From Desulfocapsaceae bacterium (lineage in GTDB: Bacteria; Desulfobacterota; Desulfobulbia; Desulfobulbales; Desulfocapsaceae), in contig JAUSAB010000044.1 in NCBI GenBank assembly GCA_030653035.1, positions 1 through 55,781 on the forward strand: a DNA stretch of 55,781 nt. Direction: 5' to 3'. The notes below the pieces were generated by a model. It did no database searches. It was not told where the DNA came from and saw nothing but the letters and a program-made list of their open reading frames with translations. Each line of letters opens with the position of its first letter. The stretch's first letter is position 1. Shown in pieces: positions 1-55,781 of this stretch. The position numbers and the translations under genes were made by a program.

Positions 1-86
1 GAAGACTACAACGTTGATAGGTCGGGTGTGGAAGTGCAGTAATGCATGGAGCTAACCGATACTAATAAGCCGTGCGGCTTATCCAA
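1..86 (+). rRNA. rrl: 23S ribosomal RNA, 3' end (partial)
   Basis: The first bases match the conserved 3' terminus of bacterial 23S rRNA, including the segment GCTAACCGATACTAATAAGC near position 51 and the closing GGCTTATCC. The 5' part lies outside the window. A 5S rRNA follows about 105 bases downstream, as expected in an rrn operon. The exact 3' end is estimated by comparison with the remembered E. coli terminus. Confidence 0.95.
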
Positions 87-193
87 TTTTTTTGATTAAG
101 TAAGTACTGAATACTCTACTATTCGATTATCGATTTTTATAAAATTGAGATATCAGGGATATATTTTCTGAGTTTTAATTGAATTCCACTTTT

Positions 194-309
194 TTCGGTG
201 GTCATAGCGAAGAGGATCCACCCGTTCCCATTCCGAACACGGTCGTTAAGCTCTTCTGCGCCAATGGTACTGCATGGGTGAGTATGTGGGAGAGTAGGAC
301 GCCGCCGAA
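194..309 (+). rRNA. rrf: 5S ribosomal RNA
   Basis: The sequence has the canonical 5S landmarks: GGTGGTCATAGCGAAGAGG at the 5' side, CCCATTCCGAACACGG in the middle, and GGGAGAGTAGGACGCCGCC at the 3' side. The ends TTCGGTGG and CCGCCGAA pair to close helix I. Length (about 116 nt) fits 5S. It sits between the 23S 3' end and a strong terminator, so it is the last gene of the rrn operon; no tRNA follows. Confidence 0.96.
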
Positions 310-320
310 TTTTTTATATA

Positions 321-357
321 AAAGCCCCAATCAGATCAACTGATTGGGGCTTTCTTG
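321..357 (+). terminator. Rho-independent terminator of the rrn operon
   Basis: A perfect 13-bp stem (AAAGCCCCAATCA / TGATTGGGGCTTT) with a 7-nt loop begins 12 nt after the 5S rRNA and is followed by a T-rich run. The A-tract on the 5' side makes it usable in both directions, which suits the minus-strand material beyond it. Confidence 0.9.
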
Positions 358-449
358 CGTCTGATGATATCGATTTGGTCGGACTATGGATTTTCTCGGG
401 ATCAGAAACGGTCGCGGTAGGGACGCCAGTTACCTGACGCCCCCGCACA

Positions 450-482
450 GATCCGTACTTGCAGAACTACTGCATACGGCTC
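450..482 (-). ncRNA. Group II intron domain V
   Basis: Read on the minus strand this is GAGCCGTATGC, a small loop, then GCAAGTACGGATC. It matches the classic domain V pattern GAGCCGTAT...GTACGGTTC of Ll.LtrB-type and class C introns, with one change in the closing GTTC. The RT stop codon TAG falls within it. Confidence 0.75.
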
Positions 483-870
483 CTGCCAAAGGTTTTGACG
501 TGAAACCGCTCGTGCGGAAGCGGATGGACTACCCTGCATGGCGGTAGGTATCTCTTGACCAACCGGCTGAACCGGGACCATGACAACCTATGCCGCTGAC
601 TTCTTCGCATCAGCGCGTGCCGCCAAGCGCGGCTCAACTCGCTGCGAAAGGAATTTAGTCGGCACATGTTACCCGGCACCGCGCAGTAGTTGAAATATCC
701 TTGAACCACTTGGCCCAGCCATCGCCCTAACCGGTATCGCTTCATGGCGTCGTCGCATCAATGTCTCACGAATGACTGCCAACGTTACACGCACCCGCTT
801 CTTGATAGTCAGCCTGACGATTTTGAAGCCGCCGCTGTACTGTAAAAGCCGATTGCGCCCTGTTATCAAG
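467..870 (-). pseudogene. ltrA: Group II intron reverse transcriptase/maturase, C-terminal fragment, frameshifted
   Basis: Two minus-strand frames together give the C-terminus of an LtrA-type protein. The upstream frame reads KIVRLTIKKRVRVTLAVIRE up to about 735. The downstream frame reads GRWLGQVVQGYFNYCAVPGN, then SQRHRLSWSRFSRLVKRYLP, to the stop at 467. These are the X/maturase and C-terminal segments conserved in class C intron proteins. A single-base indel near 728-735 separates the frames. The catalytic RT domain (YADD region) is absent, so the protein cannot be functional. Upstream the similarity stops abruptly next to the GNAT gene end at 880. Confidence 0.8.
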
Positions 871-879
871 GATCGCGCG

Positions 880-1425
880 TCATAAGCATTCATCGTTATC
901 TTCCGCAGGGTTAAGCTTTCCATAAATTACCTTATTCACAAAAATGCCGCCCTTAATTTCATGATCTCTCAACAGTCCTTCCTGTCGAAACCCCATTTTT
1001 TCATAAAAGCGCAATACCTTATGATAACCGGCATCAGTTTTGCACCAAATTTTGTGCAGAGAAAGAACGGAGAAGGCATACCGTTCCAATAGAGTTAAGG
1101 CTTCCGAACCAAACCCTTTTCCACGAACCGCCATATCGGCTATAAATATGCTACTTCGGGCATTGCGATGATGCAAGTCAATCATACCCAAAGAAGCATT
1201 TCCGATGTGGCTTTGATCAACTTCCCGACAAACAGCAAATACAATCTTCGTCTTGTCATTTTGTAGCTTGGCAAACCACCGTTCTTGTTGCTCTTTCGTG
1301 AAAGGAACCCGAACACCTATTTTTGAATAGATGTCGTATCGATGCAGCCATTCCCAAGTTCTATGCAAATCGGAAACTTCGAGATATCGGAGATAGAGGT
1401 TAGCACCTTCAATGATCTTTTCCAT
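880..1425 (-). CDS. GNAT-family N-acetyltransferase
   Basis: This 181-residue protein has the single-domain layout of RimJ/RimL-type acetyltransferases: an N-terminal ligand-binding half and the acetyl-CoA pyrophosphate loop RGKGFG at residues 101-106, followed by the helix SEALTLLERYAF. The start at 1425 is preferred over an upstream ATG because GGGAGGT lies just upstream. It overlaps the end of the glycosyltransferase gene by 17 bases, so the two are probably translationally coupled. With an ATP-grasp enzyme and a polyprenyl-P glycosyltransferase as operon partners, the likely substrate is an amino sugar or aminoacyl-sugar of a surface glycan. That role is inference; the family itself is well supported. 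Confidence 0.85.
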   Translation of the reverse strand: MEKIIEGANLYLRYLEVSDLHRTWEWLHRYDIYSKIGVRVPFTKEQQERWFAKLQNDKTKIVFAVCREVDQSHIGNASLGMIDLHHRNARSSIFIADMAVRGKGFGSEALTLLERYAFSVLSLHKIWCKTDAGYHKVLRFYEKMGFRQEGLLRDHEIKGGIFVNKVIYGKLNPAEDNDECL

Positions 1426-2365
1426 CAGCACCTCCCACAATAGACTGCACTTCATATCGAGGCATTCCCGTTACTTCTTGAATTAGACGACCGACATATT
1501 CTCCCAGGACTCCAATTCCGACCAAAAGCATTCCGCCAAAAAAAGAGATAGTCAGAATCAATGAAGTGAACCCCGCAACTCCTGTCCCACCCATAGACCA
1601 CCGCGTAAGATAATATATCCCAAACAGAAATGCGACTCCGGCTGTGGCAAACCCCAAAAGCGAGAACACCCGAAGAGGGACAACCGAAGCATTGATGATA
1701 CTCTGAAATGTTTCCCTGATGGCATAAGACAGGCTGTACCCGCTTAAACCGTTTTTTCTGGCATGATGCTCTACTGAAACATTCATGATCCGCTTTGTAA
1801 TAGACACAATCAACGGCCCCAACTGCGGCGAGGCGATACGATACAAGACCAAGGTTTTCACAAATGAAACCGGCATAATTCGAAAACTGGTCGTGACGAG
1901 ATGAGCAGGTTTATTGTAAAGGGATCCAATAATACCCTGCATCAGTCGTGATCCTAAATTTCGCCAAGGGCTGTGGAGTTTGTTGACATACTTTCCCATT
2001 ATGCAATCCATAGTGGGGTTCTGCTTCATAGCCTCAATGAGCTTCGATAGCTCTTCCGGAGGGTGTTGAAAATCATCGTCCATCGTTATAACAAATTCAC
2101 CATGTGCATTCTCCAATCCGCAAAGCGTTGCACGAAACTGTCCGACGTTATACAGCAGGTTAATACCCCGAACAAAACCATATTCCCCTGCAAGTCGTTC
2201 AATAACTCCCCACGTTTCAGAGTCGGGGCTTTGATCATTAACAAAAATCACCTCAAAAGGTTCATATTGCGCCATAACTTTTGCGATTCGACACACCAAC
2301 TCTTTTAACCCTGATGCTGAGGCGTAACACGGAATCACAACCGAATATTTGACCGTACTCATCAT
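1409..2365 (-). CDS. GT2 glycosyltransferase, polyprenyl-phosphate sugar transferase (ArnC/GtrB/DPM1-like)
   Basis: The 318-residue protein starts with the GT-A signature SVVIPCY. It has the nucleotide-sugar/metal site DDD at residues 96-98 within TMDDDFQHPPEE, characteristic of the ArnC/GtrB branch that loads a sugar onto undecaprenyl phosphate. Two C-terminal membrane helices (VFSLLGFATAGVAFLFG and LTISFFGGMLLVGIGVLG) anchor it in the inner membrane. The ATG overlaps the stop of the upstream ATP-grasp gene (ATGATGA) behind GAGGTGAA, so the genes are coupled. The sugar cannot be read from the sequence. No nucleotide-sugar synthesis gene or flippase is present in this window. Confidence 0.88.
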   Translation of the reverse strand: MMSTVKYSVVIPCYASASGLKELVCRIAKVMAQYEPFEVIFVNDQSPDSETWGVIERLAGEYGFVRGINLLYNVGQFRATLCGLENAHGEFVITMDDDFQHPPEELSKLIEAMKQNPTMDCIMGKYVNKLHSPWRNLGSRLMQGIIGSLYNKPAHLVTTSFRIMPVSFVKTLVLYRIASPQLGPLIVSITKRIMNVSVEHHARKNGLSGYSLSYAIRETFQSIINASVVPLRVFSLLGFATAGVAFLFGIYYLTRWSMGGTGVAGFTSLILTISFFGGMLLVGIGVLGEYVGRLIQEVTGMPRYEVQSIVGGADGKDH

Positions 2366-3549
2366 TTCACCTCTATACGCAACACATTGCGGATCTGTGT
2401 ACTTACTCTTTTGTAACCAGCTAAACCGCAATATATTAAAACATAACCAATCTGATTGGCGTTATGAACAAATGGGGCCACATGATCTCCCGGCTTCTGT
2501 GCCAGAACCATGTCAAATACTTCGGGTACAGCGGCGGTCAACTCTTGCAAACTGGAGACAGATATCAATGTTCCTGCTCGTTCTGAACCGAACACATAGC
2601 TGCTGACCTCCTTAGACTCCAAACACCTTTGTTCTGGAACTGAACCCCCTAATATATATGCCAATAACCACTCCGCAAGATTGATTCCCTCACTGTGATA
2701 AATAAGATCAAAAATTCCATTGCCACCATTGCGCAATCCAAGTTCTATAATTATTGCTCTTTTATCATGTATAATTACATCAAAATTCATAGGACCATTT
2801 TCATAGCCAAGATTGGAGGCCACACGACAAACCTCATTTTTCACGATTAATAGTTCAGATTCGGATAAACCGCTCGGGACAGAATGTCCCTGCACCAATA
2901 CCCCATTCATATGTTTAAAAGTTGTTGTGAAAAACTGAAGGTTGCCATTCAAGAAAAAAGCCTCCCCTCCCGCTTCTATACCCTCGACAAATGATTCAGC
3001 ACAAACCCGACCATTTCGAGAAAACATTACTGCATTCCTATAGGCAACCATGATGCTTTCTTTCGTTTGCCCGCTATCAAGAACCATCACGCCCCGTGAC
3101 CCTGAAGAGTCATCAGGTTTTACCACCATTGAATCATTGATTTTTTGATAAAAATCCCAGGCATCTTGGGCACACTCGCAACGTGCAAAATCAGGACTGT
3201 TCAAACCACTCTCGCTTAAGAAGAAACGAAATGCCGTCTTTGATGAGGCAATATCGGCAATACGTTTACTCGGACCTTTAAGGCCTAATGCGTCTGCCAC
3301 TGCTCCTATTGCGGGCAAGCAAACATCTGTTCCTGTTGTTACAATCCCTGAAACACCATACTCTCTCGCAATCTGAACAATTCGCTCGGTATCCGTGGTA
3401 TCAATATCCAAAAAAATATCTGCCAAAGAAATACCGGGATAATTCCCTTTTGGGCTGACAACTACCGCTTCAAATCCCATTTCTCGGGTCGTATTTATCA
3501 AGGGAACCTGATAAACTCCCGCCCCAAGAATCATGATTCGCTTTTTCAT
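2362..3549 (-). CDS. ATP-grasp domain ligase (carbamoyl-phosphate-synthase/PurK-like fold)
   Basis: The 395-residue protein opens with a nucleotide-binding GAGVYQVPL motif typical of PurK/biotin-carboxylase-type pre-ATP-grasp domains. The ATP-grasp region follows: KTAFRFFL at the linker, VVKPDDSSGSRGV as the ATP-binding lysine and flexible loop, AESFVEG on the ribose/base side, and FDVIIHDKRAIIIELGLRNGG as the metal-binding Glu/Asn stretch. Such enzymes join a carboxylate to an amine through an acyl-phosphate. It is first in a cassette with a sugar-lipid glycosyltransferase and a GNAT enzyme, suggesting it amidates or aminoacylates a glycan precursor. The substrate is unknown. The gene is visibly richer in A+T than the envelope genes downstream, hinting at transfer. 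Confidence 0.85.
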   Translation of the reverse strand: MKKRIMILGAGVYQVPLINTTREMGFEAVVVSPKGNYPGISLADIFLDIDTTDTERIVQIAREYGVSGIVTTGTDVCLPAIGAVADALGLKGPSKRIADIASSKTAFRFFLSESGLNSPDFARCECAQDAWDFYQKINDSMVVKPDDSSGSRGVMVLDSGQTKESIMVAYRNAVMFSRNGRVCAESFVEGIEAGGEAFFLNGNLQFFTTTFKHMNGVLVQGHSVPSGLSESELLIVKNEVCRVASNLGYENGPMNFDVIIHDKRAIIIELGLRNGGNGIFDLIYHSEGINLAEWLLAYILGGSVPEQRCLESKEVSSYVFGSERAGTLISVSSLQELTAAVPEVFDMVLAQKPGDHVAPFVHNANQIGYVLIYCGLAGYKRVSTQIRNVLRIEVK

Positions 3550-3736
3550 GCAGCTATCCCACCTTCATGTGCCTCTATATTTATTCCTTCGAACTGATTA
3601 TTGAGATCGGCCATCAAGAATGAACACCAAATCAATCATGCTACTTTTTGCAATTTATAAAAAACGACATTCAAAAGCCGGCGGAGAAATATAGCCGATT
3701 TTTTCCGTATTCTCTGACGATTGAGCCTCTCGCAAA

Positions 3737-3761
3737 GCTATTCATCAGAACGATGAATAGC
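3737..3761. repeat. Perfect 10-bp inverted repeat
   Basis: GCTATTCATC and GATGAATAGC flank a 5-nt spacer. It lies about 190 bases upstream of the ATP-grasp start in a gene-poor stretch. There is no T-run on either side, so it is not a convincing terminator. It could be an operator for the minus-strand cassette. The rest of 3550-3837 shows nothing else that I recognise. Confidence 0.5.
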
Positions 3762-3837
3762 ATAACACACTGAAACAACTTATTTTAATTAAACACCATG
3801 ACATTATTAGGCTTCCATCAAAACAAAACCGAGGGAA

Positions 3838-4011
3838 ATGCCAATAAACCTCAAAGAGAAGATATCACGGTTGATGGACCGCGTCCAAAAAAGTTTGTTT
3901 TCTCATCTTAATGAATGCCTTCATACGCTTCTTCCCGAGCAGAAGCAACTCCTTATAACAATCCAAAAAGATACAGGACTAGGTACGAATCCAGCCCTTT
4001 ATCTTTTTTAA
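3838..4011 (+). CDS. Small hypothetical protein (57 aa), possibly a transposase N-terminal remnant
   Basis: ATG at 3838 follows GAGGGAA, too close for a good ribosome site, and the frame runs to TAA at 4011. The peptide contains KEKISRLMDRVQKSLFSHLN and LLPEQKQLLITI, an amphipathic helical style that resembles the N-terminal leader of some IS transposases. I cannot name a family. It may be a truncated remnant rather than a functional gene. Confidence 0.3.
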   Translation: MPINLKEKISRLMDRVQKSLFSHLNECLHTLLPEQKQLLITIQKDTGLGTNPALYLF

Positions 4012-4117
4012 GAATTAATAGTAATAACATGGAAAAACCATTATAAATAAATATCATATCCTCTAAATAAATATTTTAAATATTCGTCTGCAAATCAAAC
4101 AAAACAAGGAGAAAATC

Positions 4118-4312
4118 ATGACAACAATAAAGATTAAAGGCATGAACTGCCAACACTGTGTCGGTTCTACCAAAAAAGCGCTGGAAGCTATAACCGGAAT
4201 CTCCAATGTCCAGATAGATCTGACACAAGGGGAAGCAACTTTTGATGGCAAAGTAGATATCCAGACAGTGAAAGAGGCAATCGCCAAGATTGGCTTTGAG
4301 GTCATGCAATAA
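4118..4312 (+). CDS. Heavy-metal-associated (HMA) domain protein, CopZ-like copper chaperone
   Basis: A 64-residue stand-alone HMA domain with the metal site GMNCQHC (Cys11 and Cys14) and the beta-alpha-beta-beta-alpha-beta pattern. Such proteins bind Cu(I) or similar soft metals and hand them to P-type ATPases or regulators. The AAGGAG ribosome site sits 6 bases before the ATG. No copper ATPase is adjacent. The next plus-strand genes are a histidine kinase and sigma-54 regulator, which might respond to metals, but that is inference. Confidence 0.93.
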   Translation: MTTIKIKGMNCQHCVGSTKKALEAITGISNVQIDLTQGEATFDGKVDIQTVKEAIAKIGFEVMQ

Positions 4313-4333
4313 GCCGCTGTAAATAAATAACAT

Positions 4334-4410
4334 GGCCATTAGAATGGCCGAATGGCCAGAGCGGCATAAGGTGCCGTAACGAAATAGTTATAAAAAACAA
4401 GGTATTTCGT
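4334..4410 (+). promoter_or_regulatory. Palindrome-rich leader upstream of the sensor kinase
   Basis: Three inverted repeats sit between the HMA gene and the kinase. They are GGCCATT/AATGGCC at 4334-4349, CGGCA/TGCCG near 4361-4376, and ACGAAATA/TATTTCGT at 4379-4386 and 4403-4410. None is followed by a T-run, so regulator-binding sites are more likely than a terminator. I could not find a sigma-54 -24/-12 element here. Confidence 0.35.
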
Positions 4411-4477
4411 AACAACTTGTAGCTATCACAAAGGGGCGGAACAGATCGTTCCTCCCCCATCTTCAACGTATGTTGAA

Positions 4478-5992
4478 ATGAGGTCAACAGATATTAAATC
4501 CCATATTGCAGTTACTCTGGTAATCCTCCTGATCCTCGGCATGTTTCTGATAAGCATGGTTGTCACCATCTTCTGGCAACGAAGCTTGATCCATGCAAAG
4601 ATGGAAAGCACAATATCGACACTGTCTACTGCGGCTTATCTTGCCCAAGAAACACCGGACGACAGAGGGATATTCTCACAAAAAACCTTGACTCACCTGC
4701 AACAGGATCTAGGCGCATCATGTATCATGCTGTCCATCAATACTCTTTCCATCAGGATTCCTGAAAATTGTGACACCACCGACTCAGCACTGCAAGAAAA
4801 GCTGAGACAGGTTGTCGCTACAGGGGTTGCCAGCTCAAAGACAATCGATGCGACACCAAACCTTCCTTTTCTGGGGCGCAAACTACTGATAACAGCTATC
4901 CCTTTCCAGCAGCATGGCATGCAAGGCGGGATAGGCGCTGTAAGCTCCTTACAGTCCGTGTATGATCAAATAATTCAGGGACGTCAGGTCGCCTCGATCT
5001 ATATATTCGTCAATGCCATTATCCTCACAACCATTGGCTTGTTTCGCTTTATTCAAATTGTCGTGCGTCCCATCGAGCATCTGGTCACACTGACAGACAC
5101 CTATCGGAGCGCTGAAAATAGTCCTTTTTTTTCTGACAAGGAAGGCAATGAGTTCGGACAGCTTTCCCTTGCCTTAAACAAAATGCTCCATCGTATTGAC
5201 GATGATCGACAGAAACTACGCGACACGGTGGGGTCACTTGAAAAAGCTAACCAGCAGTTGCGCGACACCCAACAAAAAATGGTGCAGACTGAAAAAATGG
5301 CAGCAATCGGCAGACTGGCCGCCGGTCTAGCCCATGAAATCGGCAATCCCATTGGAATTGTTCAAGGTTATCTTGAGCTGTTAGGACAATCCGGCTTATC
5401 AAAAGAAGAGCAGGAACAATTTTCCAGTCGTTCCCTCCAGGAATTAAAACGGATCAATCGCCTCATTCATCAACTCCTCAATTTTTCCAGGACCCGAACC
5501 GATGATTCCGGCTGTACGGAGATCCACCCCTTACTCCACGAGCTTGTTGACATGCTCCAGGCCCAGAAGGAATTGGCAGGACTGGAATTTCAATTCCATC
5601 TTGATGCCGAGTATGATCGGGTAAAGGCCGATAATGAGAGTCTCCATCAAGTCTTTCTCAACTGTTTGTTGAACGCCATTGATGCCATCAAAGAATGCGA
5701 CGACACCCGTACAGGCAAGATCGACATCTCTACTGTCAACACCACCAATGACGAGGGAAGACAATTCATGCAGATCACGATACAGGACAACGGTATTGGG
5801 ATTAAGGATACGAACAAGGATAGTTTGTTTGACCCATTTTTTACGACCAAGGAACCAGGTAAAGGAACCGGTCTTGGCCTTTCTGTCTCCTATGCGCTTA
5901 TTGAAGGAGTGGGCGGGCAAATGCAGATACAAGGCATAGAAAATCAGGGCGCCACGGTATGCATTCTGCTCTCTTTGTGGACGAATGGGTAA
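4478..5992 (+). CDS. Sensor histidine kinase (NtrB/ZraS-like)
   Basis: A 504-residue membrane kinase. Helix 1 spans about residues 11-33, a periplasmic sensor region runs to about 172, helix 2 spans about 174-196, and a HAMP/coiled linker follows. The dimerisation box [13 protein letters not shown] carries the phospho-acceptor His286. The catalytic domain shows the N box (LLNAIDAI), G1 (DNGIGI), F (DPFFTTK) and G2 (GTGLGLS). The HEIGNP form of the H box and the next gene (sigma-54 regulator) place it in the NtrB/ZraS class. The start lacks a clear ribosome site. The signal is unknown; the neighbouring HMA protein makes a metal or envelope stress possible. Confidence 0.92.
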
Positions 5993-6035
5993 ACCTCTAG
6001 GCTAATGCTCTTTCAAAACTTATTTTTTCAATATC

Positions 6036-7418
6036 ATGAAACAAAACAGAACGTTGCTGATCGTCGATGACGAAGAAAATATGCGTCACATGCTGCAGGC
6101 CATGGTTAGTCGTCATGGTTATACCGTAGAAACTGCCGTTGATGGCCAGGATGCCCTGAGCAAGATTGGTGGGCAACACTTCGATTTCATCCTTTGCGAC
6201 ATCAGAATGCCCCACATGGATGGCATTGCCTTTCTCCAGAAAGCAGGTCCAGCCATCCAGACATCAACCGTTATTATGATGTCAGCGTATGGAACTATCG
6301 ACATGGCCCTGGAAGCGATCAAGGCAGGTGCCTATGATTTTATTTCAAAACCCTTCAAAGCCGACGAAGTCCTGCTCACCCTGAAAAAAGCAGAAGAACG
6401 AGAACTGCTCAAACAGGAGAACCGCCTGCTGAAAAAACAGATAGAAGAGATCAAGGCAGGTGATGGTTTTGATAAAATGGTAGCCAGCAGCAAATCCATG
6501 CATTCCCTGTTCACCCTGGCCAGAAAAGTTGCCCCTTATGACACCACCGTCCTTATCATCGGTGAATCCGGCACCGGTAAAGAGCTGGTGGCCAGAGGTA
6601 TCTACGCATCATCACTAAGAAACAAGCAGCCCTTTATTGCCGTGAACTGTGGCAGTATTCCTGAAAACTTATTGGAGAGCGAATTTTTTGGGTATGTCAA
6701 AGGCGCATTTACCGGGGCCGACAAAACACGGAAAGGCCTCCTGGCCGAGGCAGATGGAGGAACGCTCTTCCTGGACGAAATTGGTGAACTCCCCTTAGAC
6801 ATGCAGGTAAAGCTCCTCCGGGTCTTGCAAGAGGGAGAAATAAAACCTGTTGGCGCCAATAAAACTGAACAGATCAATGTTCGCATCCTGGCCGCAACTG
6901 CCAGAAATCTTGATAATGAAGTGCAGCAGGGGACCTTCCGCGAGGACCTGTTTTACCGCCTCAATGTCCTGCCCATCCACATTCCACCGCTGAGAGAGAG
7001 GCCTGAAGATATCCCCCTGCTCTGCCACCATTTCATGAAAAAATTTAATAACACACTGGGAAGGGATATTACCTCAATAACACCCGAGGCCATGGAAAGG
7101 CTCTTGAGCCATACCTGGCCTGGCAATGTGCGGGAGTTGGAGAATGTCGTTCAACGAGGGATTGTGCTGGCGGAGGATCAATCTATTAATCTGGAACAAT
7201 TGCCATCCTATCTTATTCAAACTCCTCCGCAAGAAAGCTTCAAACAATTCTTTACTGGTTTTTCCCTGAAAGAGGCGCAAAGAATAATGGAAGAAAAAAT
7301 CATTACCAAGGCCTTGCAAGAAACAAAGGGCAATCGTGTGCAGGCCTCAAAACTGTTAGAGATAAGCTATCCTTCCCTGTTAAGCAAAATCAAAGAATAC
7401 AAGATCGTCATTGCATAG
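6036..7418 (+). CDS. Sigma-54-dependent response regulator (NtrC/ZraR class)
   Basis: This 460-residue regulator is encoded 43 bases after the kinase, its obvious partner. The receiver domain has the acidic pair in IVDDEEN and the phospho-acceptor Asp55 in LCDIRMP. The AAA+ domain has Walker A GESGTGKE, the sigma-54 contact loop GAFTGA, Walker B GGTLFLDEIGE and the arginine-finger region. The C-terminal Fis-type helix-turn-helix ends in RVQASKLLEISYPSLLSKIK. It should activate RpoN promoters in response to the upstream kinase. Target genes are not evident; I found no sigma-54 promoter in this immediate region. Confidence 0.95.
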   Translation: MKQNRTLLIVDDEENMRHMLQAMVSRHGYTVETAVDGQDALSKIGGQHFDFILCDIRMPHMDGIAFLQKAGPAIQTSTVIMMSAYGTIDMALEAIKAGAYDFISKPFKADEVLLTLKKAEERELLKQENRLLKKQIEEIKAGDGFDKMVASSKSMHSLFTLARKVAPYDTTVLIIGESGTGKELVARGIYASSLRNKQPFIAVNCGSIPENLLESEFFGYVKGAFTGADKTRKGLLAEADGGTLFLDEIGELPLDMQVKLLRVLQEGEIKPVGANKTEQINVRILAATARNLDNEVQQGTFREDLFYRLNVLPIHIPPLRERPEDIPLLCHHFMKKFNNTLGRDITSITPEAMERLLSHTWPGNVRELENVVQRGIVLAEDQSINLEQLPSYLIQTPPQESFKQFFTGFSLKEAQRIMEEKIITKALQETKGNRVQASKLLEISYPSLLSKIKEYKIVIA

Positions 7419-7483
7419 AAAATCTGACTGCCTTACAGCCGACAATCATGCCTGTACCCGGCAACGATTTCTAAAAGCACGAC

Positions 7484-7936
7484 CTAACCAAACGACGCCA
7501 TCAACTCGGCCTCGGCCACAAGTTTTTCTTCCACATAGGCCTGACCTGCCATCTGCCAGATACCCCGCCGCCTCTTTAAGATTTCCAACTTAAAGTGAAT
7601 CTGATCGCCAGGCGTTACCGGCTGCCGGAAGCGGGCCTTGTCAATGCCCACAAAATAGAGCACCTTGTTGCCGATATTCTCCGGCTCGGAATAAAAGGCC
7701 AAGACCCCACCCACTTGGGCCATTCCCTCCAGAATCAAGACGCCCGGCATCACAGGCCGTCCGGGAAAATGCCCCTGAAAAAACGGCTCATTAATAGTGA
7801 CGTTCTTCAACCCGACAATATCCTTGTTTGGAGTGATCGTAAGGATCCGATCCACCATCACAAAGGGATAGCGATGGGGCAGGAGCCTCAATATCTCTAA
7901 GATATCTATATTCTCAGGAATGACTGTTTCAGACAT
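7484..7936 (-). CDS. fabZ: 3-hydroxyacyl-[acyl-carrier-protein] dehydratase FabZ
   Basis: The 150-residue protein is a single hot-dog domain with LPHRYPFVMVDR near the N-terminus and the catalytic pair His56 (GHFPGRPVMPG) and Glu70 (LILEGMAQ). It dehydrates beta-hydroxyacyl-ACP in fatty acid synthesis, competing with lipid A synthesis for the same substrate. The start at 7936 is chosen because AAGGAG lies 8 bases upstream; the longer frame begins inside that site. It follows lpxD by 20 bases in the same operon, the classic lipid A arrangement, but lpxA and lpxB are not here. Confidence 0.96.
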   Translation of the reverse strand: MSETVIPENIDILEILRLLPHRYPFVMVDRILTITPNKDIVGLKNVTINEPFFQGHFPGRPVMPGVLILEGMAQVGGVLAFYSEPENIGNKVLYFVGIDKARFRQPVTPGDQIHFKLEILKRRRGIWQMAGQAYVEEKLVAEAELMASFG

Positions 7937-7956
7937 GTTCCGTTCTCCTTTCATAA

Positions 7957-9006
7957 TTATTCTTCCCTTACACCTTGTAACGCGGCAATCTCCTTCCGCA
8001 TACGTCGCAACTCGCTTATTATTTCCGGCAATTTCCCCATGGCGGCAACAACCCGGGCAAATTTTTTCATGGGAATCGCTGGAGTACCGGCAATAATCGC
8101 ACCCCGTGGCTGATTATTATGAACCCCGCCCTGAGCCGCCACCATCACCCCGTCCTCCAGCTGAATATGGCCGGAGAGCCCGACCTGGCCACCAAGAACT
8201 ACATTGCGGCCAAGGCTTGTTGAGCCGGCAATACCGACCTGGGCCACGAGCAGACAATTTTCACCAACCACCACATTATGGGCCACCTGCACCAGATTAT
8301 CGATCTTGGTTCCGGACTTGATCCAGGTCTTGCCAAAGGTGGCCCGATCAATACAGACATTGGCGCCGATTTCCACGTCATCATCGATCTGGACAATTCC
8401 CACCTGTGGTCTCTTCACATGACAGCCCCTGTTATCGGTGGCATAACCATAGCCATCACTGCCAATCACCGTACCCGGATGGATGGTCACCCGGCAGCCA
8501 ATCCGGCAGCCATGCCGCACCGTCACATTAGCCAGGATTCTGGTGTCATCACCAATCTGCACATCATCACCGATCACCACACCCGATTCGATGGTCACCC
8601 GCTGGCCAAGGCGAACCCGCTGACCAATCACCGCCAGAGGGGCAATGGAGATTTGATCCGGCAGCACCGTCTCCTCTCCCACATAAGCCTTGAGGTGCAC
8701 CCCGGTGGCCAGAAAAGGGGCCGCCAGCAAATGGGTTTGGATAAGGGCGGCGGCCAGATAGGGATCGCGTACCCGGATAATGGGCACGGCGGCAGCCTCT
8801 ATGGCCATAGGCACAATGACTGCCGAGGCGGTAGTCATTGCCAGAGATGCCTCATTCTTGGCCTGGGCCAGAAAGCTGATCGCCCCTGGCCCTGCCGTTT
8901 CCAGTGCGTTCAACTCATGGATCTGCACCTCGCCATTGCCGATTAGCTCCCCTTGCACCAGATCGGCCAACTGCTGTACCGAAACACTTTTATTATTATT
9001 CAGCAT
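7957..9006 (-). CDS. lpxD: UDP-3-O-(3-hydroxyacyl)glucosamine N-acyltransferase LpxD
   Basis: This 349-residue enzyme has an N-terminal uridine-binding domain (about 1-105), then a left-handed beta-helix of hexapeptide repeats and a C-terminal helix. The catalytic histidine is His243 in [12 protein letters not shown]. It adds the second hydroxyacyl chain in lipid A assembly using acyl-ACP, acting in the cytoplasm. I use the ATG at 9006; a GTG two codons earlier is also open. It is upstream of fabZ, so both enzymes that use 3-hydroxyacyl-ACP are co-expressed. Confidence 0.96.
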
Positions 9007-9129
9007 AAACACTCAAAAATAGCTATTTTGTAAAATTGGTTCCTGGTTCTTCAGCACCGCATGGGAGCAGGGAAACCAGATAACAACCGGATAAAAAAAC
9101 GTCAAATGACCTAAGACCCCAATCACCCA

Positions 9130-9792
9130 TTACTGTCCGCCGCGCACCACACGCACATAACAGTCAGATACCTTATCGCCATTGTCATAGTAGCCAAGAT
9201 GGAAACCGACGAGCCACGCGTAATTAGTATTATCAGGAAGGGTAGTAGAGGACCAGTAATTGTGCATTGCCGTAGATTCAGTCAAGGGACATCCTGCCGG
9301 AAGCGGTGGAGCAGACTGACCCCGATCGATCAAACTGGCAAACTCATTCACATTCGGTAACCGCCAGTCTCCAGCCTTTGAGCCATCAGTTAATTCACAA
9401 TAGCCGGTTGCCAGCTTATTGGCCGCCTCTATCGCCTGTGCCCAGGACCGTATATTCCTACCGGTAAAATCTCCTGAGAAAAATGTCGAACATTGTCCTT
9501 CTTTGAGCCAGATCAAGCCCGTGAGTTTATCCGTCACCGTGCCGTTGTTATTATCCTTAAACCGTGACGAAATTGTACCAACACCTTTTTCCAGATCCCC
9601 ATCGTCACCAGTCGCATAACTTATGGTCTGTCCGGTTTTAGCAACTGGAGCAGGAGCCCCGCTTTTGCCCATGGGAATCACCACCACCCTGTCTTCTGCA
9701 GAGGAAGGGGGTGTCCCCAATGTCATGCAGAAGACCATCGTTGCCGCAAAAATCATCCCTATCGTCCGGTTTTCCAGGGTCATTTGTTTCAT
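9130..9792 (-). CDS. Exported DUF1566 (Lcl C-terminal domain) protein
   Basis: A 220-residue protein with a signal peptide (hydrophobic core GMIFAATMVFCMTLG). A DUF1566 domain follows, showing the repeat-like landmarks NGTVTDKLTGLIWLK, DWRLPNVNEFASLID, YWSST and VRVVRGG. The family is common in Desulfobacterota and is thought to be extracellular or periplasmic; its function is not established. The ATG at 9792 has AAAGGAG upstream, so the longer open frame is not used. It sits between namZ and lpxD on the same strand, separated from namZ by 121 bases. Confidence 0.85.
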   Translation of the reverse strand: MKQMTLENRTIGMIFAATMVFCMTLGTPPSSAEDRVVVIPMGKSGAPAPVAKTGQTISYATGDDGDLEKGVGTISSRFKDNNNGTVTDKLTGLIWLKEGQCSTFFSGDFTGRNIRSWAQAIEAANKLATGYCELTDGSKAGDWRLPNVNEFASLIDRGQSAPPLPAGCPLTESTAMHNYWSSTTLPDNTNYAWLVGFHLGYYDNGDKVSDCYVRVVRGGQ

Positions 9793-9913
9793 TTTGCATT
9801 CTCCTTTTTTGATTTTTCTCGTTCCCAGACGCACCCACAAGGGAGCCAGAGACCATCCCTCTTTTTCATCCACCCTACCACTCCACGCTCCCACCCGCTG
9901 GCACCAGTGGCAA

Positions 9914-11086
9914 TTATTCCGGATACAGAAGATACTTCATCCGCACATCCTTAAACTCCTGCAACCCTTCCTGCCAACCAGCCTCAAGCTCTTTCAATGA
10001 CTGACCGGCTTCAAGCGCCTTGCGAACCTTCTGATCTCCCAGGATCAGATCCATGGGCAGTCGCTCATACTCATACTCATAAGGCGGCTCTTTATACCGG
10101 AAATCTTCAGGATAAAGTTGCAAGACAGCCTGCAGCAAGGCCAGACTGGTTCGGTACGGCAAGAACGTCTGAGCGTCAGTCACATGAAGCTGAAAGCCGA
10201 CACAGGCTTGACCAGTCCACTTGCCGGAAGTCGGTTCAAAAACCAGCGGCCGCAAAAAACAACCCGGCAGATCGGTCTGCGCCAAGGCCTGCAAAATCTG
10301 GTCATGCTCCCAGAATGGGGCCCCAACCAGCTCAAATGGCAGGGTGGTGCCCCGCCCCTCCGAGATATTGGTGCCCTCCCAGATAACCTGCCCCGGATAG
10401 ACCAGGGCCGTCTCCGGCGTCGGCATATTGGGAGAGGGAAAGACCCAGGGAAAGCCGGTATCTCTGGACAACATGGAACGATTCCACCCCCGCATGGGAA
10501 CAACCTGAAGATCGGCGCCAAGATGAAACTCCTGATTCAGATACAGGGCCAGTTCCCCAAAGGTCAGACCATGGCGCATAGGCAAAGGATACAAGCCAAC
10601 AAACGATGTCCATTCCGGGTCGAGGATATTGCCCTCAACCGCTACCCCGCCTACGGGGTTCGGGCGATCCAGCACCACAACCCGCTTGCCGAACTCGGCT
10701 GCGGCCTTCAGGCAATAGGCCATGGTATAGAGGAATGTATAGACCCTGGTGCCAACATCCACCAGATCAATGAGCAGGACATCGAGATGATCAAACATGG
10801 CCTTGGACGGCCTGCGGCTCTCCCCGTAGAGGCTGAAAAGCGGCAGCCCGGTTACCCGGTCAATCTCATGACCGGATTCGATCATATTGTCCTGCTTCTC
10901 ACAGAAAAAGCCATGCTGGGGCGAAAAGAGACAGGTCAGATGAGGACCGAATCGTTGCTGCAAGAGCACTCGTGCATGGACAAGATTACGATCCGTGGAG
11001 GCCTGATTGGAAAGGAGCCCCAGCCGTTTTCCCTTTAAATCAGCACAGGAACCTGCCAGCAGATTGTCCAGTCCAATTGTCAGCAT
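9914..11086 (-). CDS. namZ: Exo-beta-N-acetylmuramidase NamZ family (DUF1343/YbbC)
   Basis: The 390-residue protein matches the DUF1343 family along its length. Landmarks include GKRLGLLSNQAS, LFSPQHGFF, SLYGESRRPS, DLVDVGTRVYTFLYTM, LDRPNPVGG and WEGTNISEGRGTTLPFE. The characterised Bacillus NamZ removes terminal MurNAc from peptidoglycan fragments. No signal peptide is visible, so a cytoplasmic role in muropeptide recycling is possible here. It is encoded 23 bases after glmS, which makes glucosamine-6-phosphate. An AmpG-like permease lies elsewhere in the window. Family certain; substrate inferred. Confidence 0.88.
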   Translation of the reverse strand: MLTIGLDNLLAGSCADLKGKRLGLLSNQASTDRNLVHARVLLQQRFGPHLTCLFSPQHGFFCEKQDNMIESGHEIDRVTGLPLFSLYGESRRPSKAMFDHLDVLLIDLVDVGTRVYTFLYTMAYCLKAAAEFGKRVVVLDRPNPVGGVAVEGNILDPEWTSFVGLYPLPMRHGLTFGELALYLNQEFHLGADLQVVPMRGWNRSMLSRDTGFPWVFPSPNMPTPETALVYPGQVIWEGTNISEGRGTTLPFELVGAPFWEHDQILQALAQTDLPGCFLRPLVFEPTSGKWTGQACVGFQLHVTDAQTFLPYRTSLALLQAVLQLYPEDFRYKEPPYEYEYERLPMDLILGDQKVRKALEAGQSLKELEAGWQEGLQEFKDVRMKYLLYPE

Positions 11087-11108
11087 AAAAATATACCTTT
11101 TATTCCCT

Positions 11109-12953
11109 TTATTCCACCGTCACACTTTTTGCCAGATTACGCGGCTGATCAACATCACAGCCGCGCCTGACAGCAATTTCATAGGCGAGAAGCTGGGCCG
11201 GAATGGTATACAAAATGGGATTCATCTCCTCATGCACCTGGGGCAGATAGAGGACATCATTAGTGATCGTCTGCAGATGGCTGTCTCCTTGAGTCCCCAG
11301 CAGAATCAGCCGCCCCTGCCGGGCCTTGATCTCCTCCACATTGGAGATGGATTTCTGATACACCGCATCCCTGGGCACCAGAGCCAGGACAGGCATTTCC
11401 TTGTCAATCAGGGCAATGGGACCATGCTTGAGCTCACCTGCGGCATACCCCTCCGCATGAATATAGGATATTTCTTTCAGCTTCAACGCGCCTTCCAGGG
11501 CAATGGGAAAGTTCAAACCACGACCAATAAACAGAAAGTCCCGACAGTCATAATAGCTGTCAACAAGCGCTTTGATCTCCTCCTGCAGCCGAGGCAGTTC
11601 CGTTTCAATGATGGCTGCAATCCCGATCAGGGCCTGCCCCAGCTCCTTACGCTTTTCCACACCAATGGCCTTTTTCTGTTCCCCCAGATAGAGGGTGAAG
11701 AGGAAAAGGGCCGCCAGTTGCGCCGTAAAGGCCTTGGTCGAGGCCACTCCTATCTCGGGACCGGCATGGGTATAGACCGTCCCATCCGCCTCGCGGGTCA
11801 TGGTTGAGCCCACCACATTACAGATGGTGATGATCTTTGATCCCAATTTTTTGGCCAGACGGATTCCGGCCAGGGTGTCCGCAGTTTCTCCGGACTGGGA
11901 AATGGCAACGGTAAGTACCCGCTCATTAATCAACAGTTTGCGATAACGAAACTCGGAGGCAATATCAACCTCAACCGGGATCCCTACCCAATGTTCAATC
12001 CAGTATTTGGCCACCAGGGCCGCATGCCAGGATGTCCCACAGGCCACCAGAAAGATCCGATCGATTTCCCGAAGATCCTCCGCACTCAGATGAATCTCCG
12101 GCAGCTCCACAACGCCAGTCTCCAGATCGATCCGGCCGCTGACCGTATTAATAATAGCCTGTGGCTGTTCAAAGATTTCCTTGAGCATGAAATGGCGATA
12201 CCCGCCCTTCTCAGCCATGGCCGCATTCCACTCAATGGTCTTGACAACCCTAAAAATCTCGACCCCGGTCTTCAGCGAATAAAAAGTACGGCTCGACGCC
12301 GTCAACACTGCCAGTTCAAGATCCTCAAGAAAGATAACCTGTTTGGTAAAAGGCAGGAGGGCGGGAATATCCGAGGCCAGAAATGAGCCGCTTTCATCAT
12401 CAACGCCAAGAACCAGCGGGCTATGATTCCGCACGGCAATGAGGGTATCGGGCCTTCCGGTCCAGAGAACCCCCAAGGCATACGAACCCTCCACCCGCGT
12501 CAAGGCCTTGCGGACCGCTGCCACCAGATCATCACCACTGAGATACTCTTCAATGAGATGGGCCAGCACTTCCGTATCGGTCTCGGAGCTGAAACGATGG
12601 CCCTTGGCCAGAAGTTCCTCGCGCAGTGAATGATAATTTTCAATAATCCCATTATGCACCACCACCAGATTCCCACTGCAATCACTGTGAGGATGGGCAT
12701 TTTCGGTGGTCGGCGCCCCATGAGTCGCCCAGCGGGTATGACCAAGACCAATGTGCGACGGGGCGACAATCGCCTCATCAACCATTGCCTCAAGATTAGA
12801 CAGCTTGCCGGCCGCCCGATATTTCACCAACCGTCCATCCTGCAGATAGACAATTCCCGCTGAATCATACCCACGGTATTCAAGGCGACGCAGTCCCTCA
12901 AGAACCACAGGAACAATCCGTCTTGGACCGACATAGCCAACAATTCCACACAT
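11109..12953 (-). CDS. glmS: Glutamine--fructose-6-phosphate aminotransferase (isomerizing)
   Basis: A full-length 614-residue GlmS. After Met1, the catalytic Cys2 begins MCGIVGYVG of the class II glutaminase domain (about 1-220). Two SIS sugar-isomerase domains follow (SQSGETADT, the second around GRGLNFPIALEGALKLKE), and the C-terminus LAKSVTVE closes the active site. It commits fructose-6-P to amino sugars for peptidoglycan and lipid A. GlmM, the next enzyme, is encoded at 38533-39885 beside c-di-AMP genes. It is the first gene of the minus-strand envelope run and is divergent from pyrE. Confidence 0.98.
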   Translation of the reverse strand: MCGIVGYVGPRRIVPVVLEGLRRLEYRGYDSAGIVYLQDGRLVKYRAAGKLSNLEAMVDEAIVAPSHIGLGHTRWATHGAPTTENAHPHSDCSGNLVVVHNGIIENYHSLREELLAKGHRFSSETDTEVLAHLIEEYLSGDDLVAAVRKALTRVEGSYALGVLWTGRPDTLIAVRNHSPLVLGVDDESGSFLASDIPALLPFTKQVIFLEDLELAVLTASSRTFYSLKTGVEIFRVVKTIEWNAAMAEKGGYRHFMLKEIFEQPQAIINTVSGRIDLETGVVELPEIHLSAEDLREIDRIFLVACGTSWHAALVAKYWIEHWVGIPVEVDIASEFRYRKLLINERVLTVAISQSGETADTLAGIRLAKKLGSKIITICNVVGSTMTREADGTVYTHAGPEIGVASTKAFTAQLAALFLFTLYLGEQKKAIGVEKRKELGQALIGIAAIIETELPRLQEEIKALVDSYYDCRDFLFIGRGLNFPIALEGALKLKEISYIHAEGYAAGELKHGPIALIDKEMPVLALVPRDAVYQKSISNVEEIKARQGRLILLGTQGDSHLQTITNDVLYLPQVHEEMNPILYTIPAQLLAYEIAVRRGCDVDQPRNLAKSVTVE

Positions 12954-13145
12954 AGTTTACTCCAGATTTTTACCAAAGAATCGATCTCAACGAGGATCAT
13001 TTAATCCTTTAAATTAACATAACATTTTTCATTATTGCGAGTTTTTTCTTTTCATAATCTTGCAAAACAAGTATTTTTCAGAAATTATATTCAATAGTTT
13101 TTACCTCACTCCAATAAAAATATACACAACCCCAAATGAGTCATC

Positions 13146-13697
13146 ATGAATGAGCGACAACAACTCAAGGAGATACTCCTTGAAAAATCATACCGCCAGG
13201 GTTCTTTTACCCTCACCTCCGGGCTGACCTCGGATTTTTATATTGACGGCAAACAGACCACCCTGTCGGCTGAAGGCGCCTATCTCTGTGGCAAACTGAT
13301 CCTGGAACTTATCCTGAAACAAAAAGAGCCTATCCAGGCGGTAGGCGGCATGACTCTCGGCGCTGACCCGCTGGTCACTGCCGTCTCTCTGGTCAGTTTT
13401 CTTGAAAAGAACCCTATCCCCGCCTTTATTGTCCGTAAAGAAGCAAAAGGTCATGGCACAGGAAACTATATTGAGGGATTGAAAAATATGCCGGCAGGAT
13501 GTCGGGTCGCCCTTCTCGAAGACGTCGTAACCACCGGTGGCACACTTTTGAAGGTCATTGAACGGGTCGAAGCGCAAGGATTCAAGGTGGGCGTGGTCAT
13601 CACCGTGGTTGAACGACAGGAAGGGGGAGTTAAAACCCTGGCTGACGCAGGCTACACCCTTGAATCGATCTTCACCAAGGAGGAGCTGCTCAGCTAA
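13146..13697 (+). CDS. pyrE: Orotate phosphoribosyltransferase
   Basis: The 183-residue protein has the PyrE features: an N-terminal SGLTSDFYIDGKQTTL segment, the flexible loop RKEAKGHGTGNYIEG, and the PRPP-binding motif VALLEDVVTTGGTLL. It converts orotate and PRPP to orotidine monophosphate in pyrimidine synthesis. It is transcribed away from glmS. A very small zinc-ribbon gene begins 5 bases after its stop, so the two are surely cotranscribed. Confidence 0.97.
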   Translation: MNERQQLKEILLEKSYRQGSFTLTSGLTSDFYIDGKQTTLSAEGAYLCGKLILELILKQKEPIQAVGGMTLGADPLVTAVSLVSFLEKNPIPAFIVRKEAKGHGTGNYIEGLKNMPAGCRVALLEDVVTTGGTLLKVIERVEAQGFKVGVVITVVERQEGGVKTLADAGYTLESIFTKEELLS

Positions 13698-13702
13698 ACA
13701 CC

Positions 13703-13873
13703 ATGCAATGCCGGGAATGTGCTCATAAACTGGAAGTCTTACGCTCATGCAGACGGATACGACTGCGTTGCACGGGCTGTAAACGCGAATACCAGATTCA
13801 CGAAGTAGCCAGCGACCTTGACCTGGAAACAGAAAAATTACTGGAAAACTATACAACAATCATCTATGATTAA
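13703..13873 (+). CDS. Small zinc-ribbon protein (56 aa)
   Basis: The frame starts with ATG 5 bases after the pyrE stop and encodes MQCRECAHKLEVLRSCRR and onward, with LRCTGCKREYQI. Two CxxC pairs (Cys3/Cys6 and Cys23/Cys26) make a compact zinc ribbon, followed by an acidic helical tail (LDLETEKLLENY). The tight spacing to pyrE and the regular metal motif argue that it is a real gene. No function is known to me; a regulatory or RNA/nucleotide-binding role is a guess. Confidence 0.75.
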   Translation: MQCRECAHKLEVLRSCRRIRLRCTGCKREYQIHEVASDLDLETEKLLENYTTIIYD

Positions 13874-13967
13874 TTTGTTACTGAGTATCATGAAATAGTC
13901 ATGAGTATAATTTTTTCCGTAACAGCTCCTGAATAATCCTGCACCAAGAGCCAGCGACAAGGATATA

Positions 13968-14507
13968 ATGCCAGACAACAACATCCAAAGAGTTTTTGTC
14001 AAACCAGGCGACACGGCAACAATCCACTGCCCGGTGTGCCAACTCGCCAAGACGGTTGATGTCGGTAAATTTCGTACAACCCGACACACCATAACGGCGC
14101 GTTGTACCTGCAGCCACTCTTTTTCTGTCAGTCTTGAATTTCGAAAATGCTACAGAAAAAAAACAGAACTACCTGGAACATTTGAAGCTCGAGCGGCCAA
14201 TAGTGGTGACACACAGTGGAAGAAGACGAATCTGACCGGTGTCTACAACATGCAAGCACCAGCTACCGGGTGTGGCCGTATGCTGGTAACCAATCTATCA
14301 AGCGGCGGTTTACAGTTCACTACCCCTTGCAACCATAATATTAAGATTGGCGACCACGCACGAATCACTTTCATCCTTGATGATCGGAAACAGACAGAAA
14401 TCAGTAAGCGAGTCATCGTGCAATCGATTGTCGGCAACGTCATAGGCTGCCAATTCGCCAGCAATGAGACACTGGAACAAGGACTTCGTTTTTACCTGTT
14501 TCCCTGA
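13968..14507 (+). CDS. Zinc-ribbon/PilZ domain protein, probable c-di-GMP effector
   Basis: The 179-residue protein has an N-terminal metal-binding region (CPVC at 21-24 and CTC at 46-48). A PilZ domain follows, with both c-di-GMP motifs: the R-x3-R element (Arg59 to Arg63 in FRKCYRKK) and the [D/N]xSxxG element in TNLSSGGL. PilZ proteins bind c-di-GMP and alter motility, pili or polysaccharide export. AAGGATATA precedes the ATG. It is 94 bases downstream of the small zinc-ribbon gene on the same strand and converges on hflX. A type IV pilus operon later in the window is one plausible target. Confidence 0.85.
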   Translation: MPDNNIQRVFVKPGDTATIHCPVCQLAKTVDVGKFRTTRHTITARCTCSHSFSVSLEFRKCYRKKTELPGTFEARAANSGDTQWKKTNLTGVYNMQAPATGCGRMLVTNLSSGGLQFTTPCNHNIKIGDHARITFILDDRKQTEISKRVIVQSIVGNVIGCQFASNETLEQGLRFYLFP

Positions 14508-14513
14508 TCGCAT

Positions 14514-16181
14514 CTATTTTAAAATTTTCCCCATCAACTGTTCGGCCCGCTCCAGAAAAGGGGCAAATGTCCCGGCATAAAGGGCGCTGATCACCACCCC
14601 CTCCTGTCTGGCCTCGGCCAAACGCTGCTCCCCCACTCCCTCCCGATCAATCTTGTTAAAGACCTTGAGACAGGGGATCTCCTCCAGATCGAGTTCTCGC
14701 AGGAGATCCTCCACCACCTGCATCTGCTCCCGGAAAAAAGGGTTGGACAGGTCGATGACATGGACCAGAAGATCCGCCTCCTGCAGCTCCTCAAGGGTGG
14801 CGGCAAAGGCCTTCAATAAATCATCTGGCAGATTACGGATAAACCCCACGGTGTCAGTGACCACCACCTCCATCTCATGCGGGAAGCGCAGACGGCGGCT
14901 GGTGGGATCAAGGGTGGCAAAGAGTTTGTCTTCGGCGGTAATTGCGCTGTTGGTCAGGGTATTAAGCAGCGTTGATTTGCCGGCATTTGTATAGCCCACA
15001 AGAGAGAGTACCGGCAGTTCCTTCTTCCTTCGCCTGGCCCTGCGGCGATAACGCTCTTTACCCACTTGCGCAAGCTCCTTGGTCAGTCTGGCCAGCCGAT
15101 CATCAATCCGCCGCCGATGGGTCTCAAGCTTGGTCTCACCAGGGCCCCGGGTACCGATGCCGCCACTGAGCCGCGACAGCGCGTCATCACGGGTGGAGAG
15201 ACGGGGCAGCATATACTTCAACTGGGCCATCTCCACCTGCAGCCGCCCCTCACGACTCAGGGCCCGATGGGCAAAGATATCAAGGATCAGCTGGGTACGG
15301 TCAATGACCCGCATCTCGGTATAATCAGTGATCGAACGGATCTGGGAAGGATTCAATTCCTGATTGAAGATGAGCAGGTTGGCATCCAGTTGCAGGGCCA
15401 GGATCATGATCTCGGCCAGCTTCCCCTTGCCCAGGATCAGGCGGGGATTCACCTTCCTGCTCCGCTGGAGTACAGTATCCAGTACCAGGATATTATCGGA
15501 ACGGGTCAGTTCGGCAAGCTCGGCCAACGACTCCTCGGCCCGCGGCTGCGACTCGGTGGTGACACTGACCAGGATCGCGCGATCATGGCCCTTCTCAACA
15601 TTGTTGGTGGTTTGGAGGCGGGCAAACTCGCCCTCAAGGGCAGCAATGAAGTCGGTAAAGGAATCGGTCTGGCCGGCAGGATGGACTGGTTCCAGAAAGG
15701 CCCAGCTTTTCCCCTCTGAGACCACCGGCAGAAGATGGGCGGAGTAGAGACGCTCAGGCAACCCTTCGGGGGTGATCTTCAGGACCGAGAGCAGATCGAG
15801 GCGCAGAAAGAGCAGATCCATCAGGTCTTCATCGCTGATGGCCTCGCCCGCCAGATGGGTGTGAACCAGCCGCAGTCCCTTCAACCGTCCGCCCGTACCG
15901 CGCACTGCACCGAGTCGGGGGATCATTATCCCCTTAAAATCGCCGACCACGACCTGTTCCACCTGGCCGGAACGATGGAGCAGGACCCCGATCTGCCGGT
16001 TCAGCTCAAAGGAAAGCTGGCACAGGGCCCTGGCCAGCTCCGCAGAGATGATCTGCTCCCTGGACACCCGCTTGCCGGCCAGCCGCTCAAGGGCCGCCAA
16101 CTGATTTTTTTTTAACCCACCGATATTGCCGCTGACATTTCCGATTTTATGTTCCTCCACTCCATTTGCACGCCGGGACAC
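14514..16181 (-). CDS. hflX: Ribosome-associated GTPase HflX
   Basis: A 555-residue HflX, longer than the E. coli protein because of an extra N-terminal region of about 190 residues, as in many Desulfobacterota homologues. The central HflX domain includes RQ-type landmarks such as NPRLILGKGKLAE and LSGGIGTRGPGETKLE. The GTPase domain has G1 GYTNAGKST, the switch DTVGFIRNLP and the base-recognition NKID. HflX splits stalled or hibernating ribosomes after stress. The start is GTG at 16181 behind AAGGTAGGGG. Confidence 0.95.
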   Translation of the reverse strand: MSRRANGVEEHKIGNVSGNIGGLKKNQLAALERLAGKRVSREQIISAELARALCQLSFELNRQIGVLLHRSGQVEQVVVGDFKGIMIPRLGAVRGTGGRLKGLRLVHTHLAGEAISDEDLMDLLFLRLDLLSVLKITPEGLPERLYSAHLLPVVSEGKSWAFLEPVHPAGQTDSFTDFIAALEGEFARLQTTNNVEKGHDRAILVSVTTESQPRAEESLAELAELTRSDNILVLDTVLQRSRKVNPRLILGKGKLAEIMILALQLDANLLIFNQELNPSQIRSITDYTEMRVIDRTQLILDIFAHRALSREGRLQVEMAQLKYMLPRLSTRDDALSRLSGGIGTRGPGETKLETHRRRIDDRLARLTKELAQVGKERYRRRARRRKKELPVLSLVGYTNAGKSTLLNTLTNSAITAEDKLFATLDPTSRRLRFPHEMEVVVTDTVGFIRNLPDDLLKAFAATLEELQEADLLVHVIDLSNPFFREQMQVVEDLLRELDLEEIPCLKVFNKIDREGVGEQRLAEARQEGVVISALYAGTFAPFLERAEQLMGKILK

Positions 16182-16264
16182 AACAACCCCTACCTTTTTA
16201 TCGGGACCAGAGTCAATAAATCAGGGACCAGCAGGCGGGTGTTTTGCTGCCTGCACCCAGTGGC

Positions 16265-17587
16265 TTACCACTTGAAATAGCGCTCGGTTTCTTCCTTGAC
16301 CACCTTGGACAACAGCAGCAATCCGACGATGTTGGGGATGGCCATCATCCCGTTCATCAGATCGGAGAAATTCCAGACGAATTCCAGTTTCATCATTGCC
16401 CCCACAATTACCACCACAACGAAGACCACCCGATACGGGGCAATGGCGCGGCGGCCCGCCAGATACTCGATGGCCTTTTCCCCATAGTAATTCCAGCCGA
16501 TCAGGGTGGAATAGGCGAAAAGAGCGGTGGCCACGGCGACGATCACCACCCCGGTATGGCCCAGCGTCTCGCCGAAACTGACGCTGGTCAATTGCCCTGG
16601 TGCCACCCCTTCCAGCCAAGCGTGACTGGTCAGGATCACCATGGCAGTCATGGTGCAGACCACCAGGGTGTCGATGAAGGTCTGGGTCATGCTCACCAGC
16701 GCCTGTTTGACCGGATCGCGGGTCCGGGCGGCTGCTGCGGCAATGGGGGCCGAACCCAGGCCCGATTCATTGGAAAAGACGCCGCGGGCGATACCGTAGC
16801 GCATGGAGGCGGCCACCACCGAGCCGGCAAAACCACCGCTGGCCGCAATAGGGGTGAAGGCATGGTAGAAAATCAGTGCCAGGGCATGGGGGATTTCGCT
16901 GGCGTTGAGTGCCAGCACCACAAGCGAAGCACCGACGTAGCCGACAATCATGAACGGTACCAGGAATGAGGTGAACCGGCCGATAGACTTGATGCCGCCC
17001 AGAATCACCAGTCCGGTAAGGAGCATCAGCACTGTTCCGGTGAGCCAGGGTTCGATGTTGAAGGTCGATTGAAAGATGGTGGCCACCGCATTGGCCTGGG
17101 TCATATTACCGATGCCAAAGGTCGCAAGGGCAGTGAACAGGGCAAAGATCCAGCCCAGTTTGGGCAGACCGGCACCCTTGGCCAGATAGTACATGGGGCC
17201 ACCGCGCATGCCATGTTCGCCTTTCTCCCGGTACTTCACCGCCAGCACCGCCTCCGCGTATTTGGTGGCCATGCCGACCAGCCCGGTCATCCACATCCAG
17301 AACACCGCCCCTGGCCCGCCAAGGCTTATGGCAGTGGCCACGCCGACGATATTGCCGATCCCCACCGTTGCCGCAAGCGCCGTCATCAGCGCCGCAAAAT
17401 GGCTGATATCGCCGTCGCCCGCATGCTCTTTGTGCCAGATCAGACGCAGGGCGTGGGGCAAGGCCCGAAACTGCATGCCGCGGAGAATCACAGTCAGATA
17501 GAGGCCGGTTCCCACCAGCAGTGCCAACATGGGAGGGCCCCAAACCCACCCGGACAGGGTAGAAATCAACGACTCAATGAAATTCAT
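16265..17587 (-). CDS. Sodium:alanine (AGCS family) symporter
   Basis: This 440-residue integral membrane protein has the AGCS signatures: ATVGIGNIVGVATAISLGGP, the motif GMRGGPMYYLAKG, and repeated hydrophobic helices through to the C-terminus (about ten or eleven). It would import alanine or glycine with Na+. The start at 17587 (MNFIESL) is preferred to a longer frame because TAAGG lies upstream and it matches the family N-terminus. Its neighbour on the same strand is a class I aminotransferase, which suggests a unit for amino-acid uptake and transamination. Confidence 0.93.
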   Translation of the reverse strand: MNFIESLISTLSGWVWGPPMLALLVGTGLYLTVILRGMQFRALPHALRLIWHKEHAGDGDISHFAALMTALAATVGIGNIVGVATAISLGGPGAVFWMWMTGLVGMATKYAEAVLAVKYREKGEHGMRGGPMYYLAKGAGLPKLGWIFALFTALATFGIGNMTQANAVATIFQSTFNIEPWLTGTVLMLLTGLVILGGIKSIGRFTSFLVPFMIVGYVGASLVVLALNASEIPHALALIFYHAFTPIAASGGFAGSVVAASMRYGIARGVFSNESGLGSAPIAAAAARTRDPVKQALVSMTQTFIDTLVVCTMTAMVILTSHAWLEGVAPGQLTSVSFGETLGHTGVVIVAVATALFAYSTLIGWNYYGEKAIEYLAGRRAIAPYRVVFVVVVIVGAMMKLEFVWNFSDLMNGMMAIPNIVGLLLLSKVVKEETERYFKW

Positions 17588-17700
17588 AGATGCATGCCTT
17601 ACATGGTTTTTGGGGAGGGAAAAGATCTGCCTGATATGGTCACGCAAGGATGGGAGCTTGTATTGACTCCTATCCTTGCTGAGTTATTTGGACAACACAC

Positions 17701-19008
17701 TCAACTCTTCAAATACTGGGTAATAGAAGTGGCAATGGTCTGAAAGATCTGGATAAATTTTTCCTCATCCCGTTCGAGCAAGGTAATACGAAAGCCTTGA
17801 AGCTCGGTGGCAAAGGAGGTCAACGGAACCACGCAGACGCCGGTGGCGCCCAGCAGATAATAGACAAAACGCTTGTCCACAGAGGTTCCTGGAGCCGCGA
17901 CCAATGATTCGACCAGCTTGCGAATCTCGTTATTGGCAATAGGCAGGATCTGCCGGTGATTGAGAATTCCTTCTTCAAAGCAGACACTCATGTAAAAGGC
18001 GCCGTTCGGGCGATTGACCAGCACGCCTTTGACATCCTTCAAGCTCTCATAGGCGATATTGGAAAACTTTTCATAACGCCGGATCCGTTCTTCCAGATAG
18101 TCCTGATAGGCGGGATGGGTCACTACTTTGGGATAGACCACCTGGGGCAGGGTCGTGGAACAGACCTCGACCATCTTGGCATTAAGGATGGACTGGATAT
18201 ACTTGGCAAACATGGGATCCTTGTCGCCGTTATAGACCTCTATCCAGCCGCAGCGCGAACCGGGCCAGGGCATTTCCTTGGAGATACCGCGCATGGCAAT
18301 GGCCGGAACGTCCCCGATCACATCGGAAAGAGATGGTGTGGAGGTGCCATTATAAACGATATGATGATAGACCTCATCACAGATAATAAAGAGATCATAG
18401 CGATGGGCAATCTCGACAATGGCTTCAAGGATCTCCCGGGGATAAACCGCACCAGTCGGATTATCGGGATTGATGATCAGGATACCGGCCACTGCCGGAT
18501 TGTACTTGATACTTTTCTCCAGATCATCGAGGTCAGGATACCAGTGATGATTGGGATCCAGGATATAGGTCAGGGGCTTGTCCCCGGCATGGGCGGCCTC
18601 AGCCGATGAATGCGAGGTGTAACTCGGCGTCGGCACCAGCACCCGGGCTGTGCTGCGCAAAAAGCCGAAGATCTTGGCAATGGCGTCACCCAGACCATTA
18701 AAAAAAATGATATCCTCAGGATCAATCTGGGCCCCGCCCCGCTTATTGGTCTCGGCGGCAATAAACTCACGAGTGGCCAGCACCCCCTTGGTGGGACAAT
18801 AACCATAGGTGCTGTTCTCCATCACCGCCTCGGCCACGATCTCCTTCATCCACAGGGGAATCTGCTCACCCTTGGCAATGGGATCACCAATATTTTCCCA
18901 ATTGGTGGTCAACCCCAGTTTCTGCAGTTTCATCCCGACATTGACGATGTTCCTGATCTCGTATGTCAGCTCTCCGGCGCCTATATGAACAATATCTGTT
19001 CTCATCAA
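17701..19008 (-). CDS. PLP-dependent class I/II aminotransferase
   Basis: A 435-residue fold-type I aminotransferase. Visible landmarks are VPTPSYTSH, the aspartate-binding IINPDNPTGAVYP, DEVYHHIVYNG, and the Schiff-base lysine in GISKEMPWPGSRCGW. The C-terminal phosphate/carboxylate arginine is in LQGFRITLLE. It transfers an amino group between an amino acid and a 2-oxoacid. The adjacent alanine symporter makes alanine a sensible substrate, but aspartate or aromatic specificity cannot be excluded. The promoter region to the right (19009-19076) has no sigma-54 element that I can see. Confidence 0.92.
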   Translation of the reverse strand: MMRTDIVHIGAGELTYEIRNIVNVGMKLQKLGLTTNWENIGDPIAKGEQIPLWMKEIVAEAVMENSTYGYCPTKGVLATREFIAAETNKRGGAQIDPEDIIFFNGLGDAIAKIFGFLRSTARVLVPTPSYTSHSSAEAAHAGDKPLTYILDPNHHWYPDLDDLEKSIKYNPAVAGILIINPDNPTGAVYPREILEAIVEIAHRYDLFIICDEVYHHIVYNGTSTPSLSDVIGDVPAIAMRGISKEMPWPGSRCGWIEVYNGDKDPMFAKYIQSILNAKMVEVCSTTLPQVVYPKVVTHPAYQDYLEERIRRYEKFSNIAYESLKDVKGVLVNRPNGAFYMSVCFEEGILNHRQILPIANNEIRKLVESLVAAPGTSVDKRFVYYLLGATGVCVVPLTSFATELQGFRITLLERDEEKFIQIFQTIATSITQYLKS

Positions 19009-19076
19009 ACAAACTCCTGAATAAAAATTAACGCATGACCAATTAACTACGGCAACAGCTCTAAAAAACTTACCAT

Positions 19077-20447
19077 TTAAAACTTAAAACTTAAATCATA
19101 TCTTTGCAATTTATTCTGCAGGGTCTTTCTGGTAATCCCCAGACGTCTGGCCGCCTCACTCTTGTTACCACCTGTCTCTTCAAGGGTCTGAAGAATCAGG
19201 AGCCGCTCCGCTTCCTGTAAGGAGGCGGGGGGAGCAATCAGCCCTCCCCCTGCCGCTTCCTGCCTCTGAATAGGCAAGGGCAGACTTTTTTCACTGAGTT
19301 GATCTCCACGCATGAGGATCACCCCGCGTTCAATGGCATTTTCCAGTTCCCGAACATTGCCGGGCCAGCCGTAACTGACAAGCAGCTCCATGCACCGGGG
19401 GGTCACCGTGTCCACGGTGCGGCGATTCTTCTCGGCAAACTTGCGCACAAAATGAGCGACCAGCAGAGGGATATCCTCCCTTCGCTCCCGTAGAGGCGGT
19501 ACAGACAGGGTCACCACATTCAAACGATAATAGAGGTCCTCCCGGAATCTCCCCGCCTTCACCTCGGCCGCCAGATCACGATTAGTGGCCGCCAGGATCC
19601 GCACATCCACCTTGATAGTATCCTCTCCACCAACCCTTTGCAGTTCATGTTCCTGCAAAACACGCAACATCTTGACCTGCATGGCCTGGGTGGTCTCGCC
19701 GATTTCATCGAGAAAAAGTGTGCCCCCGTCTGCCTGGACAAACTTCCCCTCCCTCCGCCGATCCGCCCCGGTAAAGGCCCCTTTTTCATGACCAAAGAGT
19801 TCCGATTCCAGCAGGGTCTCGGCCATAGCCGCGCAGTTAACCTTAACAAAGGGACCGTCATATCGGTCGCTGTTGGTATGCAGTGCCGCTGCAACCAGTT
19901 CCTTGCCGGTTCCCGACTCACCGGTAATCAGGACTGTGGCCTCCGTGGCCGCCACATAGGAGATCATCTCCAGCAACTCCTGTATGGGAGGGGAATTTCC
20001 AATGATGGAGCTCAAGGGATGTGACCTGTTCTCAACCACTTGTTCTTGTTGTTGTGCTTCCTCAACCTGATGTCGATCGAGGGCCCGGGTCAAGGTCAAA
20101 CGCAGACGATCAAAATTAAGGGGTTTGGTGAGATAATCATGGGCCCCATGCTTCATCGCCTCAACGGCGTCATCCACCGAAGAATACGCGGTCATGATCA
20201 CCACCGGCAGGGCTGGTTTCAGGGCATGGATCCGTGCAAAGGCCTCTATCCCATCCATCCTGGCCATGCGAACATCCATGAGTACCGCATCATAGTCAGT
20301 CTTGGTTACGGCCTCAACTGCGGTGCGGCCATCATCGGCCTCCGCACACTTCCAACCCCATTCCCGGAACATGGAACTGAGCATATAACGATGCACCTGC
20401 TCATCATCCACCACCAGAATAGTTACCTGTTTTTCTTTTGTGGTCAC
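19077..20447 (-). CDS. Sigma-54-dependent response regulator (NtrC family)
   Basis: A 456-residue regulator. The receiver domain has LVVDDEQ and phospho-acceptor Asp58 in VLMDVRM. The AAA+ domain has Walker A GESGTGKE, GAFTGA in FGHEKGAFTGAD, and Walker B GGTLFLDEIGE. The C-terminal Fis-type helix-turn-helix ends GGNKSEAARRLGITRKTLQNKLQR. No histidine kinase is adjacent, so it is an orphan here. It lies upstream of the aminotransferase and symporter genes on the same strand and could control them. Confidence 0.95.
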   Translation of the reverse strand: MTTKEKQVTILVVDDEQVHRYMLSSMFREWGWKCAEADDGRTAVEAVTKTDYDAVLMDVRMARMDGIEAFARIHALKPALPVVIMTAYSSVDDAVEAMKHGAHDYLTKPLNFDRLRLTLTRALDRHQVEEAQQQEQVVENRSHPLSSIIGNSPPIQELLEMISYVAATEATVLITGESGTGKELVAAALHTNSDRYDGPFVKVNCAAMAETLLESELFGHEKGAFTGADRRREGKFVQADGGTLFLDEIGETTQAMQVKMLRVLQEHELQRVGGEDTIKVDVRILAATNRDLAAEVKAGRFREDLYYRLNVVTLSVPPLRERREDIPLLVAHFVRKFAEKNRRTVDTVTPRCMELLVSYGWPGNVRELENAIERGVILMRGDQLSEKSLPLPIQRQEAAGGGLIAPPASLQEAERLLILQTLEETGGNKSEAARRLGITRKTLQNKLQRYDLSFKF

Positions 20448-20529
20448 GCAGACTCCTATTGTTTTAAAACACGGAAGGTAGAAGGCAGAATTTTTTTAGC
20501 TTCCGCCTTCCGCCTTCCGTCTTCCGTCT

Positions 20530-21102
20530 TCAGCCCAATTTGTTCAACAGCCAGGCCATGTTCTGTCCGAGAACGCGCATGGTCTGCATCCCCTCCTCAT
20601 CCTTGGCCACCTCTTCTTTTTCACGACCCATCCCGATATTCCAGTAATTTGAACCAACCACGATCATCTGACCAATAAGGAAAAAATGGTTCATGGAATC
20701 AAAAACATGGATGGCCCCGGCTCTCCTGGCAGCCACAACGGCAGCACCCAGTTTCCTCTTGAAAAGGTCGCCATTGGCCCGGCTGACCATACCGCAGCGA
20801 TCCATCAGGGCCTTCATCTCCGTGGAAACATCAGCAAAATAGGTGGGCGAGCCAAGCAGAATGGCATCGGCCCCCTTCATCTTATCAAGACAGTCATTGA
20901 TGCAATCCTTCTGGACCGCACAATACCCATCCTTTTTCTTGAAACACTCATAGCAGGCGATACAGCCGTGAATCTCCTTGCCCGCAAGCTGAATAAGTTC
21001 GGTCTCAATCCCCGCCACCTCAAGCTCGGCCAAAACGGCCTTGAGCAGAAACGCAGTATTCCCCTCTTTCCTGGCGCTGCCACTAAATGCCACAACCTTC
21101 AT
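20530..21102 (-). CDS. Flavodoxin-family / iron-sulfur flavoprotein-like NAD(P)H:FMN reductase
   Basis: The 190-residue protein has the FMN phosphate loop SGSARKEGNT and the flavin-binding GSPTYFADVSTEMKALMDR. Between them is a cysteine set CIACYECFKKKDGYC (C-x2-C-x2-C-x6-C), the compact 4Fe-4S spacing seen in Isf-type flavoproteins. Such proteins move electrons between reductants and ferredoxin-like partners in anaerobes. It lies 19 bases after tamB's minus-strand end (it is upstream of the regulator gene) and has no obvious functional partner nearby. Confidence 0.85.
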   Translation of the reverse strand: MKVVAFSGSARKEGNTAFLLKAVLAELEVAGIETELIQLAGKEIHGCIACYECFKKKDGYCAVQKDCINDCLDKMKGADAILLGSPTYFADVSTEMKALMDRCGMVSRANGDLFKRKLGAAVVAARRAGAIHVFDSMNHFFLIGQMIVVGSNYWNIGMGREKEEVAKDEEGMQTMRVLGQNMAWLLNKLG

Positions 21103-21121
21103 ATTTTATCTCCCTGAGTAC

Positions 21122-24100
21122 TTATTTCTCAATAGACCAGAGCAAATCAGCGCCGGTCTTGTCAGCGCCAACCTCGGTCTCCACAGAAAAGCCCTTCCAT
21201 AAATCATACCTGGCCTTAAATATTCCCGCCGAAGTAAACGGATCATACCCATAACTGATATACAGATCTTTAGACAGCTCCTTGCCGATCATCACCGATA
21301 CATCCGAAGACTTCTCACCACTTTCCACGTAAATATCATCGAGCGCAAACTGGTTTTCCAGACGCGCGAGAATCTCTTCCACAAAGGCCCCGCTCTGCGT
21401 CAGACCAAGACCTGTGGCCACTGCCCCCACCGTATTGCTCACCTGATGACTGGTTCCGGAGTAAGACCGCCCGGCCAGCAGTTCCGTCAAGATTGCATCT
21501 TCGGCCATGGGAGGATCAGAAAAAAGCTTCAGCTCCATATCATTCACCGTTCCCGAGGCCAGCACCCCCACCGTCTTATTGTTGGTTTTTTTCTGGGCCA
21601 GCACATCAATACCCGGATTATCCAAGGGACCGCCCAGGAAAAAAAACCGCCCTCTGAAGATATCCAGCGCCCGATCCCTGACAATAAAAATACCATCGTG
21701 CATGGTAAGGCTCCCTTTCCCGGTCAGAGGAAGGCCAGGCGCGACATTCACCGTCACACTCCCCAGAAGCTGCCCCTTCAAGCCAAAGGCATTAACACGG
21801 ACATCCGGCCCAAGCTCGACGATTACCGATCCCAGCAGCGGCAGGTCCTTTCTTTCACCCTCTTCTCCACTGTCAACCACAACGACATCACTGGAAGCGG
21901 TCACCGAACCTTCAACCTCTTTGATGGTTACAGAGGCTCGGGGTACCAGCACCTTGCCGCTTATCTGCATCACCCCTGCACGCCACGCAAAGCGCAGATC
22001 AGGATCAAGGAGAATCTCATAATCAGGAAGGTGCACCACCACAAACTCCTTGCCCGTGGCTGTGGCATCAACCTGCCACCCGTTCTGCTCATCATGGGTG
22101 ATATCACCGACAACCCTGATCTTACCTGGGCCGGAAGCAGTATCAAGGATCAAACGCATCCCCTCTCCTTCTCCCTGCACCATAACGGAGAGGAATAAAT
22201 TTTCAAGGGTTATACCGGTAGCCGGAATAAAGACGTTTCCCTCTATCTGCCGCAGCTCCCCGCTAAGACGAGGATTACCCACCCTGCCTTGCACCGCAAA
22301 GGTTCCCTTCATTGAGCCTGTCGGTTTCACGGTATAATCTGACAAAACCGCGACCGGGGCCAGATCCTTGACATCTAAACCCATCTCCCCTTGAATCGGC
22401 AGCCCTGCCCACGAAGCAGAGAGATCGCCAAACCCGTCAATAATAATCGTGGCATCAAGAGTGCTCCCATCCTGAAACCAGCTTTTTGCCATGCTGACCA
22501 GTTTATCATCAACCAGTTCCAGATGAAGCAGATTATCTGTCCATCGTAAAAACTGTTCCTTGCCATCTTCATCCTGGATGGCAAGTTGCAGCGCAGGCGC
22601 TGAACAGCGGGCCTCACCCGTCCTGAGCCGCGCCCCCTCACCCGCCGTTCGCACAAAGGCGTCCAGCCTTCCTTCAACAGGACGGGACAACAGGTGCCAC
22701 TGATATAACAGATTGGCGTCAAAGGAATCAAGATTGGCCTCCATCCGCCACTGGCCGTCACCAGATGGATTCCAGCCGCCCGCCAGGCACAGTCTGGCCT
22801 CCCCCTGCTGAAGACAGAATGAGGCCAGATCAACTCCTGCTCCATCAATCCGCATCGGCGCCGGACTCTGCAACTGCCACTTACCGTAAGGATCCAGCCG
22901 CAAAAGAAGATCGCGGATCTCGCCCTGCCACACCTGTGCCGCCAGCCCTCCTGCCAGCACCAGATCCATATCGCCCGCAGGACCTGTCAACTTTGCCTGC
23001 AGCTGATGTCCGGCCATGGTTCCGCCCAGATCCACGGCCAGAGAGGTAAATTCCGCCTTTCCTGTCCGCACTCCTTTCCCTGAAAACTTGAGATCGACCT
23101 CGCCTTGCGGGCTGAACACCCCCTGTCCTGATCCGGTTAAGGTTTGCAATATGATATCCCGATAGAAGAGCTTACTGGCATCAAGATCGAAAGAAAACTC
23201 CGGCGTCTCCCGACTGCCCTGAACAGAACCCTTGAGATGCGCCGTACCTCCTGCCTCCGGCAACAGATTGCCAAGATTTGCCGTATTAAGTTGAACACGC
23301 AGATCCAGGGTGTTGGTCGCTCCCGCGCCGTCCTTGGCACCCACGACACTGGGCCGTCCTTGGCCTGCGGTCGCTCCCGCGCCGTCCTTGGCGCCCACGA
23401 CACTGGGCCGTCCTTGGCCTGCGGTCGCTCCTGCGCCCACCGTTCCGGTCACGGCCAGCTCTGACTCCCCGCTGCGCAGCACGAGTCCTTTCACCTGAGC
23501 CCCGTCCCCATCAACGCTCACCGAACCGCTGCCGGAAAGGGGATATCCGAGCAGATCACCATCGAGGGCCACAAGCTGCGCCGTGCCCCGCAATTCATCC
23601 CCCTGCCATGAGCCGGTGGAGCTGATTCTGGCATTGATATGCCCCTGCCAATCGGGAAAATACGACTCGGGATTCATATCATTTCCCGCAAGCTCCATCT
23701 GCCAGTGCAAACCATCCTGCCAGCCAAGCGCTGCCCGCGCTGTTATTGCTCCTGCCGGTAACTGCGCAACCAGCGATGACACCCATAGACCAGCAAGATC
23801 CCCTGCAAATTCCGCATGGACCCGTGCTGGGGGAGACTGCGCCCACCCCCCTTCCAGTTGCACCGTCCCCTGATATCCAGCCCTTGTGCCCGAGGCCCTG
23901 ATATCAACAGACGCCAGTACCAGCTCCGGCCAGTTCGGGTTCATCTCTGCCGGTTTAACCTGAGACAAGATCGTATCCGCCTGCCAACGCAACGCGCCAA
24001 AAGGATCGGAACAGGCAAGATTCACCCGGGTCTGCACCGGGGTCTGGAAATCAACCTGGGCCACCAGATCGTTCAAGGTGCCGCGAATCACAAAATCTGC

Positions 24101-24739
24101 CGCGACAGGAACAGCAAGAGGGCCGACACCCTTCTCTTCCATGCTCCACCCGCCCCGCAAATTAAGGGGCCACTTGCCGCCAAGACCGATAATTCCCTGC
24201 ATATGCGCGGAGGTCCCAGGAATTCTGGCCTCAACCCTTTTCAGGATAACATAATTTCTCTGGGTCGCCAGCTCAAGACTGATCTGTTCAATACGCGGCA
24301 GTTCCATGCCGGCCATTCCATGAATAGAGACATCATTCAGCTCAAACGTAGCAAAGGCAACCTCCACGGGCAGCAAGACTTCGGGCAGGGGAAAGGAAGA
24401 AGCTCCCTGGCCCTCCTCTTTTATCCGCACATCAATCCCTTCTCCATGCACCGTAACCATCCGCACTGTCCCCTGGAAAAGGGCCAGGGGCTGCCATTGG
24501 GCCACCATCTTTTTACAGCTCAGATCGACTGCCGGTGTCTGCAGCCGCAAACCATCCAGCCGCCATTTGCCAAGCAGCCGCCCCTGCACATCCTCAACGG
24601 CGAGCGCCCCACCGGATAGATCCACGGCCATCCTGATAAGTTGCCTGAATCCGCTTTCTGTTAAACCAAGGAAGGCCAAACCTGCCAGGACGATCAACAC
24701 GGGCAGCAAGAGCAAACTGACAACCCGCCACCGCCTCAC
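21122..24739 (-). CDS. tamB: Translocation and assembly module subunit TamB
   Basis: A 1205-residue protein with one N-terminal inner-membrane helix (about 5-27), a long beta-rich lipid-channel region, and the conserved DUF490/TamB domain at the C-terminus. C-terminal landmarks are GSLTMHDGIFIVRDRALDIF, DNPGIDVLAQKK, SDPPMAEDAILTELLAG and YISYGYDP. TamB bridges the inner and outer membranes with TamA and helps in outer-membrane protein insertion or phospholipid transport. The ATG overlaps the tamA stop by 4 bases, so the two are coupled. An in-frame 54-bp tandem repeat inserts about 41 residues near residues 435-475 (23315-23437). Confidence 0.93.
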   Translation of the reverse strand: MRRWRVVSLLLLPVLIVLAGLAFLGLTESGFRQLIRMAVDLSGGALAVEDVQGRLLGKWRLDGLRLQTPAVDLSCKKMVAQWQPLALFQGTVRMVTVHGEGIDVRIKEEGQGASSFPLPEVLLPVEVAFATFELNDVSIHGMAGMELPRIEQISLELATQRNYVILKRVEARIPGTSAHMQGIIGLGGKWPLNLRGGWSMEEKGVGPLAVPVAADFVIRGTLNDLVAQVDFQTPVQTRVNLACSDPFGALRWQADTILSQVKPAEMNPNWPELVLASVDIRASGTRAGYQGTVQLEGGWAQSPPARVHAEFAGDLAGLWVSSLVAQLPAGAITARAALGWQDGLHWQMELAGNDMNPESYFPDWQGHINARISSTGSWQGDELRGTAQLVALDGDLLGYPLSGSGSVSVDGDGAQVKGLVLRSGESELAVTGTVGAGATAGQGRPSVVGAKDGAGATAGQGRPSVVGAKDGAGATNTLDLRVQLNTANLGNLLPEAGGTAHLKGSVQGSRETPEFSFDLDASKLFYRDIILQTLTGSGQGVFSPQGEVDLKFSGKGVRTGKAEFTSLAVDLGGTMAGHQLQAKLTGPAGDMDLVLAGGLAAQVWQGEIRDLLLRLDPYGKWQLQSPAPMRIDGAGVDLASFCLQQGEARLCLAGGWNPSGDGQWRMEANLDSFDANLLYQWHLLSRPVEGRLDAFVRTAGEGARLRTGEARCSAPALQLAIQDEDGKEQFLRWTDNLLHLELVDDKLVSMAKSWFQDGSTLDATIIIDGFGDLSASWAGLPIQGEMGLDVKDLAPVAVLSDYTVKPTGSMKGTFAVQGRVGNPRLSGELRQIEGNVFIPATGITLENLFLSVMVQGEGEGMRLILDTASGPGKIRVVGDITHDEQNGWQVDATATGKEFVVVHLPDYEILLDPDLRFAWRAGVMQISGKVLVPRASVTIKEVEGSVTASSDVVVVDSGEEGERKDLPLLGSVIVELGPDVRVNAFGLKGQLLGSVTVNVAPGLPLTGKGSLTMHDGIFIVRDRALDIFRGRFFFLGGPLDNPGIDVLAQKKTNNKTVGVLASGTVNDMELKLFSDPPMAEDAILTELLAGRSYSGTSHQVSNTVGAVATGLGLTQSGAFVEEILARLENQFALDDIYVESGEKSSDVSVMIGKELSKDLYISYGYDPFTSAGIFKARYDLWKGFSVETEVGADKTGADLLWSIEK
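23315..23437. repeat. 54-bp tandem repeat inside tamB (two units plus 15 bp)
   Basis: Units start at 23315, 23369 and 23423, each with GGTCGCTCC[C/T]GCGCC, and the first two units differ by a single base (A/G). Read in the tamB frame each unit gives the 18-residue block AGQGRPSVVGAKDGAGAT. A related 54-bp unit occurs at 48632-48685, aligning without gaps at about 40 of 54 positions, so this is a dispersed element as well as a local duplication. Confidence 0.88.
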
Positions 24740-26520
24740 AGATCAGCCCCAATATTGAGATGAAGACGGAAGGAGTTTTCTTCTTCCAGCAAGGGCATGG
24801 CTATATCCAGTCGTACCTGACCAAACGGCAGGGTAAGCCGCCCGCCAATCCCCACACTTTTTTTCAGATTGACATCTATGCTGTCCATAGCCTGCCCGGT
24901 ATCATAAAAAGCGGCCACGCTCCACATGTCATCTATCTTCCTCTCCACTTCCATGCTGCCCACCATCAGATAACGACCACCAATCACCGTTCCTGAGGTA
25001 TCAGTGGGGCCAATACTTTTATACGCATACCCACGGACACTCTGGTCGCCACCGGCATAAAATCGCAGGGACGGCGGAAGCTCATCTATGGAATCGACAA
25101 CGGTGGTGCCAAGGGTAAAACGGCCAATCAGCCGCCACTTGTCAAACAGTGACGTGATCCCCTTCACCCCGGCCTGGGCCTGCACAAAGGTGGCATCCGA
25201 GACAATATTCTTATCAGCACCTTTCACGTCCACGGAAAAACGCCACCCATCCTGGGTTTTGATCCTGTTATCCGCAAAGACCACACTCCAGCTGCCCCCT
25301 GGCAACAGGAGCAGGCTTGAACCGCTGGTTACACCTACATCATACCGTTCATCCCGTGCTTCAAGGGTAACCCCATACTGATACACCGGGCCGGAATGAC
25401 TAACCGCCGCAGCCACAGAGAGCAGATCTATTTTGGTATTATTCCATTCTTCACTGGCCCAGTTCCCGGCATATTTCAAGGCATCGTAGCGGGGATCAGC
25501 CACAGGAATTTCATAGGCGGCTCCGACCTTGTTGATCTTTTCCGAAAGTTGCAGCGAGCTGCTCACCCGATGACCACTGTCATTAAAAAGGCGGTTTCTC
25601 CATTCCGTCTTGCCGCGGATCCCGGTATCAGTGCCATAACCCAGACCGAAGCTGTAACGATTAGGCAAGGCCGGGGCAAGGGTCAAGTCCACGGGAACCC
25701 GCAACTCGCTGACCTTATCAAACTCAGGTTCCACTGTCACCCCGCTGAAAAAACCTGTCTCATAAAGGATTGACTGCAACTGACTGAGCTCACGAAGGGA
25801 ATAAGGATCACCTTCCTTATAGGGAAGATAGCGTGACAAGAGATCCTGATTGATGATCTGCTGGGCGGAAGAGGTCTTGCCGAAGAGAAAGCGATGGCCG
25901 GTATTCAGGAGCAGATCGATGTCGGCCTGATAGTTTCCCCGATGCACCCTGACTTCATTCTTTTCAAATCCGGCCTCGACAAAACCATTGCGTATGGCCC
26001 ACCGCAGGATCTTTTTCTTGCCATCTTCGTATTGCTGATGATTGAGAACCGCACCATCCTGCAAGGGAAACTGCTTCTCAAGATCAGCGAAGAGCGACAA
26101 GCCACTGCCAGGCCCTGTAATCTCTACGGAAACAGATCTCACCAGCACCGGCTGGCCAGGCGTGACAATGTAAGTGGCATGCCAGACGCCCTCAGCTTCG
26201 ATAAGCGCGCCTTCTACCGTCGGCGAATAATAACCCAGAGGCTCCAGGGCTGACTTGATGTCCTTCTCTGCCTCCCGATGCAGGCGGCGCATCTCACCGA
26301 CACCGAGCATTGGGTCTTTCTGCTGCTGATAGATCCTGAGCCGGGCCAGGACAGCCGCAGATATCTCCTTATTCATGACAGTCCCGGCAGTCACGACCGC
26401 GGCATCAGGTCGTCCCTGGTCGTCGCCACTGACCGTGACATCCAGAACCACCGCCCCAAGCACTGCGCCGGGCATCAAAAGGAACATTATCAGAAAGAGA
26501 GAAAACAGAAGACGCATCAA
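24736..26520 (-). CDS. tamA: Translocation and assembly module subunit TamA (Omp85/BamA family)
   Basis: A 594-residue outer-membrane protein with a signal peptide (LLFSLFLIMFLLMPGAVLG), about three POTRA domains (roughly 25-270), and a C-terminal 16-strand barrel. The barrel carries the Omp85 signature VRGY (in GGDQSVRGYAYKSIGP) and a final strand ending SFRLHLNIGADL. It pairs with TamB, whose gene overlaps by 4 bases. The order tamA-tamB matches other Proteobacteria-like genomes. Confidence 0.93.
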   Translation of the reverse strand: MMRLLFSLFLIMFLLMPGAVLGAVVLDVTVSGDDQGRPDAAVVTAGTVMNKEISAAVLARLRIYQQQKDPMLGVGEMRRLHREAEKDIKSALEPLGYYSPTVEGALIEAEGVWHATYIVTPGQPVLVRSVSVEITGPGSGLSLFADLEKQFPLQDGAVLNHQQYEDGKKKILRWAIRNGFVEAGFEKNEVRVHRGNYQADIDLLLNTGHRFLFGKTSSAQQIINQDLLSRYLPYKEGDPYSLRELSQLQSILYETGFFSGVTVEPEFDKVSELRVPVDLTLAPALPNRYSFGLGYGTDTGIRGKTEWRNRLFNDSGHRVSSSLQLSEKINKVGAAYEIPVADPRYDALKYAGNWASEEWNNTKIDLLSVAAAVSHSGPVYQYGVTLEARDERYDVGVTSGSSLLLLPGGSWSVVFADNRIKTQDGWRFSVDVKGADKNIVSDATFVQAQAGVKGITSLFDKWRLIGRFTLGTTVVDSIDELPPSLRFYAGGDQSVRGYAYKSIGPTDTSGTVIGGRYLMVGSMEVERKIDDMWSVAAFYDTGQAMDSIDVNLKKSVGIGGRLTLPFGQVRLDIAMPLLEEENSFRLHLNIGADL

Positions 26521-26570
26521 AGAATGATTGGGCTCTTGATTTATGGATGAAGTTTCACCCCGGAAGGGCT

Positions 26571-26758
26571 ATAAACCTAAAAAAGGCAGTTACTTCTTAA
26601 TGTAAATACCGCTCCCCCTCATCCCCAGCCCTTCTCCCTGAGGGAGAAGGGAGAAAGCCCCCTCTCCTTTTGGGAGAGGGTCGGGGTGAGGGAAAAAAGC
26701 TGGCCATGCAAGAAGTTATTGCAAAAGCACTATTTCCAACTGCCGTTTTTAGGATAAA
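26571..26758. mobile_element. MITE-like element, copy 1 (178 bp plus ATAAA flanks)
   Basis: The 16-bp terminal inverted repeats CCTAAAAAAGGCAGTT (26576-26591) and AACTGCCGTTTTTAGG (26738-26753) bound a 178-bp element, flanked on both sides by the direct repeat ATAAA. The interior holds two hairpin arms: CTTCTCCCTGAGGGAGAAG and the CCTCTCC / GGAGAGG arm. It lies between tamA and rlmD, ending 51 bases before the rlmD start. No protein is encoded. A second copy in the opposite orientation lies beyond rlmD. Confidence 0.85.
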
Positions 26759-26809
26759 AACAAACAACCTTCAAAATACCATTTCATCAACCTGTACGTC
26801 ATTGAAAAA

Positions 26810-28159
26810 ATGAGCGACGCCCTTCTCAATATTGAAAAAATCGTCAATGGTGGATACGGCCTGGCCCGCCGGGCAAATGGCCAGATCGTCCTGATCCGGC
26901 ACGTCCTGCCGGGTGAAAGCGTCAGGGCTCGAATCCTCCTGGAGAAAAAAGGATTTGCCGAGGCTGCTGCCACCGAGATCCTGACGACCTCCCCCCACCG
27001 CGTCCCACCACCATGCCCGAAATACGGCACCTGTGGCGGTTGCGACCTCCAGTATTGCAACTATGAACAACAGCTCCAGATCAAAAAGGAGATTATTGTC
27101 GACCTGCTCCAGCGTTCCCCGCAAAGTGCGCTGCAACAAGCCGTTCCGCTGCTTGCTGCCCCCATCGCCTCACCACAGGTCTTCGGCTATCGCCAGCGGC
27201 TCCGGCTGCAAATAGATGAGAACAGACGACCGGGTTTCCGCCGGTTTCACACCCATCAATGCGTCCCGATCACAGAGTGCCTTTTGGCAAGAACTGAACT
27301 GAACAGGGCCTTGCAGCAACTCCAGGAGCAGTCGCCATTCCACAAGATACTGGCCTGCACAACCGAGCTGGAACTCCTGCTGAATTCGTCGAACGCAAGG
27401 GTAGTCTGCCTTTTCCACCTCTCGCGCAAACCGCGCCCCGCAGATATGAAACTGGCGGAAGCACTGGTGGCAACGCTCCCGGCAATCGAGAAAATAGAAT
27501 TTCACGGCCAGGATTTTCTGCCCTGCGGAGCGACCACCAAGGACAAAGAGAGTGGCAACAACGAATTATCTTTCCTGCTCCCTCCTTTCCCCGGCCATAC
27601 CGATAAACCAATCTCACTTGCCTGGGAAACAGGGGGATTCTGTCAGGTCAATCTGGCCCAGAACATCCAGCTCATCCAGACAGCTCTCGATTTCTGCCGG
27701 CCTGACGCAGAGACAACCGTTCTTGACCTGTTCTGCGGCATGGGCAATTTTTCCATCCCCCTGGCCCTACAATCAGCATCCCTACTGGGCATTGAGGGTC
27801 AAGGGTCGGCCATTCGCTGTGCCCGAAAAAACAGCGACCAAGCAAGCCTCACCAATACCCTGTTCGAGAAAAGCCCCATCCATACCCGTTGCCAGACACT
27901 GGCCGCAGAAGGGAAAATCTTTGACTGCGTCCTCATCGACCCGCCCAGACAAGGCGCCCCGGGACTTGCCCCTTACCTTGCAGCCCTCACCCGTAAACGG
28001 CTGGTCTATGTCTCCTGCGACCCAGCTACCCTGTGCCGGGACTTGGGCGAGCTCATTCAATCCGGCTTTACCATCAAAAAACTTCAACCCCTAGACATGT
28101 TCCCCCAGACCCATCATATCGAAACCGTCGCCTTACTTGAAAAGGGAACACATTATTAA
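26810..28159 (+). CDS. rlmD: 23S rRNA (uracil-C5)-methyltransferase RlmD/RumA family
   Basis: The 449-residue protein has an N-terminal TRAM domain (IEKIVNGGYGLAR...LPGE). An iron-sulfur cysteine set follows (C69-x5-C75-x2-C78). The methyltransferase domain has the AdoMet motif VLDLFCGMGNFSIPLA, the motif VLIDPPRQGAPGL, and the catalytic nucleophile Cys403 in YVSCDPATLCRDL. It methylates a uridine in rRNA (U1939 for RlmD); a tRNA-specific TrmA-like role is less likely given the Fe-S site. The gene is bracketed by two MITE copies, and a second diverged copy of its 3' end lies at 29317-29506. Confidence 0.93.
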   Translation: MSDALLNIEKIVNGGYGLARRANGQIVLIRHVLPGESVRARILLEKKGFAEAAATEILTTSPHRVPPPCPKYGTCGGCDLQYCNYEQQLQIKKEIIVDLLQRSPQSALQQAVPLLAAPIASPQVFGYRQRLRLQIDENRRPGFRRFHTHQCVPITECLLARTELNRALQQLQEQSPFHKILACTTELELLLNSSNARVVCLFHLSRKPRPADMKLAEALVATLPAIEKIEFHGQDFLPCGATTKDKESGNNELSFLLPPFPGHTDKPISLAWETGGFCQVNLAQNIQLIQTALDFCRPDAETTVLDLFCGMGNFSIPLALQSASLLGIEGQGSAIRCARKNSDQASLTNTLFEKSPIHTRCQTLAAEGKIFDCVLIDPPRQGAPGLAPYLAALTRKRLVYVSCDPATLCRDLGELIQSGFTIKKLQPLDMFPQTHHIETVALLEKGTHY

Positions 28160-28189
28160 GGAAACATTGAGACAAGGTGATATCTCTGT

Positions 28190-28376
28190 ATAAACCTGAA
28201 AACGGCAGTTAGACACGGTTGTCTTGCAATAACTTATTGTATTGCTAAGCTTTTCCCTCACCCAGACCCTCTCCCAAAAGGAGAGGGAGCTTTTGGCCCT
28301 TCTCCCTGAGGGACAAGGGCTGGGATGAGGGGGAGCTATATGTGTATTATGAGGCAACTGCCGTTTTTAGGATAAA
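28190..28376. mobile_element. MITE-like element, copy 2 (177 bp plus ATAAA flanks), inverted relative to copy 1
   Basis: Terminal inverted repeats CCTGAAAACGGCAGTT (28195-28210) and AACTGCCGTTTTTAGG (28356-28371) bound a 177-bp element with ATAAA immediately outside both ends. The interior is the reverse complement of copy 1's arm order, with CCTCTCCCAAAAGGAGAGG and TTCTCCCTGAGGGA hairpins. It begins 30 bases after the rlmD stop codon. The stretch from here to 28479 holds no gene. Confidence 0.85.
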
Positions 28377-28479
28377 TGATGGAGGCAAGTCTTTACTCTT
28401 GAATAATTAGTAAAATACCCACCAAATGGGAAAAAGGCCGTTGTGAAGATTTAAAGTTTTGTGATGCCCCCGAGAATAA

Positions 28480-28896
28480 TCACCAAGGATTGATCAAGGT
28501 AACTCCACTAATTTCCATATCTGTAGTATTTCTTGTTACCACAGCAAGACCGTATGAAATGCCTGCGGCAGCTATCAGGCCGTCGATAGCTGGCATGGAT
28601 TTACCTGATAATTCTGACTGAGCTTGAATTCTCCCCCAAATTATTGCAGTCTGAATATCGTAATTAAGTATTCTCTCTTTGAATCTTTCTTCAAGTTCGT
28701 AACGTACCCAGTCATGCATTTTTTCTTTCTTTTTACTATCTGGTAACTTTTCGATTCCTTTGTGGATTTCGCCGATAGTCAAGACACTAATATAAAGACT
28801 GGCTTCTTCTGCTTTTGCAATCCATTGCACAACTTTGGTGTTAGGATTTTTTTTTATTAACTCAGAAATGACGCAGGTATCTAATAAATAATTCAT
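28480..28896 (-). CDS. vapC: PIN-domain toxin, VapC/FitB type
   Basis: The 138-residue protein is a PIN-domain ribonuclease. The acidic metal-binding residues sit in the usual places: Asp6 in YLLDTCVIS, Glu in IHKGIEKL, Asp in PAIDGLIAA, and the final Asp in TRNTTDMEI. VapC toxins cleave RNA, often tRNA, when the antitoxin is lost. Its ATG overlaps the stop of the Phd-family antitoxin gene by 4 bases, the standard coupled arrangement. It is AT-richer than rlmD and lies in a rearranged patch, consistent with acquisition. Confidence 0.93.
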   Translation of the reverse strand: MNYLLDTCVISELIKKNPNTKVVQWIAKAEEASLYISVLTIGEIHKGIEKLPDSKKKEKMHDWVRYELEERFKERILNYDIQTAIIWGRIQAQSELSGKSMPAIDGLIAAAGISYGLAVVTRNTTDMEISGVTLINPW

Positions 28897-29147
28897 AGCT
28901 CGATACCTCTCGGTACTTCTTTACTTCTTGCCAGGTCCAAGTCTTCTTTTGCCAGTGGAGAGCTTTGAAAAAATTTCACCAAGTTGGTTTTGGGTTTTAT
29001 TAATTTTTTATACTCGTCTATTGACAGAACAACGACTGCGTCTTTGCCGTGTTTCGTGACAACCTGCGGGCCATTATGTTGTGCCCTATCAACCAGGCTA
29101 CTGAACCTGCTCTTTGCATCCTGTAATTGCCAATAGTTTTCCATCAT
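28893..29147 (-). CDS. Type II antitoxin, Phd/YefM family
   Basis: An 84-residue protein with the Phd/YefM N-terminal fold, visible as WQLQDAKSRFSSLVDRA, GPQVVTKHGKDAVVVLS and IDEYKKL. The charged C-terminal tail would wrap the toxin. It binds the promoter as autorepressor and neutralises the PIN toxin encoded immediately downstream. Pairing of Phd-type antitoxins with PIN toxins is common. Confidence 0.92.
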   Translation of the reverse strand: MMENYWQLQDAKSRFSSLVDRAQHNGPQVVTKHGKDAVVVLSIDEYKKLIKPKTNLVKFFQSSPLAKEDLDLARSKEVPRGIEL

Positions 29148-29316
29148 GACCCCTTATCTTTTTTCTGACTAGTCTGTCTACAAATTAACCCTTAGGTTAT
29201 GTAGTGTCAATGTTTTTCCCTGAAAGGAATTAACGGAAATACTGGAGAAGAGGATACCCCCTTACAGCAAGCGACCTAAAAGTCATTTCCGACTAAGGTA
29301 AAACACTCCAACATCC

Positions 29317-29506
29317 TCGCCACCTTGCCACCCTCACCCGAAAACGGTTGGCCTATGTCTCCTGCGACCCAGCCACCCTGTGCCAGGACTTGAGCGAACT
29401 GACCTGCTCTGACGTTACCATCAAAAAGCTTCAACCCGTGGACATGTTCCCCCAGACCCATCATATCGAAACCGTCGCCTTACTTGAAAAGGAAATACAT
29501 TATTGA
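29317..29506 (+). pseudogene. Diverged 3'-end duplicate of rlmD
   Basis: From about 29317 the sequence matches the last ~190 bases of rlmD at roughly 85-88% by eye. There is one exactly shared block of about 50 bases that includes GACATGTTCCCCCAGACCCA. The frame TRKRLAYVSCDPATLCQDLS is uninterrupted to TGA at 29504-29506, including the catalytic-Cys region. There is no start, TRAM domain or Fe-S motif. The match continues some 25 bases past the stop and then ends. The MITE seen after the intact gene is absent here. Confidence 0.85.
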
Positions 29507-29571
29507 GAAGACATTAAGACGAAAAATTTCTCTTGAACCTCTTACAAAAGTTCATTTCAACTAATGCAGGA

Positions 29572-29623
29572 AATAAAAGAGGCGGATTTATTTTTTAATA
29601 AATCCGCCTCTTTTATTCTATTT
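29572..29623. terminator. Strong bidirectional rho-independent terminator
   Basis: A perfect 19-bp stem (AATAAAAGAGGCGGATTTA / TAAATCCGCCTCTTTTATT) with an 8-nt T/A-rich loop. The strand-symmetric A/T tails let it stop the minus-strand pilin operon that ends at 29700 and also plus-strand transcription from the rlmD side. Confidence 0.88.
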
Positions 29624-29699
29624 TTTTAAAACCGGGGAGCATCTCTAATCCTTCCTCATTATTCACGCTTACTCCTAACCCAAGGAGGCAGTTCTCTTT

Positions 29700-30395
29700 T
29701 TAATAAACATATATTGACGACAGTCTGGCGTTTTCTTGTGCGCTAACACTCTGGGCCTGAATTCCAGTCTGATATAGATAGGGGATGTGTGGCGGCGTAG
29801 TGGTACCACTGTTATTGTTGACCACCCCCCCACCCATCAAGACGTTTGTTGATACGCCGCTGTTACCGCGACTTGTACTTAATATGGCGGTGTTCACAAC
29901 CATATTGGGGCTTGGCGCCACAGCTGGAAAGGTCAGGGTCGCATCCGGGTTATTAGCAGGATACCCACCAACACCAAGACTACCAGTCGTCGTGAGTTTT
30001 GTGGTAAAATTGGGGTTGAGAGCGGCCAAAATTCCGCCGTACGTCCCCATGGAGGCCAGGGTAGCACCTCCCACCCCTCTTTGGATAATTTCCTTGGCAA
30101 AAAAATTCAGGCCGCCATGAGCAGATTCCAACGCCGCCTGATAGCGATTCTTTGAGCCGCTCGTCCAAATACCGGTTCCTGCCATATAGAGGAGAGACCC
30201 TATCATGAGCATACCAACAAGCCCCAAAATCAAAGCCATGACCAATGCTACTCCTCTTTCACTTCCAAGTATTGATGGCGCTGCAGGCAAGCGAAGCGCA
30301 GCCCGGACTCCGAAGAGCCGTACTACTGTTATAGACCTGAGTGTTCTTTTGCTTTCTGCAGGACCAGCAGATATTATTTGATTAATCAGCAACAT
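29700..30395 (-). CDS. pilX: Type IV pilus minor pilin, PilX-like
   Basis: About 231 residues, with a PilX-type hydrophobic N-terminal helix in RGVALVMALILGLVGMLMI followed by a low-complexity Gly/Asn/Thr-rich body. I chose the ATG at 30395, which has GGAGGAAGG upstream. A second ATG at 30419 overlaps the pilW stop (ATGA) but lacks a ribosome site. The leader before the hydrophobic helix is about 40 residues, longer than usual, and contains an unusual Arg/Leu-rich stretch (SITVVRLFGVRAALRLPA) that looks inserted. It is last in the minor-pilin operon. Confidence 0.75.
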   Translation of the reverse strand: MLLINQIISAGPAESKRTLRSITVVRLFGVRAALRLPAAPSILGSERGVALVMALILGLVGMLMIGSLLYMAGTGIWTSGSKNRYQAALESAHGGLNFFAKEIIQRGVGGATLASMGTYGGILAALNPNFTTKLTTTGSLGVGGYPANNPDATLTFPAVAPSPNMVVNTAILSTSRGNSGVSTNVLMGGGVVNNNSGTTTPPHIPYLYQTGIQAQSVSAQENARLSSIYVY

Positions 30396-30415
30396 ACGGC
30401 CTTCCTCCATATTGG

Positions 30416-31630
30416 TCATTGTAAATTTCTGGGCGTCACCGCCAGACTATATACCTTCCAGTGGTAGTTGACCCAGGTTAAGCCGATGTTTGGGAGTGTG
30501 CTTACGTCAAACGTCCGGCCTGCATTCGCCTGCAAGGTAACTCCGTCTGCGGCTACTTCGCCTACATTAATTGTGGGAAGACCATACGTGTAGGTACGAT
30601 CTATACCCCCTTCATGGGTAAGCACATAACACCGCATGGCTTTCACCTGGGTCCGGATCTGCTGGGCTGTCATACCGGCAAGCCCACTGGCATTGGCTCT
30701 CGCATCCACCCCCCCGTCGCCATTGGTGTCCAGATAATAGACCACCTGGAAATCGGCAACACAGTCCACAATGGGCAAAATATCATCAAAATTATTGTCG
30801 CTCTGGTTCAGCACTGCCTTGCTCAGAGTTCCTGTGCCTGGCGCACAGTGGGCTGACACAGCGGCATTGGCGGCATTGTTGACATAATAATCGGTGCGAT
30901 TGAATGGTCTTCGTGGGGCTACTACTGGGTTATTGTCAACAAGCCCGTAGAGGATATAGCGTTCACCGTCGGGGTCGTTGGCCGTTGCCGGCGGGGCAAA
31001 GGCATCCAAAGCTATTGATGTCGGCTTGGCGTAGAAATTATTCAAGCCCGCACCATCAAGGACAAGCTGGCGATTTTCTCCGGGGCTGACCTCGGTGCGG
31101 ATGACGATTACCCAATCATTGGCAACATCAAAAGGATCGACGCCCAGAGATTGAGGGGATGCGAGATGTGCGGCATCCCGTCCCAACCAACCCCATTTTT
31201 GGCCGGTAACGCCACGGGCCACATTCAAGGCCTTGATTGCCAGATAGTCAGAGCCATTATTAAGACCGATGGCCGTGGCATCCTCACTGCTCAGCGCCCT
31301 TGGTACTGCTTTAGTAAGTGCATCATTCGTCGTAGCAGGCGCAACCGGCGCAACCGGCTCAAAATAAGGATCGGGCACTACTCCGGCCGGAAACATCCAG
31401 GGCAGACCAAAGCCGGCATGTTCAAGGTCCGCCCGCAGCAATTCCAGGCCGACTCCTGTTTCAATCTTCGTTTCCCCAACGCGCCATTGTTGAGAGCTTG
31501 TTTGCATAACCGGGATAAAGCTGCTAAACACCATGGCCATCATGATTCCCAAAAGAGCCATATAAAGTATCAACTCTACCAGGGAGAAGCCGGATTCTCC
31601 CCGGCGCAAAGTTTTACCGTGCTGTTCCAT
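30416..31630 (-). CDS. pilW: Type IV pilus minor pilin, PilW-like
   Basis: The 404-residue protein has a class III prepilin leader: residues ESG then FSLVELILYMALLGIMMAMV, with cleavage expected between Gly and Phe and the conserved Glu at +5. The long C-terminal body fits the PilW family. AAGGGGTAGAC precedes the ATG. It probably joins the initiation complex at the pilus tip with the neighbouring PilV, PilX, FimT and PilY1 proteins. Confidence 0.87.
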   Translation of the reverse strand: MEQHGKTLRRGESGFSLVELILYMALLGIMMAMVFSSFIPVMQTSSQQWRVGETKIETGVGLELLRADLEHAGFGLPWMFPAGVVPDPYFEPVAPVAPATTNDALTKAVPRALSSEDATAIGLNNGSDYLAIKALNVARGVTGQKWGWLGRDAAHLASPQSLGVDPFDVANDWVIVIRTEVSPGENRQLVLDGAGLNNFYAKPTSIALDAFAPPATANDPDGERYILYGLVDNNPVVAPRRPFNRTDYYVNNAANAAVSAHCAPGTGTLSKAVLNQSDNNFDDILPIVDCVADFQVVYYLDTNGDGGVDARANASGLAGMTAQQIRTQVKAMRCYVLTHEGGIDRTYTYGLPTINVGEVAADGVTLQANAGRTFDVSTLPNIGLTWVNYHWKVYSLAVTPRNLQ

Positions 31631-31750
31631 GTCTACCCCTTAATAATGATGTCGTCGCCCCAAAAGGCGCTCCCGCATCAGTTGTCACAGTGTAACTCTG
31701 ATTTTTCGTCAGCAACCTTGTTACTTTTCCTTTTTTATCAAGACCATCAA

Positions 31751-32218
31751 TTAATCACTGCGCACTAATATTGTGCTTAAAGACACCTGGCGATTCATGC
31801 CGGTTTCCGGCAAAGCCCCCCCGACCTGGCCGGGTTCATTCCAGCCTACGGCCACATCAACGCGTTTAAGCGCGGTAGCCGTAGTCGCCAGATCGGTGAT
31901 TTGCGTTGCTCGAGCAAAAGTCATTACCCCCCCGCGGATATTGACTAACAAATTAGGGGTAAGGGTCCAATTCGGCCATGTTTGTATCAGGTTAGGCGCG
32001 GCAGCGACAGTAAACTGTTCTCCCTTCAATCGGTTCAAATCATCTGTCGCCAGCCTGAGAGCCTCGTCACGCACCACATTCCCTCTGTTGACCCGAAGGG
32101 TCTGGATAAGCCCCGCGGCCACCCCCAACATGACCACCATGAAGACAAGCAGGGCAATCAAGATTTCCACCAGGGTAAAACCCCGTTGCCGGTGTAATTG
32201 CTGTTTATTGTTCGACAC
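31751..32218 (-). CDS. pilV: Type IV pilus minor pilin, PilV-like
   Basis: A 155-residue prepilin with the cleavage site in RQRG|FTLVEILIALLVFMVV and Glu at +5. I start it at GTG 32218 because GAGGAGG lies 5-6 bases upstream and the leader length becomes normal; a longer open frame reaches 32266. The size and the body (DEALRLATDDLNRLKGEQF) fit PilV. A 120-base gap without recognisable features separates it from pilW. Confidence 0.83.
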   Translation of the reverse strand: MSNNKQQLHRQRGFTLVEILIALLVFMVVMLGVAAGLIQTLRVNRGNVVRDEALRLATDDLNRLKGEQFTVAAAPNLIQTWPNWTLTPNLLVNIRGGVMTFARATQITDLATTATALKRVDVAVGWNEPGQVGGALPETGMNRQVSLSTILVRSD

Positions 32219-32269
32219 AACGACCTCCTCCTCATTATCGGGGTGGGGCAATAGCCCAAGGTTCATTCA

Positions 32270-32803
32270 TTATTGCTGGACACACTGTAGTGCTGCTACC
32301 GGTTGGGTTGGATCCCAACTACCCATATTGATGCGGGTTACCGCGACCGCGATACAATCCACGCCAGGTGAGGCATTCGGGGAATAACCAGTAATGCGAA
32401 GAGTCTGGATATTGTTGGTCATACCCCTTCTATCGAAAATAATCGTCACGGGAAGAATAATTGGCACAGGAGGGTTCCCGCCAACATTTGAGTTCAAGGT
32501 AAATCGGGGATATGGCCGCGGACCTGTCGTAGTATCAACCCCAATATCAACAATGCCGTTGTTATTGACATCCTGCCAGACTTGCACCGCATTGGCCGAT
32601 AATGTAACCAAACGCGAGGTGTTGGTAGTTGTCGCATCGTTTCTGGCCCTCATCAAAATGGAGTGAATCTCCTTTGTGTAGGATTCCACCGTATATTTAT
32701 CATTCCACTGGGTGAAACTCAGGGATACTATTGCCATAATGATCCCGATTATGCCAACAACAACCATGAGCTCAACCAATGTAAAGCCGGATTGGGCCTT
32801 CAT
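32270..32803 (-). CDS. fimT: Type IV pilus minor pilin, FimT/GspH-like
   Basis: 177 residues with a short prepilin leader, MKAQSG|FTLVELMVVVGIIG, and the GspH/FimT pattern of a soluble beta domain with RARNDATTTN after the helix. The start at 32803 gives a six-residue leader, and GAGGCGG lies upstream. It follows pilY1 and precedes pilV, consistent with a minor-pilin priming complex. Confidence 0.85.
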   Translation of the reverse strand: MKAQSGFTLVELMVVVGIIGIIMAIVSLSFTQWNDKYTVESYTKEIHSILMRARNDATTTNTSRLVTLSANAVQVWQDVNNNGIVDIGVDTTTGPRPYPRFTLNSNVGGNPPVPIILPVTIIFDRRGMTNNIQTLRITGYSPNASPGVDCIAVAVTRINMGSWDPTQPVAALQCVQQ

Positions 32804-32849
32804 CGTGTCCCGCCTCAAATGGAAATGAACTTTTTCGCCCATTTGCGTT

Positions 32850-32882
32850 GTTGCGCTCCGGTGTGTCATACCGGGGCGCAAC
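32850..32882. repeat. Intergenic hairpin between pilY1 and fimT
   Basis: GTTGCGCTCCGGT and ACCGGGGCGCAAC form a 13-bp stem with one mismatch or wobble position and a 7-nt loop. There is no T-run. In an operon this could be an mRNA-stabilising or attenuating structure that sets pilY1 and minor pilin ratios. Confidence 0.6.
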
Positions 32883-32925
32883 CCATTATTAGTTTGGACG
32901 CAGGTTGGTCTTGCCGCTGCCATTC

Positions 32926-35900
32926 TCATTGTTCCTGCACATGCATGAATTTTTTTATCGGATCTGGATTTTTGATCACCATAAGGCCCTGGCCTGTTGG
33001 TGGAATCCCCTCGAATCCAAGACTGCGACGCTTCCCCTTTTGGCTGAGTACTGTCGGGTCGGACAGGCTTAACTCCTTGATCTCGCCGGTGGATACCTGC
33101 ACCAGAGCTTTCCCTTGCATGAGATAAGTCACTTGGCCCCCGGTTTTATAATCCAGTGCCCAGAGATAGGTGGTACCGCCATAACCGCAGATATCGGATG
33201 TAGGTGCAAAACTCAGGAAAAATATGGCACCAAGTGTGTCTGGTGTGGGGTTTGAAATCACGCGCTCCGAACCCTTTGGTGAAACTGCGGGATCAAGGTT
33301 AACATACCAGCCTTTCTGTGCGGCCGTTAATGCTAATGTCCCGCAGGATTCTCCACTTGTACAATCGGCTGCTGTAGTGCACGGGTTCCCTGACGAGGAG
33401 CACACTGTCGTCACCGTTGTCTGATTTTTAAGGTCTGTCAATGCCAATGGAGTGCAGGTAGCAGCTATGCTGTTGCTCACTGCATCAAAGCAAGGTTCTT
33501 GAATGCCGAACAACTTGCGTTGCGTGTTCAGATCATCCTGTTTATAAAAATATCGGCCTTCAGCAAAATAGAGCCAGAGTTTTCCGTTTATCCGATCAAC
33601 AAGATTAGCCACAGAAGTGGTAACCGGCCCTATACTATCTATTACCTTACTCTCAGTCCAGTTGGCAGGGTCGATATCGTCATTGATTACGAGTCGCAGC
33701 ACCCCGCCGCTGGTGGTATTATTGACATAGCCGATGTAAACGACATCATCATTATAATTACCGCTAACGCTTGGCTTATCCTTTTCCAGGTCAAGCGAAC
33801 CGGTAGAGAGGGAGCCTGCAAAGGCATTGGCAATGCCGGTGTCGATGGTGCGTAGCAGTGTTCCTGTCTTGAGATCAAGCACAAAGAGTTTCAGGGTTTT
33901 GTTTGAAGTACCCTTGAAATCCCTACTGGTAATGGGGCCGGTTGATCCTGAAGCCAGGATGGCGAACCATCGGCCATTAGTGTTAATGCAATGCCCTTTT
34001 GTGGCAGTATCTACGCAATCGTTGTCCGTAGTACATACATCATTGCTGATTGCGCACCGTTTATCGGTGCCGCCTGCCCTGACAATCGCCGGACCGACAT
34101 TGGTGACCCCAAGGTCAGGATTACTAAACTCCCACAATAGCGTAGGATTGTCCTGCGCAGTCACATCAAGGGCGAAGTATGACGACCAACCCACTGAGTC
34201 GGCACCCACGGTCAGGGGTGTTTTGACACAAGCAGCGTCCGCAATACTGCTCGTAGCCCCGCCTATTCCCATACTGCTTATCACGATACTTCGCCAAGTT
34301 GTCTTGTCCAAATCCAGATTACCGCTTGCAACGGTAGTTTGTTTCGGACAATCCCAATAATCGGCACTGGTACAGGTAGAAGTCTTGTTTATGCTTGTAT
34401 CCGTCATAATCACCGGGCCGTCCGCCATGTAAATATGACAGTAGTCAGACTTGGAGAGATATTGGAGATAAGGAAGGACATTTTTAGGGATAAATGCCCA
34501 GCTTTCGGTGCCGATACCGCCACTGCCGGCAGCACCTTCAAGCTTTCCAGCTTCATACCAGTTTCTCCCGGTCCAATTCTGAAGGATTTTACCAAGCCTG
34601 AAGGCGTGGAACATACCATCATTGGCACCGACAAAGACACGTTGTCTGTCCTTGTAATCAAGGCTGGTGATAAAGTCTTTGTATGTCTGGTCTCCGTAAC
34701 CAAATGGCGAAGCGAGATTAAAATTGTTTGAAGGGCTCGGCCCCATAATGCGAGGTGTTGAGGAAATGATATCCCCCAACTTCCAGGCATGCTCTTCTTC
34801 CGCACAGTTGCCGCCACCTCCGGTACAATCCGCGTTGACATTGCAGGCCATTCTGCTTATGGAACACACCTTCAATTTCGCGATCCTGTTTCTGGGTGCC
34901 ACACATGTGTCACCCACCCCGCAATTAGCATCCGTAGAGCATGGTGTCCTTCCAGCCAAGCAGAGCTTCTCAAGGCAACCCACAGTGCCGCAGACACATC
35001 CTTCCCCGGCTGCGTCCACACAATCGTCCCCGCGAACATAACTGATGGTTGCATTGGCCGAGGCGGCGCTCACAGTCTGGCCCAAATAATCATCAAGCGC
35101 GGCACTGTTTGTCGTGTCGAACGGGATAAGGCTTGAGCCATTTATCGAGGTTTTGAGAATTCTGGCGGATGGTGGTGCCCACCAGAGATTAAGGCCGGCC
35201 CTCCAGATCGCCTTGGCATCCTCTATAGGAATATTACCCTTATTTATATCGGCAGTACCGTTGCCATCAGTGTCTTCGAACCGGGCAGCTAATGTTTTCT
35301 GCTGTCCTGCATCGAAATAGAAGTTTGTGATGTAATCGCTTGTAAGGTTGAGCAGGGTAAAGGCGCTGTCATCTCTGATCGTGTCCTCCCGGATTTGGGA
35401 GGAAGCGAAGAACGGGTCCATATAATACCAGTAATTCATCAGGTCGCTTGTCCAGGTAATATCGGCGGAGGAGACAAAGGAACGACTGGGATAAAAAAGT
35501 GATTGGACAAGTGTGGCTCCGCTCCCTTCGCTGGAACTCAATACCGAGACCGCCGTGCTTGACGCCGCTCTTTTTACGATTTCATAAATCGCTTGTTTGA
35601 TATTCTTCGCCAGAGCATAACCGTCATTCCCTTCATAATAGGTGATGGGATCATCCGTACCATCAGAAGAGATCACACCGTCGCCGTTGGAATCCCTGTA
35701 ACACTCCGCCGGTCTTGTTGTACAATCGGGCTTATTGTTGTAGTTGCCGACACTGTCTTTGAGGTCCTCAAACCCGCCATAAATGGCAGCATCCTTGAGC
35801 AATGCCGAGCCGGAGCCAAACATGTAAACAGGATAGAGATAGACATTCTGTGTGCCAGGCAGGCTTTGTCGCCAGGTACTCGGCACATCAGTCTCTGTCC

Positions 35901-37641
35901 CTGGGCGCATGTCATTGGTCCTTGCCCAGTAAGCCACGTCGATCATATAATCACGGCCGTCACTTGCATATGTCTGACCAACGGGCGTACCAGCAAACCT
36001 GGGATTTGGCCCCCCATAACCTGAACATGCCTTGAGGTTTGTCGAAGTACATGGAGCATAAGGCGCTGTCGTTGAGGTACCCGGCATAATAAGATCCATG
36101 GTGGATTCGCCATCCGTCAAGAAGAGAATGAACGACTTGGCACAAGACACATACTGGTTTGTCAGATTGGGGTCCAAATCAGTGAATTTGAAGGCGTAGG
36201 GATCCCTATAGATATCAGTGGCGGCAAAATTACCTGTGCCCTTGGTGTAATCTGTGGCAAAGGCAGTCGGAGTATCCTGCCTGAAATAGCTCACCATCTC
36301 ACGCAGGGTTTCGCCAAGGGGAGTCCATGTATTAGGAACCATTGCGCTGGCAGAGGTAATCATTGCGGGCGTTGAGTTGTAACCAACGTAGGTTTGCACC
36401 TTACCGGCATTGTCGGTGTTATAATAGCCAAGCCCGAACCTGACATCTTTGTTGAGATTATCGATAAGGCCTTCAGCCTTGGTCGTGCCTTGATCGATGA
36501 TAATATTGTAAGGGCCGCCGCTTGGCAGCGTAATCTCAACCTGAAGATATACCTGGGTCACGCGAATGTAAGGAGCCCCACTATAAAGCGCCTCTGCTCT
36601 TACCCCAAAGCCCTGTATCCCTGTGGTGCCCAACTGTTTTATTTCCGACCATGTCCAGGGGGCGCTTGTGTTAGGATTTTGGGCAAATGTAAATGAATAA
36701 AGATTGTAATTAGTTGTATAGTTAGCCAAATTACTATACGTTGAAGAATAGTTTGTTCCGTTTATCCTGAGAACCCCGTCTATCCTCCTCGTGGTGTCGT
36801 TGCTTGTTGATTTTGCGGCGCGGGCAAATACCTTTACAGAGAGCGAACCGGCCGGTTCCGCCTGGGAATAGGTGTAGTCCATGACAACTGGACTGATCGT
36901 GTTATTATTTTGGATATATGTGGTGTTATTATCAGTAACAGCCTCGTCAACCTTATCCCACGCTGTGACTGCCCCGGCGACTGGAACTTCACTCCAACCT
37001 GCCGGCATTGAGATATCAGCCTCCGGTCTGACAATAAATTGATTGCCAGCGGTATTGACGTTTATGGTGAGATTGTCCGATGTATCTCTTGCAAAGTTGT
37101 AATTCCCCGCAAACGGCCAGATGAGTGTTCCGGCGCTCGTATCAAAGTCTTTGTCAAAAGAGTTACCATTACAATTAGCGTCTTCAGCATACAGCTTTAC
37201 AGTGGTAGCCCCAGATGGCTCCCGTGGGTTTGCTTTACCGCCGATGAGAAGTTTTTTGGATACTTCTGTCCGGCGCATGGTGGCCCAGTTAAGAAAACTA
37301 CCAGTGGCAATGGGATTGGTGACAGTGCCGGTATTCATGGCTGCAGCGGTGACTTCCCATAGACTCCCATTATATCTGTAATTCTTTGTCCCATCAAAAT
37401 ATCCGTAGTACAAGCCATTGACGAATTGTGCAGGGTCATAAGCGGTAGCATAGGCCTGGCCACACATACTCCCTGAGTTGTCGAGCACGACCAGGATGTT
37501 CGGTGAAAGCGACTGAGCCACAAAGGGCGGAGAAACACAGTAATCAGTCATGGCACAAAAAGCCGGGGGCGCAGATACTATCAGCAGCAGATGGAGCAGA
37601 GGGAGCATTATCCTACCGCAAGTTGATATATTCGTCTTCAT
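32926..37641 (-). CDS. pilY1: PilY1-like type IV pilus tip adhesin with von Willebrand A domain
   Basis: A 1571-residue secreted protein with a signal peptide ending near AFCA (residue 30). The N-terminal vWA domain has the MIDAS motif DNSGSM at residues 54-59 and a later LFLTDGEST. A calcium-type loop DSNGDGVISSDG is near the middle. A C-terminal PilY1 beta-propeller runs from about ERVFVGANDGMFHAF onward. Four cysteine modules of the form C-x6-C-x5-C-x5-8-C interrupt the C-terminal half, an unusual feature. PilY1 caps the pilus and mediates adhesion and mechanosensing. It is the second gene of the pilin operon. Confidence 0.92.
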   Translation of the reverse strand: MKTNISTCGRIMLPLLHLLLIVSAPPAFCAMTDYCVSPPFVAQSLSPNILVVLDNSGSMCGQAYATAYDPAQFVNGLYYGYFDGTKNYRYNGSLWEVTAAAMNTGTVTNPIATGSFLNWATMRRTEVSKKLLIGGKANPREPSGATTVKLYAEDANCNGNSFDKDFDTSAGTLIWPFAGNYNFARDTSDNLTINVNTAGNQFIVRPEADISMPAGWSEVPVAGAVTAWDKVDEAVTDNNTTYIQNNNTISPVVMDYTYSQAEPAGSLSVKVFARAAKSTSNDTTRRIDGVLRINGTNYSSTYSNLANYTTNYNLYSFTFAQNPNTSAPWTWSEIKQLGTTGIQGFGVRAEALYSGAPYIRVTQVYLQVEITLPSGGPYNIIIDQGTTKAEGLIDNLNKDVRFGLGYYNTDNAGKVQTYVGYNSTPAMITSASAMVPNTWTPLGETLREMVSYFRQDTPTAFATDYTKGTGNFAATDIYRDPYAFKFTDLDPNLTNQYVSCAKSFILFLTDGESTMDLIMPGTSTTAPYAPCTSTNLKACSGYGGPNPRFAGTPVGQTYASDGRDYMIDVAYWARTNDMRPGTETDVPSTWRQSLPGTQNVYLYPVYMFGSGSALLKDAAIYGGFEDLKDSVGNYNNKPDCTTRPAECYRDSNGDGVISSDGTDDPITYYEGNDGYALAKNIKQAIYEIVKRAASSTAVSVLSSSEGSGATLVQSLFYPSRSFVSSADITWTSDLMNYWYYMDPFFASSQIREDTIRDDSAFTLLNLTSDYITNFYFDAGQQKTLAARFEDTDGNGTADINKGNIPIEDAKAIWRAGLNLWWAPPSARILKTSINGSSLIPFDTTNSAALDDYLGQTVSAASANATISYVRGDDCVDAAGEGCVCGTVGCLEKLCLAGRTPCSTDANCGVGDTCVAPRNRIAKLKVCSISRMACNVNADCTGGGGNCAEEEHAWKLGDIISSTPRIMGPSPSNNFNLASPFGYGDQTYKDFITSLDYKDRQRVFVGANDGMFHAFRLGKILQNWTGRNWYEAGKLEGAAGSGGIGTESWAFIPKNVLPYLQYLSKSDYCHIYMADGPVIMTDTSINKTSTCTSADYWDCPKQTTVASGNLDLDKTTWRSIVISSMGIGGATSSIADAACVKTPLTVGADSVGWSSYFALDVTAQDNPTLLWEFSNPDLGVTNVGPAIVRAGGTDKRCAISNDVCTTDNDCVDTATKGHCINTNGRWFAILASGSTGPITSRDFKGTSNKTLKLFVLDLKTGTLLRTIDTGIANAFAGSLSTGSLDLEKDKPSVSGNYNDDVVYIGYVNNTTSGGVLRLVINDDIDPANWTESKVIDSIGPVTTSVANLVDRINGKLWLYFAEGRYFYKQDDLNTQRKLFGIQEPCFDAVSNSIAATCTPLALTDLKNQTTVTTVCSSSGNPCTTAADCTSGESCGTLALTAAQKGWYVNLDPAVSPKGSERVISNPTPDTLGAIFFLSFAPTSDICGYGGTTYLWALDYKTGGQVTYLMQGKALVQVSTGEIKELSLSDPTVLSQKGKRRSLGFEGIPPTGQGLMVIKNPDPIKKFMHVQEQ

Positions 37642-37659
37642 CGTGTGCTCCTACTATTG

Positions 37660-38025
37660 TTATTTGTTTTGTTTGGCTTCTTCAATATAGACAATAACAG
37701 GACGCATGGTTTGCGGCCCATTTGGCATATAGCTGTAATCAAAGTTTACAATGACGGGAAGAGGAACTGTATCTAAGGCTACAGGCCGGCCAATCGCATT
37801 GACAATGAGTACAGACGGGTCAACATTATAACCTTTTTCGTCTATGATGACGGTGTTGTTACCTTCAATGTCGGTCAACCTCCCACTTCCTTGATATCTG
37901 TAAAGTTCGCCATTGGTAGTTGCGGAAGCAATGCAAGGCAAGAGAATAAGCTCACAGATTAACCAGACAATTGCACCAATCGTTTTATTGTATTTTTTGT
38001 AATACCGGGATGTATCTGCTTTCAT
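37660..38025 (-). CDS. Small exported hypothetical protein upstream of pilY1
   Basis: The 121-residue frame starts at ATG 38025 with AAAGGGGGCG upstream. It has an N-terminal hydrophobic segment (IGAIVWLICELILLPCIASA) that fits a signal peptide. The mature part is about 80 residues and beta-like (RYQGSGRLTDIEGNNTVIID...YNVDPSVLIVNAIGRPV). It is 18 bases upstream of pilY1, so it leads the pilin operon. It may be a PilY1 accessory or assembly factor; I do not recognise a family. Confidence 0.7.
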   Translation of the reverse strand: MKADTSRYYKKYNKTIGAIVWLICELILLPCIASATTNGELYRYQGSGRLTDIEGNNTVIIDEKGYNVDPSVLIVNAIGRPVALDTVPLPVIVNFDYSYMPNGPQTMRPVIVYIEEAKQNK

Positions 38026-38361
38026 AACGCCCCCTTTGTTGATGTCGTCTGTATAGATTAAAATTATTCCAGAAGTTGCCTGTGATGAAAAAACATTTAA
38101 AAAAATTGCAAATCTTGCTTGGATAACCTGCAACAATTAAGCCATGCTGGTTTCTAAGTTTTCCATAATAGAAGATGCATTATTTTTTCATAAAGTCAAT
38201 ACGATGGCACCTTAGCTCCTTTAAAATACTTAATGATGACATTAAAACTTTACTAATAAATTATAAAAAATATTACCAACTATAAAAAAAATTATTCAAT
38301 CCCGAAGGACCACGCTCTTTGGGCGCGGTCAGTGTTCAACAACATTGCCGAAGGTAAAAAA

Positions 38362-38397
38362 GGGACAAAACAGAATTCTGGTTAAATTACTTGTCCC
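38362..38397. repeat. GGGACAA/TTGTCCC inverted repeat in the region upstream of the pilin operon
   Basis: GGGACAA and TTGTCCC lie 22 bases apart around CAGAATTCTG, itself a perfect 10-bp palindrome. The layout resembles short REP-type intergenic repeats. The surrounding 38026-38532 stretch (507 bases) has no gene. It is AT-rich near the pilin operon, and it also holds a small GACTGC/GCAGTC hairpin at 38439-38453. Confidence 0.45.
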
Positions 38398-38532
38398 CTA
38401 AATTTAGTGGTATGCTGTGGATGCGATGCATCCAGTTGGACTGCAACGCAGTCAAGAATGGATTTTCATGCAGCACAAGAGAACTAGAAAACTCAGCAAG
38501 TTGCGCTTAGTATGAATGGAAAAATATAGACA

Positions 38533-39885
38533 TTACCCCAAATCCGCCTTACTCACCATGGCACACAGCTCGTCAGCCATGGCCTGAATCACCGCCTCAT
38601 CCTGGCCTTCGACCATCACCCGGATCAACGACTCGGTGCCGGATGGCCGCACCAGGATTCGCCCGGTATCGCCCAGCTTCTGTTCCATCTTTCGCACGGT
38701 GGCAGAAAAATCAGGGATATGATGTACATCTATCTGCGAAGAGGTGCGGACATTTTTTAACACCTGCGGAAAATTCTCCATGACCGTGGCCAGTTCGGAC
38801 AGGGGCTGGCGTTGTTTTTTCATGATGGCAAGGAGTTGCAGGGCCGCAAGCGTGCCGTCGCCGGTAGTGATATGATCAAGAAACACCAGATGCCCGGACT
38901 GCTCGCCGCCAAAGGAGTAGCCATTTTTGCGCATCTCCTCAACCACGTAGCGGTCCCCGACCTTGGTGCGCACCATCCGTCCGCCCATCTGCTGCATGGC
39001 CACTTCCAGACCCATGTTGGACATGACGGTTGCCACCAGGGTCTTCTTCTTCAGCTTTCGCTGTTTCATCATCTCGGCGGCGCAGATGGCCATGACATGA
39101 TCGCCATCAATGATCCGCCCCTTTTCATCGGCGACAATGAGCCGGTCACCGTCGCCATCGAGCGCCAGGCCGATATCGGCGCCAGTCTGCCGCACCACCT
39201 CCGCCATGTGTTCGGGATGTAGCGCTCCACAGTTCTTGTTAATATTTTTTCCATCCGGATTGACCCCAAAGGTGGTGACCTTCGCCCCCAGCTCCTCAAA
39301 AACATGGGGAGCCACTCCGTAGGTCGCGCCGTGGGCGCAATCAAGAACAATATGAAAGTCATCCAAAGTAAATTTCTGGGGGAAGGTGTTTTTCAGAAAA
39401 ACGATATAGCGCCCTCTGGCATCGTCAATACGACGCGCCCGTCCCACCTCATCAGCTACAGGTCTGAGTGCCGCCATCTTCTGGGAGAAGATCAGCTCTT
39501 CGATATCCGCCTCATACTCATCCGACAGCTTGAAGCCATCGTGGGAAAAAATCTTGATCCCGTTATCCTGAAAAGGATTATGGGAGGCCGAGATCACCAC
39601 ACCGGCATCGGCCCGCATGGAGGTGGTAATAAAGGCGATACCCGGTGTAGGCAAAGGTCCGACAAGCAGCACATCCACGCCCATGGAACAGATGCCGGCG
39701 GCCAGGGCATTTTCGATCATATATCCTGAAAGCCGGGTATCCTTGCCAATCACGATCCGGTGCCCATGCGCATGGTCTTTGACCTGGAAGGCAATGGCCC
39801 GGCCAACCTGCATAGCAATCTCAGTAGTCATGGGATAGATATTGGCCACCCCGCGTATTCCGTCTGTTCCAAATAATTTTTTCAT
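38533..39885 (-). CDS. glmM: Phosphoglucosamine mutase
   Basis: 450 residues with the full phosphohexomutase layout: N-terminal [15 protein letters not shown], the phospho-serine loop ISASHNP (Ser101), the metal loop DGDGDR, the sugar loop GGEQSGH, and the C-terminal phosphate loop [12 protein letters not shown]. It converts glucosamine-6-P to glucosamine-1-P for UDP-GlcNAc. The start at 39885 gives the standard N-terminus although no clear ribosome site precedes it. It is third in the cdaA-cdaR-glmM cluster, so peptidoglycan precursor synthesis and c-di-AMP signalling are linked. Confidence 0.97.
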
Positions 39886-39950
39886 GTCTGTTTTGAGGGG
39901 GATTGGATTTGTAGAATGATACAACTACCGTTACAGATTCAAAGGCCGGT

Positions 39951-40967
39951 CTATTCTTTCCGGGGGGCCTGGTCCTGCTTTAACATAGGCGGCAACTTCG
40001 GCTTTTCTTCACTGTACGTCACCACCATCGGTTCGACCTTGACAATCTTGACAGAATTCAAGGAATTCCCCATGGGAACAACCTTGACCGTCATCTGCCC
40101 TGCCTCACCTTCATCGACGGCCATCGCATTGAACAGGGATTGCAGATCTTTATTTTCCCGAACCAGACTTCTGGGCAAGAGCGCGGTAACCGTCACTGTG
40201 GAGGGAGTAATTTGCCGCCCCCCTTGGTCATTCAACTCAATCGGCACCCCGGAGATATGCTTCTCCACGGTTTCCTCGGCAATAACCAGATCGGCAGTTA
40301 CCGATGTTTCGCCTATCAGATCCAGAAGAGCGGGCTTCAGATCCAGGGGTATCTGTAACTGTGTCGATTGATTCATGCCGCTGATATCAATCGTCTGTGT
40401 GTGCAGGGCATCGAGTTGTGCCAATACCGCCTGTGGCCCGGTTATAGAAATGGTCTCCGGTTTCATTCTGACAGTCTGCAAGAGATAATGAGGAGCAAGA
40501 TTTCCTTTGGTTGTCGGCTTGACCGCAAGCTGTTTCTGGATAAGCTTATCCATGGAAAAAATAATCGAGTCAGGCTGGGTACGCAGGACTTTTACCCCAC
40601 GCGGCACAGAGATCAAGTGAATCTCATTCTTGATCACCATCGTACCAGGAACGGCCTGGGCAAGATCCACCTGCTTAGTGATATCACCCTTTTCTATCTT
40701 CAACACCTGACTGCGCGGCCCGCTGATTGTGACTTCAATCTCCCGTTTGAACTGATTGGAGATAACCAGATCTCGCGGCAGATTAATCACCTCAAGGGGG
40801 ACCAGCACATTTTTATCAACGGTGTCATCGCCACCGACGAAATACCAGAGGACTATAGCCAGGATCAAGGAGATAAAACGAAGGGTCCAGTCCTTTGGCC
40901 ACATCTCCTGGAAACGCCTGATATCATCAACTCGCAACGACTTGTTTAACTGATCGAGTAGCTTCAT
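39951..40967 (-). CDS. cdaR: YbbR-domain protein CdaR, regulator of diadenylate cyclase
   Basis: A 338-residue protein with one N-terminal membrane helix (LRFISLILAIVLWYFV, about 28-45) followed by repeated extracytoplasmic YbbR domains, recognisable by IEVTISGPRSQVLKI, ISITGPQAVLAQL and PSTVTVTALLPRS. CdaR binds and regulates the membrane cyclase CdaA. Its ATG at 40967 overlaps the cdaA stop by 4 bases, so the two are translationally coupled. Confidence 0.93.
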   Translation of the reverse strand: MKLLDQLNKSLRVDDIRRFQEMWPKDWTLRFISLILAIVLWYFVGGDDTVDKNVLVPLEVINLPRDLVISNQFKREIEVTISGPRSQVLKIEKGDITKQVDLAQAVPGTMVIKNEIHLISVPRGVKVLRTQPDSIIFSMDKLIQKQLAVKPTTKGNLAPHYLLQTVRMKPETISITGPQAVLAQLDALHTQTIDISGMNQSTQLQIPLDLKPALLDLIGETSVTADLVIAEETVEKHISGVPIELNDQGGRQITPSTVTVTALLPRSLVRENKDLQSLFNAMAVDEGEAGQMTVKVVPMGNSLNSVKIVKVEPMVVTYSEEKPKLPPMLKQDQAPRKE

Positions 40968-41755
40968 GATCGGCCCACCCAACTCTTCCAGGACTGTGCC
41001 TGCGGTTCTTTCACCACAAAAATGGCATGGAGACCTTTGGTCAGGGTCATTTCATCGGTCATGAGCGTCAGCGCGCCATGCTGCACCAAGGAAACCTCCT
41101 GGGTCTCTTCCGAGACGACAATAACCACGGCATCGGTCTCTTCCGACAGACCAATTGCCGCCCGGTGCCTGGTACCGAATCGTTTATTAATATAAGGATT
41201 TTTGGTCAGGGGTAGAATACAACCTGCCGTCTGAATCCGTCCTTTACGGATAATCACCCCGCCATCATGCAGGGGAGAAACAGGCATAAAGATAGAGATC
41301 AACAGTTCTCTGCTCAAGCTGGCGTCAAGATCAGATCCGGATTCCACATAGTCACGCAAGCCAATCTCCCGTTCCAGAACAATCAAGGCGCCAATGCGCC
41401 GCTTAGAAAGATAGAAGACCGCCCGGACAACTTCATCCAGCTCCTTTTCGGCCATATCCGTATTTTTCTGAAAAGGCGATTTTCCCACCTGGGTCAAGGC
41501 CATGCGGATATCATGCTGAAAGACAATCACCACAATCAACAGCAAGGAACTGAGAAAGGTCTTCAACAACCATTGCAAAGCGGCCATATCCAGGGCTATC
41601 GACATGAAATAGACGGCGCTCAGCACCACCAACCCCAGTATCATCTGCACCGAACGGGTGCCCTTGATAATGAGGATAAGCTGATGAATGATAAAGGACA
41701 CCACCAGAATATCGAGCACATCCTGCCAGCGGAGGAATTTGAGTATTTCAAGCAT
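40964..41755 (-). CDS. cdaA: Diadenylate cyclase CdaA (c-di-AMP synthase)
   Basis: 263 residues with three N-terminal membrane helices (about 12-80) and a DAC domain. The two catalytic motifs are intact: DGG at 164-166 (PLHDGGVII) and RHR at 196-198 (FGTRHRAAIGLSE). It makes c-di-AMP from two ATP, a second messenger for osmotic and cell-wall control. The cdaA-cdaR-glmM order is the one known from Firmicutes and is also found in some deltaproteobacterial lineages. Confidence 0.96.
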   Translation of the reverse strand: MLEILKFLRWQDVLDILVVSFIIHQLILIIKGTRSVQMILGLVVLSAVYFMSIALDMAALQWLLKTFLSSLLLIVVIVFQHDIRMALTQVGKSPFQKNTDMAEKELDEVVRAVFYLSKRRIGALIVLEREIGLRDYVESGSDLDASLSRELLISIFMPVSPLHDGGVIIRKGRIQTAGCILPLTKNPYINKRFGTRHRAAIGLSEETDAVVIVVSEETQEVSLVQHGALTLMTDEMTLTKGLHAIFVVKEPQAQSWKSWVGRS

Positions 41756-42017
41756 AGGATCAGGAAACTGAAGACAGGAAACAGGGAGCAGGAGGCAGGG
41801 AGTAGATCAGTTATTGATTCATCGCTGAATCATAGAGCTGATAATCCCTGACCTTCCAGGCATCGTATTCTTTTTTTGAGTGTACAGCATAGACTCCGCT
41901 TCTTTCAAGACATACTTTACATAAAAGTTGAAAGTTGAAAGTCAAAGATGTTAGGTTACGGTATATTATCTTTCACGAATACCTTTTTGCACTCTAAAAT
42001 CTGAACCCTGACCAATC

Positions 42018-45000
42018 ATGTCTGATCGTTTTGGCACCATCTCCATCAATCCCGACCCAGCCCCTCCTTCTCAGCGTCCCAAAAGACCAAAAACAAAGCC
42101 GGTCCCGCCATCACGGCCAAAACCGGAAAAGCCGGCTACGGGTCCAAAAAAATCCAGGCGCTGGCTCATCCTGGCTGCACTTCCGATTTTTCTGCTTGCG
42201 ATCTACAGTGCCGGCGGTTTCTTCCTCGCCCCCTTACTGCTGACACAATACATCTCAAACTCTCTTCAACAAACTGCCAACATAGGCCTGACTGCGGGCG
42301 AAGCACGCTTTAACCCCTTCACCATGCGGCTGCAGCTGGGCGATGTCTCGACAAGAGCCATCGACAGCACCCATTCTCCGATGCCGGAAACCACGCTCGT
42401 ACATATTGATCATGCCCTGATCAACCTGCACCTGATCGCCCTGCTGCGCAACAGTATCGCCTGCAAGAGTCTGGAGATCAAAGGACTGACCGCATCCCTC
42501 ATCCGCTACCCGGATAAATCATATAACCTGCCATCTCTTGCCTCGGAAAACAAGGCCAAGGCCGAAACTGACTCCCTGGCCCGTCTGCCCCTGCTCTTTT
42601 CCCTGAACAATATCACGATCAGCGACAGCACAATTTCTTTTGATGACCGTCTGGCTGGTAAAAAACACAACGTGGAGCAGATCAAGCTCGATCTTCCCTC
42701 CCTCTCCAACTTCTCCTTTGGGGCCAAGGAATACATCCGCCCCCACTTTTCCGCCATCATCAACGGCAGCCCGGTGGAACTGACAGGTGAGGCGGCGCTG
42801 CCAGGTGAAAATGGTCAGAATGGACTAAAGACCAACCTCGCCTGCACTCTCCAGAATCTTGACCTGCCGCTTTACTTTGCCTACCTGCCGAAATCTGTGC
42901 CCCTGATTCTTGACAAAGGCAAAGGTGAGGGCAAGATCCAGATTTCATTTACCCCCAAAGAGAAAAAAGGAGGCCGCCTGGCCGTTGGCTTCCAGCTGAC
43001 GACAACCGGGATCGAGCTGACCAACACCGAGCACTCCCTGGCCATGACCGCGCCCTCACTGCAGATCGAGGGAAGCCTGCAACCACTTGATGGCGCCCTG
43101 CATATGCACAAGCTGCACGCCGTGCAGCCACAATTCTCAGCAGATCAGTCCCGCTTTTCCCAGGATATGGCCCAGCTCTTTTCCACTCCTGCAGCCGCTA
43201 AGGACGCGCCGGAACAACCGCAACATCACCTGGACATTGACGCGTTTACCGTCGAGAATGGCGCCCTGCAACTCACCGACAAAGAACAAAATGGCGCTGT
43301 ACCTCCATCCTGGACAACGATCCAGGTCCAAGTGAAAAATTTCAGCACCGCCCCGAAGCAGGGCAGGGACAAGGGCACCTTTGCCCTCAGCAGTAAACAG
43401 GAAAAAACCAATGCGGCCCTGAACTGGCAAGGATCCTTTAACAGCCGGGGCATACCAGGCGGCACCCTGCAACTGGGGAATATCCAAGCCAGCACCCTTC
43501 TCTCCTTCATCGATCCGGTTCAGGCAAAAAATGCATCGGGGTCTGCCAGTCTGCGCGGCCACTTCAGCTTTGACCCGACATCGCAGAGCTCCGGCATGAT
43601 CACCTTGATCGACGCCACGACCGAGATACATGACCTGACCCTGCTTGACCAGAAACAGACATGGCTTGCGGCCAAAACGATCCAGATCTCCGGCACAAAG
43701 CTTAAAGAAGGCGACCTTGACCTGGGGACTATTGCCCTCACTGAAAGCGCCCTCACCCTCCATCAAGGGAAGCTTCCACCTTTTTTACAGGGTTTCGGCG
43801 CCGACAAAAAAACCATATTGATCCAAGGAATTGATTTCTCAGGAAAGGTTACTCTCCACCCTCAAAAAGAAAAGACTCCAGCCCTGGAGTTGTCCGAACT
43901 GCACATGAAGGCCGGCAACCTGACAGCTAAAAATGCCAGTCAGAACAACTTCGAGTTTGCGGCCAGGGTCAGCCAGACAGGCATGTTGAAGGCGCAAGGC
44001 CCGGTCACGCTCTTTCCTGTGCGCGCCTCACTCGCCCTGGTTTTTGCCGCTATCAACTCAGAACAGGTTGCGCCCTGGCTTCCCGATGCCCCCCTATTTC
44101 AACAAGGCAGGGCAAGCGTGCATGGCCAGGGGACCTACCGTTATCCTGAATCCAGCTTTACCGGCACCTTGCAGCTGAGCGAAGCCCTGATTCGAGACGA
44201 TGAAAAAAATCCGGGTCTGACCGCAGCCAAGATTGAGCTGAATGATGTCTTTATCAAGTCCAATCCGCTGCGCATCGGCATGAAGGAACTGCTCCTTGAC
44301 GCCCCAACGTTCACCTGGAAGCAGGAGACAAACAGCCCTGGGCCGGTGGCCCAGATTGCCTCCTTTCTCCATAATCTGCTCTCCCAGCCCCAAAACAAGA
44401 AAAATCAGCAACAAAATGAGAGCAACTCTGCCCTGCCTGGTATCCAGAAAATCAGCTTTGACAAGGCCACCATCAACCATGAAGACCTGCGACTCGACCC
44501 ACCCTGGTCACATCCGATCAGTCAGGTCAAAGGTCAGATTACCAATCTGCAGGAGAAGGCTGACGCGGGCACTGGCTTTGAGCTCTCAGGTCTGCTTGAC
44601 ACCGTGCCCTTTACCCTGTCAGGCTCCGGAGACTTTTTGACCAGCGAAGGCAACGGTTCCACAAAGTTCAACCTCAAAGGGTTTCCACTTCTGCCGCTCG
44701 GGGCGCAAATCACCCCGCTTCTCGAGATCGACCCCGACTCCGGCAGCTTTGATCTCTCTTGCAGCTTCACCACGAAAAATGGCGAAGAACAGGGAGAGGC
44801 GGCCTTTCTCTTCTCCGGGCTCAGCCCTGATTCCGCGGAATCGGACACCGCCCTGCCCCTGGCCTTGCTTGCAAACAGCCAGAATCAGATAAAACTCCTG
44901 GTGCCGCTTGCCAAAAACAGCACTCTACCCCTGCTCAAACAGACTGTCGCCACCTTCCAGACCCTGATGGTCAAGGCCGGTGTCGCCCCTTTGTTGCTGG

Positions 45001-45563
45001 CAGGAACCGAGTTTGCCGACCTGCAAGACAAACAATCTATTCCGTTCCCCACAGGCCAAAGCACATTTGACGGCAGCGGAAGCAGCAAAGAAACCTTGCG
45101 CCGTTTTGCGGGCCTGCTTGCCGCCCACCCTCATCTTGGCCTGACCCTTACCGGCATGGCCGACCCGTCCCACGACCGGGCCGCGATTTTGAAGACACTG
45201 GAAGAAAAAGAAAAAAAACGAGTGGCCCTGAAAAACGAGCAACGCTTACAGGAATGGCAAAAAAAACAAAAAGAGAAAGAAAAACGGCAAGCGCCTCCCC
45301 AAGCGCCACCGCCAGGCAAGATTATCGAACAGGATATCCCCATTCTCGATCCCCAGCCTGCCCTGCTTAAGCCTGAGCCGGTCACCGTTTCAGACACCAA
45401 TCTCCATGACCTGGCCCAGGAACGGGCCTTACAGGTGTATGACTTCTGCACCTCTGATCTTGGCATCGCCTCGAAACGGATCCGCCTCCAGGAAAAGGGC
45501 AAACTGAGCGCCCCGGAGACAGCAGGGAATCAGGTGACCATCGGGCTTCAACATATTGAGTAG
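42018..45563 (+). CDS. DUF748 / AsmA-like large envelope protein
   Basis: A 1181-residue protein with a basic, proline-rich cytoplasmic N-terminus (residues 1-48) and one membrane helix (about 49-74, WLILAALPIFLLAIYSAGGF). A very long beta-rich periplasmic region follows, typical of DUF748 and related to AsmA/TamB repeating-groove proteins. Near the C-terminus an OmpA-like stretch (FPTGQSTFDGSGSSKETLRR) and a Lys/Glu-rich coiled coil precede the end. Relatives are proposed to carry lipids between membranes. It starts a plus-strand run with a small membrane protein and mutY. Upstream, three GTTGAAA-like repeats precede a TATATTAT box near 41962. Confidence 0.85.
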   Translation: MSDRFGTISINPDPAPPSQRPKRPKTKPVPPSRPKPEKPATGPKKSRRWLILAALPIFLLAIYSAGGFFLAPLLLTQYISNSLQQTANIGLTAGEARFNPFTMRLQLGDVSTRAIDSTHSPMPETTLVHIDHALINLHLIALLRNSIACKSLEIKGLTASLIRYPDKSYNLPSLASENKAKAETDSLARLPLLFSLNNITISDSTISFDDRLAGKKHNVEQIKLDLPSLSNFSFGAKEYIRPHFSAIINGSPVELTGEAALPGENGQNGLKTNLACTLQNLDLPLYFAYLPKSVPLILDKGKGEGKIQISFTPKEKKGGRLAVGFQLTTTGIELTNTEHSLAMTAPSLQIEGSLQPLDGALHMHKLHAVQPQFSADQSRFSQDMAQLFSTPAAAKDAPEQPQHHLDIDAFTVENGALQLTDKEQNGAVPPSWTTIQVQVKNFSTAPKQGRDKGTFALSSKQEKTNAALNWQGSFNSRGIPGGTLQLGNIQASTLLSFIDPVQAKNASGSASLRGHFSFDPTSQSSGMITLIDATTEIHDLTLLDQKQTWLAAKTIQISGTKLKEGDLDLGTIALTESALTLHQGKLPPFLQGFGADKKTILIQGIDFSGKVTLHPQKEKTPALELSELHMKAGNLTAKNASQNNFEFAARVSQTGMLKAQGPVTLFPVRASLALVFAAINSEQVAPWLPDAPLFQQGRASVHGQGTYRYPESSFTGTLQLSEALIRDDEKNPGLTAAKIELNDVFIKSNPLRIGMKELLLDAPTFTWKQETNSPGPVAQIASFLHNLLSQPQNKKNQQQNESNSALPGIQKISFDKATINHEDLRLDPPWSHPISQVKGQITNLQEKADAGTGFELSGLLDTVPFTLSGSGDFLTSEGNGSTKFNLKGFPLLPLGAQITPLLEIDPDSGSFDLSCSFTTKNGEEQGEAAFLFSGLSPDSAESDTALPLALLANSQNQIKLLVPLAKNSTLPLLKQTVATFQTLMVKAGVAPLLLAGTEFADLQDKQSIPFPTGQSTFDGSGSSKETLRRFAGLLAAHPHLGLTLTGMADPSHDRAAILKTLEEKEKKRVALKNEQRLQEWQKKQKEKEKRQAPPQAPPPGKIIEQDIPILDPQPALLKPEPVTVSDTNLHDLAQERALQVYDFCTSDLGIASKRIRLQEKGKLSAPETAGNQVTIGLQHIE

Positions 45564-45567
45564 TACA

Positions 45568-45990
45568 ATGACCACGCTCCCCTTTCAAATATCATACACG
45601 ACCTTACTTGAATGGCTGGGACTGCTTTCCGCAGCGACCTTTCTCATCAGTCTGCTGCTCATCCCCTTTCTGATCTCCAGGGCCTCTGCCGATTATTTCC
45701 TCATTCATGCGACGATTGTAGAGCAGCGACATAAACGTCATCCTGCTATCGCTCTGTTGATCAAGATTATCAGAAACAGCTTGGGGTACTTCCTCTGTCT
45801 TGCAGGCTTCATCATGCTTTTCCTCCCCGGCCAGGGCATCCTCACCATCCTGATCGGGGTTTCTCTCCTGGATATCCCCTTCAGACATAAAGTGGTGAAT
45901 GCCCTGATCCACCGACCGGCCCTTCAGCAGGCATTGAACTGGATTCGCCAGAAAACCGGCCATCCGCCCTTTAATTTCCCCTTAAAATAG
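45568..45990 (+). CDS. Small inner-membrane protein (PGPGW-type), unknown function
   Basis: A 140-residue protein with about two hydrophobic helices. One is LEWLGLLSAATFLISLLLIPFLIS near the N-terminus. The other is in SLGYFLCLAGFIMLFLPGQGILTILIGVSLLDIP, which carries a LPGQG/LTILIGVSLLD core like the PGPGW transmembrane family. The ATG at 45568 is 4 bases after the DUF748 stop; a TTG at 45556 would overlap it. Function unknown; the spacing suggests cotranscription with its neighbours. Confidence 0.75.
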   Translation: MTTLPFQISYTTLLEWLGLLSAATFLISLLLIPFLISRASADYFLIHATIVEQRHKRHPAIALLIKIIRNSLGYFLCLAGFIMLFLPGQGILTILIGVSLLDIPFRHKVVNALIHRPALQQALNWIRQKTGHPPFNFPLK

Positions 45991-46010
45991 ACAAGGCAGG
46001 AAAAACAGCC

Positions 46011-47117
46011 ATGTCATTTTCTCTCACCCCATTTCAACAGGCGTTGATCACCTGGTTTCACACGGAGCAGCGTGCCCTGCCTTGGAGAGAAGGATATATC
46101 CCCTACCAGATATGGATTTCTGAGATTATGCTCCAACAGACCCAGATGGAAAGGGTCACCCTCTTCTTTAACCGCTGGCTGCAAAAGTTCCCGGACATCC
46201 ACTCCCTGGCCCTTGCCGAAGAAGACAAGGTACTCAAATGCTGGGAAGGACTAGGCTATTACAGCCGGGCCCTCAATATCCGCAAATGCGCCCAGATTAT
46301 TGTCCGCGATCATGACGGGGTCATCCCCAGCGACCGGAAAACCCTGCTGGCCCTGCCCGGCATCGGCCCTTATACTGCCGGCGCTATCGCCTCCATCGCC
46401 TACAATCTCCCGGTTCCCCTGGTCGATGCCAATGTCGGCCGACTCTTTTCCCGGCTCTTTGATATCGACATTCCACTGGCGCAAGCGACAAAACTTCTCT
46501 GGCAAAAGGCAGAAGAACTGGTGCCCAAAGATCAGGCCCGCTCCTTTAACCAGGGATTAATGGAACTGGGGGCGCTGATCTGCACCCCGAAAAATCCCGC
46601 CTGTGGACAATGTCCCGTAATCCCCTTCTGCATCGCTCACCGGGACAAGCTGACCACCGAACGTCCCATCCTGCAAAAAGGTCGAAAACAGATCACCATC
46701 GAGATGGCAACCGGTGTTTTGATCCATCCGCAAGGAAATGGGCAGTTATTTATCCAGCAACGGCTGGCCGATGATGTCTGGGGCAGCCTCTGGGAATTCC
46801 CCGGCGGACGGCTCAAAGAAGGGGAACAACCTGAGCAGGCCGTTGTCCGTGAGTTTTTTGAAGAGACCGGGTTTACCGTGCTGGTCGATACAAAGCTAAC
46901 AACCACCATCCACCATTACACCTGTCACAAGGTGATCCTCCACTGCTTCCTCTGCTCCCTTGACCTCCTGGAATCAGTGGCGCACCCAGATCCCATCCTC
47001 TATGCCGCCCAGGAATACCGTTGGGCCCTCTTGCCCGAACTGGCCAATTTTGCCTTCCCGGCAGGCCACCGAAAACTCATCGAATTTATAAACATTCATT
47101 CAACCTCAATTTTTTGA
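46011..47117 (+). CDS. mutY: A/G-specific adenine glycosylase MutY with an intact Nudix box
   Basis: A 368-residue base-excision repair enzyme. The HhH-GPD domain has catalytic Glu38 (WISEIMLQQTQ), the hairpin LPGIGPYTAG and catalytic Asp139 (PLVDANVGR). The 4Fe-4S cluster ligands are Cys191, 198, 201 and 207. The C-terminal MutT-like domain, usually a degenerate Nudix in MutY, here keeps the full signature G266-x5-E272-x7-REFFEETGF, so it may also hydrolyse an oxidised nucleotide. It removes adenine opposite 8-oxoguanine. Its 3' end overlaps the convergent permease gene by 12 bases. Confidence 0.96.
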   Translation: MSFSLTPFQQALITWFHTEQRALPWREGYIPYQIWISEIMLQQTQMERVTLFFNRWLQKFPDIHSLALAEEDKVLKCWEGLGYYSRALNIRKCAQIIVRDHDGVIPSDRKTLLALPGIGPYTAGAIASIAYNLPVPLVDANVGRLFSRLFDIDIPLAQATKLLWQKAEELVPKDQARSFNQGLMELGALICTPKNPACGQCPVIPFCIAHRDKLTTERPILQKGRKQITIEMATGVLIHPQGNGQLFIQQRLADDVWGSLWEFPGGRLKEGEQPEQAVVREFFEETGFTVLVDTKLTTTIHHYTCHKVILHCFLCSLDLLESVAHPDPILYAAQEYRWALLPELANFAFPAGHRKLIEFINIHSTSIF

Positions 47118-48737
47118 TTCAATAACGTCACGGGAAAGCCACACCAGCAGGAGCACGGGAAGCCCCATCAAAGCAGTTATAAGAAAAAAAGATTCATAGC
47201 CCCAGGCAGCGACCATTGTTCCGGAATAGCCGCCAATGAGTTTGGGAAACAGGGTCATGAGTGAGCTGAACAAGGCATACTGGACCGCGGTAAACGAGAT
47301 ATTGGTCAGACTGGAGAGAAAGGCAATAAAGGCGGTACTGGCAAGTCCGGAGCAAAAGTTATCGGCGCCAATGACAAACATCAACACCGTCAGATCAACG
47401 CCGCTTTGAGCCAGGAGCATGAACAGCAAATTGGCACCAACGGCCAACAGGGCACCGAAAAAGAGAATGACATAGACCCCGAAACGCACGGTCAACATCC
47501 CACCAAAAAAGCCGCCAATCAGGGTCATACCCAAGCCAAAGGTCTTGGTCACCGTGGCAATCACATTCTTACTGAACCCCATATCCAGATAAAAGACGTT
47601 GGACACCACACCCAGGACGATATCAGAGACCCGGTAAAAACCGACGAGGAGGAGGAGTAAAACTGCTGTCTTTATGCCATATCTGCTAAAAAAATCCTGT
47701 AATGGGGCAACATAGGTCGCACGCACCACTTCCTGATCGACAATACCAAGCAAGATAGCGCCTCTGGCGACAATGGCCGCCACCCCAAGGGCGAGCAATA
47801 GACGGCAGGCCTCCACCGCAAATCCGACCAGCTCAACATGGGTGCCTGCTCCCTGCACCAATCCCTCTTTTACGGAGGCAACAAGCGGGGCGCTGGAAAA
47901 AAAGCCGCCGCCAAAAGAGGCCGCCACCAGCACAAACAGGATCAAAAATCGCAGATAGTGCTGCAAAGAATAGTTGTGCCTGCTGACACCTTCATTCATT
48001 TCCGGTTCAGTAATGCATAGAGTGGTGATCACGCCGACTGACATAACCGCCGCCATGATCAGATAGGTCATCTGCCAGGCCTCAAAACGATACAGTTCCC
48101 TGGTTGTTCCAAACAGGGTGGCCAGATACAACGAACCCGCACCGGCCACCAGCATCCCGATCCGGTAGCCGGCGACATAACTGGACGCAAGCATCGCCTG
48201 CATGGATACATCGATACATTCGATGCGATAGGCGTCAATAACGATATCCTGGGTGGCAGAGGAGAATCCCAGCAGAACTGCGGCCAGGGCCATCGCAATC
48301 ATGTTCCTCTCACCCAGAACCGGATCAGTACAAGCCATCCACACGATGGCCGCCATAACGGACAACTGGGCCACCAACAACCAGGAACGCCGCCTGCCCA
48401 GTTTACTGGTGAGTAGAGGCAGAGGCATTTTGTCGATGAGTGGGGCCCAGATGAATTTAAAAGAATAACCAAGGGCAGCCCAACTGAAAAAAGTAACGGC
48501 GGCACGATCAATTCCAGCCTCACGCAGCCAGACAGAAAGGGTGGAAAAAATCAGCAGAATAGGAATACCCGCCGAAAAACCCAGGAAAAACAAGATCAAA
48601 ACCTGGGGATGCAACCATGCCTGGAACATTCGGTCACGCTTTCGCCCTCCCTGGCTCGCGCGACACTTGGGCGTCCATGCCCTGCGGTCACGAGCCGCGG
48701 CTTTCTCATTTTTATTGCTCATTCTTGTCTTTTCCAT
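47106..48737 (-). CDS. ampG: MFS permease, AmpG-like (muropeptide importer)
   Basis: The frame encodes up to 543 residues with about twelve to fourteen membrane helices. The N-terminal part matches AmpG: LFFLGFSAGIPILLIFSTLS, then WAALGYSFKFIWAPLIDKMP, and GFSSATQDIVIDAYRIE. AmpG imports GlcNAc-anhydroMurNAc peptides for cell-wall recycling. The family N-terminus corresponds to the internal Met at 48629. The 36 residues before it (AARDRRAWTPKCRASQGGR and neighbours) are encoded by a dispersed 54-bp repeat, so the true start could be 48629, 48722 or 48737. None has a clear ribosome site. Confidence 0.85.
   Translation of the reverse strand: MEKTRMSNKNEKAAARDRRAWTPKCRASQGGRKRDRMFQAWLHPQVLILFFLGFSAGIPILLIFSTLSVWLREAGIDRAAVTFFSWAALGYSFKFIWAPLIDKMPLPLLTSKLGRRRSWLLVAQLSVMAAIVWMACTDPVLGERNMIAMALAAVLLGFSSATQDIVIDAYRIECIDVSMQAMLASSYVAGYRIGMLVAGAGSLYLATLFGTTRELYRFEAWQMTYLIMAAVMSVGVITTLCITEPEMNEGVSRHNYSLQHYLRFLILFVLVAASFGGGFFSSAPLVASVKEGLVQGAGTHVELVGFAVEACRLLLALGVAAIVARGAILLGIVDQEVVRATYVAPLQDFFSRYGIKTAVLLLLLVGFYRVSDIVLGVVSNVFYLDMGFSKNVIATVTKTFGLGMTLIGGFFGGMLTVRFGVYVILFFGALLAVGANLLFMLLAQSGVDLTVLMFVIGADNFCSGLASTAFIAFLSSLTNISFTAVQYALFSSLMTLFPKLIGGYSGTMVAAWGYESFFLITALMGLPVLLLVWLSRDVIESKN
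48632..48696. repeat. Copy of the 54-bp dispersed repeat at the 5' end of the permease gene
   Basis: GGTCACGC at 48632 and GGTCACG at 48686 are spaced exactly 54 bp, the same period as in tamB. The unit aligns to the tamB unit without gaps at about 40 of 54 bases and shares the blocks GCGACAC/CGACACT and CCTGCGGTC. Relative to the gene it is in a different codon phase from the tamB copy. Confidence 0.75.
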
Positions 48738-48853
48738 CCAATATGGTTATGCTACATATGACAATAACTAAGGGTTCCTCTTAAAAAGCAGATACGTTTC
48801 TTTTTCTACTGAAATCATCACCACAGATCAAGATATAAACACCTTCCGATCCC

Positions 48854-50326
48854 ATGCCCATACAAACTTACAACACCTTAACCCGCAAAAAAGAGCCTCT
48901 CGTTCCGCTTGAGAACGGCCATATCAAACTGTATGTCTGCGGGATCACGTCTTATGATTTCTGCCACATCGGCCATGCCCGATCGGCCCTGGCCTTTGAT
49001 ATGATCGTCCGCTATCTGCGCTACCGCGGATACACTGTCACCTATATCCGTAATTTCACCGACATTGACGACAAGATAATCAACCGGGCCGCCGAGCAGG
49101 GCGTCAGTGCCAGTGCCTTGGCTGGACGTTTTATCGATGAATTTTACGTCGATATGGACAAGCTGGGTGTTGATCGTCCAACCCTTGAACCCCGCGCTAC
49201 CGAGCACATCCAGGAGATGATCGACCTGATTGAGGAACTGATTGGCAAAGGACTGGCCTATCAGTCAGGCACCGATGTCTATTATTCGGTGAATGGATTT
49301 CCCGAGTACGGCAAGCTCTCAGGCCGTAATCTGGCTGACATGCAGGCCGGCGCCCGCATCGCCATCAACGAGAACAAGACCAATCCCATGGACTTTGTCC
49401 TGTGGAAAGGGTCCAAACCCGGCGAACCAACCTGGAACAGCCCCTGGGGGCCAGGCCGCCCGGGCTGGCACATCGAATGCTCGGCCATGAGCCGGAAGTA
49501 TCTGGGCAACCGCTTTGACATCCATGGCGGCGGCCAGGATCTTATCTTCCCTCATCACGAAAATGAGGTGGCCCAGAGCGAAGGGGCCAGCGGCAAGACC
49601 GCGGTCAACACCTGGATCCATCACGGCTTTGTCACCATCCGCGATGAAAAGATGTCAAAATCGCTGGGTAACTTCCTCACGATCCGGGAGATACTGCAGC
49701 AATACCACCCAGAGGTCTTGCGTTTCTTCATCTTCTCCACCCACTATCGCAACCCCCTCGATTTCTCGGAGACGGCCATGCAGGACGCCATGGCTGGCCT
49801 GGACCGGCTTTATGAATGTATGGCTGCTATCGATACCCTGAGTGATACCGGAACTGCCGGGCAAGAGTCCGCGCTTGCCTCCACGCCGGATGCCGACAAG
49901 TTACGCACTCTTGAAGAACGCTTCCAAAAGGCCATGGACGATGACTTTAACACGGCCCAAGGCTTGGGTATCCTCTTTGATGCCGCCCGGATCATCAACA
50001 AGATCTGCCAGCAGCTCCCGGCAAGCCCAAGCCCGGCAGACAGCAAGCTGCTGAAAGATGCAGGAATTCTGATCAAGAAGTTAGCCGGGATCATGGGACT
50101 GCTCCAGGAAGATGCCAGCGAGTATCTGAGACAGCAGAAAGCAACGCTATTGCAAGGACTTGCAATCAGTGAACAGGAAATTCTGGGGCTGATCCAGGAG
50201 CGCAAGGATGCACGGACGGCAAAAGACTGGGCGCGTGGCGACAGTATCCGCGATCAGTTACTGGCCAAGGGAATTGAGCTGAAAGATGGTGCAAGCGGTA
50301 CAACCTGGGAGATAAAACGGGGGTGA
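48854..50326 (+). CDS. cysS: Cysteinyl-tRNA synthetase
   Basis: A full-length 490-residue class Ia synthetase. The zinc-binding Cys29 lies in YVCGIT, the HIGH motif is at 38-41 (CHIGHARS), and KMSKS is at 266-270 in a standard GFVTIRDEKMSKSLGN context. The zinc-site segment GWHIECSAMS is also intact. The C-terminal DALR/anticodon domain includes DDDFNTAQGLGILFDAAR. It charges tRNA-Cys. It is divergent from the permease gene and 4 bases upstream of the MEMO-family gene, so the two are cotranscribed. Confidence 0.98.
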   Translation: MPIQTYNTLTRKKEPLVPLENGHIKLYVCGITSYDFCHIGHARSALAFDMIVRYLRYRGYTVTYIRNFTDIDDKIINRAAEQGVSASALAGRFIDEFYVDMDKLGVDRPTLEPRATEHIQEMIDLIEELIGKGLAYQSGTDVYYSVNGFPEYGKLSGRNLADMQAGARIAINENKTNPMDFVLWKGSKPGEPTWNSPWGPGRPGWHIECSAMSRKYLGNRFDIHGGGQDLIFPHHENEVAQSEGASGKTAVNTWIHHGFVTIRDEKMSKSLGNFLTIREILQQYHPEVLRFFIFSTHYRNPLDFSETAMQDAMAGLDRLYECMAAIDTLSDTGTAGQESALASTPDADKLRTLEERFQKAMDDDFNTAQGLGILFDAARIINKICQQLPASPSPADSKLLKDAGILIKKLAGIMGLLQEDASEYLRQQKATLLQGLAISEQEILGLIQERKDARTAKDWARGDSIRDQLLAKGIELKDGASGTTWEIKRG

Positions 50327-50330
50327 CAGT

Positions 50331-51143
50331 ATGGCACATACCACAATCCGAACACCGGCTGTAGCAGACCGTTTCTATCCAGGAGATCCGGGAATTCTGG
50401 CCCGGGACATTCAGGAACTGACACCGGAGCCAATAACACCGCAAAAGGCCTATGCCGTTGTTTCACCGCACGCGGGCTATATGTATTCAGGAGCAGTAGC
50501 GGCCGAGACCATTGCGAGTGTCAACATCCCGGAAACAGTCATTATCCTCGGTCCCAATCATCACGGCCAGGGAGCGCCGATTGCACTCTCCACCATACCC
50601 TGGCAGATGCCCATGGGCCTGGTTCCTATTGACACCGCCATCGCCAAGGCCCTTCTCGACACCAGTTCCGTCATCACCGTCGATGAAACGGCCCATCGCT
50701 TTGAGCATTCCCTGGAGGTCCAGGTACCTTTCCTGCAGGCAAGACAAAGGGAACTTGCCATCGTCCCTCTTGTTATTTCCCATATCTCCTACCCCCTGTG
50801 TCAGGAGGTGGGAACAGCCCTGGCCAAGGTTATCGAAGGCGCCGGCAAAGAGATCCTGATTGTAGCCTCAAGCGATATGACCCATTACGAATCGCGCGCT
50901 GCAGCTGACAAAAAGGACCATTATGTCTTGAAAAAACTTAGCGACATGGATCCTGCCACCCTCTACCGCGCAGTCCTTGATTACAATATATCCATGTGCG
51001 GTATCATGCCGGTGACTATCGCCCTCATCGCGGCAATGACTTTGGGCGCAACCAAAATAAAACTTGTGCGCTATACTGATTCTGGAGCGGTAAGCGGCGA
51101 CACCAGCCAGGTGGTGGGCTATGCAGGAGTAATCATCACCTGA
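50331..51143 (+). CDS. amrB: AmmeMemoRadiSam system protein B (MEMO1 family)
   Basis: A 270-residue protein with the MEMO metal/active-site landmarks SPHAGYMYSG, LGPNHHGQG, HSLEVQVPFLQ and ASSDMTHYE. The MEMO fold resembles class III extradiol dioxygenases. In bacteria it is encoded with an AMMECR1 protein and a radical SAM enzyme, but neither partner is in this window. It is a separate gene from cysS but probably on the same transcript; the biochemical role is not established. Confidence 0.92.
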   Translation: MAHTTIRTPAVADRFYPGDPGILARDIQELTPEPITPQKAYAVVSPHAGYMYSGAVAAETIASVNIPETVIILGPNHHGQGAPIALSTIPWQMPMGLVPIDTAIAKALLDTSSVITVDETAHRFEHSLEVQVPFLQARQRELAIVPLVISHISYPLCQEVGTALAKVIEGAGKEILIVASSDMTHYESRAAADKKDHYVLKKLSDMDPATLYRAVLDYNISMCGIMPVTIALIAAMTLGATKIKLVRYTDSGAVSGDTSQVVGYAGVIIT

Positions 51144-51170
51144 TTTTTCTTCATCCACCCCTCTTTTCCC

Positions 51171-51199
51171 TTGACAGGATGGCGTAGATTTTCTAAATA
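51171..51199 (+). promoter_or_regulatory. Sigma-70 promoter of the tRNA-Gln gene
   Basis: A perfect -35 box TTGACA at 51171-51176 is followed after 17 bp by TAAATA at 51194-51199, which matches the -10 consensus only partly. Transcription would start near 51206, 17 bases before the mature tRNA. Confidence 0.65.
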
Positions 51200-51222
51200 A
51201 ACAGCTTCATTGCGTTATCTGC

Positions 51223-51296
51223 TGGGGGATGGTCTAATGGTAAGACAGCGGACTCTGACTCCGCTTATCGAGGTTCGAGCCCTCGTCCCCCAGCCA
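51223..51296 (+). tRNA. tRNA-Gln(CTG)
   Basis: The acceptor stem TGGGGGA/TCCCCCA, D-arm GTC...GAC, anticodon stem GCGGA/TCCGC and T-arm CGAGG/CCTCG all pair. The seven-base anticodon loop CTCTGAC gives anticodon CTG, reading CAG (glutamine). The CCA end is encoded. Everything downstream to the window end looks foreign, so the 3' end of this tRNA is a plausible integration site, although I found no second copy of its 3' sequence inside the window. Confidence 0.95.
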
Positions 51297-51307
51297 CAGT
51301 AAATTCA

Positions 51308-51343
51308 AGCACTTAGAGCACTAAAGCCCTAAGTGCTTTTTTC
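51308..51343 (+). terminator. Rho-independent terminator of tRNA-Gln
   Basis: AAGCACTTAG and CTAAGTGCTT form a perfect 10-bp stem with a 12-nt loop, followed by a T-run. It lies 11 bases after the tRNA 3' end. Confidence 0.9.
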
Positions 51344-51576
51344 ATTTGTGGAATTCTATCCCACTCCTGTCCCACATTTTTCATTTCTAATGGCAATAAA
51401 CAAACCGTAGATATTGTGTCACCTGCAGCAGATTCCCCAATACACCAGTAAAAGGAAAGGTCTCCCAATCCATACATAAACTGGCACAAACCAAGAGTGC
51501 TAACGTTCCGCTAAGGTTACATGCCTGTTATCACCAAGACATTGGTAAAACGTCGAGCAACCTCCTGGCCAGCCAT

Positions 51577-51617
51577 AAGGTTTACCAAAGGTTTACATAA
51601 GGTTTATATAAGGTTTG
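51577..51617. repeat. Iteron-like array, four direct repeats at 11-bp spacing
   Basis: AAGGTTTA begins at 51577, 51588 and 51599, and AAGGTTTG at 51610, an exact 11-bp period. Each repeat falls on the same face of the helix. The array is in an 819-base gene-free stretch (51297-52115) beside tRNA-Gln. Such arrays bind replication initiators (iterons), partition proteins, repressors or integrase arm domains. The rest of this stretch holds the tRNA terminator and otherwise no gene or family that I recognise. Confidence 0.7.
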
Positions 51618-52115
51618 AAGAATTGCGCGGAGAAAGATGAACGATTCTAATATCGCACAAATATCGCCATCCTCGTTCCAACCTTTCTGAAATCTTGCCA
51701 TTCACGCCTTTATCAGACATGAAGGATCTCCGAATTCTCTGACAGTTCCTTCAGTTTTCGGTCATTAATAAAGATCGGTCATAGCTGGCAATCCTTGCGC
51801 ATTCTTTTTTCTGCGTCAGAAAGGCCACATGTGAAAATTCCCCTATTTATTTTCTTGATTATGAGTTGTTGGAACTGGTAGCATGACAATAAGATAAAAT
51901 TTGATTTCCTTTCATAAGGGCGTATGATAATCATCTTGAATATGAATACCCTTGATCAGGGTACTTCGCCAAAAGAAGTAAAGTTGGGTTACATTCCAAC
52001 AACTTGTCACCATGAAATAGCGCATACCCGGTGATCCTGTACCGCCAGTAAAATTATTTCGAATTGTTGGCAGAGTAGCTGAGAAGGTTAAGAGACATTG
52101 AAAGGATGGGTGGGT

Positions 52116-52550
52116 ATGAAAATTATATTGTTGTCATTAGCACTATTTTTATTGTTGTCGTCTGCTCAAGCTGGATTAGTGATCGAGTTTGACAAAAATA
52201 CTCCAGCCAGTGAAAGACAGGCTTTTGCTGAAAGTGCTAACCTTGAAGCGGCGAGAACGAAAGCGAATCCGCAGTCATCAATGAAGACGATTGAGCGAGG
52301 GGGATTGTCCCAACATCAAAATAGCGGGATAAAGCCCTCAGCAAAAGAGGGCAACAGCTTTGGGGATCTGTATATGCAGAAGATCCAGCGTAACAAAGAT
52401 GAAGCCGAACGAGAGAGAGTAGCTACCGAGAGGGGGGACGTTGACGAGGCTGCCAGAATAAGGCAAGATAGAAGTAATCGAAGAACAGCGGAGCAATTAC
52501 GGCAAATACAACAGGAAATCCAAAACAGGCAAAGAGGAATAGGGTATTAG
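52116..52550 (+). CDS. Small secreted hypothetical protein with charged helical tail
   Basis: A 144-residue protein with a clear signal peptide (MKIILLSLALFLLLSSAQAG, cleavage near AQA). The mature region is highly charged and helical: NKDEAERERVATERGDVDEA and EQLRQIQQEIQNRQRG suggest a coiled coil. AAAGGA lies about 9 bases before the ATG at 52116; a TTG at 52098 would lengthen it. There are no domains I recognise. It is the only plus-strand gene in the tRNA-Gln-adjacent region and is the first gene after a long leader. Confidence 0.6.
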   Translation: MKIILLSLALFLLLSSAQAGLVIEFDKNTPASERQAFAESANLEAARTKANPQSSMKTIERGGLSQHQNSGIKPSAKEGNSFGDLYMQKIQRNKDEAERERVATERGDVDEAARIRQDRSNRRTAEQLRQIQQEIQNRQRGIGY

Positions 52551-52836
52551 GCAACCGATCAAGATAGTAGTCAAGACCGTAATGGTAAAAAATATGTTAT
52601 GTCCGTATTGTTGATAGAGATGACATCAGACAAGGAAGCGTGCTGGCTTCGCATTGATCATGGATAATCCGAAAGACCGTAAATATGATACGGCCAAATA
52701 GCACCATTCAGCATTTCATGTTGCCGATTGATATTTGGGGGATTACGCCATGGGGTGCCGACGAAGGGAACAAAGGTTTCACTACCAGCTCATAGATCTG
52801 GTCAAGACGTGCCTTTGCGGTCAGGTAGCGATTAAA

Positions 52837-53337
52837 TCACTTATAATTCGGGTTTATCATTTCCATTATTCCGCTATCAACCAACCGATTTTGTTGCCTC
52901 AAAACATCAACCACACTCCCGCCGCCCACATTAACCTGCACGGCCGTATCAATTACTCTTCCCAGCACTGTTTCCCGGCCCTTACTGATCGTCTCAGCCC
53001 TTGCCCGGTAATCACTCTGGTTCTCGCACTTGGCCGCCATCGCCTCAGAGACATTCTTAATGGCCGCATTGTTAAAGAACACAATGTGCTCCGTTCTCTT
53101 GTTAACTACATCGTTAACTGCGCCCACAAAGTGTTCATCGTTCTCCGCTAACCCTTGCTTGTATTGCACGCCAGCGTTCACGACTGCAAGACCGTCTTTC
53201 TCAACTTTAGCGGTATGCTTGGCGATAAATCCGACACTCACCTCGTGTTTCTTCGCAAGGTCACGAATGGAATATGCGCCGGTTCGCCATTCACCAACAA
53301 TCACCGGGATAAGTTTTTCATAACTCTTTTGATTCAC
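52837..53337 (-). CDS. Helix-turn-helix DNA-binding protein, phage/terminase-small-subunit-like
   Basis: A 166-residue protein starting at GTG 53337 with GAGGT upstream. The N-terminal helix-turn-helix is visible as SIRDLAKKHEVSVGFIAKH. The rest is helical (EDHFVGAVNDVV-like region, then AAIKNVSEAMAAKCENQSDY and RARAETISKGRETVLG). The style resembles phage terminase small subunits or phage regulators, but I cannot confirm it. After the TGA stop the same frame stays open for 42 more coding-like codons (to 52708), so the gene may be truncated by a nonsense mutation. Confidence 0.55.
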   Translation of the reverse strand: MNQKSYEKLIPVIVGEWRTGAYSIRDLAKKHEVSVGFIAKHTAKVEKDGLAVVNAGVQYKQGLAENDEHFVGAVNDVVNKRTEHIVFFNNAAIKNVSEAMAAKCENQSDYRARAETISKGRETVLGRVIDTAVQVNVGGGSVVDVLRQQNRLVDSGIMEMINPNYK

Positions 53338-53485
53338 TTTTTTACCTCTATCGTGAATTTGCAGGACGAAGATTTTGATTCGTTCCGAATTTCGTAATGC
53401 GCCATTGGGGCTGAACATAACTGTTGAAACTATCGTTTAAGTGTACAGGTTGGTGTCCAGTATGCCTTTTTCCGATTCTGTATTT

Positions 53486-53902
53486 TTAGACACAATCTAC
53501 CCCCAGCAGTTTAACCGAATTAATATCTTCAGCAGAATATAATGGATCTCCAAGAGCATCATAGCCCTTTGGCTCCAGTCCCAACATTTCAAATATTGTT
53601 ACCCGTGCAGATGCTGTCAGCAGAGAAGGAACTTCTGAGACAATGGGCCGATAGTAAATTTCAAGCACCTCTTCAGGCGAACTGAAAGACTCAGAGATAG
53701 CTTTTATATGAAGCTGGCCTTCATCTTGGTCAATGCTCCTACAGTGGCAATTTAGAAGAATACCGTGACAAACAGGGCACTCTTCGGCGAAACAACCATA
53801 TTCATGATGCTGGCCTGGTTGAACACCGCAAAGAAGACATGAGCTGAAGTCCATATTTAATCGTTTCTCGCTACCATATTTTACCCGTTCACATTTCGTC
53901 AT
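53486..53902 (-). CDS. Hypothetical cysteine-rich zinc-binding protein
   Basis: The 138-residue protein has an N-terminal metal cluster with CLLCGVQPGQHHEYGC, then CPVCHGILLNCHC. Together they form the C-x2-C...H...C...C-x2-C...C-x-C pattern found in small conserved bacterial hypotheticals. The C-terminal part (VLEIYYRPIVSEVPSLLTAS) is mixed alpha/beta. AAGGATATT precedes the ATG. Its function is unknown; the metal site suggests structural zinc or nucleic-acid binding. Confidence 0.65.
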   Translation of the reverse strand: MTKCERVKYGSEKRLNMDFSSCLLCGVQPGQHHEYGCFAEECPVCHGILLNCHCRSIDQDEGQLHIKAISESFSSPEEVLEIYYRPIVSEVPSLLTASARVTIFEMLGLEPKGYDALGDPLYSAEDINSVKLLGVDCV

Positions 53903-54178
53903 AATATCCTTTTCATCTATGGTTTTGTTAGGTTGTCAAAAGTTGACATTGATTGAAAAACAATCATTGTTTATCAATTGGCCTGCATCCGTACCAACCT
54001 CCTCAATATCGTTCAGCCTTGCCGCTTATATCCCCCTAACGACATCCGTGGTTACACCCTTTTTTTTTCGTGTTGCGTTGCGTTTTCGCGGCAATACAAA
54101 AAAAAGGCGGAATGGACAGGGAGACAAGAGACCGAAGTCATCCCCAAGAAGGGCCAGAGAAGAGAGAGGGGAGAGCTT

Positions 54179-54223
54179 CTCACTGTGTACATATATGGGA
54201 CTACTATAATAGTACACAGTGAG
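54179..54223. promoter_or_regulatory. Palindromic operator-like site around a -10 box
   Basis: CTCACTGTGTAC (54179-54190) and GTACACAGTGAG (54212-54223) are a perfect 12-bp inverted repeat with a 21-base spacer that contains TATAAT (54205-54210). This is the layout of a repressor site overlapping a promoter. On the minus strand a TATTAT-type box is also possible. It sits in a 441-base gap (53903-54343) between two minus-strand genes. The rest of the gap has a T8 run near 54060 and no gene that I recognise. Confidence 0.6.
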
Positions 54224-54343
54224 ACTCCTTAATTCCGACTCGACCTTCTTCTATCCCTTCGTTATTTCAGCGATAATTTTACTGTTTTTCATTTTTTAAC
54301 ACTTTTTTAAAAAGCATACACATTGAGAATTGTGACGTTTTTT

Positions 54344-55621
54344 TCATGCTGCTTGCCGCAACCTACGATGTGCCCGAAGAGCATCCTGAATTTCCTCTAA
54401 GGGAAGCGGCTTGCGATGCTTCAGGTTTTCAGCCGCAACAATCCCCTCCAGGTCAAAAAAGCCCATGACAGCATCGCGGTTTTTTCTGGGACAGAGGCAG
54501 CCGTCATGGACTGGCAATATCACGATGTCATCCTCCATCCCACGGGCCATGATTCTTGCCATCAAGGCCGCTTCGGTTTTTTGTAGGTGTCCCCAGTTCG
54601 GTTTGTAAAGATCCTCTAAAATTGCAGAGTGGTGGTTTTCTAAGGCCATGATATAGGTTTCCAGATTTTCCTCTTTGCCATAATGCTTGCGGTAGGTACT
54701 CATAATCTTTTTTCTCCCGGAAACTGGAGATTCCGGATTGCGTGTATTGAGCATTAAAAGCATCAGGTGTTTTGTTATGTCTCGGTGATCATCGGTATAA
54801 AGATATGGGTCTCCCGCTGGTAGAGACAGCCCTCGGCTTTTATACAGGAGCTGGGTGTGCATTGCCCTCCCGTCGAGATCAACAGTTAATTCACCGTCAA
54901 TGGTGATGGAGCGGCGAAAATCTTTTTTACAGCCTATCCAGAATGCCCCGTAGAATCGCCCCCCCTTGGTTAAATCTTGATCGTTAAAGACTACATATGG
55001 GAGACACTTGGTTTCGTCGGGCATTATTATTTTTGCCTTCCCATGTACTTCGGTCTCACATTGATCGTACAAGTCGAACGTTTGACGATCCAGATTCAAG
55101 CGTATGTCATGACGGAGCAAGAATTCCCAATACCGTTTTAGAAAATCATTAAGACTTCGACGTTCGAGTGTATTGATTTTGACCACTTCCGATCTCCCCT
55201 CGTTAATGATGATTGCCCCTCTCGGCTGATAATGGGTCCGAGCTGGTTGGTAAGCTCGAATCCGACTGCTGTAAGTGATAAGCCTCCGGGTGAACTCCTG
55301 ATTTTCGACAAGTTGAGAAATGAGGGCGACCTTTTCGAGGTGCTTTAAAACATTTTCAAAAACCTGCCGGGAGTACCCCCAGCTTTCAGCGATCAACCTG
55401 CTAAAATTACAAATTATTAGTTCTTTCCCCGTGCTGATATTCGCGAGAATCGAACAAAGAGCTGATACTTGTGCCCGTCGGATCTGTTCGTTGCGAAATG
55501 GCATCGGATAAGCTTCAAAGACTGCGATTGCATGATTCACATGGCAACACCGTTCATGCTTGAAATACGGGATTGAACTATCCTGAAGACGATTTATCCG
55601 CCATCTATTGTAGCCCTTCAT
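54344..55621 (-). CDS. Diverged palm-domain (T7 RNA polymerase / DNA polymerase A-like) protein
   Basis: A 425-residue protein starting at ATG 55621 (AAGGGAG upstream; a longer GTG frame reaches 55669). An N-terminal helical part with a winged-helix look (NFSRLIAESWGYSRQVFENV) precedes a C-terminal half with three polymerase motifs in the right order. Motif A is VDLDGRAMHTQLLY with Asp250. Motif B is RDITKHLMLLML (Arg280, Lys284, the R-x3-K of the O-helix). Motif C is LPVHDGCL (His372, Asp373). T7 RNA polymerase has DGS, RSVTK and HDS at these points. It could be a replication or transcription enzyme of a mobile element. The family is unrecognised, and the polymerase assignment is inference from short motifs. 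Confidence 0.6.
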   Translation of the reverse strand: MKGYNRWRINRLQDSSIPYFKHERCCHVNHAIAVFEAYPMPFRNEQIRRAQVSALCSILANISTGKELIICNFSRLIAESWGYSRQVFENVLKHLEKVALISQLVENQEFTRRLITYSSRIRAYQPARTHYQPRGAIIINEGRSEVVKINTLERRSLNDFLKRYWEFLLRHDIRLNLDRQTFDLYDQCETEVHGKAKIIMPDETKCLPYVVFNDQDLTKGGRFYGAFWIGCKKDFRRSITIDGELTVDLDGRAMHTQLLYKSRGLSLPAGDPYLYTDDHRDITKHLMLLMLNTRNPESPVSGRKKIMSTYRKHYGKEENLETYIMALENHHSAILEDLYKPNWGHLQKTEAALMARIMARGMEDDIVILPVHDGCLCPRKNRDAVMGFFDLEGIVAAENLKHRKPLPLEEIQDALRAHRRLRQAA

Positions 55622-55669
55622 CAGCACTGCACTCCCTTGTCGATTAAATCCAACAAGGATAGCTGTCAC

Positions 55670-55781
55670 TCAGCTTTTAAAAATGACCCCCGGTCAGCGT
55701 CCAAAAATGCCCCCCCGAAAGTCAATAAAAGTAGTGCAATTCCGGCTCGAAATTTAAGTTTAGAAACCAAGCGAGCTAGGT
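55670..55781. mobile_element. Possible IS21-family element end (repeat-bearing terminus)
   Basis: AAAAATGACCCCCGGTCAGC and AAAAATGCCCCCCCG occur as near-tandem copies at 55678-55720. Repeated AAAATGACCCCC-type blocks are typical of IS21-family termini. The transposase would lie beyond the window end, so this cannot be confirmed here. Confidence 0.35.

Follow-up and report, generated by a model that had tools for sequence, protein, structure and literature searches.

The closest described systems are small family-A polymerases of phages and mobile elements. One of these, divPolA2, was named in 2024 in a study whose text describes an active-looking palm with no recognizable thumb and suggests repair or RNA synthesis as the role (PMC11348598). 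According to that text, divPolA2 accompanies a regular DNA polymerase in phages. TV-Pols were described in 2008 by a hairpin Arg, two palm Asp residues, an Asp and an RxxxK element in the fingers, and a bihelical thumb (PMC2579912). They are found on mobile elements and in viruses, and priming was predicted for them from gene context, through their linkage to a helicase. Priming by CcPol-MP, a polymerase that its authors class with the TV-Pols, has been demonstrated (PMC7581432, PMC10061031). PMC7581432 names E710 and reports that CcPol keeps the equivalents of E710 and F762. The passages of PMC7824862 that we consulted hold nothing direct for the family studied here.

We analyzed a 55,781-nt stretch of DNA (the window, meaning the whole stretch) from a Desulfocapsaceae genome. 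One gene in it almost certainly encodes a palm polymerase of the PolA/T7 RNA polymerase (RNAP) superfamily. The original prediction, made from the sequence alone, was of an undescribed single-subunit palm polymerase in a tRNA-linked element. The palm, the short length and the tRNA link were borne out. The word "undescribed" has to be withdrawn, because the family is the one named divPolA2 in the text of PMC11348598, and its residues fit the TV-Pol description of PMC2579912. What is new here is the integrative-element setting of the family and the His and Asn residues at the sugar-selecting positions.

The gene and its closest relative

The open reading frame can be read from an upstream GTG as 441 aa or from the ATG at 55621 as 425 aa. 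In the closest relative (L009, contig JAGXHG010000017.1, from a Desulfobulbaceae MAG), the ATG overlaps the stop of the preceding HTH gene by one base. Since the ATG at 55621 aligns with that one, we consider 425 aa to be the better reading. Residue numbers count from this ATG and would be 16 higher in the GTG form. VDLDGRAMH, RDITK and VHDG, which had been likened to motif A, an R-x3-K element and motif C, are all found at the claimed places in the translation of the frame at 54344-55621. No exonuclease domain was detected. The coordinates of all features are collected in Table 1.

Over 425 codons, the window gene and the L009 relative are 93% identical in nucleotides and 91% in protein. dN is 0.048 and dS is 0.178 (ratio of about 0.27), and 49 of the 90 differences fall at third positions. 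The window gene is therefore under purifying selection and is not a chance open reading frame.

Table 1. Features of the polymerase locus (window coordinates).
Feature	Position	Strand	Evidence or remark
tRNA-Gln, probable integration site of the element	51223..51296	+	second partial 3'-end copy beside an integrase gene on contig C37
tRNA-near segment common to the tRNA-proximal end of the relative's element	51734..51935	.	84% over 203 bp with L130 8821-9021
193-aa gene, weakly terminase-small-subunit-like	52837..53418	-	phrog_1206, E 0.0027 over 29 residues; 83% to L009 neighbor
138-aa gene, function unassigned, conserved beside polymerase	53486..53902	-	80% identical to L009 neighbor; no Pfam match
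Polymerase gene, 425 aa, ATG start	54344..55621 (stop codon within)	-	ORF, phrog_4756 match and relative
H372-D373 codons, motif C	54503..54508	-	H 20/22, D 22/22
Asn292 codon, Lys+8, O-helix Tyr position by ungapped count	54746..54748	-	Asn 19/22
R280-x3-K284 codons, fingers (motif B)	54770..54784	-	22/22 each; aligned with PolA RxxxK
His255 codon, motif A Asp+5	54857..54859	-	His 17/22
D250 codon, motif A metal-binding Asp	54872..54874	-	22/22; predicted strand end
R222 codon, hairpin Arg of GGRFYG	54956..54958	-	22/22; aligned with Arg of TGRLS in PolA
118-bp repeat in place of the upstream HTH gene, ends contig	55664..55781	.	93% to G000:C15:23-140

Family membership and spread

The window protein matches the PHROG family phrog_4756, annotated as "unknown function", with E 3.6e-28. 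The divPolA2 reference protein AUR84708 (Vibrio phage record MG592441) and Barba18A gp034 match the same profile (E 1.8e-91 and 3e-64), and so we place the window protein with divPolA2. The window protein and the divPolA2 reference both consist of an N-terminal domain and a palm with no exonuclease. They differ in that the reference comes from a lytic phage while the window gene lies on a bacterial integrative element, and the window match covers only residues 211-401 of the 441-aa form.

Other sequence searches with the window protein gave little. Pfam returned no family at E 5, PF00476 and PF00940 included, and the sole NCBIfam row had E 0.071, far under its cut-off. A single-sequence search of PDB chains found no polymerase. 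Searched against PDB chains, a 33-row family profile gave 13 weak matches (best E 0.22), several of them winged-helix proteins and none a polymerase.

Among genomes of the class, 21 of 257 carry the family, as do 7 of 395 in the phylum sample (the window genome is counted in both); none of 14 control genomes does. The window protein as query matched 15 phage and 3 plasmid records, and a more central relative matched 286 phage records at E up to 0.001 (some phages are deposited twice). All of the phage matches listed, 15 and 60 rows respectively, are annotated as hypothetical. A viral model library gave 13 matches at E 0.001; two of them, one from Barba31A and one from an uncultured marine phage, carry the name DNA polymerase. 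No relative turned up when viral_contigs was scanned with AUR84708, the window protein and its nearest relatives, and the whole Ma-LMM01 genome had no phrog_4756 match at E 10.

Predicted fold

An AlphaFold2 model of the window protein, built on 33 rows, had a mean pLDDT of 66.4 and a pTM of 0.59. Most of the first 150 residues are poorly modeled, and block means of pLDDT are 75-93 over residues 221-400. In this model D250 closes the strand 244-250 and H372-D373 lie between strands 369-371 and 374-378, which is the strand order of a palm. A palm, which the original prediction proposed to look for, is predicted with confidence.

With VIA-align, the top match of the window model was yeast mitochondrial RNAP (Z 12.6, 253 residues aligned, 4.5 A); PolA, apPOL, T7 RNAP and T7 DNA polymerase followed at about Z 10. 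Each of the best 50 rows, from Z 12.6 down to 9.4, is a family-A DNA polymerase or a single-subunit RNAP. Foldseek gave no PDB match at E 0.001 for this model (best 0.011). The model of a relative, L060, is better (pLDDT 86.8, pTM 0.81, with a well modeled N-terminal part), and for it Foldseek found 36 PDB matches at E <=0.001, all of them family-A DNA polymerases. VIA-align placed apPOL at Z 15.1, mitochondrial RNAP at 14.5 and T7 RNAP at 13.4, and again the best 50 rows (Z 15.1 to 13.4) were all members of the superfamily. Since the rows lie within about 2 Z, the fold does not separate a DNA from an RNA polymerase.

In the relative's model, the N-terminus runs helix-helix-strand-helix-strand-strand. 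Matches to winged-helix proteins were sub-threshold only, and from the model a winged helix is plausible. A PF00940 match, weak in both cases (best E 0.011), was obtained for two of 30 members.

Conserved residues

Residues were counted in a 22-row alignment of the window protein and members found by profile or whole-protein search. These are 22 of 39 loci, with duplicates and fragments excluded from the counts (e.g., L053, L057, L078, L080, L082 and L033-L039). R222, D250, Y273, R280, K284 and D373 are present in all 22 rows, R236 in 21, H372 in 20 (the other two have Tyr), Asn292 in 19, D271 in 18 and His255 in 17. The five positions singled out in the original prediction (D250, R280, K284, H372 and D373), and with them its three motifs, are among the conserved ones; R222 was not on its list. 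Neither of the two outcomes that were to refute the prediction, a fold lacking a palm and loss of conservation at the catalytic residues, was observed.

Across the window protein and 32 relatives, 31 of which were fetched by sequence patterns spanning motif A, motif C or the RVFN stretch, the invariant residues are R222, R236, D250, H255, D271, K284, N292, L369, H372 and D373. In a 54-row alignment that includes near-duplicates (the window protein twice among them), R222, D250 and D373 are found in 54/54 rows, K284 and H372 in 53, and R280, His255 and Asn292 in 52. Each scan that fetched IMG/VR rows used two patterns, one of which included that His, and the His count among those rows is therefore biased. 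In the 40 rows at <80% identity, the same three groups are found in 40/40, 39 and 38.

We also looked at 10 rows outside the 54-row alignment, five of them already in the 22, after dropping an eleventh (a short spurious ORF in L046). All 10 have R222, D250, R280, K284 and D373, and 8 have H372. The fifth residue after the motif A Asp (Asp+5) is His in 3, Asn in 2, Ile in 2, and Ala, Leu or Phe in the others; the eighth residue after the Lys (Lys+8) is Asn in 6, Phe in 2, and Gly or Ser in the others. We considered His255 as a family-wide rule and ruled it out from the 17/22 and 3/10 counts.

Profile comparisons

We compared a 54-row family profile with 20 host-family PolA sequences plus T7 DNA polymerase using hhalign. 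The match had P 9.2e-5, a probability of 59% and a score of 45.3, while 60 column-shuffled controls scored at most 24.7 and the reversed control 13.8. The alignment is in register at the hairpin Arg, the motif A Asp, RxxxK, Q347 and HD, so that motifs A, B and C, the hairpin Arg and the conserved Gln of DNA polymerase I (PF00476) all have counterparts. Unlike DNA polymerase I, the window protein has no Pfam match, exonuclease, acidic gate or O-helix Tyr (on the ungapped reading), and its fingers insertion is shorter.

T7 RNAP as a single sequence gave no match to the family profile (P 0.36). The predicted order of the motifs holds, but "roughly canonical" was generous for their spacing: the motif A Asp and the Arg are 30 residues apart in the window protein, about 50 in host PolA and 90 in T7 RNAP.

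The same genome encodes an ordinary PolA and a second short family-A polymerase, a 413-aa protein (L132 5026-6264, G000:C94) with a PF00476 match of 2.4e-35. The gene beside it looks to us like one for a Bro-N protein. The family profile matched the 413-aa protein with P 6.8e-6 and a probability of 85%. It has Glu at the gate and Tyr at the O-helix position, and it forms a bridge between the window family and PolA.

TV-Pol candidates were chosen by gene position and motifs: MAP_030 of Ma-LMM01, two from Polaromonas and one from Calothrix. Its motifs and the transposase genes next to it make MAP_030 the probable TV-Pol of Ma-LMM01. A larger family alignment against MAP_030 and relatives gave P 5.7e-4, a probability of 29% and a score of 38.4, with 60 shuffles at most 18.8. 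The 33-row profile against MAP_030 alone was not significant (hhalign probability 0.3%), and the candidates against PolA were not above noise (P 0.041). Asp+5 is His in three candidates and Gln in Calothrix; Lys+8 is Asn in MAP_030, Tyr in the two from Polaromonas and Met in Calothrix. A phylum-wide search with a Polaromonas candidate, run without a positive control and so uninformative, found 0 of 395.

The window protein has the residues listed for TV-Pols, with R222, D250, D373, R280 and K284 conserved throughout the 22 rows and D271 in most of them. The absence of a nuclease and the mobile setting are also shared. TV-Pols have a bihelical thumb; none was identified in the window protein, whose model has helices at 152-169 and 179-188 ahead of the palm. 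By its residues divPolA2 may lie within TV-Pol, but the profile link to the candidates is moderate. TV-Pols are linked to a D5-like helicase or a recombinase; for the window family we found an integrase, but no helicase among the ORFs scanned.

Sugar-selecting positions

Two positions, the gate and one in the O helix, set the choice of sugar in PolA and T7 RNAP. The gate is Glu in E. coli PolI (E710), and from this we take Asp+5, His255 in the window protein, to be the position of the PolA ribonucleotide gate. Host PolA carries Asp at this position and T7 RNAP carries Gly; members of the family often have His. Lys+8 by ungapped count is Tyr in both host PolA and T7 RNAP and mostly Asn in the family, in line with the original remark that the fingers Tyr was not evident. 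The PolA profile alignment opens a one-residue gap in the O helix, which moves Asn292 to the Gly that follows the Tyr. No gap occurs there in the alignments with the C94 protein and with the TV-Pol candidates, in which Asn292 falls on Tyr and on Asn, respectively. Lys+4 is F762 in PolI; the window protein has Leu288 there, and 50 of 54 rows carry Leu or Asn.

We infer that the gate and O-helix residues face the sugar in the window family as well. His255, Leu288 and Asn292 would then replace the residues that decide between NTPs and dNTPs in known relatives. AUR84708 has Glu, Thr and Tyr at these three positions, and FDE at motif C. In Barba18A gp034 the gate residue is Trp and the O-helix residue Asn. 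The family thus holds more than one gate/O-helix state. In the main texts that we searched, a part of the open-access literature, we found no description of the His/Asn state.

The integrative element and its neighbors

The window and the relative's locus are homologous over 52974-53428 and 53425-55665, and over the 203-bp piece near the tRNA gene. From these homologous segments we conclude that the two elements are related, although they sit in different tRNA genes. The relative's element spans about 10.7 kb and is flanked by a 60-nt direct repeat (93%) of the tRNA-Thr 3' end. It encodes a tyrosine integrase and has an HTH_3 gene next to one of 92 aa (presumably a toxin-antitoxin-like pair). 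An HTH_39 winged-helix gene overlaps the start of the polymerase gene, and the element also carries a 159-aa gene of unknown function and one that weakly resembles a terminase small subunit (E 0.0034). There was no helicase in the 7 that we scanned of the element's 13 ORFs of at least 80 aa between the repeats, polymerase aside.

Homology to the relative's locus ends at 55665, where the upstream HTH gene is cut by the 118-bp repeat, and the window element may therefore be damaged. This repeat, which also sits at the end of contig C15 of the same genome, is probably the end of an insertion sequence. The integrase half of the element lies outside the window. On contig C37 (L147 1888-3395), an integrase-like gene sits beside the partial copy of the tRNA-Gln 3' end. 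C37 has only a 52-bp stretch in common with the relative's locus. The integrase-like gene may mark the far end of the window's element, or it may belong to a second element that uses this site.

An integrase gene is present in five of the six family loci with wide flanks (L130, L131, L133, L135 and L136). In the sixth, L134, none was found among the ORFs scanned, which were only some of those present. A DUF3102 gene precedes the family member in L134 (8457-9377), and on a Polaromonas plasmid (L149 4140-4799) an annotated DUF3102 gene lies two genes before the TV-Pol candidate, near a recombinase.

Directly upstream of the family member in L136 is a clear terminase small subunit (357-1091; phrog_606 1.9e-38, PF16677 9.7e-21), which hints at satellite-like elements. 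Phage satellites of the PICI kind have an integrase, a replication gene and a terminase small subunit, and a helper phage packages them. Of these features the relative has the integrase; the terminase-like match is strong in L136, from another genome, but weak in the window and the relative.

Proposed function and alternatives

We hold, at about even confidence, that the window protein is a predicted-active minimal family-A polymerase that primes the replication of its integrative element. Once the element had been excised by its own integrase, its DNA would be held by the N-terminal domain, which is probably a winged helix; the palm would start or extend a short strand, and host replication would then take over. 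We favor priming because it has been demonstrated for CcPol-MP (PMC7581432, PMC10061031) and proposed for TV-Pols (PMC2579912). CcPol-MP and the related PolA-SSB primases share with the window protein a family-A palm on a mobile element and a proposed priming role. However, CcPol keeps the E710/F762 equivalents (PMC7581432) and needs an OB-fold partner, whereas the gate residues of the window protein differ and we identified no partner for it. Further points weigh against the overall reading: we saw no helicase among the scanned ORFs, while TV-Pol priming was inferred from helicase linkage; family members in phages occur beside a regular DNA polymerase, according to the text of PMC11348598; the hhalign probabilities are moderate (59% for PolA, 29% for the TV-Pol candidates); the element in this genome may be damaged; and the structural matches fit DNA and RNA polymerases alike. 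A narrower form, in which the protein would be the priming polymerase of satellite-like integrative elements with its own sugar choice (His gate, Asn for the O-helix Tyr), distinct from that of DNA and of RNA polymerases, and AUR84708 would represent a DNA-polymerase-like state, we regard as doubtful.

The original prediction offered a combined initiator and polymerase or a minimal transcriptase, and both roles are plausible. A minimal single-subunit RNAP that transcribes genes of the element or of phages seems unlikely to us. Such a role was considered for divPolA2 in the text of PMC11348598, Glu is rare at the gate, and the few weak PF00940 matches point the same way. Mitochondrial RNAPs take rows 1-11 of the window-model list (Z 12.6 to 10.2), but they are tied with DNA polymerases, which lead for the better L060 model. 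The fold shared with T7-like and mitochondrial RNAPs is not matched in sequence by single-sequence T7 RNAP, we detected no promoter-binding N-terminal domain like that of RNAPs, and the His and Asn of the window protein stand where T7 RNAP carries Gly and Tyr.

We find it rather less likely still that the protein serves mobile elements and phages as a DNA polymerase for repair or for filling gaps. The homology to PolA and the Glu and Tyr kept by AUR84708 would agree with this, as would a PolB of the phage carriers' own, reported in the text of PMC11348598. However, most members lack the DNA-polymerase residues at the gate and in the O helix, and the host has a normal PolA. Mobile elements often carry polymerases for defense or untemplated synthesis, and the odd gate residues might suggest a non-replicative role of this kind, which is nevertheless improbable: PADLOC gave no match for the window protein or two relatives, and the template-contacting Arg is conserved. 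That the motifs are a coincidence or the palm is dead is very improbable. The empty Pfam and NCBIfam results, the lack of polymerases among PDB chains by sequence and the Foldseek result for the window model could be read this way, but the fold, the register of the motifs, the conservation and the purifying selection argue against it.

The analysis ties phrog_4756 to the family-A polymerase fold and shows that the family is also present on tRNA-integrated elements. Because Glu/Tyr and His/Asn states occur in one family, shifts between DNA and RNA synthesis could be tested within it.

Two other genes near family members were noted. Klebsiella phage FBKp34 (L045 2407-3756) encodes, two genes away from its family member, a protein that weakly matches a nucleotidyltransferase family (phrog_1614, 5.2e-6). 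In the G020 locus (L131 17089-18003), a gene near the window-gene relative matches a DNA topoisomerase PHROG at 1.6e-61; the match to the window gene itself contains an internal stop there.
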